Origin: Psococerastis gibbosa
Lineage: Eukaryota > Arthropoda > Insecta > Psocodea > Psocidae
Assembly (NCBI GenBank): GCA_963971405.1
Contig: OZ020488.1
Location: forward strand, 1,860,001 to 1,924,000
DNA length: 64,000 bases
Direction of reading: 5' to 3'
The first letter of the stretch is position 1. Every line of letters begins with the position of its first letter. The notes under the pieces are model-generated. The model was given only the letters and a program-made list of their open reading frames with translations. It did no database searches and was not told where the DNA came from. Below are positions 1-64,000 of this stretch, piece after piece. The position numbers and the translations under genes are program-made.

Positions 1-1180
1 AATAACAACTTCCACTTTGGCACTTTTCCTGTGTCTTGCCTGCGTTTTCAAATGCTTTAAGCAAGCTCAACTCAGTTCTTGGCGATGTTAAGACATAAAA
101 TGGCTTAAAGGTAAGTGTCATAGGTGAAGGCACTTGACAAACAGTTGCCTTGCCACCAGTAAACAAAATTAAACATGAGTATACCTATTTTATTGTAGCC
201 TAGCTAGCAAACTTTAACTGATTATTTCGTTGGGTTAACTGATGTAGGCCACACTCGGGCATTTGCCCAGTGGCGTGATTTTTATAAATTGTTGTTATAT
301 TGTATATTGTCTCATTGTATCGTACTAAAATATATTCATTCATATTCATTCATACATTTCGAAACTCAAGACGAGATAACAAGGCTTCTTGTACCAAATA
401 AAAACCATTCAAGACACCAGCTTTTGTACATAGGTTTTTTGACGTTTCTCTAACTGCGGCAATTATTCGGATTTTTCCATTATTACAAAACTGTTACATT
501 GTAGGTTTTATTCTACTAAATTTTATACTTTTTGGACTGTATAAGATAAAAAAAAGATAGGTATTGTACTTAACTTTTGACCCCAGAGTGACAAGTCATT
601 TTTGTACTTAGAGCTGGGGATTTATGCTTTGATTTTTATTGATTGTTCAATTATATTTATACTTACTTATACTTTTTACAATAGCGCACCTACTGATTGT
701 ATTTAAAAAATATAATTCTTATGTTTTGCTTGAATTTTGGCACGTTTGTTTTATACTAGGCTATAATTAAGCCTGGGCTGTACGGGGCATTGCATAATAA
801 GTTTAAGAAAAACCGTCGACCATGAAACTGGTATGAGCGGCATTCCTTTACGATATCCATCATTCTTTACGACAATGCAATGTGGTGTTAATGAGACTTT
901 TAGGAGCCGCAAACAAAAATACAAGGGGGATTCCATAGACACCGACACACAGTGCAGCGCTGCATTAATAATACCGTAACCATGAAAACAAACAATTCCT
1001 TCGTCGAGTCCATACAGAAGCTATGAGACATACAATAGGTAAGCTACAGAGATGGAGGGGAGAGGATGGGCTCAATGATACGTAGGCTATAAGATACTAA
1101 AGAGGGTAAGAAGGTGCTCTATGCATGAATGGAAGATCAGATGGTTAAATTTGTAATCAGATTGGGCATCGGGCTTTAAA
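1..1180. other. gene-free AT-rich intergenic sequence
   Basis: No coding region, RNA gene or clear repeat structure was seen here. Short open frames lack family motifs and look random. The stretch ends at the TAA target site of the Harbinger-like element that begins at 1187. Confidence 0.5.
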
Positions 1181-1271
1181 ACATAAGGCGGCAATTCCAC
1201 CGACCTCGTTTTTCATAATGCATTGATGAGAATGCATTGACGAGGTAGCAGACATCATAAATAAGTCTCTG

Positions 1272-1611
1272 CCATATTTTAAGAAGACCCTGCAAGACCG
1301 ACGCCGAAATGAGGACATACGGTTGGAGATGAAAACTGCTGATGTCGCACTGAAACTGAGGGAAAGAAGACTCAGCTGGTGGGGCCACGTCGAGAGGAGA
1401 GAGGAAAAATCCCTCCTAAAGCGTATACAGAACATGACACTACCTGGACCCAGCCCCCGGGGAAGACCGAAAATGAAACTCCCCAGAAAAATCGAAGAAG
1501 ACATAAGGACTCTCGCTCTGAACAAGGAAGACGCTCTAAACAGAGTTGTTTGGAAACGCCGCTGCCGTGCCGCCGACCCTCCCTGAGGACAAAGGCGATG
1601 TAAAAGTGAAA
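1272..1611 (+). pseudogene. RTE-like non-LTR retrotransposon, C-terminal end
   Basis: The frame through 1323-1586 has the typical RTE/Bov-B carboxy-terminal pattern: LSWWGHVERR, then a GRP motif, then an IEEDIRTLAL segment, then an RVVWKRRCRAADPP-type end. Upstream, KKTLQDRRRNEDIRLEM continues in the same frame. The reverse transcriptase and endonuclease domains are absent, so this is a 5'-truncated copy. After the stop the sequence passes into GTAAAAGTGAAAGTAAGTAG, and a related tail is seen at about 60890-60935. Confidence 0.65.
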
Positions 1612-1665
1612 GTAAGTAGATACTTAACTTATCTATTATAAATTAAGTTATAATAGGGAGACTTA

Positions 1666-2231
1666 TTAAGGCCACACCGGAGGGTTGTGGCCTTGACCGT
1701 TGAGCGTTGAATACATAGAAATATAATAGAACTGGAGCGGCGGGAGTCATAATATGTCTTACGAGGCACCCGTTAACCAAAAGCCAACTATCAGAGATAA
1801 GTACCAACGCAAAAAATATCAGTCTTACACATTGCAGCATAGCAAAGCGGATACCTGGACCCGGTCAAATACTCTGTAGTTTAGTAGTGAGCTTGTGCAG
1901 GCTATTTCCCCGCCGAATTGCATACTTATCTTGTCCAGGCTACACTAGCAGCCATATTGATAACGGTCTCCAGCCACGGGATCGTTGAATATCCATTTTA
2001 TAAACAAAGCCCCGCGTCTCGTACCTGTTCCGTATTTGACTTGTATTATTTCAAATAATTGCAGTTTTACCTATTTCTGGCGCTTTACTGTCAAATTAAG
2101 TATTGAGCTTCTGACTAAAGTGCATTTCATTACAAAAGTTGGAGGTTTTTCTTCCCTGTGGGGCACGTAAAAATGTTCTAAAAGGTATGTTTTTAATTGC
2201 TTCATGCACAAATTTTAGACCTAATGTAATT
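1666..2231 (+). repeat. dispersed repeat R, copy 1
   Basis: This ~570-bp sequence is repeated, in inverted orientation, at 23952-24440. Both copies share the stretch read as NIHFINKAPRLVPVPYLTC in one frame, but stops and differences make coding unlikely. Copy 2 lacks about 60 bp present here between about 1920 and 1980. The shared sequence stops at ACCTAATG in both copies, and in copy 2 that point is the edge of the large palindrome. The family is not recognised. Confidence 0.6.
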
Positions 2232-2402
2232 GTAATTTTTGGTTTAGTCAATAGTGTAAGCATGTCTACGCGTATACTATACCCTTCTATCGATTTTTAC
2301 TATACCACTGCGGTTTAAAACATATATTACGAACCCTCTGCAAAGACATTTCCCGGCCAGGCACGTGACCCCCTCCGGTACCACGTCATGTCATGTGCAT
2401 TA

Positions 2403-2543
2403 GGCGGTGTTTCCACATACGTCAATCGTCAATGAGAAATGTGGAATTGAAGGTTTAGCAGACATTAAAGACATACTAAAAATTCTGCTACCACGTCAAA
2501 ACCATATTTCTCATTGACGATTGACGTATGTGGAAACACCACC
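2403..2543. mobile_element. small Harbinger-like MITE with near-complete inverted termini
   Basis: The element begins GGCGGTGTTTCCACATACGT and ends with the inverted partner, the arms pairing for about 40 bp. TTA is duplicated on both sides (2400-2402 and 2544-2546). The interior carries CTGCTACCACGTCAAAACC, also found in the MITEs at 4192 and 9220, so these three belong to related families. Confidence 0.65.
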
Positions 2544-2575
2544 TTATGAAAAACGAGGTCGGTGGAAATGCCGCC

Positions 2576-3924
2576 TAATAGCCTATTATACCCGTCCATC
2601 TGAAAATATGAAGTGATTTAGTATTATTTTAATTTTTTTAAACAACTATTTATCTATTTGTATTAACAAATCTTTTCATTTTTGCTTTCCAATAGTATAG
2701 CTATCCATTTGAGGCACACATGTTATTGTTATTGAATTGAATTTAGTCTAGTCCCCAAGCACATTCTTAGGAACATTTGGGGTCGAGAATTGTAGATATG
2801 TGTCCTGTACCTTGAGATAGAGTTAAATACATTTGATTTGATTTGAGTATTAGTATTATTAGATGCTAACTTGTGAAACATTCAATGAACTATTGTATTA
2901 AGTTGGCAGTCAATTCTCTGTTTTATATTATGGCGCACATTAGGCTACATTACATTAATTTGGCGCAGTCAGCCTGGTTTTTGGCCGCTCTAACAATAGT
3001 CCTCCACCTTTCGTGGTCCTCAGCCACGGTCTTCCTTTAGGTCTTCTTCCTCATCGGGCGGTTTCCCAAAGAGCTTTGGTCGGTCTGCTATCGGGCATAC
3101 AATATAATAATGTGTAATGTTTACAGTACATAATACAAAAGTAATCTTCTTCTTTTCCTTCGTCCGTTACTCCACGGACCAAGGGCATATATTCAACAGA
3201 AAATACAAGGCATACAATATTTCATAGAGTACACAAAACCCCTGAGGGGTTTGTCTGGGCTAGTTTGAATACATGATATCACCTCAGGCAGAAAAAGAAA
3301 AGATTTTCAAATATATTTTACATCAAAACATAATTAAGTTTTATTTTAAAGTTTTTTGAAATATTAAATATAAACCCAAAGTTATCCTTTACTAAAATAC
3401 AATCACTGAAAAGACATTTACTATGAAAAGATTATTTGTTCATTTGCAGTAAGTATACTCCACGTAATAATAATTGTTATTAATTGATATAAAATTAATT
3501 AACAGCATATTGTTAATTTGTAACGTGTTAAGGGAGAAAGAATGGGCCAATCTGAACATCAACTTAATGCCACCTGCAGGAAAGAAGAGGTCCTTCCCCT
3601 TCCCCCTCCCCCATAATGAGGGTTCTGCGGGGAATAATTAACTCGCCACTTTGCAGCTGCAAGGGCAACAGCGGCGCGGGGGGGGGGGGGGGGATTCCAG
3701 ATCCCATTATCTCAGCAACCGCAACTGACCCCTCTCTCCTTGTTGCCACCTCTCCGCCTACCCACACTAAACCTGCTTACTACTTACTACTAATTTAGTA
3801 ACATCACGGGAAATCAATACAGATTTGTGTTCCAAAATCAATTTTTTGGTTGCTGGGTAGAAATTTACTCCGTTGGGTGGAGAATAGGGACTAACGGCAA
3901 ATTAGTAGCACTATACCAGAAGCC
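2576..3924. other. gene-free stretch with a possible retrotransposon tail and a G tract
   Basis: No gene is visible. Around 2740-2846 the sequence resembles a non-LTR 3' tail: a short T/C-rich hairpin, then a TTTGATTTGATTTGAG iteration. A run of about 15 G lies at 3679-3693. The open frames crossing it have no recognisable domains. Confidence 0.4.
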
Positions 3925-4155
3925 ATGAGTTATTGATGACATAAAATCAGGGAGACTCACATGGCTGGGTCATGTCGAATGAATCAATAAGGCAGTAAAC
4001 CGAGAAAGAGGTCATATGGCGTTAGTGAAAATCTCCGGAAGCTTAATGTCCGCTTCTGGAAGAGAAATTTGGCAGCAAGAGACGAGAGATGGAACGACGT
4101 GGTTGCAGCGACCGAGGATCTAAACGGACTGTACAGCAAGCCTAAGTAAAGTAAG
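3925..4155 (+). pseudogene. decayed RTE-like retrotransposon C-terminal end
   Basis: In shifting frames one reads a GRLTWLGHVE-like motif, then RKLNVRFWKRN and an ARDERWNDVV-like segment, the standard order of the RTE-clade carboxy terminus. In-frame stops and at least one frameshift show that it is dead. It ends near GCCTAAGTAAAGTAAGTA, a tail similar to the other RTE relics in this window. Confidence 0.5.
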
Positions 4156-4191
4156 TATAGTTACGTATGTATGGTACAATCCTGCTTTTTA

Positions 4192-4572
4192 GGTGCCCAT
4201 TCCATTGACCGGCTAGGGCTATTTCCAAAACGGTGACGTGGTAGCAGACACTCAAGACTTAGGTGGCGTTCCACCGACCTCGCATTGCAGAATTGACGGA
4301 AATGTTTATTTTCCTCTATGCCATAGTTAAAATTGATCAATGATCATACAATAAAATCACAAACAAACAAACTAAAATTAAAAAATGGCTTCATGGGATA
4401 TGTTAATTACAAACATTTTAATAGATTTCTATAAAAAGAAAAATAAACATTTCCATCAATGTCACTTGCAATCTGCAATGCGAGGTCGGTGGAGATGCTA
4501 CCTAAGTCTTGAGTGTCTGCTACCACGTCACCGTTTTGGAAATAGCCCTAGCCGGTCAATGGAATGGGCGCC
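4192..4572. mobile_element. Harbinger-like MITE with ~100-bp inverted arms
   Basis: The left arm starts GGTGCCCATTCCATTGACCG and the right arm is its inverted copy ending GGAATGGGCGCC. The arms pair for about 100 bp, including the shared CTGCTACCACGTCACCGTTT block. TTA flanks both ends (4189-4191 and 4573-4575). The central ~150 bp is AT-rich and non-coding. Confidence 0.7.
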
Positions 4573-5007
4573 TTAAGCTACCGATAGGAATCTAAGGATC
4601 TACTGTGGTTGCCATTCATTCTCTCGCACGCTCCCGCTTGAGGGCGCACATGTGTTTGAAATTTAAACACGGTAGCGGGTAGACTGTATTGTATTTTTGA
4701 CTAAAAAACATCTATTTTTCTGGAAATAAAATAAAAACGAAAAAATAGAGAAAATCGCCAAAAAACTATGTTCTTTTTTAATTGACTTATGCATTTGGCT
4801 ATAACAATGCATTAATATTTATTTGGCCTAGCCTTTTTTTGGGGTAAAAATTAAAGTCAAAAAATTTCCATCTCGTTTGAATTTAAAATTTCATATTGTA
4901 GGTGAGGTACAAGGTGGGCGTGCAGGTTAATTAGGGGGGGGGGGTCAAATGGCGGCCTTGCTATTACTGTCCCACCCCAACTATTGTATAGTATATTATT
5001 ATTAGAC

Positions 5008-5319
5008 CAGAGGCGTAAACTTTTAGAATGATGGCAGAGGCAAAACTAAGTAGACCTTATGACGTCATAAGGCAGGATTTAAGGAAAAATTGAAAATATA
5101 AGAGCAAAATAGTAGGGTTTTACGAATTTTAATAGTTGTAAAGTATAGCTGTAGATTTTACAAAGCTAAAAAAGGAATGCTTATATTAATATTGCTGCAA
5201 AGGGAACCATGAAGTATGGACCACGTCTTAGAATGCTCAAGGCTGGGGGAGCCCCCCCCCCCAAAAGGAGCTGGGGGGCGAGTTGGACCTTGCCCCCCCC
5301 CCCCAACTTTACGCCCCTG
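5008..5319. mobile_element. hAT-like non-autonomous element with C tracts
   Basis: The termini are CAGAGGCGTAAAC and its inverted partner TTTACGCCCCTG. Two C tracts lie near the right end. The inside carries a segment (AAATATAAGAGCAAAATAGTA and following) that recurs in the elements near 46450-47240. The target duplication is unclear, so the superfamily is inferred from similarity to the better-bounded elements at 27367 and 46306. Confidence 0.45.
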
Positions 5320-6620
5320 ATTTAAACTAACTTGTACTATTTGATCATCAAGCTTGGTTCTGTTCTATTCGCATGAGTTCCTGACGGCATTTATGTCCAT
5401 ACTAAGCGCCTATTGTATTTGTACAGTCAGTTTTGAGTCGGCCCATGAAATAATTATCTTTTCGTCAGTGCTAAATTTATTCACTTAATCAACACTGCAA
5501 CTCATTCTACACTTAGGCCACGCAATCATCAGAGCGGCTGGCAGCTTCATCGACCTCTGGGACACATTGCAACGTTCTGCCCGTTGAAGCAACTAATTAC
5601 CAACTGATATAGACTCTGCGAGTTTTTCTGTCTGTCAACTTGTCCGCTTTGATTGATTTACTGGAGGTTGGCTGCCATGAGCTCGCCAAAGATGCCGCGC
5701 TCTCACTCGCAGAGGCTCCTATACTTAACTTTCGAAGCAATCCGTCAGCTTTGAGCGAAGGACACCTAATTACTCTCCGCAGTTGCTCTTTGCAATTCAT
5801 TCTTACGTACTGCCTGTCAGCGAAGAGCCCTGAGTCCGACAGGAAAAAAACTGGCCGTCCGTCTCATGGGATGACGGATCCCTACTAATGAGAAATGTCA
5901 ACGGTCGGCTTGTGGAAGCTCTGCCATGAATCACTCGCTCAAATAACCTTTCCCAACATCAGAATGCTCGCTATAGGTATATTGCAGGAATCGCTGGTTT
6001 AAGATTTGCTATGCCCTCTCAAGCAAGGGGTGTCCTGCACCAAAAATTTATAACTTAAATGTCTTTATTAGTTAGACCAGGGGTCCGGATCTCGGGAACC
6101 CCTGACTCCGGAGCCAACCAAGGCTAACCTAAGTCTCCACGTTTTCCTCCCGTACTTAGATGCTCTACTGACAACGAGTATAATATGCACTCTTAATGCA
6201 GATCTAGACCGATGCATTTGCATTATGATGTCTAGCCTTGCATGTTGGTTTGCTACTTTAAAGCATATGCATCCCCCGCCAGCTCGGGCTCCATTTTTCA
6301 ATCTCTTCCTTTCTTTAATAATTCTCCTACCATGTCTTTCTATAACTTCTAATTGCTGTTATAAGATAACATACAATATTATAATAGAGAGATAAAAAGA
6401 AAAAGAAGCCCAGTTTTGAGGGCTTATCTTAATATACTGTATATATTTCGACTGTCCGTGTGTATGCTCCGGGCCTCCTTTCAAACAACTGGACCGATTA
6501 TGATGAATATTGTTTTGTGTGTTCAAGGAGATTCGAGGATGGTTTAGATTAACACTTTCGTCCACTGGAGAATGTTTTTATAATTTGATTTAGGAATATT
6601 TTACATTGGTGCGTGTACAT
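5320..6620. other. gene-free intergenic stretch
   Basis: Open frames at 5640-5888 and 6068-6301 were inspected and show no recognisable motif. They overlap open frames on the other strand and sit in plain intergenic DNA. Nothing else could be supported. Confidence 0.4.
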
Positions 6621-6629
6621 GGCTGCTGG

Positions 6630-6905
6630 TACTGCCAACATCAACCGACATCTAGCGGCAGACTGCACTACATTTAATTTTCGTTTATCCCGACAGTTGG
6701 CGCTACCATCGCCAACCGACATCAACTGACATCTAGCGGCAGACTGCGCTACCATTAATTTTCGTTTATCCCGACAGTTGATGCTGTGTGTGTGTTGTGT
6801 GCGACCACAATTAATTTACATGAGCAGTGACTGCGAGGCTGTAGGCCGAGCTGCCGCCTGATTTACATGAGCAGTGACCGCAAGGCCGAAGGCCGAGCTG
6901 CCGCC
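6630..6905. repeat. two short tandem duplications
   Basis: A ~75-bp unit containing CATCTAGCGGCAGACTGC and TTTTCGTTTATCCCGACAG occurs twice (about 6638-6702 and 6713-6780). It is followed by a second tandem pair of ~50 bp built on TTTACATGAGCAGTGACYGC and GGCCGAGCTGCCGCC (about 6814-6905). No coding or RNA function is evident. Confidence 0.6.
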
Positions 6906-6919
6906 CGTGGCAGACGCAA

Positions 6920-7690
6920 GTGGTGGAGGCAGGCTTGTATTAATATAAAGATCTAGGTACTACCTGTGTCGTGTTACCAGATGCATCGCATGCTGTGTAT
7001 ATTGGCAGAGACTCGCACAAGTACAAGCTATCTAACAACTACTCGTATGTCCTCGAATGATATTAAACATTGTTATTCAAAATTTTAAAATAAAAATGAA
7101 TTTTGAATATGGACTGACTGTGCAATATAATGTGAAAGAGGAAAATGTATATGCAGTAGGTTTCCGGTCCTGTCACATCATCTTTCCAATTTTGCTGGCA
7201 TGTCGGAGCATGTCGCTGCGGCAGTCAGCCCCGATTGGATCTGTCAGTTCCCCCCCTCCCCGTCTCCCCCCAAATTGGAATGCCTTTTTACATTTTTCCC
7301 TGTCTGACTGTCCCCATGTTTCTGGTTTTTTCCCGTCAAAAGCCTATCGATTGTGCGAAATAGATGACAGAAGCAGGATCAGTGGAGGGAGTGATGTCGA
7401 ATTTTTTGTTTATGGTAAGGGGGGGGGGGGTTAGATGTAGATGTAAATGTACATTGATGCATACAATATGGTACGTAAACTCATCTTTGTTCATTATAAC
7501 CCATTATTGTTTGACTATGGCAACGTTTTCAAAACAAACTTAGCACCTTAACGAGCTTGGTGTTCTATTGCACTTTTGCAATCGGATATTAAGGAATAGG
7601 TTTAATTAATACGTCCTTTTTGGAAATTGCTCCCCACTAGCCCTATATGCTTCTGGGTCAAGTCAGGTCCCTAAGTCTCACCAAAAAAAT
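6920..7690. other. gene-free stretch with a G tract
   Basis: A 125-codon open frame at 7057-7434 has no domain features and ends in a G homopolymer at about 7420-7430. No RNA gene or inverted-repeat element was found. Confidence 0.4.
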
Positions 7691-7749
7691 GGTTCTACCC
7701 CATTATTGGTATCACTCCTCCAGCAGCCGTCCGAAGCTCCGTTCTAGAT

Positions 7750-8215
7750 GACCTTGAAAGAATGAAAGTAGAGGAGGACCTCCTGCACCCACCGCATGGG
7801 CAGATAGCTGGGCGCAACAGTCTGAGATCCAGAAAGAGCTTTCTCAGACGTACCACACGGGTGGATGGAACAGCTAGCCGCAACCGCATTGGCAGATGGA
7901 AGAACCTAACTCCAGAGGCAACGCAACGCATGGCAACGCTAACATCCAGGAGCCCACTGCCTTACCCAACCTGGCAAATCCTCAATCAGCTAAGAAGGGG
8001 TGTCCACGATGTCGCGCGAACCTCTGTAGGTGGGGGCAGACAGAAACTAAGGCCAACTGCAAGACGACAACCTCATTCTGCCGGTGGTTTGATGAAGCTG
8101 TGTCCCTCGCAAATCCTTTCGATGCCAATGACAAAGCGATCAAGGCCTCAACATATGGAAGGAACGTGTCGTAAGCCCGAACACGGTAAGTAAGTAAGTA
8201 CAAGAAATGGTAATA
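7750..8215 (+). pseudogene. non-LTR retrotransposon 3' end with (TAAG)n tail, decayed
   Basis: Read across frames, this shows WQILNQLRRGV, then an NLCRWGQTET-like segment, then LANPFDANDKAIKASTY, the carboxy-terminal layout of a non-LTR retrotransposon protein. The ending matches the relic at 43257-43500 (minus strand), which reads LAEANDKAIQAATYW. Both finish in TAAG/TAAGTAAG repeats. Frameshifts make it non-functional. Confidence 0.5.
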
Positions 8216-8825
8216 ATCGCGGCTTGTAAGACAATTCTTGATGGATCCATGAACGTTGACATGGAATGTTTTGTTACTCGTATTACTAATAATGGTGACG
8301 ATGACTGGAGTGCGCAGGTGGGGGAGCAGCTGACTTTTGACGGGAATGGATGGGAGCGTTAGTAAAGTAAATCTCCTGTTATGACCTATAAAACCTTCTT
8401 GGAGCACTTAGCACGACTCGTCAGCTCGCTCCTCGTAATTCTCCCGAACCAAGCTCCGGCAGTGGCGGATCCACACTCTGTCAACACGGCTTTTATTGCA
8501 GTTCACGCGTAGGTTGACAAATGTTATCGCTTTTAATTCAAATGAAGTCAAATTGTTATTGCAATTGAGTTGTTCGATGCAGGTTCAAACGTAACAATTG
8601 ACCAAACTTTTGTAAAGCGATGAAAAGTTAATCGATATGAGAGAATACCAATATATTAAATAAATAAAGCATACAATGTTGTAAAGTTTTGTTTAAAAAA
8701 ATATATTAAACGCAATGGCACTAAGCCATTGTCAGACTACGCAAACACTAACAACCATTCACAAATTTTACAAGACAAAGTTCGAACTAGTAGGCTAGTG
8801 TTGTGGGTGCTAGATACTAAATTAT
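8190..8825. other. gene-free stretch
   Basis: A minus-strand open frame (7982-8407) overlaps the retrotransposon relic and has no recognisable domain. Nothing else is supported between the (TAAG)n tail and the Penelope-like fragment. Confidence 0.4.
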
Positions 8826-8829
8826 CCCA

Positions 8830-9110
8830 AACGTCATAATTATCATCATTAAAGATGTTTCTATCCAATTTCGTTGTTTTATAGCTTCGCTCACCTCTAA
8901 CCTCTAGGGAATCCAGTAATTTGTCCCTACTCCCTATATGTAAGACCCTAATATAGACTAACCCTCAAAATTGCACGGATATGTTGAGCCGGGCCGGAGC
9001 ATGAGAAGTTTCAGGCTTGCCTATCCCTCTTTTATGCGCTTTAATCCTAACCTGAAAATGCCTTCCGGTCTGGCCCAAATAAAGGCTAACACGTTTACAA
9101 TAAATAAATA
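8830..9110 (-). pseudogene. Penelope-like element fragment (GIY-YIG end)
   Basis: On the minus strand one reads CKRVSLYLGQTGRHFQVRIK followed by AHKR, which matches the GIY-YIG nuclease core (the YLGQTGR block) at the carboxy end of Penelope-like retroelements. Further downstream in another frame an LHIGSRDKLLDSLE-like segment continues the expected tail. Only this end is left, with a frame break between the two parts. Confidence 0.55.
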
Positions 9111-9219
9111 AATAATTTATACAATCCACCTGACCTTGTACCTGAAAAAATACTGACGGTATGGACCTACAATTAAATTGAAAGTATATACTTACGATCA
9201 AATTCTCACAAATTAGTTT

Positions 9220-9330
9220 GGCGGGGTTTCCACATACGTCAATGGTCAGTGGCAAATGAGGTATTTAATGTCTGCTACCACGTCAAAACCATATTTACCA
9301 TTGACCATTGACGTACGTGGAAACCCCGCC
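9220..9330. mobile_element. small Harbinger-like MITE
   Basis: The ends are GGCGGGGTTTCCACATACGT and its inverted partner, pairing for about 40 bp. The loop carries the CTGCTACCACGTCAAAACC block shared with the MITE at 2403. TTT lies on both sides, an off-consensus 3-bp duplication. Its right end is only 16 bp from the edge of the large palindrome. Confidence 0.6.
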
Positions 9331-9399
9331 TTTTGGATTAGTTACTAGTAGAGTAGAAAGGGGGTTTCTGGCGCTTATCCCACCCCCCGTCGTGCTATC

Positions 9400-9760
9400 C
9401 CATCTATCCCCCGCGGGTGGTCTATCTATTTTTGTGTGTTACCCCTCGTGGGTGGTCTGAGGTTCTGGCACCATGATCGTTTTTTTTTTTATAATTACTA
9501 ATTTGTGAGATACAGAGTTATTTTTTTTTATTTTTTTATTTTTTTTATTTTATTTTTTTTTTTTATTTATTTATTTTTTTTTTATTTTTTTTTTAATGGT
9601 GTTAATTGAATTAAAACATTTCTTTCTTCTTCTTTCTTCTTCGTGGGTGGTCTTTGTACCCCGCCGTGCTTATCCCGTTGTCTATCTATCTCTGTACCAG
9701 GTGGGTGGTCTATGACGCACCCCCCCCCCCCCTCCCCGTACAGCCAGACATCTAGAAGGT
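9400..9760. promoter_or_regulatory. left subterminal iterations (GTGGGTGGTC) and T-rich tract
   Basis: The motif (C/G)GGGTGGTC occurs at about 9414, 9449, 9643 and 9701, with another copy at 10950 just before the polymerase leader. It is often followed by TCTATCTAT. A ~110-bp T-rich run (9481-9593) and a 13-C run (9720-9732) lie between copies. Iterated motifs near the ends of replicating linear DNAs commonly bind initiation or end-recognition proteins; that role here is inference. Confidence 0.45.
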
Positions 9761-9770
9761 TCTAAATGTG

Positions 9771-9877
9771 TCGTTACAAAAGGCATCACCTTGGGTTGAG
9801 GAGCTTAGTTGAAGCCAAACCTTCATTCAAGACTCAAGTAATACCACTTTATACGTAAAATTGTATAATCTTACAAC
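9771..9877 (+). promoter_or_regulatory. leader/promoter module of the OB-fold-like gene, left arm
   Basis: This 107-bp segment ends at the start codon at 9878 and is nearly the same as the segment at 10961-11062 before the polymerase. Shared blocks include ACAAAAGGCATC, CCTTGGGTTGAGGAGCTTAG and ACCTTCATTC, and finally AATACCACTT. The similarity stops being strict near the ATG. Two genes sharing one module argues for common transcriptional control. Confidence 0.6.
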
Positions 9878-10183
9878 ATGACATCTCTATTCAATAAAGT
9901 TAATGCTATCAACCAAGTAGCCGGGCCTACCATACCAATGCGAAAGCTAGTGATTGGAGTTAAATACCTAATATTGAAAATAGTGCAAATCGAAAAAACA
10001 GAATATGGACCAGCTGTAAAAGTCATACTGCGAGGATTGGAAAAAGAAGTCGTGGAATGTTTTGTGCCTCAACAATATCTGCCAGCCTTTCAACAAAGTG
10101 AAGTTACTCCAGGAGCTGAGATGTATCTTATCGTTTCAAGCCATCGGGGAAAAAATAGTGTCAACCTACAGATCATAGAATGA
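9878..10183 (+). CDS. 101-residue OB-fold-like protein, left arm (candidate ssDNA-binding protein)
   Basis: The intact frame starts at an ATG directly after the shared leader module. The product is 101 residues, without signal peptide or membrane segment. It alternates short beta-strand-like stretches: KLVIGVKYLILKIVQIEK (about 23-40), then TEYGPAVKVIL, then EVVECFVPQQYL (about 57-68), and a final MYLIVSSHRGKNSVNLQI (about 82-99). This order of five strands with a G-P turn fits a small OB fold. Placed next to a DNA polymerase and under the same leader, a single-stranded DNA-binding role is the best guess. This is inference from pattern and context; no family name is claimed. The right-arm copy translates to the same protein. 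Confidence 0.7.
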   Translation: MTSLFNKVNAINQVAGPTIPMRKLVIGVKYLILKIVQIEKTEYGPAVKVILRGLEKEVVECFVPQQYLPAFQQSEVTPGAEMYLIVSSHRGKNSVNLQIIE

Positions 10184-10483
10184 ATATTTCATGATGTATT
10201 ATTATTGTAAACTACAGAAATAATGTAAATATATGAATAATTTCTATATATATTTTTGTTCTTGTTTTATTAATTGCATAATTAGTTTTAAGCTTATAGT
10301 TAGATGATGATGAGTATTAAAAACTAATGGTTGAAAGAAACAAGCTATTGCTTCAGTCATAATCGAGTACTTGAACGGTGAAGGGTTATCTTAATCATAG
10401 ACTATGAAATGATGTAAATCAAATAATTAAACGAGTACATTAGCTAATTAATTTTAATAAATCTATCCGAAGCATATGTTTAT
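10184..10483. other. spacer between the two element genes
   Basis: The 300 bp after the OB-fold-like gene is AT-rich and has no open frame. It ends where the 195-bp tandem repeat begins. Confidence 0.5.
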
Positions 10484-10855
10484 GGGAAGTATTGATTTGG
10501 TAAACAAATAACAGAGTGCAGGTTCAAACCTGTTGTGAATCACCAGGTGCATATAACTCTGTACAGTCGTCTAATGGTTCAAACAAACAAGCCATTAATA
10601 AATCTACCCCTCGCTGACAGTCCATTGTAAGCTAAAGTGATTTTTGTTTTCGTAAATCTATCCAACACTTAGGTTGAAGGGAAGTATTGATTTGGCAAAC
10701 AAATAACAGAGTGCAGGTTCAAACCTGTTGTGAATCACCAGGTGCATATAACTCTGTACAGCCGTCTAATGGTTCAAACAAACAAGCCATTAATAAATCT
10801 ACCCCTCGCTGACAGTCCATTGTAAGCTAAAGTGATTTTTGTTTTTGCATTAGTT
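10484..10855 (+). repeat. 195-bp tandem duplication with conserved stem-loop, left arm
   Basis: Two units start at 10484 and 10679 with GGGAAGTATTGATTTGG. Each contains ACAGAGT and ACTCTGT (10511-10517 and 10556-10562 in unit 1), which can pair as a 7-bp stem. That stem encloses a hairpin CAGGTT-CA-AACCTG. The core GGTTCAAACC matches the pol III B-box pattern, and T runs follow at the unit end. The two units are almost the same in this core. It may be a structured RNA, a cruciform or a protein-binding site. Confidence 0.6.
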
Positions 10856-10960
10856 GCAATCGATAGTTAGAAAATGAATGGTGTCTTAACAACATATTAT
10901 CCGCTTCGTGATGGACAATCTATCCCTGTACCCTTACCATCTATCCTTCGTGGGTGGTCG

Positions 10961-11062
10961 TCGCTACAAAAGGCATCGCCTTGGGTTGAGGAGCTTAGTT
11001 GAAACCGAACCTTCATTCGCGTAATACCACTTCAGTGTAGTGAATTTGTGTAATCGTACAGC
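10961..11062 (+). promoter_or_regulatory. leader/promoter module of the polymerase gene, left arm
   Basis: This 102-bp segment is the partner of 9771-9877. It carries CTACAAAAGGCATCGCC, TTGGGTTGAGGAGCTTAGTT and CGAACCTTCATTC. A TTCAGT at about 11031 resembles an arthropod initiator. A copy of GTGGGTGGTC lies directly upstream at 10950. Confidence 0.6.
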
Positions 11063-14000
11063 ATGGAATCGAAGAAAAGGAAACTGAACGCGAGGGAATA
11101 TGTGTGTAGAATATGTGCTGTGAGTTTCACACTAAATTGCAATTTAAAAAGACATGTCATAAACAAACATGGAGTTAGTATTATACCATGCAAAAAATGT
11201 AAAGCCACATTCACATGCAGAGAGGACCTATCTCATCATATATTGCAGCGGCATACATCAGCAAATCACGGGATGGAAATTGTACAAACTCGCCCAAAAC
11301 TGACATCTGCTGGGAATGGAGAGGACTGCAAGGCATGCGGGGGCAAAATCAACAACTCCAGTCCACTTACAGTTCTGTGTAAAGAATGTTCATCTATCTT
11401 TTCGTGTAAGTATGAGAATCCTGTATCTGTTAAAACCCTTGAGTGTAAATATATTTGTGAATTCTGTTCGGTCCCTTTTGCTCGGAAGTATAGTTTGAAA
11501 GTCCACATATTAAGCATACATATTATTAATTGTTTGAATTGCAAGAAATTGTTTATGAGGGAAGATTTTACTAATCATAAGAATAATTGCACAATTATGA
11601 GCGGGGGAGCACTATCCAACGAGGAGAACTTTTTATGCAAAACATCTATAGCTCTAGATGGTGTAGTAAAACAATACAATTATAAAAACATAACCATACA
11701 TGATCCCGTTGTATATTTAAATAATATGGAAGGTGAGGTTGATTCTATTACAACTGAAAACATTAAACTTTTTAATGCAATTAAATGGTATGTAGCCTTA
11801 CACATTAAATTTGAACGCGGACCCGACAATAATAAAAACTATACTGAAGCATGGTTTCATGCTAAAAACGAACAACTTTTCCTCACTGATGACTCCACAA
11901 TAAAATATCAACAAATGATTGAACAAATTTTAGTAAAAATAGATAAATTTCAAGCAATGGGAAGCGGGTGGGTGTTGAAATCTTTAAAACATTTTGTTAT
12001 TTTTATTGCTGAATATAATCCATGCAGTGGTAGTAGTTACATCCCTTTACCCAAAAAAATCTATAACACTAAAGCAGTAATCAATATTAAAAATGACGAT
12101 CTCAAATGTTTTATATGGTCAATTTTAGCATACTTACATCCAGTAAGTCGGGATGCTCAGCGGGTTTATAATTATAAAAAGTATGAAAAAGAGTTAGATA
12201 TGAAAGGTATAACTTACCCAGTATCTTTGCAAGTCATTTCAAAATTTGAAAAAAATAATAATATTGGAGTAAATGTGTTTGGTTATGATCACAGACTGTA
12301 CCCATTATATTTATCACAAAGTCACCATTATAATAAGCAGGTGGATCTGCTTTACATAACGGAAGACGAAAATTCACATTATTGTCTTATTAAAAATTTC
12401 AACAAACTTAATTTCTCAATCACTAAACATAAGGAACAAAAGTTTTATTGTCGTTGGTGCATACACGCCTTTAGTAGTGCTGAACGCTTACATGAACATA
12501 AGCCACTCTGCTCAAGACATGATCCTCAAAAAACCACATTTCCAATTCAGGAGAAAAGCACTATGAAATTTGATAAGGCACAATATATGATCCCTGTAGC
12601 ATATAGAATATATGCCGATTTCGAGAGCATTCTCAGTCCCGTTGAAGGGACTATTTGTAACACTGAAAAATTATCTGCACATATACCATCAGGGTTTTGT
12701 TATGTTGTTGTAGATATCAATGGGAATAAGTTTAAAGAACCGGTAGTTTACAGGGGAGCTAATGCTGTTGATGTGTTTTTGAAATCGTTATTAAATGTTA
12801 AGGATGAAATTTTAAACATTTATAAAAATATTAAAGCAGTAATTATGACTGACGAGGATAGAGAAAATTTTAAAAACTCTGTCATTTGTAATGTTTGTCA
12901 AAAACCACTAGGAAATGATCGTGTAATAGACCACTGTCATATAACGGGGAAATATAGACAAGCATTACATAATGTTTGTAATATGAGCAATTTTCGAACT
13001 CCAAAACATATCCCCGTTTTTATGCATAACTTAAAACGTTATGATGGTCATCTTATCATGGAAGGGGTTGGGAAACTAAAAAATATGAAAATTACTTGTA
13101 TAGCTAAAACTATGGAGGAATATATAGCCTTTAGTATTGGAGAGTTACGCTTTTTAGACACTTATCAATTTATGGCCTCCTCTTTAGATTCATTAGTCAA
13201 AAATCTTGTTGATGCGGATAAAAATAAATTTAAAATTATGAAAACATGTTTTGTGGGTGAAAAATTAGACTTGATGTTGAGGAAGGGTGTCTTCCCCTAT
13301 GAATATATAACGCACGAATCAAAATTTAATGAGGAACACTTACCTCCAATTGATGCATTTTTTAGTCAATTAACTCAAGAGGGGATTTCACAAGAAAAAT
13401 ATGAACATGCTCAAAAGGTGTGGAATGCTTTTAGTATAAAGAATTTAGGAGAATACCAAGACTTGTATGTATTAACAGACACCCTTCTCCTTTGCGATGT
13501 TTTTGAAGCCTTTAGAGCCTTATGTTTTGAAAACGATAACCTCGAAATTTGTCACATGTACACAGCACCAGGGCTAGCTCTTCAGAGCTGTCTGAAAATG
13601 ACAGGAGTAGAACTTGAGCTATTGAGCGAACCTGATATGTATTTGTTTTGTGAGGCTGGGATTCGCGGGGGTATAAGTATGATTTCAAAAAGATTTGCGG
13701 AAAGCAACAATAAATACTTAAAAAAATTTGACTCAAATAAGCCATCCAAATTTATAGTATATTGGGATTGCACTAACTTATACGGACATGCGATGCGTCA
13801 ATTTTTACCTATTAGTGGGTTTCGCTGGATGGAGGAGGAAGAAATCAAAAACTTTAATGTAATGCTCGCACCTGATGAGGGCGATGATGGGTTCATATTA
13901 CAGGTGGACATGGAATATCCACAAAAATTACATGATTTACATAATGAATACCCACTAGCAGCTGAACATTGTGTTGTAACATCAGACATGATTTCCCCCT

Positions 14001-15043
14001 ATTGTAAGGAATTTCTCGCTGAAAATGATATATCTTTAACATCCAACTTCTCAAAGCTTATTCCCAACTTAAACGATAAACACAACTATATAATACATTA
14101 TCGAAATTTGAAGCAATGTTTAGAATTGGGATTAAAATTAAAATGTATACATAAAATTTTAGCTTTTAAGCAAAGCGCTTGGATGCGACCCTTTATCGAT
14201 TTTAACACAGAAAAACGGAAATTAGCTTGTAATGATTTCGAGAAGGATTTTTATAAATTGAAAATTAATAGTATGTATGGGAAGACAATGGAGAATGTTA
14301 GAAATCACGCAAAATTAGAGTTAGTTAACACTGCCAAACGAGCTCGTAAACTTATCTCATCCCCTGCATTTAAAGATTTTAAGATTTTTTCAAACGATTT
14401 AATAGCAGTCCGGTCAAAAAAAACTAATATTTTGCTAAACAAGCCAATATTTATTGGCCTAACCGTTCTCGAACTATCCAAGGTAGTTATGTATGAATTT
14501 CATTATAACTTTGTAAAACAAATGTATGGTGATAAAGCTGCACTGATTTTAACAGATACAGATTCGCTCGTTTATGAGGTTGAGAGTGATGATTTGTACA
14601 CTGATTTAAAACCATATCCCCATTTATTTGATAACTCAGTATATCCTCCGAACCATCTCTTATACAATATTGAAAATAAAAAGAAAGTGGGAACGTTCAA
14701 AGATGAAAATGCTCAATCTCACATTTTACAATGTGTTGCTTTACGCCCAAAATTGTATTCCCTTTTAGAGGAGGGAAAGGAGAAGAAAGTGGGCAAAGGT
14801 ATAGTTCGTTCAACCCTTAAACATCATATTAACCATCAAGACTATTACAATACCTTATTTAAGCCTTGCATAGCAAAAGACTCACGTAAACCAATGTTCC
14901 GTATTCAAAGTAGAGATCATAAGCTTTTTACAATTAAACAGCAAAAAGTCACTCTTAGTCCTTATGATGATAAACGGTATGTGTGTCGTAATGGAATTGA
15001 TAGTTTAGCTCATGGTCATTATCGCATTATAGATATGTCTTAG
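11063..15043 (+). CDS. family-B DNA polymerase with zinc fingers, left arm
   Basis: The intact 1326-residue frame starts at the ATG after the leader module. It opens with a basic KKRK and C2H2 fingers (C15/C18/H31/H36 and C43/C46/H59/H64), with more Cys/His clusters to about residue 170. A conserved middle region follows. Exonuclease motifs are complete: Exo I DFE (519-521), Exo II NLKRYD (656-661) and Exo III YVLTD (802-806). Polymerase motifs are DCTNLYG (902-908), KINSMYG (1067-1073) and DTDS (1165-1168), then a KLY motif. Between Exo I and Exo II sits a Cys-x2-Cys ... DHCHITGKYR ... Cys block (about 609-641) like recombination endonuclease VII. All acidic catalytic residues are kept, so it looks active. 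It resembles virus- and Polinton-type polymerases; protein priming is inferred from the class. Confidence 0.88.
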   Translation: MESKKRKLNAREYVCRICAVSFTLNCNLKRHVINKHGVSIIPCKKCKATFTCREDLSHHILQRHTSANHGMEIVQTRPKLTSAGNGEDCKACGGKINNSSPLTVLCKECSSIFSCKYENPVSVKTLECKYICEFCSVPFARKYSLKVHILSIHIINCLNCKKLFMREDFTNHKNNCTIMSGGALSNEENFLCKTSIALDGVVKQYNYKNITIHDPVVYLNNMEGEVDSITTENIKLFNAIKWYVALHIKFERGPDNNKNYTEAWFHAKNEQLFLTDDSTIKYQQMIEQILVKIDKFQAMGSGWVLKSLKHFVIFIAEYNPCSGSSYIPLPKKIYNTKAVINIKNDDLKCFIWSILAYLHPVSRDAQRVYNYKKYEKELDMKGITYPVSLQVISKFEKNNNIGVNVFGYDHRLYPLYLSQSHHYNKQVDLLYITEDENSHYCLIKNFNKLNFSITKHKEQKFYCRWCIHAFSSAERLHEHKPLCSRHDPQKTTFPIQEKSTMKFDKAQYMIPVAYRIYADFESILSPVEGTICNTEKLSAHIPSGFCYVVVDINGNKFKEPVVYRGANAVDVFLKSLLNVKDEILNIYKNIKAVIMTDEDRENFKNSVICNVCQKPLGNDRVIDHCHITGKYRQALHNVCNMSNFRTPKHIPVFMHNLKRYDGHLIMEGVGKLKNMKITCIAKTMEEYIAFSIGELRFLDTYQFMASSLDSLVKNLVDADKNKFKIMKTCFVGEKLDLMLRKGVFPYEYITHESKFNEEHLPPIDAFFSQLTQEGISQEKYEHAQKVWNAFSIKNLGEYQDLYVLTDTLLLCDVFEAFRALCFENDNLEICHMYTAPGLALQSCLKMTGVELELLSEPDMYLFCEAGIRGGISMISKRFAESNNKYLKKFDSNKPSKFIVYWDCTNLYGHAMRQFLPISGFRWMEEEEIKNFNVMLAPDEGDDGFILQVDMEYPQKLHDLHNEYPLAAEHCVVTSDMISPYCKEFLAENDISLTSNFSKLIPNLNDKHNYIIHYRNLKQCLELGLKLKCIHKILAFKQSAWMRPFIDFNTEKRKLACNDFEKDFYKLKINSMYGKTMENVRNHAKLELVNTAKRARKLISSPAFKDFKIFSNDLIAVRSKKTNILLNKPIFIGLTVLELSKVVMYEFHYNFVKQMYGDKAALILTDTDSLVYEVESDDLYTDLKPYPHLFDNSVYPPNHLLYNIENKKKVGTFKDENAQSHILQCVALRPKLYSLLEEGKEKKVGKGIVRSTLKHHINHQDYYNTLFKPCIAKDSRKPMFRIQSRDHKLFTIKQQKVTLSPYDDKRYVCRNGIDSLAHGHYRIIDMS

Positions 15044-15285
15044 GTTTAAAAGTTTGTTTTAAGTGATTGTATGTAAAGACATTGATTTCTTTTAAAATAT
15101 GTGTATTATAAAATTTGTATATCATAAAATGGTTTACATTCGTTTAGCTCATGGTCATTATTGTATTATAGATAAGTCTTAGGCTTAAAAGCTTGTTTTA
15201 AGTGATTGTATGAAAAGACATTGATTTCTTTTAAAATATGTGTATTATAAAATTTATATATCATAAAATGGTTTACATTCATTTA
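15004..15285 (+). repeat. 139-bp tandem duplication of the polymerase 3' end, left arm
   Basis: The last codons of the polymerase (TTTAGCTCATGGTCATTAT onward) plus its 3' flank are repeated immediately downstream at 15143. The second copy is out of the reading frame context and ends in the same TCTTAGG sequence. The right arm has the same arrangement at about 18015-18296. Confidence 0.7.
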
Positions 15286-15639
15286 CAATAGTTGATGTAC
15301 AATACCAGTTAAAGGTACATATTCATATAAGCAGTCGCTGATGAGTAGACAGTCCCTTTATTTGCCATGCAGACAACCCTTTATATATTGGAGTGCATAA
15401 GGTCGGTGGCCATTTCAGTCCCCCTCGCATTAAGATTATGACACATCGCTATTAATTCAGGTACGCCGATATAATAAGTGCACTCAGCATCTTAAAAGAA
15501 ATGTATTAATCCCACAATAGGTGTTCAATATACCCACCAGCCGTGTTTATAAAAATGAATTTTCAATAATCCCAACTAAGTCTCAGTTTCTCACAATAGG
15601 TGTGCAATATACCAGGCAGTCGTGTTTTCTATGTTAGAT
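15286..15639. other. non-coding spacer before the satellite, left arm
   Basis: About 350 bp without an open frame separates the duplicated 3' end from the satellite. It contains a repeated CACAATAGGTGTNCAATATAC sequence of about 20 bp in two versions (near 15515 and 15594). Confidence 0.45.
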
Positions 15640-17660
15640 TTAGTTACATTGGGCTAGGACAGGTTAAGTTATAATATTAGGCTAGGTTAAATTTTTATAT
15701 CAAGTTAGGATAGGTTACATTGGATTAGGATAGGCCAGATTAGGTTACATTGGGTTAGGTTAGCTGTTTACCTAGATTAAATTCATCATTTTTTTTTTAA
15801 CAAAAATATTTTTATATCAAATAAATATGATGTTAAGTTAGGTTACATTGAATTAGGATAGGTTAGATTAGGTTACATTGGATTAGGATAGGCCAGATTA
15901 CGTTACATTGGGTTAGGTTAGCTGTTTACCTAGATTAAATTCATCATTTTTTTAACAAAAATATTTTTATATCAAATAAATATGATGTTAAGTTAGGTTA
16001 CATTGAATTAGGATAGGTTAGATTAGGTTACATTGGGTGCAATATACCAGGCAGTTGTGTTTTCTATGTTAGATTTAGTTACATTGGGCTAGGACAGGTT
16101 AAGTTTTAATATTAGTCTAGGTTAAATTTTTATATCAAGTTAGGGTAGGTTACATTGGATTAGGATAGGCCAGATTAGGTTACATTGGGTTAGGTTAGCT
16201 GTTTACCTAGATTAAATTCATCATTTCTTTTTTTAAAAAAAATATTTTTTATATCAAATAAATATAATGTTAAGTTAGGTTACATTGAATTAGGATAGGT
16301 TAGATTAGGTTACATTGGATTAGGATAGGCCAGATTAGGTTACATTGGGTTAGGTTAGCTGTTTACCTAGATTAAATTCATCATTTTTTTAACAAAAATA
16401 TTTTTATATCAAATAAATATGATGTTAAGTTAGGTTACATTGAATTAGGATAGGTTAGATTAGGTTACATTGGATTAGGATAGGCCAGATTAGGTTACAT
16501 TGGGTTAGGTTAGCTGTTTACCTAGATTACATTCATCATTTTTTTAACAAAAATATTTTTATATCAAATAAATATGACGTTAAGTTAGGTTACATTGAAT
16601 TAGGATAGGTTACATTAGGTTACATTGGGTTAGGATAGGTTAAGTTAGCCGCTAACTTAACCTATCCTAACCCAATGTAACCTAATGTAACCTATCCTAA
16701 TTCAATGTAACCTAACTTAACGTCATATTTATTTGATATAAAAATATTTTTGTTAAAAAAATGATGAATGTAATCTAGGTAAACAGCTAACCTAACCCAA
16801 TGTAACCTAATCTGGCCTATCCTAATCCAATGTAACCTAATCTAACCTATCCTAATTCAATGTAACCTAACTTAACATCATATTTATTTGATATAAAAAT
16901 ATTTTTGTTAAAAAAATGATGAATTTAATCTAGGTAAACAGCTAACCTAACCCAATGTAACCTAATCTGGCCTATCCTAATCCAATGTAACCTAATCTAA
17001 CCTATCCTAATTCAATGTAACCTAACTTAACATTATATTTATTTGATATAAAAAATATTTTTTTTAAAAAAAGAAATGATGAATTTAATCTAGGTAAACA
17101 GCTAACCCAATGTAACCTAATCTGGCCTATCCTAATCCAATGTAACCTAATCTAACCTATCCTAATTCAATGTAACCTAACTTAACATTATATTTATTTG
17201 ATATAAAAAATATTTTTTTTAAAAAAAGAAATGATGAATTTAATCTAGGTAAACAGCTAACCTAACCCAATGTAACCTAATCTGGCCTATCCTAATCCAA
17301 TGTAACCTACCCTAACTTGATATAAAAATTTAACCTAGACTAATATTAAAACTTAACCTGTCCTAGCCCAATGTAACTAAATCTAACATAGAAAACACAA
17401 CTGCCTGGTATATTGCACCCAATGTAACCTAATCTAACCTATCCTAATTCAATGTAACCTAACTTAACATCATATTTATTTGATATAAAAATATTTTTGT
17501 TAAAAAAAAAATGATGAATTTAATCTAGGTAAACAGCTAACCTAACCCAATGTAACCTAATCTGGCCTATCCTAATCCAATGTAACCTATCCTAACTTGA
17601 TATAAAAATTTAACCTAGCCTAATATTATAACTTAACCTGTCCTAGCCCAATGTAACTAA
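15640..17660. repeat. TTAGG-rich central satellite, two inverted blocks meeting at 16650
   Basis: Units of about 165 bp carry runs such as GGTTACATTGGGTTAGG and GATTAGGATAGGCCAGATTA plus an AT-rich part with ATCAAATAAATATGATGTTA. On the left the units read toward the centre; on the right they are inverted. The turning point is TAAGTTAGC-C-GCTAACTTA. A GTGCAATATACCAGGCAG block interrupts the array twice per arm. Between these interruptions the left arm has two units and the right arm one, while nearer the centre the right arm has one more, so total lengths stay almost equal. Confidence 0.8.
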
Positions 17661-18256
17661 ATCTAACATAGAAAACACGACTGCCTGGTATATTGCACAC
17701 CTATTGTGAGAAACTGAGACTTAGTTGGGATTATTGAAAATTCATTTTTATAAACACGGCTGGTGGGTATATTGAACACCTATTGTGGGATTAATACATT
17801 TCTTTTAAGATGCTGAGTGCACTTATTATATCGGCGTACCTGAATTAATAGCGATGTGTCATAATCTTAATGCGAGGGGGACTGAAATGGCCACCGACCT
17901 TATGCACTCCAATATATAAAGGGTTGTCTGCATGGCAAATAAAGGGACTGTCTACTCATCAGCGACTGCTTATATGAATATGTACCTTTAACTGGTATTG
18001 TACATCAACTATTGTAAATGAATGTAAACCATTTTATGATATATAAATTTTATAATACACATATTTTAAAAGAAATCAATGTCTTTTCATACAATCACTT
18101 AAAACAAGCTTTTAAGCCTAAGACTTATCTATAATACAATAATGACCATGAGCTAAACGAATGTAAACCATTTTATGATATACAAATTTTATAATACACA
18201 TATTTTAAAAGAAATCAATGTCTTTACATACAATCACTTAAAACAAACTTTTAAAC

Positions 18257-21200
18257 CTAAGACATATCTATAATGCGATAATGACCATGAGCTAAACTAT
18301 CAATTCCATTACGACACACATACCGTTTATCATCATAAGGACTAAGAGTGACTTTTTGCTGTTTAATTGTAAAAAGCTTATGATCTCTACTTTGAATACG
18401 GAACATTGGTTTACGTGAGTCTTTTGCTATGCAAGGCTTAAATAAGGTATTGTAATAGTCTTGATGTTTAATATGATGTTTAAGGGTTGAACGAACTATA
18501 CCTTTGCCCACTTTCTTCTCCTTTCCCTCCTCTAAAAGGGAATACAATTTTGGGCGTAAAGCAACACATTGTAAAATGTGAGATTGAGCATTTTCATCTT
18601 TGAACGTTCCCACTTTCTTTTTATTTTCAATATTGTATAAGAGATGGTTCGGAGGATATACTGAGTTATCAAATAAATGGGGATATGGTTTTAAATCAGT
18701 GTACAAATCATCACTCTCAACCTCATAAACGAGCGAATCTGTATCTGTTAAAATCAGTGCAGCTTTATCACCATACATTTGTTTTACAAAGTTATAATGA
18801 AATTCATACATAACTACCTTGGATAGTTCGAGAACGGTTAGGCCAATAAATATTGGCTTGTTTAGCAAAATATTAGTTTTTTTTGACCGGACTGCTATTA
18901 AATCGTTTGAAAAAATCTTAAAATCTTTAAATGCAGGGGATGAGATAAGTTTACGAGCTCGTTTGGCAGTGTTAACTAACTCTAATTTTGCGTGATTTCT
19001 AACATTCTCCATTGTCTTCCCATACATACTATTAATTTTCAATTTATAAAAATCCTTCTCGAAATCATTACAAGCTAATTTCCGTTTTTCTGTGTTAAAA
19101 TCGATAAAGGGTCGCATCCAAGCGCTTTGCTTAAAAGCTAAAATTTTATGTATACATTTTAATTTTAATCCCAATTCTAAACATTGCTTCAAATTTCGAT
19201 AATGTATTATATAGTTGTGTTTATCGTTTAAGTTGGGAATAAGCTTTGAGAAGTTGGATGTTAAAGATATATCATTTTCAGCGAGAAATTCCTTACAATA
19301 GGGGGAAATCATGTCTGATGTTACAACACAATGTTCAGCTGCTAGTGGGTATTCATTATGTAAATCATGTAATTTTTGTGGATATTCCATGTCCACCTGT
19401 AATATGAACCCATCATCGCCCTCATCAGGTGCGAGCATTACATTAAAGTTTTTGATTTCTTCCTCCTCCATCCAGCGAAACCCACTAATAGGTAAAAATT
19501 GACGCATCGCATGTCCGTATAAGTTAGTGCAATCCCAATATACTATAAATTTGGATGGCTTATTTGAGTCAAATTTTTTTAAGTATTTATTGTTGCTTTC
19601 CGCAAATCTTTTTGAAATCATACTTATACCCCCGCGAATCCCAGCCTCACAAAACAAATACATATCAGGTTCGCTCAATAGCTCAAGTTCTACTCCTGTC
19701 ATTTTCAGACAGCTCTGAAGAGCTAGCCCTGGTGCTGTGTACATGTGACAAATTTCGAGGTTATCGTTTTCAAAACATAAGGCTCTAAAGGCTTCAAAAA
19801 CATCGCAAAGGAGAAGGGTGTCTGTTAATACATACAAGTCTTGGTATTCTCCTAAATTCTTTATACTAAAAGCATTCCACACCTTTTGAGCATGTTCATA
19901 TTTTTCTTGTGAAATCCCCTCTTGAGTTAATTGACTAAAAAATGCATCAATTGGAGGTAAGTGTTCCTCATTAAATTTTGATTCGTGCGTTATATATTCA
20001 TAGGGGAAGACACCCTTCCTCAACATCAAGTCTAATTTTTCACCCACAAAACATGTTTTCATAATTTTAAATTTATTTTTATCCGCATCAACAAGATTTT
20101 TGACTAATGAATCTAAAGAGGAGGCCATAAATTGATAAGTGTCTAAAAAGCGTAACTCTCCAATACTAAAGGCTATATATTCCTCCATAGTTTTAGCTAT
20201 ACAAGTAATTTTCATATTTTTTAGTTTCCCAACCCCTTCCATGATAAGATGACCATCATAACGTTTTAAGTTATGCATAAAAACGGGGATATGTTTTGGA
20301 GTTCGAAAATTGCTCATATTACAAACATTATGTAATGCTTGTCTATATTTCCCCGTTATATGACAGTGGTCTATTACACGATCATTTCCTAGTGGTTTTT
20401 GACAAACATTACAAATGACAGAGTTTTTAAAATTTTCTCTATCCTCGTCAGTCATAATTACTGCTTTAATATTTTTATAAATGTTTAAAATTTCATCCTT
20501 AACATTTAATAACGATTTCAAAAACACATCAACAGCATTAGCTCCCCTGTAAACTACCGGTTCTTTAAACTTATTCCCATTGATATCTACAACAACATAA
20601 CAAAACCCTGATGGTATATGTGCAGATAATTTTTCAGTGTTACAAATAGTCCCTTCAACGGGACTGAGAATGCTCTCGAAATCGGCATATATTCTATATG
20701 CTACAGGGATCATATATTGTGCCTTATCAAATTTCATAGTGCTTTTCTCCTGAATTGGAAATGTGGTTTTTTGAGGATCATGTCTTGAGCAGAGTGGCTT
20801 ATGTTCATGTAAGCGTTCAGCACTACTAAAGGCGTGTATGCACCAACGACAATAAAACTTTTGTTCCTTATGTTTAGTGATTGAGAAATTAAGTTTGTTG
20901 AAATTTTTAATAAGACAATAATGTGAATTTTCGTCTTCCGTTATGTAAAGCAGATCCACCTGCTTATTATAATGGTGACTTTGTGATAAATATAATGGGT
21001 ACAGTCTGTGATCATAACCAAACACATTTACTCCAATATTATTATTTTTTTCAAATTTTGAAATGACTTGCAAAGATACTGGGTAAGTTATACCTTTCAT
21101 ATCTAACTCTTTTTCATACTTTTTATAATTATAAACCCGCTGAGCATCCCGACTTACTGGATGTAAGTATGCTAAAATTGACCATATAAAACATTTGAGA

Positions 21201-22237
21201 TCGTCATTTTTAATATTGATTACTGCTTTAGTGTTATAGATTTTTTTGGGTAAAGGGATGTAACTACTACCACTGCATGGATTATATTCAGCAATAAAAA
21301 TAACAAAATGTTTTAAAGATTTCAACACCCACCCGCTTCCCATTGCTTGAAATTTATCTATTTTTACTAAAATTTGTTCAATCATTTGTTGATATTTTAT
21401 TGTGGAGTCATCAGTGAGGAAAAGTTGTTCGTTTTTAGCATGAAACCATGCTTCAGTATAGTTTTTATTATTGTCGGGTCCGCGTTCAAATTTAATGTGT
21501 AAGGCTACATACCATTTAATTGCATTAAAAAGTTTAATGTTTTCAGTTGTAATAGAATCAACCTCACCTTCCATATTATTTAAATATACAACGGGATCAT
21601 GTATGGTTATGTTTTTATAATTGTATTGTTTTACTACACCATCTAGAGCTATAGATGTTTTGCATAAAAAGTTCTCCTCGTTGGATAGTGCTCCCCCGCT
21701 CATAATTGTGCAATTATTCTTATGATTAGTAAAATCTTCCCTCATAAACAATTTCTTGCAATTCAAACAATTAATAATATGTATGCTTAATATGTGGACT
21801 TTCAAACTATACTTCCGAGCAAAAGGGACCGAACAGAATTCACAAATATATTTACACTCAAGGGTTTTAACAGATACAGGATTCTCATACTTACACGAAA
21901 AGATAGATGAACATTCTTTACACAGAACTGTAAGTGGACTGGAGTTGTTGATTTTGCCCCCGCATGCCTTGCAGTCCTCTCCATTCCCAGCAGATGTCAG
22001 TTTTGGGCGAGTTTGTACAATTTCCATCCCGTGATTTGCTGATGTATGCCGCTGCAATATATGATGAGATAGGTCCTCTCTGCATGTGAATGTGGCTTTA
22101 CATTTTTTGCATGGTATAATACTAACTCCATGTTTGTTTATGACATGTCTTTTTAAATTGCAATTTAGTGTGAAACTCACAGCACATATTCTACACACAT
22201 ATTCCCTCGCGTTCAGTTTCCTTTTCTTCGATTCCAT
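18257..22237 (-). CDS. family-B DNA polymerase with zinc fingers, right arm
   Basis: This is the inverted copy of the left-arm polymerase, also intact at 1326 residues with the same fingers, exonuclease and polymerase motifs. The only amino-acid difference I see is one Asn-to-Lys change near residue 1255, in a TLKHHI(N/K)HQDYY context. Both copies keeping an open frame suggests recent origin or ongoing homogenisation between arms. It is transcribed toward the centre, facing the left-arm copy. Confidence 0.88.
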   Translation of the reverse strand: MESKKRKLNAREYVCRICAVSFTLNCNLKRHVINKHGVSIIPCKKCKATFTCREDLSHHILQRHTSANHGMEIVQTRPKLTSAGNGEDCKACGGKINNSSPLTVLCKECSSIFSCKYENPVSVKTLECKYICEFCSVPFARKYSLKVHILSIHIINCLNCKKLFMREDFTNHKNNCTIMSGGALSNEENFLCKTSIALDGVVKQYNYKNITIHDPVVYLNNMEGEVDSITTENIKLFNAIKWYVALHIKFERGPDNNKNYTEAWFHAKNEQLFLTDDSTIKYQQMIEQILVKIDKFQAMGSGWVLKSLKHFVIFIAEYNPCSGSSYIPLPKKIYNTKAVINIKNDDLKCFIWSILAYLHPVSRDAQRVYNYKKYEKELDMKGITYPVSLQVISKFEKNNNIGVNVFGYDHRLYPLYLSQSHHYNKQVDLLYITEDENSHYCLIKNFNKLNFSITKHKEQKFYCRWCIHAFSSAERLHEHKPLCSRHDPQKTTFPIQEKSTMKFDKAQYMIPVAYRIYADFESILSPVEGTICNTEKLSAHIPSGFCYVVVDINGNKFKEPVVYRGANAVDVFLKSLLNVKDEILNIYKNIKAVIMTDEDRENFKNSVICNVCQKPLGNDRVIDHCHITGKYRQALHNVCNMSNFRTPKHIPVFMHNLKRYDGHLIMEGVGKLKNMKITCIAKTMEEYIAFSIGELRFLDTYQFMASSLDSLVKNLVDADKNKFKIMKTCFVGEKLDLMLRKGVFPYEYITHESKFNEEHLPPIDAFFSQLTQEGISQEKYEHAQKVWNAFSIKNLGEYQDLYVLTDTLLLCDVFEAFRALCFENDNLEICHMYTAPGLALQSCLKMTGVELELLSEPDMYLFCEAGIRGGISMISKRFAESNNKYLKKFDSNKPSKFIVYWDCTNLYGHAMRQFLPISGFRWMEEEEIKNFNVMLAPDEGDDGFILQVDMEYPQKLHDLHNEYPLAAEHCVVTSDMISPYCKEFLAENDISLTSNFSKLIPNLNDKHNYIIHYRNLKQCLELGLKLKCIHKILAFKQSAWMRPFIDFNTEKRKLACNDFEKDFYKLKINSMYGKTMENVRNHAKLELVNTAKRARKLISSPAFKDFKIFSNDLIAVRSKKTNILLNKPIFIGLTVLELSKVVMYEFHYNFVKQMYGDKAALILTDTDSLVYEVESDDLYTDLKPYPHLFDNSVYPPNHLLYNIENKKKVGTFKDENAQSHILQCVALRPKLYSLLEEGKEKKVGKGIVRSTLKHHIKHQDYYNTLFKPCIAKDSRKPMFRIQSRDHKLFTIKQQKVTLSPYDDKRYVCRNGIDSLAHGHYRIIDMS

Positions 22238-22339
22238 GCTGTACGATTACACAAATTCACTACACTGAAGTGGTATTACGCGAATGAAGGTTCGGTTTCA
22301 ACTAAGCTCCTCAACCCAAGGCGATGCCTTTTGTAGCGA
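22238..22339 (-). promoter_or_regulatory. leader/promoter module of the polymerase gene, right arm
   Basis: This is the mirror copy of 10961-11062, directly upstream of the right-arm polymerase start on the minus strand. The GTGGGTGGTC motif lies just outside it, at about 22341-22350. Confidence 0.6.
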
Positions 22340-22444
22340 CGACCACCCACGAAGGATAGATGGTAAGGGTACAGGGATAGATTGTCCATCACGAAGCGGA
22401 TAATATGTTGTTAAGACACCATTCATTTTCTAACGATCGATTGC

Positions 22445-22816
22445 AACTAATGCAAAAACAAAAATCACTTTAGCTTACAATGGACTGTCAGCGAGGGGTA
22501 GATTTATTAATGGCTTGTTTGTTTGAACCATTAGACGGCTGTACAGAGTTATATGCACCTGGTGATTCACAACAGGTTTGAACCTGCACTCTGTTATTTG
22601 TTTGCCAAATCAATACTTCCCTTCAACCTAAGTGTTGGATAGATTTACGAAAACAAAAATCACTTTAGCTTACAATGGACTGTCAGCGAGGGGTAGATTT
22701 ATTAATGGCTTGTTTGTTTGAACCATTAGACGACTGTACAGAGTTATATGCACCTGGTGATTCACAACAGGTTTGAACCTGCACTCTGTTATTTGTTTAC
22801 CAAATCAATACTTCCC
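22445..22816 (-). repeat. 195-bp tandem duplication with conserved stem-loop, right arm
   Basis: This is the mirror copy of 10484-10855, with two units and the same CAGGTT/AACCTG hairpin inside the ACAGAGT/ACTCTGT stem. Just inside it (about 22438) one base differs from the left arm: GATAGTTAG against GATCGTTAG. Confidence 0.6.
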
Positions 22817-23116
22817 ATAAACATATGCTTCGGATAGATTTATTAAAATTAATTAGCTAATGTACTCGTTTAATTATTTGATTTACATCATTTCATAGTC
22901 TATGATTAAGATAACCCTTCACCGTTCAAGTACTCGATTATGACTGAAGCAATAGCTTGTTTCTTTCAACCATTAGTTTTTAATACTCATCATCATCTAA
23001 CTATAAGCTTAAAACTAATTATGCAATTAATAAAACAAGAACAAAAATATATATAGAAATTATTCATATATTTACATTATTTCTGTAGTTTACAATAATA
23101 ATACATCATGAAATAT

Positions 23117-23422
23117 TCATTCTATGATCTGTAGGTTGACACTATTTTTTCCCCGATGGCTTGAAACGATAAGATACATCTCAGCTCCTGGAGTAACTTC
23201 ACTTTGTTGAAAGGCTGGCAGATATTGTTGAGGCACAAAACATTCCACGACTTCTTTTTCCAATCCTCGCAGTATGACTTTTACAGCTGGTCCATATTCT
23301 GTTTTTTCGATTTGCACTATTTTCAATATTAGGTATTTAACTCCAATCACTAGCTTTCGCATTGGTATGGTAGGCCCGGCTACTTGGTTGATAGCATTAA
23401 CTTTATTGAATAGAGATGTCAT
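23117..23422 (-). CDS. 101-residue OB-fold-like protein, right arm (candidate ssDNA-binding protein)
   Basis: This is the inverted copy of the left-arm gene and encodes the same protein. It lies behind the mirrored leader module and upstream of the right-arm polymerase in the same transcriptional direction. The predicted strand-rich 101-residue fold and the inferred ssDNA-binding role are as for the left copy. Confidence 0.7.
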   Translation of the reverse strand: MTSLFNKVNAINQVAGPTIPMRKLVIGVKYLILKIVQIEKTEYGPAVKVILRGLEKEVVECFVPQQYLPAFQQSEVTPGAEMYLIVSSHRGKNSVNLQIIE

Positions 23423-23529
23423 GTTGTAAGATTATACAATTTTACGTATAAAGTGGTATTACTTGAGTCTTGAATGAAGGTTTGGCTTCAACTAAGCTCC
23501 TCAACCCAAGGTGATGCCTTTTGTAACGA
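23423..23529 (-). promoter_or_regulatory. leader/promoter module of the OB-fold-like gene, right arm
   Basis: This is the mirror copy of 9771-9877, preceding the right-arm gene on the minus strand. The neighbouring homopolymer is 14 G here against 13 C on the left, one of the small length differences between arms. Confidence 0.6.
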
Positions 23530-23951
23530 CACATTTAGAACCTTCTAGATGTCTGGCTGTACGGGGAGGGGGGGGGGGGGGTGCGTCATAGACCACCCAC
23601 CTGGTACAGAGATAGATAGACAACGGGATAAGCACGGCGGGGTACAAAGACCACCCACGAAGAAGAAAGAAGAAGAAAGAAATGTTTTAATTCAATTAAC
23701 ACCATTAAAAAAAAAATAAAAAAAAAAAAATAAATAAAAAAAAAAAATAAAAAAAAAAAATAAAAAAATAAAAAAAAATAACTCTGTATCTCACAAATTA
23801 GTAATTATAAAAAAAAAACGATCATGGTGCCAGAACCTCAGACCACCCACGAGGGGTAACACACAAAAATAGATAGACCACCCGCGGGGGATAGATGGGA
23901 TAGCACGACGGGGGGTGGGATAAGCGCCAGAAACCCCCTTTCTACTCTACT

Positions 23952-24440
23952 CATTAGGTCTCAAATTTGTGCATGAAGCAATTAAAAACAAACTTTTTAG
24001 AACATTTTTACGTGCGCCACAGGGATGAAAAACCTCCAACTTTTGTAATGAAGTCAGAAGCTCAACACTTAATTTGACAGTAAAGCGCCAGAAATAGGTA
24101 AAACTGCAATTATTTGAAATAATACAAGTCAAATACGGAACAGGTACGAGACGCGGGGCTTTGTTTATAAAATGGATATTCAACGATCCCGTACGCAATT
24201 CGGCGGGGAAATAGCCTGCACAAGCTAACTACTAAACTTCATAGTTTTTGACCGGGTCCAGGCATCCGCTTTGCTATGCTGCAATGTGTAAGACTTTGAT
24301 ATTTTTTGCGTTGGTCCTTATCTCTGATAGTTGGCTTATGGTTAACGGGTGCCTCGTAAGGCATATTATGGCTCCCGCCGCTCCAGTTCTATTAAATATT
24401 TCTATGTATTCAACGCTCAACGGTCAAGGCCACAACCCTT
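23952..24440 (-). repeat. dispersed repeat R, copy 2, abutting the palindrome
   Basis: This is the inverted copy of 1666-2231. Its shared sequence begins exactly at the edge of the palindrome (CATTAGGTCT...). It lacks about 60 bp present in copy 1. Either the palindrome cut the repeat here or the repeat naturally ends at this point. Confidence 0.6.
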
Positions 24441-24830
24441 TGGCCTTAACGGTTCGGAAGCTGGCGTGAGGCCCCTGGCCCCCTAGGCACACTAGATCAT
24501 AGAAATCTTCTGAAGTATACTCTGAGGTTTTACTCGAACCATTCAGCAAATCCTATCCGTATAGCGGAAAAGACGTCGGGAAATTGCGACTGCGCGAATC
24601 GTCCGTGTGCACCGGGCCGTAGTCAATGTATGAAAAGCAGTTCAGCTGCTGCGATATCTAGAGTGAGAATGGTGGAATGTTTGGTGTACACCTCCCACAT
24701 AAAGTCATCTCAAATTCATCCCATTACTATATAACCCAAGATCTCAACTAGCTACTGTTATTGGCATACCCTGTCTCGTGCAATATGAGTCTCGTCTCAC
24801 AAGTGCATAGTGTCTTGTTATGGCCAATGA
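24441..24830. other. gene-free stretch
   Basis: No open frame with recognisable features and no inverted-repeat element was seen in these ~390 bp, which lead into the tRNA-like sequence at 24834. Confidence 0.4.
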
Positions 24831-24833
24831 ACA

Positions 24834-24896
24834 GGAATAGCCCAGTTGGTAGAGAACTCGACTATAAACGGGGAGGCCACAGTTCGGGACGCGACA
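24834..24896 (+). mobile_element. tRNA-like sequence, probable SINE head or tRNA pseudogene
   Basis: TAGCCCAGTTGGTAGAG matches a pol III A box very well. About 35 bases later ACAGTTCGGGACGC is a weakened B box. The stretch between reads like an anticodon arm (CTCGACTATAAACGGG) with imperfect pairing. No clean acceptor stem was found, so a tRNA-derived SINE head or pseudogene is more likely than a working tRNA. Confidence 0.5.
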
Positions 24897-25022
24897 TAAA
24901 AGAATAAAATTCCGCATGGGTAAACCCAACCGTAATTGGGACTTTACATTGTAGTATTATATGGTATATATAACACTGACATAAAATTAACTTTGGTTGA
25001 AGAGGTAACCTCCTCGTTATAA

Positions 25023-25157
25023 CCGAAGTTAGAGGATATGGAAAAAACTGGACTTGTCGGGGCTTGTGGTCCAGCGGTTAAGACGACGCCTCGGTTAGGC
25101 GTAGATCGTGGGTTCGAATCCCGCCAAGCCCAGTTTTTTCCATATCCTCTAATTTCG
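25023..25157. mobile_element. hairpin element enclosing a tRNA-like gene
   Basis: The left arm CCGAAGTTAGAGGATATGG continues to AAAAAACTGGACTTG. The right arm is its inverted partner (CAAGCCCAGTTTTTTCC, then ATATCCTCTAATTTCGG). The arms pair for about 30 bp and the loop is the tRNA-like sequence at 25060-25132. The right arm overlaps the tRNA-like acceptor strand. Confidence 0.55.
25060..25132 (+). tRNA. tRNA-like gene (73 nt), anticodon uncertain
   Basis: A 7-bp acceptor stem GGGCTTG/CAAGCCC, a short D stem (GTC/GAC), a perfect 5-bp anticodon stem ACGCC/GGCGT with 7-base loop TCGGTTA, a 5-base variable loop and a T arm GTGGG-TTCGAAT-CCCGC give a complete cloverleaf. TTTTTT follows two bases after the end, a pol III terminator. 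By position the anticodon is GGT (Thr), but base 33 is C instead of the near-universal U and the D stem is short. It may be a divergent or non-functional tRNA, or a tRNA-derived transcript. Confidence 0.55.
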
Positions 25158-25169
25158 GACTTTGCTTTC

Positions 25170-26905
25170 ATCAGTAGGAGATATACCCGGCTGCAGGGGG
25201 GCATGTTGCTGACTATAAGATCCCAAATAGAGCAGTATTTAAGAGAGAGGATCGTCTACCAGTCCGCAGGCCTAGACATCATTGTGTTGGCGTTATTTTC
25301 CCTAATGCCAGAAGAAATAGCTATATGAACCCTTCTCCCCCTTCCTAAGCAACGAAACCGACCTATTCTATGGTAACCGTGCCCCGTAAGGCCCAAAATT
25401 CACCCAAATGGAAAATAATCGTCTACAACATTCTTCACAGAACAGTTCAAGTCTTGGTGACACCCTATGTCCTGGCGACTGGCGAGATTTAGTGAATGTC
25501 ATCTATATAGATTCTCTTGTTAATAGAGCCAGTACCTAGGTTGCTTCTTTGGCCGAAAGTACCGTTGGACGTGATGCCGAGAAAATGCGATCGATTTGCT
25601 GTAATGAATCAATTGAAGCCAACCGTAAAGACGGCGGGCTAACTGTTTTCATCGGACATTGCTGGAGTATCGAGTATCATCTAGACTTTTATTTACAACT
25701 CTAGTATTATCAAACTCAGTCCTACAGAATAGGACAATTTTCATTTTTTTAATTGAACATGGGGTATGTAACAAAATATGTATATGCACCTGACTTAAGA
25801 AACATCAGGAGGTTCGCCGATAGGAAAAGTAGGTGCACCCGAGGCAATAAGGGTCTTATTTATGGCTTGTCTCACTGGATTGGAACGAACTACGAATGGG
25901 GTGCATCAGTATCATACAATGACAATGACTATAGGCCTACTCCCATGCATGTCATCGGTAAAATTCCCTAATATACAGTTCTGATATCTACACCGGATTA
26001 GTTTTTAAGCCATTCTCATTAGTCATCAGTCAGAAATCAGTGGTATCGTATTGTAAATAGCTGATAATTTTCAAGTGTTGGACCGTCGGCATTATGTAGG
26101 CCTAAGTCTATGCTCGCCCCTTGCATGGTTGCGCCACAACATCACAATAATTTCCATATGTCAAATTACTTCAGCTTGACTGGTTTGACGATAATCTGTA
26201 TTTAGAACTTCCGTCTATATGAAAAACAAATGTCGACATACAACTCTTATCGCGGCTGTTTACACAAAAAGTTATCTCTGAGAGACACGCCTATCTCAAA
26301 TGGCACTCCTCGCCAATTTACCACAAATATGGGCTATCAATACATGCCATCTTGCTGCCTTTATTGATAAGAAAATCGGCTAAACGAGCTAAAACTCAAC
26401 TTCATACAGAAATTCTTAACATTAAATTGAAGAGATAACCCGCTCAGGACATATTTTATATCCTAAAATAGGGAATCAAGTGGACTCAAACCTACGATTT
26501 GTGGTTAACAGAGGGACGTGTTACCATCTACCTACAGTCCTACACCAATTAAGTGTCCGCCTAATCCTGCTGGGTTTGACTTGATTATCTACATTCTCTC
26601 TCTCTCACTCAATAAATGGACGAACCAATAGACAGACAAGTCGTAAAAAAAAAGTTTTTTGGTTGCTGTGACCTCAAACCTTTTTGGGCCATTGCAGTAC
26701 CTAGTGCGTTTAACTCAATAATTTGTTTTCCTCAATAAAGAAAAATTTGCCTAGACCAACAGATCTGCAGTAGAATCACAAGTACGAGAAGCCATCAATA
26801 AGCGAAATTAAAACAAAAAAGTAGATGAAAGACGAAGAGCCTATAGTTTCCAGACTATACGGATTCCAAAATAATAAAAATGTAATAACCGAAACAAATA
26901 ATGAC
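25170..26905. other. gene-free intergenic stretch
   Basis: Short open frames at 25038-25328 and 25753-25971 have no domain signals; the first is a read-through of the tRNA-like element. No further RNA gene or bounded element was recognised. Confidence 0.45.
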
Positions 26906-26907
26906 CA

Positions 26908-27078
26908 GCAGCCAGATCGAGGCGATTATAATACCGGTATTTATTTAATCCCCTGGTAATAAAAATGTAAACAAGATAATTTTACAATGGAAAGTGCTAT
27001 TCAAAATTTGTTTGTTTACAGTTATAACCCTAGGGTATTTATTTAACCCCGGTATTATAATCGCCTCGATCAGGCTGC
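26908..27078. mobile_element. 171-bp MITE, copy 1 of an adjacent pair
   Basis: The termini GCAGCC(A/T)GATCGAGGCG and the inverted CGCCTCGATCAGGCTGC enclose inverted GATTATAATACCGGTATTTA arms, with an AT-rich centre containing AATGTAAACAAGATAATTTT. The second copy starts 52 bp downstream. Confidence 0.7.
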
Positions 27079-27129
27079 AGGTGGTATCGAACACACTGTG
27101 TAGTATTTCAAAACGTCAAAAGCACAGCA

Positions 27130-27300
27130 GCAGCCTGATTGAGGCGAATATAATACCGGTATTTATTTAATCCCCTGGTATTAAAAATGTAAACAAGATA
27201 ATTTTATAATGGAAAGTACTATTCAAAATTTGTTTGTTTACAGTTATAATCCTAGGGTATTTATTCAACCCCGGTATTATAATCGCCTCGATCAGGCTGC
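27130..27300. mobile_element. 171-bp MITE, copy 2 of an adjacent pair
   Basis: This is the same length as the copy at 26908 and nearly the same sequence, with the same inverted termini and orientation. Two copies 52 bp apart suggest local re-insertion or a tandem duplication that included flanking DNA. Confidence 0.7.
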
Positions 27301-27366
27301 AGGTAGACCTACAAAACCTAGCCAACCATAGCTGAAATCTCTTATAGTAGATAGTTCAGGTACATA

Positions 27367-27672
27367 CAGTGGCGTAGCCAGATTTTTTGTGGGGGTGTCC
27401 AGTTTTCATAAAGTTAGCCCGCTTTTCGAATGGGGTGCTGTTTCATTCGGCGCCCCCCCCCCCCCCGGGGATTGTTTTTTAAAAGATAGGCCTGAAATAG
27501 TTTGCCGGCAAAAAAGTTTGATTTTGCAGACGATAACTTGATTAACAAAACTGGAAAAAGGGGGACCGGGGTCTCCCCGGCGAACTTTTTTAGATAAATA
27601 TCTAAAAAAATGCTATTTTTCTAAATTTGCGGACCCCGCTGACCCCCCCCCCCCCCCTTGGCTACGCCACTG
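27367..27672. mobile_element. hAT-like non-autonomous element
   Basis: The ends are CAGTGGCGTAGCCAG and the inverted TTGGCTACGCCACTG. The flanking 8-mers GGTACATA (27359-27366) and GATACATA (27673-27680) form an 8-bp duplication with one mismatch, as expected for hAT elements. Two C tracts of about 13-17 lie inside, near 27455-27470 and 27642-27657. No transposase is present. Confidence 0.65.
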
Positions 27673-27680
27673 GATACATA

Positions 27681-28370
27681 TAAGCCTAAACTGTACCTAT
27701 ATAATTGCCTAAGTTTTAATATAAAGGTACGTACAATATTATGCATGTTTAAAAACATGCCTTTGCCGGGGAATCAAAACTCAATTGAAAGGGATGAACT
27801 GAGAAGTGCATCCAATATGGATAACAAGCATTTTGAGCCCCTTTGGAGGCCGTAAGCCCGTCAAGTGACAGCATAGAATGGAAGAACAAGCAAGATTGTG
27901 CACTTAGCAAACTCCCCAACACAATATTGTGCACTTTGTGAACCAATACTTCCCCTTTCGAGTCCCCATGCTACAAGACCCCCCCCCCCCCATTTCCTCT
28001 TTAGGGGTTGCAATAAAAGCATTCTCGTATTTCTCGCTTAGTAATTTAACATACACCGAGGATGGATACAGATTACAAAATAAAAGGTAGCTTAAAACAT
28101 TCATAACCTTTATATCTATGCATATTAATTAGTTTTCCTGATTGATTTTTTAGCATAGTTCCTATATACCTAGGTAAACATACTAAGATCATGCCACTCA
28201 ACAAGCAGAGGAACAAGCAGAGAGATATCGTAATAGGGTAGTATTGGGTATATCTAGCGGATGGATTAATATACAATTTCTTGGCCGTTCTCCGAAAGTG
28301 GCTCATAAGAAATTTGACGGGCGTACAGAATGACCTTCCCATAGTGCAGTTCAGTTCATCCCAGGTAGGG
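27681..28370. other. gene-free stretch
   Basis: Open frames here overlap on both strands and lack recognisable domains. A C run is present near 27978. The retrotransposon remnant starts just downstream. Confidence 0.4.
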
Positions 28371-28371
28371 C

Positions 28372-29300
28372 CTCAGGTCCATCTACATCGAAACAGATAT
28401 GGGCTTTACATCTCACTCTCAAGTTACATTACAGGTACTATAGTAGTAATTATATTCGAAAATTGTGTCCAATTTCCTTGTGTCTGGAAATTTTTCATGC
28501 TTTGGTACAGTCCAGGCTTACATATGCTCTCATTGCCTTTGGTGGAACTTATATTACAAAGATCAAGCCTCTGGTCACTTTACAGAAGCACTTCATTCGC
28601 ATAATTTTAAATAAGCGTCGTACCGAGCCATCTTTTCCTCTTTTTCGTGAAATTAATGTTTTACCTCTTAGGTCACTTTACGTGTATAAAGTGCTGGGTG
28701 TTTTTTACCAATCCTCCGGGAACAGACCTATTGTACCCGCAAACGATAGTAGAACCAGACGTGTAGAGTCGTTTCTGCCACCTAGGCCCAAAATGGAATT
28801 TTTCAAAAAAACGTTTTTATATATAGGGCCACTTGAATACAATAAACTTTCTCTAGAACTTCGTGGCGCACCTACACGCAAAATATTTCAAAACAAGGTG
28901 AAACATGCAATACTACAAAAAGACCCAGCACTTTGGAACTTCTAATAACCTCTCAACATACCTCATACCATCTGTAAACCAAATGGATCTGTATTACTAC
29001 TTTAAATTTTTAGTTCTTATATTGTTATCGGCACCTTGCCTCCACGTGCAAATTGGCTGCACAATGGCAAGGGACCCAAAGAAGAAAAATGTATTATCTA
29101 AATTTATGTAACTGAATTATTTTGGGAATTACACTATTATTATTATTATTATTATAAGTATGTATAGACCTACATAAGCTTATTATTATTGTATTTTACC
29201 TTGCATGACTCTATGTATACTTTAATTGGGTTAATTGTAAGAGTGGGCCGAAAGACCCAAAATTTGCCCATTTTGAAAATAATAACAATTTTATTTCTTT
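28372..29300 (+). pseudogene. CR1/Jockey-like retrotransposon, 5'-truncated 3' end
   Basis: The frame to the stop at 28945 has the thumb and carboxy-terminal pattern of non-LTR reverse transcriptases: LEIFHALVQSRLTYALIAFG, then LQKHFIRIILNKRRTEPSFP with LF, then LPLRSLYVYKVL, and an FLYIGPLEYNKLSLELR-like end. The fingers and palm catalytic motifs are missing. A 3' untranslated part with an ATT run, a GGGCCGAAAGACCCAAAATTT hairpin-like block and a TTTATTTCTTTC end follows to about 29300. Confidence 0.7.
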
Positions 29301-32300
29301 CTTTCGTTGTTATACTTTAGCATTGAATATATAACACTAGTGTATACGGTAACGGTACGGTACCGGGTAATTGCTGTACTTTCGGGCTTGTCCTGTTCCT
29401 GAGCAGGACGCATTTTCCTCGAACTCTGCATACCTTCCGCATTTTATCCTTAATCCGACCCTAGCTCGATAATGGTGCCTTTTCGGTACATAATAAGGTG
29501 TTATTTTCATATTATTATATTATTTTTGCTTCAAATTGAAAAGGGAATAGGTATAAGTAGAACAGAGCATATTTTAAGAAATTTTCACTGGGTGGCACAA
29601 ATTGAAATCCTATTCTATATAGTGTAAATTTCACTTGTATCCACCCCCCCCCTCCATAAATAAGTTAAGATTAGGCCTATTATTTTTAATCATGGGTAGT
29701 ATACCTAATTCTAAATAATCACACTTAATTCTTCAATTATTCATTATTATTATTCATTATTATTCATTTATATTTCAAAAAGCAAAACGTTAAAAACAAA
29801 ATTGACGCCATAAATACGACGGACAACGTAACTTTTGACTATATTTTTCTAATTTCTAGTTTTTTTAGTCTTGGAATTTGAAATTTGTGCCCAATTTCTG
29901 TGGGGTAATATGCTCAAAAGTAGGGGGCACGCTTGCCCCAATGGGGCTTCCTTAAAATATGCTCTGAAGTAGAAGGTAGAAGTTTGTCGCCGTTCGCCTA
30001 AAACACCATGTATATTATCTACTGTAATGTGTCAACAAATACATTTTAAGCTTCATGACAGTTATAGCGTCTTCAATACCATTATATTGTACAATTGTAG
30101 AACTGAATACTGTATGTACGCAGTCAACTTGCTCAGGCACATGTCTACCTGCATATTATAGTCTACTGTATAATACACCTCAGATTAATCTATATAGATT
30201 TACACAGGCAGGTATAGATTTTTATTGGGGGGGGGGGGGGGTTGAAGCCTGAGCCATGGGCATCCATATGAAAATTGAAACCTGAAGCTGTCCTGTATGG
30301 ACGGCCTTTTTTCGATGAGGTCTTCACAATGTTTTTACATCCGGAGATTTATATAACCCAAAACGCAAAAGAAGAGCTCCCGGGTCTTCCCCGGGACAAA
30401 TGGTTTGAACACATGGACCCGAAATAGTGTTTTTTTTTTTTATGAAATCGTAGAAACAAGCGGGTTTTTTTTTAAATATAGGTGTAAAATAATGGGGGTA
30501 GGCGTATTTTGCTAGCTAGCCACAATTTAAGTATTGGCGCCTAACTTATTCGTTGGCGACTCGTGTGCAACACTCTTCATATCTGCAAACAACTGCCAGT
30601 GCTTTTATAACCCTTATATGTTCTAACTAAAATACCAAATCTTTCCACTATAGTTAATCGTCATTACTACTGCACCACTACTTTACATGCAAGAACATTA
30701 CTCAAGAATGGAAACTTCCTAACCGAGCTCGGGAAAGGCTGCACCACCAAGTAAGACAACAATTAAACCATCTGTAAGTACAGCAATTCATATTTCACTA
30801 ACTCTGCATAATAAGTATATATGTAATTAACTACTAGCAAAACCTTCTGATTTTACAGATGACTACTGATTCATAAAACTGGAAACCCCCCAGGGCACTC
30901 CCCGCCCCCCGGGGGAATTTGTGTGAATAAATATGGAGCAAAACAACAATACTGTACCCAGCAAGACTTATTTGTTGGATGGATATACCTATACATGATA
31001 TAATGCTTTTTTCTATCACAACACCGCCAATATGCATTCAACTTTGACAGGAACCCCCTAACCCCCTTTACCTACCTGCCTAAGTTTGCATCAACTGACT
31101 AAGTACGTAGGCCACTGCATATTTCCCCGAGATCTCAATATAGGCGACTGGCCGGATAATCGCAGGCCAGAACCCAATAATTTAATTTTGGGCGGTCGCA
31201 ACCATGTAACCGGGAAATTGACTAAATGTAGGCTATACCTACAGCCATGCAATGATGAAATACCTGTAGGTATATACTGTGCAACGGTACCTAGTCTGCC
31301 CTGAGTCAGGTTGGCCACCAGCGTCGCCAAAAATGTGAATATGTAGGCTATATAAATAATTGAATTATCATACTTAGGCTATACGTTGGGTTGCCATGGC
31401 AGGAACGGGTGTCCGATTTTTACACAAATATAAATTATAAAAATTAATCTAGTCGTAGGTAGCTTATCTTTCACGCCTGGAAGAATCTGGTCATGCAAAC
31501 GTACCTACAGACTATTGTGTGTCGAAACATTTTTAACGCTTTCAATTGAGGGGGAGGGGGATTATGGTGACCCCAATCCACATATTTCGTGGACCAACGG
31601 TTACGTTAACACAATAATAATCTGAATATTAATATAGCCTACTAAATATCTGAAATTAATAAAATGTCTTAAGAGTGGACAGCCCGTAGGAAATTGGCAG
31701 CCTGAAATTTAATACTTTTTATTTTTTATTTAATTACAGCAGCATGTTTTACAAAACAAAAACAAAGAATAGGTACCTACAGCGGTTCTGACAGGGTTGC
31801 ATAGCTACATTTTTGCAGGTAGGACGACCAACTTACCGTGATTTTTCACTAATAACGAATGAATCTACCGGATATCCGGATATGCTTAGCGGGGGGGGGG
31901 GGGGGGACATAAGTCTAAGGTCACACTAAGATTTCAATTGTAGAACTATCAATAATGGCGCATCCCTCAGAAGAAATACTCATCTACATTTTGTTATTAT
32001 GCTGTAGGCCTATATGATATGGCGTGGCCGTCACACGACCGATTGGTCATTGATTTCCCGACACTTGCACAATACGTTATTATTTAAAACCCAAGTTCAA
32101 TAATCGTGGCCAATCGGCCACGTTGAATATAACAAATTGTAGAGGAGTATTTCTTCAAATTTATGAAATTTTTATTATATTATATATTGTCAAATGTGAA
32201 ACTAGTAGTCGGGGTGTCCACTTTGCTCTCCAGCCCCTTTCATGGCCGCTCCCACAAATATAGCCTAATAGTTTTGGTATAGTTGTTAGAGGGGAAATAA

Positions 32301-32895
32301 TGGATTTCGGTTGAGAGCAATGGAATTTCCACTGGGATTTTTTTTTAGTAGCTTTACCTCGTTGGATTTGAACGCCCTTGTATGGGGCATGTTGTTAAAA
32401 GCATCAAAACAAAGTTTCCAAAATCCTACCTTAAAGTCTCGCGCAGTCTAGTTGCTGAATCCAGCGCAGTTTATAGAAGACAGTAATCCACAGAGTCGAG
32501 AGACGCAAAAACTTCACAACACTTCACAAACCGGCGAGAATTCCACACAGAATTATAGATTAATTCCAAAAATTGTATACGAAACACCGGTCGAAAGAAT
32601 AACGTGATCAACTATTCCAAGTTCCCGCGACAACTGACTGAACATTTTTCAAACTTGGAATGATATTCACAGCATTTCAGCTCCGTGTTAGGTTGCTGTA
32701 TAGGGTTGATTTGTTGTGATTTGTTAGAGTGACGTCACGCCACGCGCGGGATTGCGAATCTACGCTGTGCAATACCTTCTATCTGAGGAAACTAGATGGG
32801 TTTGGAACAAAGTTATTTTAAAATACAATAGAATAGATGGCGCCTAAATGCCTAATGGCCGTTAAGTATTGCTGTTGTAGGGTTCCAATATATAA
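29301..32895. other. gene-free region with transposon debris
   Basis: About 3.6 kb without a supportable gene. One end of the hairpin MITE family described at 42885 lies at 31680-31735 (GACAGCCCGTAGGAAATTGG). G tracts occur near 30227 and 31890. A small perfect hairpin CGTGGCC-AATC-GGCCACG is at about 32105-32122. Short open frames carry no domain features. Confidence 0.4.
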
Positions 32896-32904
32896 AAAAT
32901 GGTG

Positions 32905-33084
32905 GAAGGCCGTAGCCAGGATTTTTTTTTCGGGGGGGGGGGGGATTTTGAATTTTCATGGGATATTACATAGTGGTTTTTGTTTTTCATCTCAAAATCT
33001 ATCTATTCTATCTAGTATCAAGCCATTTAATTTGGGGGGGGGGGGTGGTTGAATCCCCATGAACCCCCCTTGGCTACGGCCTTG
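32905..33084. mobile_element. hAT-like non-autonomous element
   Basis: The ends read AAGGCCGTAGCCAGG and the inverted CTTGGCTACGGCCTT. A perfect 8-bp duplication AAATGGTG flanks it (32897-32904 and 33085-33092). Two G tracts lie inside. Related termini occur at 46306-46943. Confidence 0.65.
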
Positions 33085-33223
33085 AAATGGTGGCAAATAA
33101 TAAACCAACATGAACAATTCAATAGGCAGAAATGCCAACAGAATGCGCACTTGACCTTTAGTCCCTTAGATTCTGAATATCTATAAATTGGCGTGTTGGG
33201 CTTTTGGGTGAACAACCCGCTAG

Positions 33224-33423
33224 CAATGGCGGATCCACGTGGGGGGGGGGGGGTCAGGGGGTCATGACCCCCCTAAATGAGTAAATTCATAGTAAATTCA
33301 TAAGATATGGTACCTAGTAAAAAAAAATTGAATTAAACTCAACTTCTCAACAAAAAAATTACCTTTTAAACTTACAAAAAACTTGTGACCCCTCCCCTAA
33401 ATTTTCGGCTGGATCCGCCCTTG
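33224..33423. mobile_element. hAT-like non-autonomous element (CAATGGCGGATCC family), copy 1
   Basis: The ends are CAATGGCGGATCCAC and the inverted GGATCCGCCCTTG. The inside has a G tract and the TGACCCCCCTAAATGAGTAA block shared with the copy at 49086. The flanks show only a partial duplication (CGCTAG on both sides). Confidence 0.6.
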
Positions 33424-33589
33424 CGGCCGCTAGACTAGGAAACGAAGACTTTTGGCCAGTTCATGGAATGAGCTGCTGATGCCGCACTCGTATTGTCAAG
33501 TAGTTTGCACCTTTAATCGAACAGAATGTCCTAACACATTTATTATAAATCACAGACCGTTAAATTTTAAGTAGCCTAGGAGTTCTCTA

Positions 33590-33735
33590 AATGGGACTTG
33601 GGGGATGGAGCTTTCGAACGCGCTAAAAATATTTTTTGAATCCTGGCCCCACCTGATGCCACGTTTCCTAGGAAAAAATTAAGCTACCATGTGGCCCCAG
33701 GATTCAAAAATTATTTTTGGCGCTCTAAAGACCCA
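33590..33735. mobile_element. short hairpin MITE, copy 1
   Basis: The arms ATGGGACTTGG and the GCGCTAAAAATATTTTTTGAA block have inverted partners (AAAAATTATTTTTGGCGCTC, then ACCCAT). The centre carries CACCTGATGCCACGTTTCCTA. The same element occurs at 60154-60299 inside a TDRD12 intron. Confidence 0.55.
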
Positions 33736-33739
33736 TATC

Positions 33740-34970
33740 TCTCTTAATTATAGAAAACTCAAGACTAGCCTATTAAATTGTAAACCCTTACACGCAACAC
33801 TTTGAAATATAAAGACGTATTTCAGCTGCGTATATCCGCAGCGCAAGCAATGAAGCGGCAAAAATATTGGTTTTTTTCCAACGCCTGCTTTCGGCATTTC
33901 TGCTTTAAGAAACCCTGTCAGCCTGGCGGGGGGAGCGAGTCCGCTTTTTAGCTTCAGGTACCCATGCAAGGCAGACTCCTTCACCCCAGGGAGAAGGGGA
34001 GGTGACTGTCGTGACTGTGACTGACAGGATGGACCTCCTGATTATAGATTTATAGTGGCGAAGCGGCAAAATGTAGTTCCGCAATGTAAGCGGGTGATTC
34101 TCAATGTAAGCCTAACACGTCAATATAAAGCTATTTAGATTGTGAGTTAAGTGCGCAGAACATGCTGTTCTGTTGCTGCATGTTGGTGAATTGCTCATTA
34201 GTTTTTAATTTTCACCTCATTCCCCCTATAGGCCTAAGCTTCACAGCTATCACCAATACTTTGCTTATGGTCAGGCGCCATTTATTCAATTTTATTATCG
34301 TTGGTCTTAAAACTGGATAATATGAAAGAAGAGCGGGGAGTTTCCCCTCTAGTGTTATTTTGTAAGGTCAGTTGATGAGTATTGATGTTACGGTAGGACT
34401 GCTGGTTGCACCAGCGCCCATATGAAAATATCTCGACTTATTTTTCGGCAAATAATAATAATATCTTGTAGCGCCAATCGGTAACGAAGGACGGATGCAG
34501 AGGGGGTAGCTGCCCCCCAAGTGTAATAATAAGTCTGATGTAAGTAAATTAATTACGGTATAATTTAATCGATACTAAATTAGTTTATTTTATTTTGACC
34601 CACCACTTCCCCTCCCAAAAATGGGTTGGATCCGTCCCTATAGGTTACCGGGTAACCTATAACTACAGACTACAGTACCTGTATAGCCTATGTAGCATTC
34701 ATTTCCCATCCACCCTTTTGGAGACAAAATATTTTTAGGATCGTCAACTTCGAATTAAATTTTACTACCTTGGCGCCTATAGCCGCTTATATTGTATATA
34801 CCCGTGATTTCTTGATGCCGGGGCGCCCTCGCTCAGAAAAAGACTGTGTAAGGTTAGCTACTGTATTTTAATAATTTGATTACTCCTTAAGGGATATTTA
34901 GCGCTTTCAGGACACTCCATGGTATATAGGCGGCTACAATATGCATAGCTTAGCAGTATGCTACATATGG
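33740..34970. other. gene-free stretch
   Basis: The minus-strand frame at 33748-33984 has no recognisable domain. GGACCTCCTGATTATAG at about 34032 recurs at 59924 next to a copy of the hairpin MITE, pointing to shared repeat DNA. Confidence 0.35.
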
Positions 34971-34971
34971 G

Positions 34972-35612
34972 AACCGGTCCGAGCCTCCGAGGGAACCCGT
35001 ATACGCTTTCCTATTTATCAATTAGTAGATAGATGATATGATTAATTCCATAGCAAATGATTGAAATGATTAAATTTCGGTTGCCTCAAAATTCCCTATC
35101 CCTAGCACCGAACCGAATTGGTCGATGGGACGCAGACCTGTCCCCCCCTGGATTTTATTTCGGGGAGTGGTTGCGATTCTATTGTTTGTAGTGAAATGTC
35201 GCACATCATCTGGAAAGTTCAATTCTACCTATATAGTTTTAAGGGGGGGGGGGGGGTGCAGTTGGTTTACGGTGGACGATTGCATAGCCTAGAACGGTCA
35301 GATCAATTTACAACACATTAATAATGGCATGGTATGTAATGCATTCACCTAAATGATACATGTACCTGAAATTATAGAAGCATCAATGGAAAAGTTCCAC
35401 AGGAAAAATATTTTTTAGTAGCCTACTTTTACATGAAAATTAAGTATAGGGCCTAGGTTAAACAATAAACATCTGTAGACTGTGGAAATGTTGTTTTTGT
35501 TTTCCCATTTATTGCTTTCCAATTTATACGCAGTAGGCCTATAAGGAATTAAGCTTTGTGATGATCAAAATTTTCGATGCCGAGATTTCAACGGATTCAC
35601 ACGTTTTGAGGT
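34972..35612. repeat. broken pieces of dispersed repeat F
   Basis: GAACCGGTCCGAG and a following CGCTTTCCTATTTATCA (34972-35030) match the inverted right end of family F. TTGCTTTCCAATTTATACGC at 35511 matches its left end in plus orientation and runs to ACACGTTTTGAGG at about 35611. The two ends therefore point opposite ways, a rearranged copy. A G tract lies between them near 35244. Confidence 0.5.
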
Positions 35613-35615
35613 GAC

Positions 35616-36357
35616 GATATTTACAATACATTGAGCAAAAATAAGCTAAATTTAGACACCCATATTATTTCAAGACCTTACAATTAAATAATAAATGTAA
35701 ATACCAATTTTTCGTATTCTTGTCATATTATTTTTTTTGCAGCCATACCTATTTACATCGATGAACACGCTTGAGCTATTGCTTAATTTACGTACAATAC
35801 ATTAGTGAAATTAAGCTAAATATAGACACCAATATTATTTCGAAACCTTAAAATAAAATAATATAGACTAAGTAAACAGCAGTTTTTCGTATTCTTGTCA
35901 TATGAATTTTTTTGCAGGTACATTTACATCGATGAACACGCATGAGCTATTGCTTAATGTTAAGTACAATACATTGACCGAAAATAAGCTAAATTTTGAC
36001 ACCCATATTATTTCAAGACCTTAAAATTAAAAAATATAAGTAAATAGCAGTTTTTTTCGTATTTTTGTTATATGATTTTTTGCAGCTATATTTGCATCGA
36101 TGAACATGCTTGAGCTATTGCTTGATGTTAAGTGCAATACATTTAGTAAAAATAAGCTAAATGTAGAAACCCATATTATTTCAAGACCTTAAAATTAAAT
36201 AATATATGTAAATAGCTATTTTTCGTATTCTTGTACCATTATTTTTTTGGCAGCTATATTTACATCGATGAACACGCTTGAGCTATTGCTTAATGTTAAG
36301 TACAATTCATTTAGTAAAAATAAGCTGAATGTAGACACCCATATTATTTCAAGACCA
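35616..36357 (+). repeat. satellite array, ~170-bp unit, about 4.4 units
   Basis: CATCGATGAACA(C/T)G recurs at 35756, 35927, 36095 and 36263, giving periods of 171, 168 and 168 bp. Each unit also has AAGCTAAAT-TAGACACC, then ATATTATTTCAAGACCTT(A) and a TTTTTCGTATT(C/T)TTGT block. The array begins within the broken F repeat. Confidence 0.75.
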
Positions 36358-37950
36358 ATGAATAGTACTTAGTAACAAATTACAATTTTTGAAAGTGTCA
36401 CAGTTTGGTGGGAATGTAGCCGTGAGTCTTAGAATTGGAATGTTGGCAACCATATAACGTTGACGCCAGTAGCAAATGGTAATGACCTATTATTATATTG
36501 ATTCTAACAAGAAATCTAGCTATAGTATACCAAGTAGTTTGAACAATAAATATATGATAAGTTAAAGCAGAAGTAGAATTTAAAATGAAACAGATTCTAA
36601 ACATTAATCATACTAATAAATAATAATAACAAAGAACAATTATTTTTAAAAGTATCATAGTTGGGCGGGAGTTTTGGTGTAGGAATGTTGGTAACCTTTG
36701 ACGCTATGGCCGCCATTGTTTGTGAGTTGTGACAAAATTAATAAACATTGTATTTATCTGTATTTAGTGTATTTATATACCATACATACCGATTCCTACT
36801 CCTCCGGGCGCCGAATGCTTGGTGTTACTAAGATCAATTTTTTTAATTTATTCAATGAAATTAGAGCTGTAAAAACAAGCTGTAAGTATCTTTGATTAAA
36901 ATAGAATGTAAGCACAGTATTATTAAGATAAGGGTTTACTGCTTACCCCGTTATCATGTCCATGACGAAAGTGGCGGCTCGTGGGTTGAAACGTAGGCGA
37001 ACTGGTGAAGCAGTCTTAAGCAGTTAAGCATAGTTCCGGTGGTTCTGGGGAGCACGGCATGGCGCCCCGGTGAGGGCGAGGGGGTCGGGGTACTCTCGGA
37101 ATTTTTTTTTGGTAAAGGGCTTTCGGATGACAGTGGAAGGCATCGCCAAGATAAATTATACTTTAAGCCTGGATTTCTTTGATTGCATGCCTCTGACATG
37201 TTTCTTCCATAAAATTTCAAATAACCAATAAGTCCCTATACTAGCAAACATGGGCGCAGGAGAGATACGTGCACTTAGGTCAAAAGAAGTCCTTTTGTGC
37301 AAATTTGCAAAATTCAAGAATTCATGATCAATAATAGTTTTTTAGTTACATCAAATCAAATGTGTACTTTTTTAGTATTGAAAGTTGGAGTACGGTGATA
37401 TTTTTCTTAACAAATGCATCTTTAAAATGTTTTGGTTCCATTATTACTGTTTTTATTTATGTATGCGTGCCTGCCGCCTGGTTTTTGGGGCCCATTATTA
37501 ATTTTAAATTTGTTTACTTTTTTTACAAAGCTGCTTAGAGTGAGCAGTCCAATTTAACTTCGAGTCCACCATGAAGCCCAACAGCTTCACACAATCACTC
37601 TCCGCGTTTGGATAATAAATAATTTAACATATTATCCGCTCACACTCTAATATCCACTGATAAGCAAATAAAGACCCGATGCTAGTGAAGCCTTACATGC
37701 TTTTATATAATATCAATTAATATGTATAGGTATCAAGATAGACGATGATATGATATGATGTATATGTATATGTATGTATTATTTTACCATTAATTTTTTA
37801 TCATCCCGGATTCTACTATTCATCAAACCACAACTTTGTTTGGGAAAGCAACCTGTTTAGTTTTACGTGAATTTAGCACCTAAATAATACATGAAGTATT
37901 CATCGACAAAAAGCTTCCGTATAAAAATTATTACATGTCAGCAATTTTTC
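36358..37950. other. gene-free stretch
   Basis: Open frames at 36398-36604, 36698-36895 and 36954-37220 show no domain features. No RNA gene or bounded mobile element was recognised. Confidence 0.4.
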
Positions 37951-37952
37951 AT

Positions 37953-38115
37953 GGTTCGAGTGCCACACTTGTTACATTTTCTAGCCATGCTTCGGAGGGG
38001 ATGTAAAGCAGGCGGTCACGGGGTTTCCTAGTTGAGTGTAAGAGAGGGCTTTATAGCCCTAAAACTCAGGTATGTTGGCTTAGTAATTGAACAAAAAGTC
38101 ATGTATTTCTTTATT
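37953..38115 (+). mobile_element. tRNA-derived SINE, 5'-truncated copy
   Basis: The copy starts at the B-box-like GGTTCGAGTGCC and continues through the SINE body: GCCATGCTTCGGAGGGGATG, TAAAGCAGGCGGTC, TTTCCTAGTTGAGTGTAAGA, and ends near TTGGCTTAGTAATTGAACAA. It is the inverted counterpart of the SINE copies at 38581, 42071 and 57843. Confidence 0.6.
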
Positions 38116-38580
38116 TAAATTTATTGTTACATTTGGGAGCGAAATGAGTTCTGGAACTTATACAATACAATTGCAACAATGCGCTGTTCCTCCCACCACA
38201 ACCATACCTAATCTACTATTGGTTCTATAGGTACTATAGGCCGCGAGGGTAGTTCAATAGGCCCATAGAAAAAGGTGGAAGAACAAACCAGTTTCCCACA
38301 ATTTCTATTCACATTAATTAGCATCATTCTTTACTTTGACGTAAGTTGTTTTTCGCCTGCAGGTATCGTATCCCTTTTTTGTAATCGTCGTTTGATTTGG
38401 ACTTTTTTGGTTCGTTTTCAAAATTGTGTTTTGGGTTGGGACTAATCACTTAAATTTAAATGGCTTAAAAGCTGAGTTAGCTGCAGATCACGGCACATCT
38501 GATCATTAATTGGCAATAGTAATTACATTCGGGTAAACAAGTTAAAACCGCCAAATACGAAACTAACTAAATAAATATTG

Positions 38581-38785
38581 ACTTTTTGCTGTATTACTGA
38601 GCCAACCTAACGGAGTTAGGGCTAAAAGGCCCTCTCTTACACTCAACTAGGAAAACCCGTGACGGCCTGCTTTACATGCCCTCCGAAGCATGGCCAGAAA
38701 ATGTAGCAAGTGTGAGACTCGAATCAACAACCTTTCGGGTGAAAATCGGAGTCTGTACCACAACTCTACGTCTCTACATGCCCTG
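38581..38785 (-). mobile_element. tRNA-derived SINE
   Basis: On the minus strand the head reads GTAGAGTTGTGGTACAGACT then CACCCGAAAGGTTGTTGATT and CGAGTC, matching a pol III A box followed by a B box. The body is the one shared with the other copies and it ends in AGTAATACAGCAAAAAGTC. Its tRNA ancestor is not identified. Confidence 0.65.
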
Positions 38786-39237
38786 ACAGCTATGCTCCGG
38801 ACTTGCTGTGGCCCACTGCTGAAATGTTGAACGAAACTCAAGATTGGTTTGCAAATGAGCGACTACGTCCACAGGCTTGTGACAAGGTACGTTTTTTTTT
38901 CTTCAATTTCGCTAAAAATTAGGTGTAAAGCACTTATTTTTCATAATTTTTTAATTGTGTGGAAATGCAATCGTGCAAAACGACTCTATAAGACTGTTGC
39001 TCTTTTATCGCATTCCCGATGACTTTCTACGTTGTTGTGGCATGGGTGACCTCTTCTTATTTGCAGTTATAAAAATGGGCTCAGCTTCAACAATCGCGTC
39101 AATGATGACGCTTATTTTCTGCAATAAGTTTTAGGGACTGGTTAAGAAAGTTTGTGAACCGCTTAAAAATTTGTGGCAATCTGAAAGGTGATGTTGAGAA
39201 ATAAATAAAAAATGATTAAACAGTTAAATGGCTAATG

Positions 39238-39365
39238 TAATAATAATAATAATAATAATTGTGTATTGACCAGAAAGTTGACAACTACATTTAAGAGAAA
39301 ATAAATACATTTCTGACAATACATCAATGACGGCGATGAGCGTAAGCCCATATGCAGTAAGCTGT
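39238..39365 (-). repeat. dispersed retroelement tail with (ATT)n, copy 1
   Basis: A ~115-bp sequence (TTGTGTATTGACCAGAAA... to GATGAGCGTAAGCCCATAT) beside a TAA repeat is nearly the same as 56325-56437. Read on the minus strand it ends in an ATT repeat, as in several non-LTR 3' ends. Confidence 0.5.
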
Positions 39366-40366
39366 AAAGTCTGCTCCTGGAATTAATTTTTAGCCTGTGT
39401 TAAATAGACTTTTATTTTATTATATCGTTTGCAGGAGAAGTGTGAACCAAAAATTACCGTGGTACTGAGGTAGGCTTCCTTATTAATTGCATAGTTTATA
39501 TATACTGTACATATTCGTATGCAATATACAGTACATATTAGTACATATTTTACATTAAAGTAATACCCTTGGCCACGTTATTTTTGTACTATAGAATTAT
39601 TAGAATTACGGATTACTGGTTAAAAAGTGAAACGAATAAAATTATTAAACTGATGATACTTTCCTTTAGTACAGTACCTGGAAATATAATGAAGTCAACT
39701 GAACATGATGGTCAAAGTAAGCGATTCGATTTCGATTGTCTTCGCACATTTTCGGGCAGCCAAATGGTGCATGCGCTCAAATATTTTGTTGTAAAGGCTG
39801 TTTGGATAATTGAAGATCTACTGTACCATGAGTTACAGAATTATCGAACACGAGGCCACGCGGGGAACGGGCAATTTTTTAACTTTTTAAAAAACAAAAA
39901 AAAAAGCTCAGTGTGAAGATACATACTCAAAACATGGCTGCACCTAGCTCAATGAAGAGCCGATGAGGCAGCCCTAGATCCTGCCTCTATATGCTATATC
40001 TCAGGAATGGTGGCCCTTAGAAAAAAAATGATAGTATCCTTTTTTATAGAGAATTTAAAGATCTACAATTTTGGTAAAAATACTTTTTTGATAAAACTTA
40101 CCGTTTGCGAAAAAAAAGAAAATTGCATTTTGACTATGCTTCACAAGAATTAAAACCCCCCTCCGAAACGCTATGAGACAGGATCGGCTCGCTTCTCTTT
40201 GTACCATAACAATTCAAATGACCTGCTCTCCTATATTATGAAGAAAAAGGGGGTTGAGAAAGTCTAGGATGATTTGATAGGCAAATTTGACACTAACAAC
40301 AACAGAATAATTGACCTCAAATTTAAGCATTAATTAAGTTTTTGGTAAGTCTCCTCAAACTTTTAT
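39366..40366. other. gene-free stretch
   Basis: A 115-codon open frame at 39569-39916 was examined and is not recognised. It is lysine/asparagine-rich at its end through an A run and has no coding context. Confidence 0.4.
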
Positions 40367-41216
40367 TGCTTTCCAATTTATACGTAGTATAAGGAAAGCT
40401 TTGTGATGGTCGAAATTTTCGATTCCGAGATTTCAACGGATTTACACGTTTTGAGGTCCCAGGAACCCAAAAAAGTGGTTTTTACAAAATGTCTGTCTGT
40501 CGGTCTGTCTGTCTGTTCGTCGATTTCCGGGCAAACTACTCAGTGGATTTGAGTGAAATTTGGCATGTAGGTTCACAAAAATCATACCTCGGGACCATTT
40601 TTTTTTTGGGCTAACTCAATTTGGGGGGGTTTTATTTTCAAAAAACTCCAAAAAAACGTCTAAAAAAATTATTTCTCAAAAACGGCTCCAACGATTTCTT
40701 TTAAATTCTCGTAGATTGTAGTCGTTATTAATGTTGACAAAATGCGGGGGGTCGCTTGCCCCTTGATAGTTTGCTTCTGGGGGTAAAAGAATAAAAATAA
40801 CTAAATTTTAATGAAAAAATGACTAAAAAATGCGAAACCTTTCTATCGATGATTTCTACCTTCAAGCATGTTTTAGGTGTTAAATTGAGTAACGAAACCG
40901 GATAGGTTGCTTTCCCAAAAAAAATATTTGGTTTTGCCCAAAAAATTATTTTTTGAAAAAAATGATAGAAAATTCGCGCTCAAATGCATTGCATGCCCTG
41001 CCATTATTGCTGTGTGGTAATTAATTTGTTTGTTTGACCTATCGAGAATTTACCTCACTTCCAGTGACGTCAGGTGGACAACCCCCCCCCCCCCCCCCGA
41101 GATATCGGAAATTTAACCATAGGAAAAATATTTGCCATAAAATTACTAATTTTCTCTATCGAATAATTTTGATAAATTGGAAAGCATGTTCGAGTGAACT
41201 CGGACCGGTTCTTTTT
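40367..41216 (+). mobile_element. dispersed repeat F, copy 1
   Basis: The ~850-bp sequence starts TGCTTTCCAATTTATACG and shows the inverted ATAAATTGGAAAGCA near its right end, followed by GAACTCGGACCGGTTCTT. It contains a TCTGTC microsatellite and, near the right end, a C tract next to TGACGTCAGGTGGACAACC. Copies occur at 43595-44402 (minus) and 53681-54541 (plus). No transposase frame is present; the superfamily is unknown. Confidence 0.65.
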
Positions 41217-42070
41217 GTATGCTGTGCCTCACCAATTTATGTCCCCACGAGCCGCCACTGCGGTTAGCTTAACCATGTGCGATCTCCCAACTCGCGGAAG
41301 CCGGTTTCTAGCTCGTCCTTTCAAGTTTCAGTGGTTTCATGTACATTCTTCCCTACAATCTTCCCGTCGTTCTTGCTTTGTACATAAACATTTTGTTCGG
41401 CATACCCTTTCGACTTTCGGGGGAAAGTCTGAATACGTACCACTACTCTACATGTCGTGACTTCTCCTAGGCACACGAAAATCTTGATATTTTCGTGAAT
41501 AGCGGCACTTAGTATTTAGATAACTTCACTGAATCTTGGTGTAGAATCCATTTGAGTGGTCCTACAAGACCTCCATGGAGTAATTTGTTATGCTAAGCAT
41601 GGACCTCCCGCGAAGAGGGTTTTCCTTGAATATTTTGGATGCACCGTCGGGGATAGGGGATTTTCTTTTGTGACCATTGTAAATACCTTACCTGTCCTAC
41701 CGCCTTGAATAATTCATGTTTGTTTAGAATGAAGTTGGTGGTCTTAAGTGACAACTCAGGGGTCACTAACAAAGCCCCTTTTATTGAAATTATTAAATGC
41801 GTATTGAATTTGACTAATGTCCGTGTCACCTATGATTGTTTGTATTTTAACAAAGAAAAGGTTTGTTTTCCACTAATTTCTGGTACCTACTGTGAATGCC
41901 ATTTGTAACTGTCAAATATCATGGCGACTTGGTTTGAAAACATGGACCAGTGGCACTTTGCCTGGCCCAAATATTAAATTATGTTTAGCTTAGCAATAGA
42001 ATAATTATTCTGCTATTGAATTCCATTAATTCCATTGTCTAGTTTGTAGTCTCTTAAATATATATATATA
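41217..42070. other. gene-free stretch
   Basis: Open frames on both strands (41194-41460, 41593-41829, 41705-41908) overlap and have no domain features. Nothing further could be supported. Confidence 0.4.
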
Positions 42071-42285
42071 AATAAATAAATAAAGACTTTTGTTCTATTA
42101 CTAAGCCAACCTAGCGGAGTTAGGCTACAAAGCCCTCTCTTACACTCAACTAGGAAAGCCCGGGACCGCCTGCTTTACATGCCCTCCGAAGCATGGACAG
42201 AAAATTTAGGTAATGTGGGTCTCGAACCAACAACCTTTCGGGTGAAAGCCAGAGTCCGTGCCACTAATCTACATGTCTTGTCATG
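42071..42285 (-). mobile_element. tRNA-derived SINE with (TTTA)n tail
   Basis: On the minus strand: TAGATTAGTGGCACGGACTC (A box), then CACCCGAAAGGTTGTTGGTT and CGAGACCC (B box GGTTCGAGACC), the shared body, and an AAAGTCTTTATTTATTTATT tail. This is the best-preserved head among the four copies. Confidence 0.7.
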
Positions 42286-42884
42286 TCTACATATCACTTC
42301 TTGAAACCTACAAGTGTGCAGTCATTTGACAACCCACAGTACCACAGACCACTGCATTATAATTTGCTGGAGATTCAGGATAAGTCCACGAGAACACTAG
42401 TCTTGGGTATAACATTTTTTAAGCCCTAGCAATTTTACAGAGTGATTTAAATTCCTATTGTTCTAGAAATTTTCCATAGAAAAGTGCCTTAAGTTTTCTT
42501 CTTGTAAGAGTAACGCACCACCGGGAGAAAAATTACGAGTAGCATTGTCATTTCTGGCGAATGTGATCTTTACAAACTTAATTTTTGTTAGCAGATTCCG
42601 ACTCGACCACAGGGAGTATAGGGCTAGGCCGCTAGGGACTGTCACCCGGGGTCCAGCAAAAAACTTCAGCAAAAAGTAAATTGCGCACTTACGTCACTAC
42701 AGGGTAATGGTTATTTGTACTAATTACGGACCACTCGTAAAATGAAAATCACTTAATATTTTTTCCACGCACAAATAACTGCATACTTCCGCCTTCTATA
42801 GCGGATCCTTCATATGCGAGGACCGAGGTATAACACATTCCATGATAAAATCTGAGGTTTTTAAGAATGCGACTTAAGAGTGTA
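42286..42884. other. gene-free stretch
   Basis: No supportable gene or element in these ~600 bp. A minus-strand frame at 42463-42672 is unremarkable. Confidence 0.4.
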
Positions 42885-43248
42885 CAGCCCGCAGGAAATG
42901 TGCAGCCCGAAATTTAATACTTTTTATTTTTTATTTAATTAACTAAGCATGTTATTAAAGATTTGGCTCATCAAAGTTGTAGAAGACTACTATGCATCAT
43001 ATTGTAAGCTATTTATAATTTTCGAAATTGTTGTTTTTTCATAAATATGCAAATATTTTATAAACAATAACTTTTCACGTATAAATTATAAAAAAAACTA
43101 CAATTTCGAAAAGTAAAAATACCTTATTATAAGGTGCATGAAGTAGTCTTATACAACTTTGATGAGCCAAATCTTTAATAACATGCTTAGTTAATTAAAT
43201 AAAAAATAAAAAAGTAATACATTTCGGGTTACCACTTTCCTACGGGCT
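42885..43248. mobile_element. hairpin MITE, ~365 bp
   Basis: The left arm has GCCCGCAGGAAATG, CAGCCCGAAATTTAATACTT and later TAAAGATTTGGCTCATCAAA. The right arm is its inverted copy almost throughout, ending CCTACGGGCT. The two arms pair for roughly 130 bp each. A single related end is seen at 31680-31735. Confidence 0.65.
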
Positions 43249-43256
43249 TACTTACT

Positions 43257-43500
43257 ACTTACTTACTTAACGTGTCCAGGCGGAACACGTTTTATGGGTT
43301 GTCCAGTAGGTAGCTGCCTGGATGGCCTTGTCGTTAGCTTCTGCTAGGTCAGCAGCTGTGCAAGGTGAAGGCAGCAGTCGGCACACCAGCATGTGTGCCG
43401 CGTCCTGGGTCTCCGCATTCGCATGCCGTGTCGTTTTCAGCGATGAAGCCCCTACGGGCTGTACACTCTTAACGCCTTCTTCCGCAGGTCCCTGTAATTA
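43257..43500 (-). pseudogene. non-LTR retrotransposon 3' end with (TAAG)n tail
   Basis: On the minus strand one reads CGDAETQDAAHMLVCRLL-like sequence (CxC/HxxxC pattern), then AADLAEANDKAIQAATYW and a stop soon after. It is followed by a GACACGTTAAGTAAGTAAG tail. The ending matches the relic at 7750-8215. Reverse transcriptase is absent. Confidence 0.5.
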
Positions 43501-43594
43501 TTATCATACGCAGCAGCGCGATGTTTTTTTTCGGTGCCAAGTGCCAACGTCAATAAAATCTTCCTGGGATCAGTCATAAAACAGTCATAAAAAA

Positions 43595-44402
43595 AAGAAC
43601 CGGTCCGAGTTTACACGAACATGCTTTCCAATTTATCAAAATTAGTAGATAGAGAAAATGAGTAATTTCATGGTAAATAATTTCCTATAGTTAAATTTCG
43701 GGCATTCTGGGGGAGGGGGGGGGGGTTGTCCACCTGACGTCAGTCGTTACTGGTGGTGAGGTAAATTCTAGATAGGTCAGACCAACACATTACCACACAG
43801 CAATACTGGCAGGGCACGCAATGCATTTGAGCGTGAATTTTCTATCATGTTTTTGTACAAAACCAAATATTTTTTGGGAAATTAACCTATCCAGTTTCGT
43901 TACTCAATTTAACACCTAAAACATACCTGAAGGTAGAAATCATCGATAGAAAGGTGTCGCAGAAAAATGATTTTTTAGTCATTTTTATTTTTTTACCCCC
44001 AGAAGCAAAAACTATCAAGGGGCAAGCGACCCCCCGTATTTTATCAACATTAACAACAACTACAATATATGTGCATTCAAAAGAAATCTTTGTAGCCGTT
44101 TTTGGGAAATAATTTTTTTAGACTTTTTTTTTAGTTTTTTGAGAATAAAACCCCCCGAAATTGAGTTAGTCCATAATATGAAAAATGGTCCCGAGGTATG
44201 ATTTTTGTGAACCTACATGCCGAATTTCATCAAAATCGACCGAGTAGTTTGCCCGGAAATCGACGAACAGACACAGACATTTCGTAAAAACCACTTTTTT
44301 GGGTTCCTGGGACCTTAAAACGTGTAAATCCGTCGAAATCTCGGAATCGAAAATTTTGACCGTCACAAAGCTTTCCTTATACTACGTATAAATTGGAAAG
44401 CA
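43595..44402 (-). mobile_element. dispersed repeat F, copy 2
   Basis: This is an inverted copy of the 40367-41216 repeat, bounded by AAGAACCGGTCCGAG on the left and CGTATAAATTGGAAAGCA on the right, with the G tract near the left end (about 43712-43727). Confidence 0.65.
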
Positions 44403-44991
44403 AAAATTCCGCCTTTTTGTACTAGTGAAAACGTGAATTTTAGCTAATAAAAAATATACGCATTGTTCCTGGTTTACAGGATAAAAATTTTAGTTGACAA
44501 GTCGTACGTGTCCCACTCCTGCCTTTATTTGTCACCCTTAATAAGTTAATAACATGTGTATTCTATGTATCGTGGAAAATTCCAGGCACAGATAACAAAC
44601 AAAAAATATGTACGTACACTCTGGGGGGTTGGTTGCTTCGCTTTGCTTCCTGTAAGATAAATCTTGCGAATGTATATTTGGCTTACGTACCAAGGTATCT
44701 TCTAACAGTGGTTGAGTACGATTTCTCGTTTGCCTACGGGGGAGGTTGGCTCTTAGAATATATATTTGGCTTGCCTACCAAGGTATCTTCTAACAGTGGA
44801 CGAGAACAATTTCTCTTCTGCCAGCGCGGGACGGCGGGAGCCTGAGTAGCCTGACTAGTGAGTAGAGTAAGTGAGTAGTGACTTGAGTTGACCGTCCAGT
44901 GACCAGTGTTGACTGTTGACAGTTGACACTTCACAGTTGGCGGTAGGCGAGTTGGTCTTACAAAAATAGCTTTACTTTACTTTTGTTTCAG
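44403..44991. promoter_or_regulatory. upstream region of TDRD12 with an 88-bp tandem duplication
   Basis: TATATTTGGCTT, then ACCAAGGTATCTTCTAACAG and a GATTTCTC-like end occur twice, at 44673-44730 and 44761-44816, 88 bp apart. The second copy has a TATATATTTGG. A T-rich acceptor TTACTTTTGTTTCAG ends at 44991, so at least one non-coding exon or 5' leader lies somewhere upstream. The promoter itself is not located. Confidence 0.35.
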
Positions 44992-45000
44992 AATCCAGTG

Positions 45001-45171
45001 ATGGCGGGTGTGTCGAACAGTGTATTTAGAGGCCGTATAGGCAGTATCTTAAATCCTATTCAGTATAAAGTCAGTCCGAAGACGTCCCAGCAATTGGCCA
45101 CTTTGCGAAAGACGCTGAAAGATGAGTCAATGCACATGCCAATGGCAACTGAGCCTCTGCCACGACGGACG
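45001..45171 (+). CDS. TDRD12: TDRD12 exon 1 (coding)
   Basis: It is preceded by acceptor TTTGTTTCAG (ends 44991) and closed by donor GTAAGT at 45172. It encodes residues 1-57, including GRIGSILNPIQYKV, the typical first strand region of an extended Tudor domain. It ends in phase 0. Confidence 0.8.
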
Positions 45172-45743
45172 GTAAGTGCTTTCAGTCTAATTTTATCGCA
45201 AATACTTTTATCTACTGGCGAAACTGGTGTTGGAGAGGCTGAGGCAGCCTGGCCTAATGGCGAGGGTACCGCTATCGAGGAAAATACGCGTGTGTATACT
45301 TAAACGACTCATGATGATCCCAACGCGCCTTTTTGGCTTTGTGGCACCAGTTCAGTATAATTTGTTATGTTTTTTTGATAAATACACGCATTATTATTAT
45401 TATTATTAAATTCAAACATGCTAGCATTTTGCCAATAACAAAATTATTCAAGTATAAATTAATAAGAGATAACTATTTTAAAAAAGAGTACCAAATAGAT
45501 GATAAAGGGAAGTATAATACAAGAAACCCAAGAAAGCTTAAGTTTGAGATAACATATAACAAATATGGAGAGAGATTAAACAAACTACTTATACCAAAGA
45601 TATTAAATGAACTTCCCCCACAAATGAAAAAATTTAAACAGATGGGTGAGTTAAAAGCGGGTATAAAAAGATGGTTGGGCAATGGGAGGTAATAATTAAA
45701 AAAAAACTGACTAGGCTATATTAACATTAAAATAACAAGTAAA

Positions 45744-45787
<44 letters not shown>

Positions 45788-48700
45788 CTATATATATAAA
45801 CATTATAAATAAGTAACAAAAATAAATTATTAAGCCTTGTTTAGCAGCACTGTATGAGTCTTATGTCCAAAATAAGCGCTAGCTTGGGGATGCGGGATGT
45901 TATTATTATGTAACTTATTATTATAATATTATGGTATTATTATGTAAGTTATTGTATTTTGTAAATATATGCTCCTTGTCCAGGGGATACTGGACAGGGA
46001 AAAGAAAGAAAGAAAGAAAAGATTATTATTATGATATGTAATGACAGAAAATACACTAGACAGCAGTGCCGGGCCGAGGTACTTTAGCGCTGGTGGCAAG
46101 GTGAAGAATTTGCGCCCTCGAATTTATTCTTCTTCTTTTAATGCCTCTTGCCAGGATGATCAGGGCGAGCCAAGGCCGTAACTAGGAATTTTTGCGGGGT
46201 GGCTGGGGCGACTCTATATTTGGAGTAAATTGTTTTGGTCACTCAATTGTATGTAGTGTCTTCCTTACAAGTTATGCTGTTACTAGCTCGTATATAGGTA
46301 CATGACAAGCCCGTAGCCAGGAATTTTTTTCAGGGCCGACTGTGATTCTATCTAGTGTAAATTTATTTCTTGAGAATTCAATTGTATCTAGTGTATTCGC
46401 GGATATGCGGAATGAACCGCAACGTTATCATTACTACGGTTTAGACAGTATAGAAATAATATTGTATTTATCCCAAAGAGGGGGGCCCGGGGGGAAAATT
46501 TGAAAATATAAGTGCACAATAGTGGGGTTTTACGGATTTTAACAGCAGTAAAGTATGGATTTTATAAAGCTTACAAAAGAATACTTATTCATAAAAATAT
46601 CATTGTACTTAACCCAAAGAAGGGGGCCCGGGGGTCTCCCCCGGGGGAAATATTCGAAAATGTAGGTGCAAAACAGTGGGGTTTTACAGCAAGAAAGCTT
46701 GGAAAGGAATGCATATTCACATTGCTTCAAACAGGGTCTCCCCGGGACCAGGGGAAATTTTTTTTAAAAAATAGGTCCGAAATAGTGAGGTTTTACGATT
46801 TTAACAGCAGTAAAGTTTATAATTTACTGAGGAAGACGTGCTCATGTTACCGAACTAGATTTATTTTATTCCCAACGTTTCATTTCGGGGGGGGGGGGGG
46901 GGGCTGGATTCCAATAAGCCCCCCCCCCTGGGCTACGGCCTTGATACATGATAGTATAGGCACATCAAACGTCAATTTATTGGCGGACTTATAGCATTCG
47001 CGCGGACCCAGGCAGATAATATTTTGCCGAAATGCTGACCAAATCTCAATGACTTCAGTACGACGGTATATACTGTAGATAGTATAGAAATAATATTGCA
47101 TTTAACCGAATGAGGAGGGCCCGGGGGGCTCCCCGAGGGGGGGGGGGATTTGTAAATATAAGAACAAAACAGTGGGGGTTTACGCATTTTAACAGCAGTA
47201 AAGTTTATAATTTACAGAGGAAGACGCATATTCATGTGACCCTACTAGATTTATTTAATTCTCAGCTTTTCACAAGGCTGCGGCCTTGGATTGAGCAGCC
47301 AGGTTCCCATCGCTGAAGCCTTTTTTTGTTTGTCTTCGCTTCTCTAATCTTTTCAAATTCATTTCTAATCAGTTTTTTTCGGCCCCGTTTCTAAAAATCA
47401 TTGGAGTAGTTTTTATAACAAGGTTCACAAAATTCGTCTAAAATGCGCCCCTGGCCCCCTTCTTACTAGTAAAGTATAGTATAACCTGCCCATATATTGC
47501 ACTATAACATACGAACCGAAAATGGCACAGTACGGTACCGAAGTTGAGGTTATCATTGCTATAGTAAATCTTACAATGCATACCTTCAAAACTGTAATGT
47601 TTCCAGGGGTAAATTTTGCGCCCTTTGGGGCCTTAGGCCCGGGCCTGCTAGACAGGGTACAAAACAGTAACACAATACACAGAAACACAATATATAAAAG
47701 TACACTATACTATAAGCTAAACATACAGACCCGGGTGGCTGACCCTAGCTACTACCCAGGGTCGTTCCCAGGTTCACTACTACAATTATACTTCTATGTT
47801 TGGTATACATGGTGGTGTCGGCCTATTTCCTTAATAGTTTATACACTGTGTTGTGTGTAAAGGTTTACTTTAGGTACGTCTCTGGACACAAAAGTAAAGG
47901 TACCAAGTTTGTGGTTATGGATATCAGTCTTGACTTAATTTTAGATTTGCGAAGTATGCTCTGGTGGTAGCTATTAATCTTTTGCCTATTTTGCGATGTT
48001 GGAATATACAATATTAGGAATTATAATTTTAAAAATCTGTTTGAATCGCCCATCGACTCCTGTCCATTCTATATTTAAGTGTCCGTCCTCTATATAATTT
48101 TTGTTATATATTTCAGCGCGTTGTGGTGTACTGCAAGACTTTGCATAGCTGGGAACGGGCTGAAGTCCGGAGGCATGAATTTAAAGACGGCAAACTGTTG
48201 CACATTGTGTACCTTGTGGACCGTGGTGGCAGCTTATCGGTGTCCAACGTTCGTCTGGCATCGGAACAGTTGCTTAACGAATTACCACCTGGCGCGGTTC
48301 AAGTAGAGCTGTTAGGCCTAAAGCCCGCGCCCGGACCTGATTCCAAGGACAAGTAAGTCATGCCACCCACAATTGTAGTAATGGACGTATATTTCGTCTA
48401 AACATTCAACTTGTATCCTATATCTGCAGCCTTAAAAGAAGCATAAGCTAATACTTCTCATAAATGGGGTTTGTGTTTCTATTAATAAAAATGTTGAGCA
48501 AAAGCATTTGCTTAGGGAGATAAGTTTTTCTTATTGAGTTAAAGGTCACGCTGGATTCATATTTTCAAGCATTAAGAAATATTTCGGACCCGTTATAAAT
48601 TGGGTAAATTTCCCAAAATATCAAAGTAAAGGAAGATTACATGCGTAACAAAAGGACACTTAACTTTAGTTTAATTATACGTTTATAATTTTCGTTATGC

Positions 48701-51700
48701 GGACAGGTGGTGCGCGGAAGCCCGTGAGCTGACCGCCAAGCTTGCTTTTAAACAAGTGATTGTGCGGGTCTCGGGACACAATGCGAACGGCGTCCTGCTC
48801 GGGGACATAGAGGTCCGGAGGAAGGGAGGTGAAGGCTATTGGTCTGTGTCAGAGGAGCTATTGCGGCGGGGATGGGCGGTATCTGGCAATGCACCACTAC
48901 CAGGTATGTTTATAATCATATACAGGTTTGGGTAGAGGAGCGAGGTCACACAAAGGTAAGCACAATTCACGGGTTTAGACAACTCAAACAAATTACCCTT
49001 TGAGATAAAATCAACAAATCATATATACAATCAATAGGTCTCAATAAAAATATATATATATGATACTTTAATACTATTTAATACCCAATGGCGGATCCAC
49101 GGGAGAGGTCACGGGGGTCATGACCCTCCCCCCTAAATGAGTAAATTCATAAGATAGAAAAAATATTTGTTACAAAAACGATTTCTCGGGAGGGTTCATA
49201 TACAAGCTGCACTGAATCACATAATGTGGAGATACCGTACCGTACTTCGTGGGGGGTATAGGCTACAAATGCAACTTGTGACCCCCCCCCCCCCCTAAAT
49301 TTTCCGCTGGATCCGCCCTTGTTAGTACCTACCACCCCTCTCTCCTCTACGATTTTCTATACGATCTATATTTTGTTCCTCATTTGTTTTAGTACCACAT
49401 GACGATCTCATATAGAATGAACTGTTTTTAATAATTAATTGTCTAGGTAGGTAACAAACCAACATTAAACCGCATAAGGGCCAATGGCAATGGTTGTAAC
49501 TTGTATTTTTTGTGTTGGTAATAAATTGAAGTGCATTGAATTGATTCGTGCGGCGCTTCCCCATACTCATCATATAGAGAGGGTGAATGTTATCACGTTC
49601 GTATATGATTCAGCGTTCTGATTTTTGGACCATAAATCATAATGGCCACAAGTTAAGTATGGAGGTTCCAAGGTACTAATTGAGTATGGTCTTTTGCCAT
49701 GTTAGATTTCTATGTGAAATTTGCTCATTGAATAGCGTACGACGCACGGATAATCAGAGCACACTAATAAAAAAAATAATATTATTATAAAGAATAAGTA
49801 TGTAGTAATATAGTGGTACGTACTCTGAATATTGTACGTTGATTCGAGTGTCACATTTGCTCCGTTTTTCCTGCTAAGTTTCGGAAGGCTCGCGAAATCA
49901 GACGTCCCGCGCAGTGCTAGAATGTGCCCCTATAACCGCTAGTTCGGTTCGATATTAGTCATTATTCAGTGTTGTTATTTGTTCCAGAGGATGACGACGG
50001 AAATGAATCGGATAGTTCCGCCGATTCCTTCGCCAGTGCGGTCTCCTACTTCACACCGGTGCCACCAACAAACAAGCCAGACGAGAGGACTGATGCAGAA
50101 TCAGCTAGGAATACTAGAATCTTAACAGAACTGCAAAACAATAATTTCCCAGCAAACCTGAGTGATTGTTCTAATGGTAATATCTCACATTGTTCATCTG
50201 CACCAGAAACTAGCATGACTGCTGAAATATCAACTGAGAATAATTGTTTCCTTGCCAACAAGACTGAACTAAAGCAACTGAGCAACAACAATAGTTCCCA
50301 AGCAAACGAAAGTTCCCATGACGACAGCTCTGTTTTTTCGATGAGTGCAAGCTCTAGCACTGCTGATTGTTCCGGTGGAAAAAAATCCGAAGAGAGTTTA
50401 ATTGAGCGACTAATGCCGTGTACTGACAATCAGATACGTAAAGTATCGGGTGGCAGTGGCGCGACAGTTTGGGGTGGCGGTATACGATTGAAGCAGCATG
50501 CGAAGCGGAACATGTTGGAAAGGGAGCAGATGTTGAAGGATTTGAAGGAGAAGGAGGTGAATGAGCAAGACGAAAACTTCAATGCTGCCATGTATGAGGC
50601 AGACATCTTTGAATTAGAGCACAGGTAATTTATAATTATTATTATTATCTGAAAATAGATGATAAAGGGAAGTACAATACAAGAAACCCAAAAAAGCTTA
50701 AGTTTGAGATAACATATAACAAATACGGAGAGAGATTAAACAAAGTACTTATACCAAAGATATTTAATGAACTTCCTCCACAAATGAAAAAATTTAATCA
50801 GATGGGTGAGTTAAAAGCGGGTATAAAAAGATGGCTGGTCAATGGGAGTTAAGGCTGAGTGTTCAAAATGTTTTGTAAACAAGAAATTTTGCTGATTTTT
50901 TGACGAAAATAATTTATTTCTCATTCCACAGATACAAAGATAACAAAGTGAACAGATAAAAAACTCATAAAAAACCCAAGTTATCGCAGGAAGTTTATAT
51001 ATTCTGAACTGAAATATTATTACCTTAAAAAAATTGGATAAAGAGCCTTAAACCCATTTTGTAGCACAGTTGTAAATCTGTAAGGGAAATAAACAGCTTC
51101 CACAGAAAGCTCGTATTTTTTAAGATTTTTTCATCTGTTCCCTTTTATATCTTTGTGGCTATGGAGCGACCAATTAATTAATTTCGTCCAAAAAGTACGA
51201 TAATTTCTTGTTTACAAAACATTTTGAACACTCAGGCACAGGGATCTAGAGCTCTACAGATGCCGACCAATCACAAGCAAGCATGGACACATTGTATGTT
51301 AAGCCCTTTTTCTACTCAATACTAGAGGTGGGTCGTTCTTAATGGAGCCGTTCCTTGAGCTAGGAGCTAGTTGCAACGGATACAAAAATATTAGGTTCTT
51401 GAGGAACGCAATGCAAAATGGGGATATCCGGAATACACGAGGATTGGTGGATTAGGGGCCACTGGTGAACCTTTCTATTTCTATATCTTTAGTGATATTT
51501 TAGAAAGTTTCAGAGTTATATTTTATAGACTAGGCCTAGCAATTGCAGTATACCGTAACTTATTTAATGTAGCCTTACTGCAACATCAGGTTATACTTAT
51601 ACCATAAGATACCTTGTAGCTACTGAAGGTGCGGTAGTCTACGTAAGACAACCTTTGTCCTGTAATTAGGTTTCCCTACTTAATTCTTATAGGTACAGTT

Positions 51701-54700
51701 TTCCAAGCTGCGTACAGTCGTCCCTTAGCTGCTTAAGGATGATCCAGTAGGATACATAATAGGTATAACGAGGAGTATTTAATGGTACGTACAAGTAGTC
51801 AAATATAGGGCTTACTTATATAGCCTTTTATAGAGGGTTCATTGCTATCGTAATATAAGTACCTAACTTAATTGAAGCTTCAAGATAGGGTAAAAGGAAG
51901 GTACCGGTAAAGAAATTTTGCTAAGGGGGATATGGTAGGCCTACATGCGTAGCCCGTAGGTCTAAGTTTTAATGAGTTTTAAAAACCAATCAATATTTCA
52001 ATAAGTTGCAATATAATCAAGAACAAAATTGTAAAATCAACTGTAATTCTGTAAAATGTGTGTTTTTTTATGCATCAAACCAACTCCCTGTTTCATAGTT
52101 TATTTATATATTATGTTGTTCTGTGGTTTAACTGTTCCAGACCAGACTCAGACATAGGCTATGTGGGTTTTCCGACTCAATAATGCCAAGGCGCCCGCGG
52201 TAGTAAAATCTGAAAAGATGGAATTAATTTAAAAAATGTCTATTGTGTTAAAATTCCATATTTAATAAGCAATACACTCAATAAAATAATGGTTTGACTT
52301 CAGCTTTTTTTAGCATTTTAGGTTTAAATATTTCAGTCCGGCGAGTCTGAACATACAAAATTCAGTTTAGCCTACACCGTTTAGTAGCCTTCCTAGCTGA
52401 TGTCCAAGTTGACCCAAATCACTGACTACATTATGAAGTGTTTAAAACAAATTATCTAGCCAACCTGACCCGGAACGCAAATTTGCTTTCCTAATAATTG
52501 TAATGTTTTTTTTTTTGTAGTAGTTGAACAGTAGGAGGCAAAAGAACTAGAACATTCATCAGCATTGAGGATCGAAAATTCCACCCATACTGGCCATACC
52601 CATACTGGCTATAGCCCATAACCGTTATATAATCATAATGTATTTGACCAAATGAAAAAAAATTCCCCTTAGTGTTGCCAAAAATTTTAATAAGGGAAAA
52701 TTACTGCCAGAGTAATTACTCTATGCCTTTGATTGCAAAGCCCTGACTTGAGCGAGAAATGATAATCAGTTAGGCCAACACAAGCTTGGTGTAGCTTATA
52801 TTTTTACCTATTATAGGCCCTAGCTCCACAGTATGTAACTTAGCATTTAAAGAACAACTACATTGAACTTACTTTCCGTTGTCTTGAACGTTTCCACACT
52901 GAAAGATATGCCAATGGAGTGAGCGGCCTCAATATGCTCGCGTAACTTTTCGTATGTTACAAACACCTCTTTACAATCAGGGCAGATAGGGCCGCAGAGA
53001 GAATTTCTTCAAATTGAATGTGTCAGTGTGTCACAGTTATCCTTTTTATGGAAAGTACCTACGTAAATGCCGCATTAATGAGTTGTTGAATTGAAGTACT
53101 ACTCCACAAAACCAGCACAGAAAACTCATTTTGAACGTTTTAAATACACAAATACGTGGTGTAAAACAGTTTCCAATGCCAAGCCGGGAAGACTGGAAGC
53201 AAATGGTCAATGGAGGCTACATATATTGTTTTTTGTTATATCTTACAGCTGATGTGTTGATGTGTTTACAGTTTACACGTGGAAAAAGGGTTCCATTTTG
53301 CAATTTTGCATTGCGTTCCTCAAGAACCTAATATTTTTGTATCCGGTGCAACTAGCTCCTAGCTCAAGCCTTGAGGAACGTTCATAGGAACGGCTCCAGT
53401 AAGAACGACCCACCACTAGTGTTGAGTAGAAAAAGGGCTTTATAACACACAATGTGTCCATGCTTGCTTGTGATTGGTCGGCATCTGTAGAGCTCTAGAT
53501 CCCTGTCACTCAGGCTTAATAATAATAATAATAAAAACTGACATTAAAATAACAAGTTAAAATAAAATAAAAATAAAAATAAAAATAAAATAATATAAAC
53601 GTTATAAATAAATAACAAAAATAAATGATTAAGCCTTGTTTAGCAGCACAATTTATAATAATTATAATAATAATAATAATTTCCAATTTCCAGTAGTATA
53701 AGGAAAGCTTTGTGATGGTCGAAATTTTCGATTCCGAGATTTCAACGGAGTTACACGTTTTGAGGTCCCAGGAACCCAAAAGAGTGGTTTTTACGAAATG
53801 TCTGTCTGTCGCTTTGTCGCTCTGTCGCTCTGTCTGTCTGTGCGTCGATTTCCGGGCAAACTACTCGGTCGATTTTGATGAAATTTGGCACGTAGGTTGA
53901 CAAAAATCATACCTCGGAACCATTTATTTTTATTTTGGGCTAACTCAATTTGGGAGGGTTTTATTTTCAAAAAAACTCATAAAAAACATCTAAAAAAATA
54001 ATTTCTCCAAAACGGCTCCAACGATTTCTTTTAAATTCACATATATTGTAGTCGTTATTAATGTTGACAAAATGCGGGGGGTCGCTTGCCCCTTGATAGT
54101 TTGCTTCTGGGGGTAAAAAAATAAATATAACTCAATTTTAATGAAAAATGACTAAAAAATCATTTTTCTGTGAAACCTTTCTATCGATGATTTCTACCTT
54201 CAGGCATGTTTTAGGTGTTAAATTGAGTAACGAAACCAGACAGGTTGCTTTCCCAAAAAACTATTTGGTTTTGTGCAAAAAAAATTTTTTTGAAAAAATG
54301 ATAAAAGATTCACGGTCAAATGCATTGCGTGCCCTGCCATTATTGCTGTGTGGTAATTTGTTTGTCTGACCCATCTAGAATTTACCTCATCTCCAGTGAC
54401 GTCAGGTGGACAACCCCCCCCCCCCCCCAGAATGCCCGAAATTTAACTATAGGAAAATTATTTACCATGAAATTACTCATTTTCTCTAGCTACTACTTGA
54501 TAAATTGGAAAGCATGTTCGAGTAAACTCGGACCGGTTCTTGTAATATATGCTCCTTGTTGAGGAATACTGAACAAGGAAAAGAAAGAAGAATTGTCAAC
54601 TGCTTTTGTATGTAGTCGCTCTCGCTTGGCTGTACGGGGTGCTGGCCTTACAAAATATAAGCTGCCTTATCTAGAATTTTTTATATTTTATTGTTACAAC

Positions 54701-57700
54701 TGTCATGTAGCCTATTAGAGGACGGCGCACCCTGCCAGCGATTTTTAATCTACCGAGTAGTGGTCCAGACTGTGCATACTGTGCATTTTATTTGCAGCCC
54801 TAATTCAAAGGAAATATGGAATTGCGAGTCTTCGATCATTCTCACGCGTTCCAACGTCGGAGAAATTACTCCGATTGAGCTACTCGAGTTCGTGCCATTC
54901 AATAGGTATATTCATGCGGTAAGTTCTTCTTGTTATGGAGATTAGATTATTGAAAGTAATTGACACGGAAACAAAACTAATAGTAATGCCAGAATAATCA
55001 AGTGGGCACACGTCCATTAAAATAATAAGCAAGTGAAAGTTGTATAACTGACCCAACCCAATGAATGCTTCTTGTTTGTTTTGTTTACATTAATAAGAAC
55101 TAAAATATACTGTGTGTAAATTAAAAAAAAATAGCCGTAGCCGTTTTTTAGAAGTTTTTTTAAACCTATTTTTATTTTACAAATCTACCTAAGCCAAGAA
55201 AAGGTTAGTTGTAGGGTGGCTACGATAAGGGGACTAATGATACCCGGACTGTACTTAGTACTTAGGACAGGACTTAGTCAATGCATATCTAGATTCCTTT
55301 CGAATTGCCAAGACTTTTCCCCCTCTAATTATCTCTTAATTGGGTTCTGTAATTTTAGCGACTACGTGAAAAAAGGTATGAGGCAATGCGGACTATTCAG
55401 AAGTACAGTTTTCCGGCCATCATGAATGGGCACAACACGGTTATGGTTTCGGAGCCGCGGTCCGGCAAAACGCTCGGCTATATTCTGCCTGTAATGAACC
55501 ACCTGGCGTTGGAGGCGGAGAAGCAGCCGTTCGCCCATGGACACGGACCTTTAGCCGTGATTGTGTGCGCCAGTGCGAGGACTTGCGGCTACATCCACGA
55601 CATTTGCAAACGTTATGCCAATTTTGCATTGCAACGCGGGACCAAGAGTACTCGCATTTTGGCCGTCCATGGTGGAGGTGCTGAGAAGGAGAAATATGTA
55701 AGTAATAATATAAAAAAATAGGTTCTCCATGGGAGCATTCCGCACTATGAGTTCAAAGGTGTGTACAATTTTAAATATTGACTTGTCATTGACATTGATT
55801 CTCAAATGAAGAATAAAAATATAAAAAAGTAAATGGAACCACTCAAGCAATGACACAATGTATATGGGCTAAGAAACAGGTTAGGCTCGGTACACGCGGA
55901 CGATTCGACACGACCCCTATTGGGACGGTGACTAATGTTCAACTTCCAGAAAATTTCTTCACAATTCTGATTCTACTGCTTCGTCACGTAGCTCCGACCG
56001 TGAAAGCCTTTGTAATTATATATTGTAGTATGTGTATAGCTAAGTAGACCAAAAGTCGTTGTTAAAGTAATTTATTTAGTTCGTTTTCTGACCAATGAGT
56101 GATTCGCGTTTGTAAGCCGAAAACGGATGTACAGACTTGCCAGTGCTATGTACATTTTGGTATTCAGTATTACAGCTGTGTAAATGTTCGTTAATGTAAT
56201 GTATAGTGTTATTGCTTAATAAAGAAGTGAGCGTCTCGAGTTAGTCTTATTCCATTTGGGGAGACGTATTGTCAGGTGTATGTAGTCTGTTAATATTTCT
56301 AAGGCAAAAGAGTAATATATAATAATAATAATTGTGTATTGACCAGAAAATTGACAACTACATTTAAGAGAAAATAAATACATTTCTGACAATACATCAA
56401 TGACGGCGATGAGCGTAAGCCCATATAGCCCAAGCAATATACTTTTTGTATAGCAGTAAGCAAGGTCAGTTATGGATTTTATGGACTGTGTTAGAATGAG
56501 TTAGTATCGGAGATTTAGTTATTAGTTATTATATGTCCACGACTAAAAGAACTGTTGTTAATGGGGTTAGTGCTGGTCACATACTACATATCAAAATATA
56601 GAGAATTTCTTCCACTTGTACTCTGATTAGTGGCTCTGAAATCGATATTTCATAGAACTTAGACTTTGTGGAAAATATACGTAGTGGGAGTTGCTCTAAT
56701 GGGAATGGGGTGTCTGATTTGCTCCTAACACTACCTCAAGTGAGTTTCTTTTTCCGGTGCAACAGCTGGGAATGAACTTTCTATAATTTTGTCTGTTGAG
56801 AGATTTGTATCACCTTATAATATGTTTGCGATTTGTTGTTGATAGGTGGAGTTGACCAGTGGCTGTGAGCTACTGATTGCGACTGCTCACTGTTTGGCCC
56901 GTATGTTGAAGATGCGCCACGTGACCAATTTTGATCGGCTCAAGTGGCTTGTGTTTGATGATTTTAATGTGCTGATGTCACCTAATTTTGTCAACGCGGT
57001 GAGTGAAATGTTTGACTAGATGGTAGAGTACACTGGAGGGCACTGGGGTCGATTACCGATAAAAACGGAACATGGTCATATAATTCCCCTTCTGTGTAAA
57101 GCAAACCTGTCGAGGCGAGGATAGCGAGGATGATTTTTTTTCCTATTGCCCTGGTGTGTTGCAGTTTCGTGTTCTGTATATTTCTTTCCCATCCATTTCT
57201 TGTTCACCTACTGTTATCCATTCATTTTAAGTGTATGAAACGTTGCGGTCAATCACAGCATGATTCGTTCACCCCGAACTCTTCGCTCATCACTTCATTT
57301 ATAATCCTATCCCTTCTTGTCCTCTGACAGTGGTTTTTCATGTAACAATATGAAACTGGTGCTTAGGCTTAAAAAAAGCGAAAACCCAAAATGTTGAAAA
57401 CATGCTATTAACCGGTGAAGTAAAACTTATTCTTTGTTTGTTTATTAGACCAAATCGATCATGCATTTGAGTCAGATGATGGGAAAGGTGCAACCGATCC
57501 AGTATATCGTGGCCGCGGAGAAGCTGTCGGAGAAAGTGTGGGCAAAGGTGAAGGACTTTGGCCAATACAGCCTGCTGCTGGGCTCGCACATGGAGGCCGC
57601 CATTTACGCCCGACTCAAGCCCATAGCTCAAATAGTGGCCAAAGAGAAAAAATTGCACGCTGCTGTTGATGAGATAGTTGGTGAAATCGGACAACACCGC

Positions 57701-60700
57701 ATAGTCGTAGTGTGCCGCATGCAGAGCGAGGTGCTGGAGCTGGAGGAGGCTCTGCAGCGCCAAGGATACGAGCCGCTGGTTCTCCATGGGAGCATTCCGC
57801 ACTATGAGTTCAAAGGTGTGTACAATTTTAAATATTGACTTTTTTGTTTTATTACTAAGCCAACCTAGCGGAGTCTCTTACACTCAACTAGGAAGATCAG
57901 GGACCGCCTGCTATACATGCCCTCCGAAGCATGGCCAGAAAATGTAGCAAGTGTGCGACTCGAACCAACAACATTTTGGGGGAAAGTTGGAGTCTGTACT
58001 ACTACTCTTCATGCCCCTCCTTATAGCTACCGTAGCCTCCTCTTCTTTGTGTGTTTTATGAACCTTCTCCGCTCCTTCCTGTCTCTCCATCTCGGTCCAT
58101 TCATCACTTCCAGTCCCCCCCCCCCCTCCTGAAATCATCCTCAACCTGGTTTCTGTGCCTTTCCGCTCCCTTGGCCGTCCTCTCCTTCGTGTGTTGTTAG
58201 AGCCTTCTCAACTCCTCCTGTCTCTCTCCTTCCTCCTGTTCCAATTGTACACCCTTCTGGGTTCCCCCTCAATCTTGCCTTTGTGCCTCTCAAATTTAAT
58301 TTGTCAACATTTTATTCCAGGTGTTCTAGAAAAATGGCGGACGACAGATTTTCCGCTCCTCTTGTGCACGGACGACTCACTCATGATGCAAGGGTTTCGA
58401 ATTCATGATGCGACCTTTCTATTGCATTACAGTATCCCCGTCAAGTCCAAGGTTATGTTTGGCACACGGTTTTCTTTAGCTATGGATTACTATCGCAACC
58501 ACTTCAAAGAATCCGACGAGGTAAGATCCTTCAAAGAAGCCTAGAAACAGCGTCACATGTATTAAACACAGCATACTAGTACATGTTCAGCATTATTATG
58601 CCACCAGGACCTAGGTACATAGAAATACACACTACAAGGAAACAAGGTATTCCTCATGATACTGACGTATAGTAACAACGCAGGACTTACGCATTTTAAC
58701 AGACTACCAAGAGACAAGAAACAGTATATAAACTTAACTAAATTTGAAAACACATTTTTTTAAATAACGGTAGCAACGACAAACTAAGAGTAAACAATAC
58801 CAATTAAATATAAAAGTCATACAGTATATAATTTACAAATATAATATATATGTTATATTATTATTATTATATTATATACGTTAGGTTACATTTTCTGATT
58901 CTGACCTGTACTCGGGCGAGGCTCTCCAGCTTAGATGTGTCAGTATGTTGTATTTTTTTTGTGAAAATGAAGTTGAATTGAATTTGAGAACGGTATTAAC
59001 TTTATTTTCAGGACGAAAATGATATAAAAGCCGATAAAGACGTCAAAATTTTGATTTACATGGATGAAGAGACGCAAATCCAGTTAAAGTTAATTCTGGG
59101 CTTCCTCAAACGACTAGAAATTGGTCTCTGCCACGAAATAGTCCATACGAGTAAGAAAATTGACCGGGCCATTGAAGAAAAGAAAGAACTGGAGCCGCTC
59201 TGCACCGTCCTGCTTGGTCGCGGCAAATGTCCCAACACGCGAAAGTGTCCATCGCGACATATCGTGCTGCCGTGCGACGCTCTGCCAACGCCGCCCGCCG
59301 GACAGATCGTATTTTCGATATTGTCTGTGCTGGACACGGCGCACTGGGGCATACGTATACACTGCCTAAATGATAACGAAGGCAAGAAACATGAAATTGC
59401 CAACAAGTCTGTAGAAATAAAGGAAATTATGGAAGCTTTTTTCGGAGATAAAAACAATTGGTGAGTTTTCTAGCCCTTTGCTCTGTTAATACATATATGC
59501 TAGGTACTTATCCAACGCTCACGGAGCTGCGCCTGACCCTGCCAAGTCATTATTAGCGCTCTTGATCGATTGAAACGTTTGTAGATGGTCAGCATCCATG
59601 CGTCCACTTAAGCAGAGCGGGTATTGTTCAGAAGCACAGTTCTATATAGGAGCTCATTGTTAAAAAAATACTTAGTACAGTTTTACGTAATAAATTAAAA
59701 AACACAATTCAATTACACTTGACGAAACCGGTTGTGTGTTTTTTAATTTATTACGTAAAACTGTACTAAGTAATTTTTTAACAAAGAGTGACAGAAAGTT
59801 TTACAAAGTTACTAGTAGTAGTAGTAGTAGTGTTCGTCGGGTTAATAACGACTTAGGCCTCAAATTTGGGCCCATAGAGCGACCCCGACTTGACTGTCCT
59901 ATGCCCCAGCCCATAGGACAGTGGACCTCCTGATTATAGTGGATTCCGAACCACTTGGGAAACACAGTGAAGTCACACGATTAGTTCGGAGGTGACCAGG
60001 ACAAGTCCTACCATGTTTCCCTACCGGCATTGTGCACACAACCAAGTCATCTGCAGCTTTGAACCTGCTCTGGTCCGCTGGATTCAACTTGGTTTGGCGG
60101 CCGGCTAGACTACAAAGTTACTAAGGAGACTATTATGTTTATTCTATATAGGAGAGATGGGACACTCGAGCGCGCCAAAAATATTTTTGAATCCTGGGGC
60201 CACCTGGTACGTTTTTTTCAATTGCTAGTCTTAGGAGACGTGGCATCAGGTGGTTCAGGATTAAAAAAATATTTTTGGCCCGCTCGAATGTCCCATCTTC
60301 CCAATGTAGAACTAGTCAGAAGCAGCCAGGTCTTGGCGGAACAGGTGTCTAGTTGTACATCGGAAACCGGGCGAGAAAAATAGTTGTTGGCTATGGGAGT
60401 CTTCAACAGGGGTTCCCGTGGCTGTCCAGTGTCCTGGTAGTGTATAAATTATAGCTTTTCCGCTGACACAGGACTTTGGCGTAGGTGAGACCAGTCCGGG
60501 GACTTGGTTCGTTTATAAACGCGGGTGTTTGGTTTCAGGCGGTGCTTTCGTGAAAAGTGTAATATCGGCGACTTGTGTGCTGCTCGTGATGTTAAAGGAA
60601 AGTTTTACAGAGGAAAGATTAAGAGCATCGAGTCGTACAACAAGCGGCGCTTGCCCGACAAAGTCATCGTCGAGGCCCTGGATGAAGGCCTAGAGGGCAG

Positions 60701-63700
60701 CTTTAAGGTACGTTTCAAGCTAAGTTTAGCCCAATGATACTAGTTGTATGGAGAACAAGTTATATAAAGGAGAGAATTTTTTGTCATTGGCATAGCTGGA
60801 AACACAGTTGTACACATAGTGGAAACACAGTGTTGTTAAGCTGCAAATACACGATCCAACATGGTTGTACAATTTGGTCTGCAGCCGACCCTCCATGAGG
60901 ATATGACGCAGTCAAAGTAAAAGTAAGTGGTGTTGGGTACTACTAGTAATCCATCCTATACTTAAGCTACGCCTTTGAGGAAGGAGCCCCACATCGCTGT
61001 GTACAATTCAAAATCATGCGTTTTCTCCATTATTTTGGCAGGTCTCTGAGCTCATGGAACTGCCGAGAAAGCTGCGTGACTGCGACCTCTACCCACGGCA
61101 ATCCGTGCAAATGCTCATTGCGGGTGTTCTGCCCGTCGACTTTGACTCTCACTGGGGCCTGCCCGCCAAGGATATGGCACGGGGGGTCATGGACCGGAAA
61201 CTAGGCGAGGACGACGAGTGGTGGGCGAGGATAAAACTTGCCCTGCCGGGAGTGCTGGTCGTCGAGCAGCCCCTCATCATGCGGCACTTGCACTTTGCCC
61301 AGAGTATCGTCCCTGAGTTCGACTATGTCGAGGATCTCGTAGCGAAGGGTCTGGCTGTGCGGTACAAGGAGCATTTGGCCCTTCTAGAGGCCTTCGCGAA
61401 GGAGGGTGGTCTTGCGCTTGACCCTGGACCGAGTGAGTACTTAATTACATACAGTAGAATAATTGCGATATAGCTGGCCCTGCCGGGTCACTTGTTGGGC
61501 CCCTCCCGTTTGCCTGGATTATCGTCACTGTGCCCAACTATGTTAAGGATTTCGTAGTGAGGGATCTGGCGGTGCAGTACAAGGCGCATCTGCTTTGATG
61601 GGTTATTTAAGGATAATACAATTTATTGAGATGGGAAAATGCAAGTTTACTGCCTAAGCTTGCATTTTTGTAATGTAGTCCTCAAGGCGATTCTTGGATA
61701 TTTGTTGCCATGGACCGAGAAATGAATTATTGTCGCAAAAACCCAACGACCCTTTGTTAAAAAACAAAAATTGGAACTTATAACCATAATAAAATTGGTT
61801 TTTTATGTTAATGTTGGTTAATGTGCTGTTTTAGAAAAGCCAGACCCGTTCAAACCGCAGTGGGCTCATTTCCACGAGGAGTTACCACAGGTGATTTTTA
61901 CTGGAGCTCTCAGCCTACAAACTGTCTTTGTTAGACAGAGTCAATTTGATAAGTTGTAAGTACGAAATTCAGTAATAATTCTCTACAATAAATAAAGACT
62001 TGTTCTATTACTGGACTAACGTAGGGGAGTTGAGACTATTTGCAGAAAAATAGGCACATTTTTTGGTATAATATCGCATCTGTTATTCTCAAAATTCGAG
62101 TATTAGCTGATGAAAAATGACCCAAAGAACTTAAAAAGTATTGATTGCCTGCTTTCTTCTTTGGCCTACGATTGGGTTGCCAGGGCTAAAGGGGTGCACA
62201 AAAGTAGGTAAACTGCTTTAATCGAGCCATATATGAAATGAGAGGTTATTTTTTTCTCCGTGCAACGGCAAATGGTGGTTTTTGCAGAAGTGTGGCTGAA
62301 CTATATAATAAAACGACAATGATCCGGTGAATACAGTGTATTTGAAGCGAACGGCGGCAAACTGCTAGCGCGTGTTTCCTGTTCAATTTCGAGCAAAATA
62401 GCTTACATATGGTTACACCAGAAATATACCGTTATCGAGTTAGGTAGGTTAATATTATAGATTAAGGGTAACATGAGGGAGATGATGTGCCGGCGCGGTT
62501 GTAGTGGGCTGTACAGTCAGCCAAAGTAGTGTCGTAGTTAGCTGATTGCTTTTGCTTCCAGACTGACCTCTTTGGAGGACGATTGCCAGAAGGTGGGCGA
62601 CTGGGAAGTCTCGAGAAAGAAGCCGCTACATTGGGACGTCGGAGCAATGTACCTGGCTCGTGATAGGGAATCCAAAAGGTACGTTCATGTCAAGTGTGGA
62701 CTGAACTGAGCTATGAAACTGAAAGTTAGGCGTAGGATTGGCGAGTTCAGGTCGCAAAATGTACTTCCCAAAGTTATTTCGTTTTATGAATTGCACTGAT
62801 ATTATAAGTTAAAAATTCTTAAATCCTTTTTTCTAAATGAACACAACGGACAGCTTATTTTGAGTGCCAAAAGGGAAGGGCTAATACTGATTACTTTTAA
62901 TTAATTTTAAGTTTAAAAACTGACATCAGGTTAGTTTTTATTTTTTATTTTTGACAAAAGTCAACTTGCTACTTGCTTCGAATAGCGTCAAAAGCTCATT
63001 CCATTATATTGATAATGAAAAAGGGAACATTTTTTCCGCCCGACATGGATCCACGTTAGTTTCCTATTCTTAATTATCAGCGGCAACTTGCTTCTGTATC
63101 CTATCGCCTCAGGACCTCAGCATTAGGGACATGTGACTAATCTAGTCTAGTCCAGTGGCTAATCCGACCAATGTGGATCCTACTTCACCAACCGTGCCCT
63201 TGCCCCTCTTCTATCGTCCCTCCATATAGGTGTTGTTCTCTCTGTCGTGTGCTTTTTTCTTGTACGTTTTTCTACTAGCTCCTCAAGACCTTTTCCTTAG
63301 TGAAGGGATCTTAAGGGAATTCGACCCTCTTCAAGTTACAATTTTCTTCGCTCTGGTAGCTCCGGATATGCTTTACTACAGCGAAGCCACTTAACAACCG
63401 TCTCACACAATCGCCAAATCCCGTCAGACCAGCAAGTGTTTGATTTCTGACAGGTTTAGATAATTTTTGTATTTGAGGCCGCTGGGCAAATGGCACATGG
63501 TTCATATTGACCGGACTGCAGGTTGCTGCAAGTCAGTATTTCCGACAAGAAACACTGTGTTTCCACGAGTTATGCCAATGGCGGTCATGTGCCTTGCACC
63601 ACCATCTCCAGCCTCACCGTCTACGGAAGGAACACTGAGTGGCGCCACCATGTTCCAATGCATTTCCTTATTAGTTATTTGTTGTTAATTATTATTTGTT

Positions 63701-63843
63701 TCAGGTGGAACCGCGCACAATTGCAGTCCGTGGCAGCTGACTGTGCGACCATGTTGTTCGTCGACTACGGCGATGTGGCTAATGTTGCTCTTTCGGATAT
63801 TACTCGCATCACACGCAAGCTCATTACCCAAATGCCTTGCCAG
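45001..63843 (+). CDS. TDRD12: TDRD12-like Tudor/helicase protein of the piRNA pathway (gene span, 3' part beyond window)
   Basis: Fifteen coding exons with GT-AG borders join without a frame break into at least 1269 codons. Order: eTudor 1 (about 1-200), Ser/Asp-rich linker (about 202-413), degenerate DEAD-box helicase (about 455-807), CCCH finger C-x8-C-x5-C-x3-H (in exon 10), eTudor 2 (about 960-1140), eTudor 3 (about 1150-1269). Motif I keeps SGKT, but motif II is DDFN instead of DEAD and the HRIGR motif is lost, as in Yb/TDRD12 proteins, so ATP-driven unwinding is doubtful. TDRD12 proteins act in germ-cell granules with PIWI and other Tudor proteins in piRNA amplification. The start is the first ATG after the acceptor at 44991. 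The gene continues past 63843 since exon 15 ends in a donor. Confidence 0.9.
45409..46025 (+). pseudogene. non-LTR retrotransposon C-terminal end in intron 1
   Basis: After a TTA repeat the frame to 45692 reads KYNTRNPRKLKFEITY, then KLLIPKILNELPPQMKKFKQ and IKRWL, the usual carboxy end of a non-LTR reverse transcriptase. A TA microsatellite (45749-45784) and the tail GGATACTGGACAGGGAAAAG with (AAAG)n follow. A second, interrupted copy lies in intron 4 (50640-54600). Confidence 0.6.
46306..46943. mobile_element. hAT-like non-autonomous element with reiterated internal units (intron 1)
   Basis: The ends are CAAGCCCGTAGCCAGG and the inverted GGGCTACGGCCTTG, flanked by GTACATGA (46298-46305) and ATACATGA (46944-46951), an 8-bp duplication with one mismatch. 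Inside, a ~130-bp unit with GGGCCCGGGGG, then AAAATATAAGTGCACAATAG and GGGGTTTTACGGATTTTAAC recurs three times. A further copy lies just outside at 47075-47293. Confidence 0.6.
47075..47293. repeat. partial copy of the neighbouring hAT-like element
   Basis: GAGGAGGGCCCGGGGGGCTC, a G tract and the TAACAGCAGTAAAGTTTATA block match the repeated unit of 46306-46943. It ends AAGGCTGCGGCCTTG, similar to that element's right terminus. No left end is visible. Confidence 0.5.
48117..48352 (+). CDS. TDRD12: TDRD12 exon 2
   Basis: The acceptor TATATTTCAG precedes it and the donor GTAAGT follows. It encodes RVVVYCKTLHSWERAEVRRH and HIVYLVDRGGSLSVSNVRL, the Tudor barrel core (Y/W and V-D-x-G positions) of eTudor 1. 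It ends with two bases of a split codon. Confidence 0.9.
48707..48903 (+). CDS. TDRD12: TDRD12 exon 3
   Basis: The split Lys codon is completed and WCAEARELTAKLAFKQVIVR then GVLLGDIEVRRKGG follow, the second half (SN-like part) of eTudor 1. The donor GTATGT follows CTACCAG. It ends with one base of a split codon. Confidence 0.9.
49086..49321. mobile_element. hAT-like non-autonomous element (CAATGGCGGATCC family), copy 2, intron 3
   Basis: The termini are CAATGGCGGATCCAC and GGATCCGCCCTTG, flanked by TTAATACC (49078-49085) and TTAGTACC (49322-49329), an 8-bp duplication with one mismatch. A 13-C tract lies near the right end. It is related to 33224-33423. Confidence 0.65.
49988..50624 (+). 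CDS. TDRD12: TDRD12 exon 4 (acidic/Ser-rich linker)
   Basis: The longest exon (637 bp) begins with EDDDGNESDSSADSFASAVS and is rich in Ser, Asn and Glu, so it is likely disordered. Its end is charged (KEKEVNEQDENFN). It lies between eTudor 1 and the helicase, where related proteins also have a variable linker. Confidence 0.85.
50853..53515. mobile_element. piggyBac-like non-autonomous element, 2.66 kb
   Basis: TTAA stands directly outside both ends (50849-50852 and 53516-53519). The right end, read inward on the minus strand, begins GCCTGAGTGACAGGGATCTA. The matching left arm begins at 51237 (ACAGGGATCTAGAGCTCTAC) because a palindromic insert occupies the very tip. The arms pair for about 190-230 bp, including GAGGAACGCAATGCAAAAT. 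The 1.8-kb middle has no transposase. Confidence 0.6.
50855..51234. mobile_element. palindromic MITE at the tip of the piggyBac-like element
   Basis: The left arm GAGTGTTCAAAATGTTTTGT continuing AAACAAGAAATT is mirrored at the right by AATTTCTTGTTTACAAAACA and TTTTGAACACTC. Imperfect pairing continues inward for about 90 bp. Its outermost GCCTGAGTG resembles the end of the host element. Confidence 0.6.
53681..54541 (+). mobile_element. dispersed repeat F, copy 3 (intron 4)
   Basis: Same family as 40367-41216. The left end is slightly altered (TTCCAATTTCCAGTAGTATA). It ends at AAACTCGGACCGGTTCT. It carries the TCTGTC microsatellite and a C tract near the right end. Confidence 0.65.
54798..54918 (+). 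CDS. TDRD12: TDRD12 exon 5
   Basis: The acceptor TATTTGCAG and donor GTAAGT bound 121 bp that complete a split Ser codon and encode PNSKEIWNCESSIILTRSNV and TPIELLEFVPFNRYIHA. This precedes the helicase and restores phase 0. Confidence 0.85.
55359..55697 (+). CDS. TDRD12: TDRD12 exon 6 (helicase motif I)
   Basis: It encodes a Q-motif-like IQKYSFPAIMNGHNTVMV, then motif I SEPRSGKT, and the conserved GPLAVIVCASARTCGYIHDI stretch (motif Ia region) typical of TDRD12. Its donor is GTAAGT at 55698; phase is 0 at both ends. Confidence 0.92.
55722..55785 (+). repeat. displaced copy of the exon 8 3' end (intron 6)
   Basis: About 64 bp from GGTTCTCCATGGGAGCATTC to AAATATTGACTT matches 57778-57842, which covers the last ~36 bases of exon 8, its GT donor and the first intron bases. 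I see no differences between the two. It lies 25 bp after the exon 6 donor, in the same orientation. Confidence 0.75.
55790..56840. other. TDRD12: remainder of TDRD12 intron 6
   Basis: No coding sequence. A second copy of the (ATT)n retroelement tail of 39238-39365 lies at 56325-56437. The open frame at 55850-56047 has no recognisable features. Confidence 0.5.
56846..56998 (+). CDS. TDRD12: TDRD12 exon 7 (helicase motif II)
   Basis: It encodes SGCELLIATAHCLARMLK followed by WLVFDDFNVLM. The DDFN stands where DEAD-box enzymes have DEAD, so the catalytic glutamate is missing. Phase is 0 at both ends. Confidence 0.9.
57449..57815 (+). CDS. TDRD12: TDRD12 exon 8 (start of helicase C-domain)
   Basis: It encodes the segment around PIQYIVAAEKLSEKVWAKV (motif III position without SAT) and then HRIVVVCRMQSEVLELEEAL and LVLHGSIPHYEFKG, the motif IV and following parts of a RecA-like second domain. 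It ends with one base of a split codon. Confidence 0.9.
57843..58015 (-). mobile_element. tRNA-derived SINE in TDRD12 intron 8
   Basis: Same SINE as at 38581 and 42071. Its tail end starts immediately after AAATATTGACTT, the point where the displaced exon 8 copy at 55785 stops matching. The head region is partly decayed. Confidence 0.6.
58321..58520 (+). CDS. TDRD12: TDRD12 exon 9 (helicase motifs V and VI)
   Basis: It encodes LLLCTDDSLMMQGFRIHDAT and FLLHYSIPVKSKVMFGTRF, aligning with the T-D-x-x-x-x-G motif V and the place of motif VI, where HRIGRTGR is replaced by a degenerate MFGTRF. This supports an inactive or altered helicase. Confidence 0.9.
59012..59460 (+). CDS. TDRD12: TDRD12 exon 10 (CCCH finger)
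   Basis: It encodes ILIYMDEETQIQLKLILGFL, then the CCCH finger CTVLLGRGKCPNTRKCPSRH (spacing 8-5-3), then the start of eTudor 2 (GQIVFSILSVLDTAHWGIRI). Both features are characteristic of TDRD12. It ends with two bases of a split Trp codon. Confidence 0.92.
59657..59784. mobile_element. 128-bp hairpin MITE (intron 10)
   Basis: TTGTTAAAAAAATACTTAGT continuing to AAATTAAAAAACACA is mirrored by TTTTTTAATTTATTACGTAA and a TTTTTTAACAA end. The stem is about 50 bp with a 25-base loop. Confidence 0.65.
60154..60299. mobile_element. short hairpin MITE, copy 2 (intron 10)
   Basis: The arms AGATGGGACACTCGAGCGCG and the inverted CGCTCGAATGTCCCATCT, with shared inner AAAAATATTTTTGAATCCTG, match the element at 33590-33735. 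Confidence 0.6.
60539..60707 (+). CDS. TDRD12: TDRD12 exon 11 (eTudor 2 core)
   Basis: It encodes CNIGDLCAARDVKGKFYRGK and VIVEALDEGLEGSFK, the Tudor barrel core of eTudor 2. The usual Y-G after D is replaced by EG, so the dimethylarginine cage may be incomplete. Phase 0 at its end. Confidence 0.9.
61042..61432 (+). CDS. TDRD12: TDRD12 exon 12
   Basis: It encodes VSELMELPRKLRDCDLYPRQ, then MLIAGVLPVDFDSHWGLPAK, the completing part of eTudor 2, and IVPEFDYVEDLVAKGLAVRY with KEHLALLEAF. A decayed copy of its second half lies in the following intron. It ends with one base of a split Lys codon. Confidence 0.9.
61470..61600 (+). pseudogene. decayed duplicate of TDRD12 exon 12 (intron 12)
   Basis: The sequence resembles the last ~200 bases of exon 12: CTGGCCCTGCCGGG at the start, then TATCGTC, a CAACTATGTTAAGGATTTCG part (exon: CGACTATGTCGAGGATCTCG) and CTGGCGGTGCAGTACAAGGC (exon: CTGGCTGTGCGGTACAAGGA). 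It has deletions and a stop, lacks splice sites and does not continue the reading frame. Confidence 0.6.
61835..61955 (+). CDS. TDRD12: TDRD12 exon 13
   Basis: It encodes KPDPFKPQWAHFHEELPQ and VIFTGALSLQTVFVRQSQF, which begins a third eTudor unit. The donor GTAAGT follows a split Leu codon. Confidence 0.85.
62562..62678 (+). CDS. TDRD12: TDRD12 exon 14
   Basis: It encodes LTSLEDDCQKVGDWEVSRKK and LHWDVGAMYLARDRESKR, the entry into the third Tudor barrel (G-x-M-Y-L-A pattern). Acceptor TTGCTTCCAG, donor GTACGT. Confidence 0.85.
62679..63704. other. TDRD12: TDRD12 intron 14
   Basis: About 1 kb with no recognisable coding sequence or bounded element; the short open frames at 63311-63505 and 63467-63688 lack features. 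Confidence 0.5.
63705..63843 (+). CDS. TDRD12: TDRD12 exon 15 (last coding exon in window)
   Basis: It encodes WNRAQLQSVAADCATMLFVD then YGDVANVALSDITRI, a canonical Tudor core with the F-V-D-Y-G-D motif. The donor GTGAGG at 63844 shows that the gene continues past the window. Phase 0 at its end. Confidence 0.88.
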
Positions 63844-64000
63844 GTGAGGAAAGTTGTGTACAGTTAAGCAGTACTGTTGGTAGAGTTCTGGACTATGTAA
63901 CGGTAGATCGGTATTCGAGGCTAGTCATAGAAACAAAAATTTTCCGCAGGGGTCATCATCAGGAGTCAGGTACAGTTGCTAGTTACTTCGCTTAGGTGCC

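Follow-up and report, generated by a model that had tools for sequence, protein, structure and literature searches.

A dispersed palindromic element apparently derived from the polymerase end of a Polinton in the genome of Psococerastis gibbosa

Snap-back genomes are usually regarded as short-lived by-products of virus stocks. Symmetric incomplete adenovirus genomes resemble the element described here (denoted A) in being inverted duplications of a single terminus of a linear genome that replicates by protein priming; unlike A, they are not known as heritable dispersed insertions. Among integrated elements, vertebrate Mavericks have AGT-type ends on their terminal inverted repeats and are flanked by 6-bp target duplications (PMC8097293).

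Element A is located at 9347-23951 of the window, the 64,000-nucleotide stretch of P. gibbosa DNA that was analysed. It is an inverted repeat with arms of ~7.3 kb (left arm 9347..16649, plus strand; right arm 16651..23951, minus strand) around a single odd base, 16650. The outer 6535-nt blocks of the arms share 99.91% identity, and a gap-free block of 6162 nt shows 2 mismatches between left and right arm, confirming the original prediction of a tail-to-tail palindrome with ~7-kb inverted arms. The element end, AGTAGAGTAG, lies at 9347..9356 (plus strand) and is mirrored at 23942-23951. It opens a region, 9347..10918 (plus strand; mirror ~22382-23951), which corresponds to the terminal inverted repeat common to both ends of a complete Polinton of the same genome (denoted B) and includes two tandem repeats of 195 nt each (10452..10841, plus strand; mirror 22455-22844). 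Comparison with B also identified a stub resembling the N-terminus of its 233-aa gene (10874..11002, plus strand) and the last 22 codons of its capsid (double jelly roll) gene (15286..15351, minus strand; mirror ~17949-18014). In place of the remaining capsid gene there are ~250 bp of other sequence (15354..15601, plus strand), followed by an AGGTTA-type tandem array with 33 TTAGG in one orientation (15602..16649, plus strand), which leads to the axis, GGTTAAGTTAGC C GCTAACTTAACC (16638..16662). The G-rich strand of the TTAGG-rich array runs toward the axis.

Two intact genes per arm had been predicted, and both open reading frames are open in both arms. The first encodes a 101-aa protein (9878-10183, plus strand; 23117-23422, minus strand) and the second a 1326-aa family-B DNA polymerase (11063-15043, plus strand; 18257-22237, minus strand), the left-arm and right-arm polymerases differing by one residue. 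Beyond this pair, no arm ORF of at least 90 aa resembles an integrase, protease, ATPase or capsid; the claim that the arms lack such genes holds for ORFs of this size but overlooked the 22-codon capsid stub. The family-B assignment is supported by 5190 homologs, some carrying PF03175, a domain for which a Pfam search found no match in the 1326-aa polymerase itself. The polymerase had also been called a zinc-finger protein, a label favoured by PDB zinc-finger matches (best E 2.6e-05) but matched in Pfam by sub-threshold C2H2 lines only. A scan of viral contigs with the single polymerase sequence detected no relative, and scans with the whole protein and with a profile detected one, on IMG/VR contig L001, where it adjoins capsid and integrase genes. 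With such genes as its neighbours in both L001 and B, the polymerase of A belongs to the Polinton lineage. The 101-aa protein matched nothing in the PDB, the protein database or PHROGs, had no relative in the scan of viral contigs and no match to a 151-aa protein of L001, and gave a single, sub-threshold Pfam line (YfbU, E 0.13). Its predicted model (single-sequence fold, mean pLDDT 47) is too poor for structure search, leaving the earlier OB-fold-like label unproven.

In B, integrase, ATPase, PLA2-like, protease-like and capsid genes lie beside an A-type polymerase. We assigned its domains as an rve integrase, a Pox_A32-type ATPase and a DJR capsid protein, while the protease call is a sub-threshold Peptidase_C5 match (E 0.0047). 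Together with the PolB gene, inverted repeats and a 6-bp duplication, these genes give B the features of a Polinton/Maverick. A fully bounded copy of 14.29 kb at C2:34419564-34433849, flanked by AAGGGG at each side, was read except for 34421501-34424799. Integrase-like matches in the genome number 129, a figure that includes retroelement-like frames and does not count B copies. A bipartite genome, in which A would carry the polymerase and B would not, was considered and dropped, as B carries its own polymerase.

Arm positions 1-1936 of A are 99.7% identical to the C2 copy of B, and positions 5236-6007 are 99.6% identical. In both B copies read, similarity extends no further than arm position 6007, and in the C2 copy the capsid gene runs on beyond the equivalent position. 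The capsid stub of A is identical to the end of the B capsid gene at 22 of 22 codons (tblastn, E 1.8e-10). The two elements thus have in common their ends, the 101-aa gene, the polymerase and 6-bp target duplications, A being without the integrase, ATPase, protease and capsid genes that B has. By these alignments, each arm of A corresponds to B's polymerase end, truncated within the capsid gene and extended by ~1.3 kb to a fixed axis; A derives by deletion from a Polinton of this genome that bears capsid and integrase genes. The original prediction had proposed an undescribed, independent element carrying only a replication module. The two open genes per arm and the high copy number of the A-specific joint would suit a self-replicating element tied to Polintons solely by its polymerase, but the capsid stub, ends and 101-aa gene shared with B refute this as to origin and A has no integrase of its own, making such independence highly improbable. 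The same gene pair was indeed found elsewhere, in B. The competing possibility named at the outset, a deleted Polinton, is what we found for the origin of A; its other part, that relatives would always have capsid and integrase genes, does not hold, however, as the palindromic form itself has spread without these genes.

To describe the dispersal of A, we examined its ends and joints across the genome. The joint specific to A occurs 239 times; the first 100 of these include 27 convergent pairs within 3 kb, 0 divergent pairs and 4 same-strand pairs. The element-end motif was present in 33 of 34 fetched head-end flanks (with a few mismatches in 2 of the 33), and outward of each the host DNA differed. 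A perfect 6-bp target duplication was detected in 14 of 23 adjacent end pairs tested, C1:5876619, C19:20482559 and C21:3773079 being examples of loci with a duplicated target, and 18 of 2016 end-flank pairs matched, compared with 0.49 expected. Six of the 14 pairs have unread interiors (C14:14245088, C15:34479786, C20:2302818, C20:15544952, C20:18115733 and C21:5243335), two were read on one arm alone and six were read as polymerase arms on both sides. Thus A shows terminal inverted repeats, AG/AGT-type ends and 6-bp target duplications at dispersed loci. Among 29 polymerase genes fetched elsewhere, 25 are identical to the left-arm gene of the window and 4 have one base difference, and 13 singleton substitutions were counted over 31 arms, a set biased to best matches; the near identity of the polymerase copies and the few singletons suggest that A spread recently. 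Read in this way, the assembly indicates that the palindrome moves as a unit and is dispersed as many near-identical palindromic copies. The earlier idea of a mobile element is therefore borne out, by the duplications and the 239 joints.

The window locus itself is less regular. No target duplication was found at its flanks, and its right flank (23952..24439) is a repeat with a paralog at 1681-2226 that lacks the element. This paralogous empty site shows that the partner of the right flank is the left flank of another element, located 46 kb upstream. Because the duplication is missing, the locus is probably misassembled or recombined. A broader artefact, in which the assembler folded single arms or complete Polintons into false palindromes, would also account for this flank match, for the three ungapped palindromes (14605, 14606 and 14608 bp), the window included, that are among the 9 of 23 end pairs without a duplication, and for the 200-N gaps that many copies have at the axis or close to it. 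We consider it improbable: the axis is base-exact at 20 loci, with an odd C at 10 and an odd G at 10, which random fold-back reads would not yield; the duplications join two ends of one arm type at all 14 pairs, including the six with polymerase arms on both sides; and the joint between capsid stub and array is missing from both B copies read. The 10:10 split is what a single asymmetric base would give if insertion took place in both orientations.

Of 20 centre stretches fetched, 10 contained the axis, 3 lay within an arm and 7 were gap or unrelated sequence. The length of the array up to the axis varies by locus (719-721, 1038 and 1311 nt) and the two sides agree in 4 of the 5 ungapped centres, the exception being L132 (720/1332 nt). 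At C1:25645554 and C3:36820495, symmetry is limited to 36-48 nt at the axis. Varying yet matched arrays, together with the near-identical arms, could mean that what inserts is a 7.3-kb element with a single arm, such as a hairpin-ended linear molecule, from which the palindrome re-forms each time, upon insertion or later. This is rather unlikely, since one ungapped centre is asymmetric and the copy at C12:1042707, which stops 24 nt beyond the axis, is already palindromic. In addition, the search for single-arm copies proposed originally gave no well-bounded one among the sequence read.

Taken together, we propose, with a probability of about 0.8, that A is a palindromic derivative of the Polinton/adintovirus-type element B, a folded-back polymerase end that spreads with its own or B's polymerase and with B's integrase acting in trans. 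As an inverted duplication of one Polinton end around one axis, A is best read as a symmetric snap-back satellite that kept its polymerase and would borrow the integrase of B, perhaps also its capsid. Protein-primed, strand-displacing replication of B would release or leave a broken strand, whose 3' end would fold onto itself at a short inverted repeat, the GTTAGC-N-GCTAAC of the axis, to yield a self-complementary molecule with an identical replication end on either side. Its own polymerase, or that of B, could replicate this molecule from both of its identical ends, and the integrase of B could insert it in trans, a step we infer solely from the shared ends. Packaging in the capsid of B may also occur, which the lengths of A (14.61 kb) and of B's fully bounded copy (14.29 kb) would fit. 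The earlier expectation that protein-primed linear DNA replication gives tail-to-tail dimers is plausible for A, whose origin by this route we infer. More tentatively, A may be a Polinton virus satellite of long standing, self-complementary, of a size for B's capsid and integrated by B's integrase, with the TTAGG array perhaps a telomere-like cap acquired during the healing of a broken Polinton end, before fold-back; replication through hairpin intermediates would then keep the arms identical despite changes in array length.

If the satellite reading holds, a snap-back-type molecule appears here to have turned into a heritable, amplified mobile element with its own polymerase, and A would be a genomic record of the Polinton replication mode. 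A and B suggest helper/satellite, two-component relations within one genome, and A could give rise to double-stranded RNA directed against its parent. Multi-copy, perfect palindromes of 14.6 kb also break assemblies, which may have concealed similar elements elsewhere.

Literature searches, at the level of listings and in open-licence literature, found no description of a palindromic Polinton derivative. Invertrons and linear plasmids are extrachromosomal linear DNA with a terminal protein, while A was studied in its assembled, integrated form. In the excerpts available, bidnaviruses resemble A in their Polinton-derived PolB and inverted termini, and have two segments; they differ in ssDNA, a parvovirus-type capsid and an S3H gene, and those excerpts describe no palindromic segment (PMC4061559). 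Polintons/Mavericks (polintoviruses, adintoviruses) share with A, as far as the cited sections go, a PolB lineage of the protein-primed type, inverted repeats, AGT-type ends and 6-bp duplications (PMC8097293), whereas A is a palindrome over its entire length and lacks genes for an integrase, ATPase, protease and capsid. The snap-back genomes of AAV (5'-SBG) are, like A, self-complementary, built on one genome end and retain replication-gene sequence; AAV, however, is a parvovirus with rolling-hairpin replication, and its 5'-SBG carry only part of rep, in the portion of the report cited (PMC8235507). Unlike these, A has the polymerase gene in full and, in the assembly analysed, is a stable insertion present in many copies.

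Element A, the palindrome of the window, occupies 9347–23951, with arms of 7303 and 7301 nt mirrored about base 16650. The outer 6535 nt of its left and right arms are 99.91% identical, and each arm carries one gene of 101 amino acids and one polymerase gene of 1326 amino acids, the leaders of which are alike across ~110 nt. G+C content is mostly 29–37% within the palindrome versus ~39–44% in the adjoining DNA. The inner part of the arm is a tandem array with periods of 15, 30 and 155 nt. We noticed that the array at 15602–16649 (mirrored on the right) holds 33 TTAGG motifs in a single orientation, with the G-rich strand running towards the axis (base shuffles give 2.0); despite these, TTAGGTTAGG is absent from this array.

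The centre of the palindrome, GGTTAAGTTAGC-N-GCTAACTTAACC, was found at 13 loci (odd base C at six, G at seven) and at seven of eight further centres (C at four, G at three). If a palindrome with one fixed odd base can insert either way round, C and G should be equally frequent; 10 of each were observed. Twenty fetched centre stretches contained the axis in 10 cases, within-arm sequence in 3, and a gap or unrelated sequence in 7, several of which adjoin 200-N scaffold gaps. The distances from the axis to the joint, the A-specific junction in the arm, were equal on both sides to within 2 nt in four of five ungapped centres (719/721 twice, 1038/1038 and 1311/1311) and unequal in the fifth (720/1332). 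At C12:1042707 (contig:position) the mirror runs just 24 nt beyond the axis, and at C1:25645554 and C3:36820495 perfect symmetry is limited to 36–48 nt at the axis.

A protein search of the genome (409 Mb, 68 contigs) detected at least 35 polymerase copies, all of them open and with 100% identity to the query; as 35 of 1325 candidates were scored, with the window's right arm not included, this count is a minimum that favours the best matches. The polymerase coding sequence was the same as that of the window's left arm in 25 of 29 other fetched copies and differed by one base in four. Across ~5.4 kb compared in 31 arms, gap or N columns excluded, there were 13 substitutions, every one confined to a single arm. 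The joint occurs 239 times (123 + 116; at most one mismatch; control 0), and neighbours within 3 kb among the first 100 places formed 27 convergent, 0 divergent and 4 same-direction pairs. At the start of an unplaced contig, C55 (17000 bases; stretches L086/L087), 4 nt precede an element end, and the opposite end lies near 13,159.

The genome contains the terminal 30-mer of the element at 138 places, 72 forward and 66 reverse (0 for the reversed pattern as a control; 100 of the 138 places listed), and the end motif was present in 33 of 34 fetched head-end flanks, twice with substitutions, the remaining flank lying at an N run. A first test for target duplications, on the ends of 34 copies and the window's two, gave four matching 6-mer pairs, against a mean of 0.29 at offsets of 1–59 nt. 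Once further flanks were added, perfect matches (6/6) were seen in 14 of 23 adjacent end pairs, and an all-pairs test of 64 ends gave 18 matches in 2016 pairs versus 0.49 expected: the 14 adjacent pairs, a copy of the Polinton B at C2, and three pairs whose members are separated in the assembly (L051/L094, L107/window right and L108/L097). Both arms read as polymerase arms in six of the 14 duplicated pairs (C1:5876619, C1:46085350, C19:15608942, C19:20482559, C21:3773079 and C2:41899285); at C21:2250442 and C12:32407970 the reading covers one arm, and the interior of the other six is unread. At C2:41899285–41922155 three polymerase arms lie inside the one end pair sharing a duplication, a nested or rearranged copy. 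The nine adjacent pairs without duplication are the window, C13:1808696, C2:39318775, C1:3433760, C3:36818783, C14:4287671 (N run), C14:21744159, C1:25643843 and C2:41907993.

The window's flanking 6-mers differ (GTTACT versus CATTAG). Its right flank matches a repeat that is present inverted at 1681–2226, and the match ends at the element boundary. Another element, C13:1808696, lies 46 kb upstream. Its left flank, fused through a single CATTAG to the right flank in the window, gives a product that aligns with the window's own paralog over 288 uninterrupted columns (94.4%), extending 43 nt beyond the join; a single insertion was therefore truly bordered by these two flanks. Either misjoining of near-identical palindromes or real recombination accounts for the 46 kb and two half-elements now lying between the flanks. 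By eye, ~14 nt within the element at 9496–9512 (ACTAATTTGTGAGA) reappear inverted in the left flank at 9198–9220. MITE-like short self-complementary repeats with GGCGGGGTTTCC-type ends lie at 9220–9335, adjoining the element's left end, and at 2398–2548, near the empty-site paralog.

Of 8000 candidates scored, 5190 are related to the polymerase at E <= 0.001, with ~50% identity in the best; the source names comprise, among others, bivalves, gastropods, corals, an anemone and spiders. A profile built from 25 proteins matched one viral contig, L001 (17.4 kb), where we take the ORFs beside the polymerase relative, by their motifs, to be capsid, penton, ATPase and integrase. The L001 integrase query gave 129 matches among 598 candidates in the insect genome, and both loci read (C2, C13) lie inside a complete Polinton, B. 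The C2 copy (ends 34419564 and 34433849; 14286 bp; 6-bp duplication AAGGGG) comprises, in order, an end with the 101-aa gene, a stretch not read, the polymerase end, the capsid gene, a 236-aa ORF, protease-like, PLA2-like and ATPase genes, a 232-aa ORF, the integrase, 167- and 233-aa ORFs, and an end. Pfam matches are rve (1.4e-10), Pox_A32 (4.5e-9), Phospholip_A2_4 (5.6e-14), DJR-like (1.5e-90) and Peptidase_C5 (0.0047, below its cut-off). Of the 404 capsid codons at C2, 332 lie in stretch L135 at 99.7% and the other 72 in L100; at E <= 0.001, 1264 relatives of the protein were found, including named insects (a beetle, a bee, an aphid and an ant). At C13 the content of B is the same and the ends are more diverged.

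The arm of A resembles both B copies up to arm position 6007, past which B goes on into the capsid gene and A switches to other sequence. What A retains of the capsid gene is its final 22 codons, at 15286–15351, identical to those of B (22/22). Over the last 732 polymerase codons, A and the C13 copy of B differ by 10 synonymous and 6 non-synonymous changes (ratio 0.14; small sample). The analysis demonstrates the derivation of A from B, ends common to both, 6-bp duplications, one axis and many copies. No paper describing a palindromic derivative of a Polinton appeared in the literature listings searched.

The terminal 123 nt or arm pieces of A also occur on C59 (10200–17799), C25 (1–5700) and C1 (6294000; stretch 6301000–6304000) in a broken relative rich in 148-nt tandem repeats, with polymerase and capsid pieces at 90–97% identity; the terminal 123 nt are common to C59 and C25. 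On C59 the axis is mirrored in the same way, over the 306 nt read up to the contig end. The palindromic layout thus seems to predate the recent burst of copies. A 96-aa ORF in this relative resembles the end of a non-LTR retrotransposon.

A may have formed by fold-back; it would be replicated by the polymerase it encodes, integrated by the integrase of B, and possibly packaged. Element lengths are alike: ungapped copies of A measure 14605–14608 bp and the C2 copy of B 14286 bp, and extrapolation gives ~15.1 kb for the C13 copy of B and ~14.9 kb for the C59 form. Vertebrate Mavericks are reported to vary in length by ~10% around 17 kb, a size constraint in the authors' view (PMC8097293). AAV 5' snap-back genomes are reported to lower Rep expression, the authors suggesting via dsRNA (PMC8235507); the two convergent polymerase genes of A might act in a similar way.
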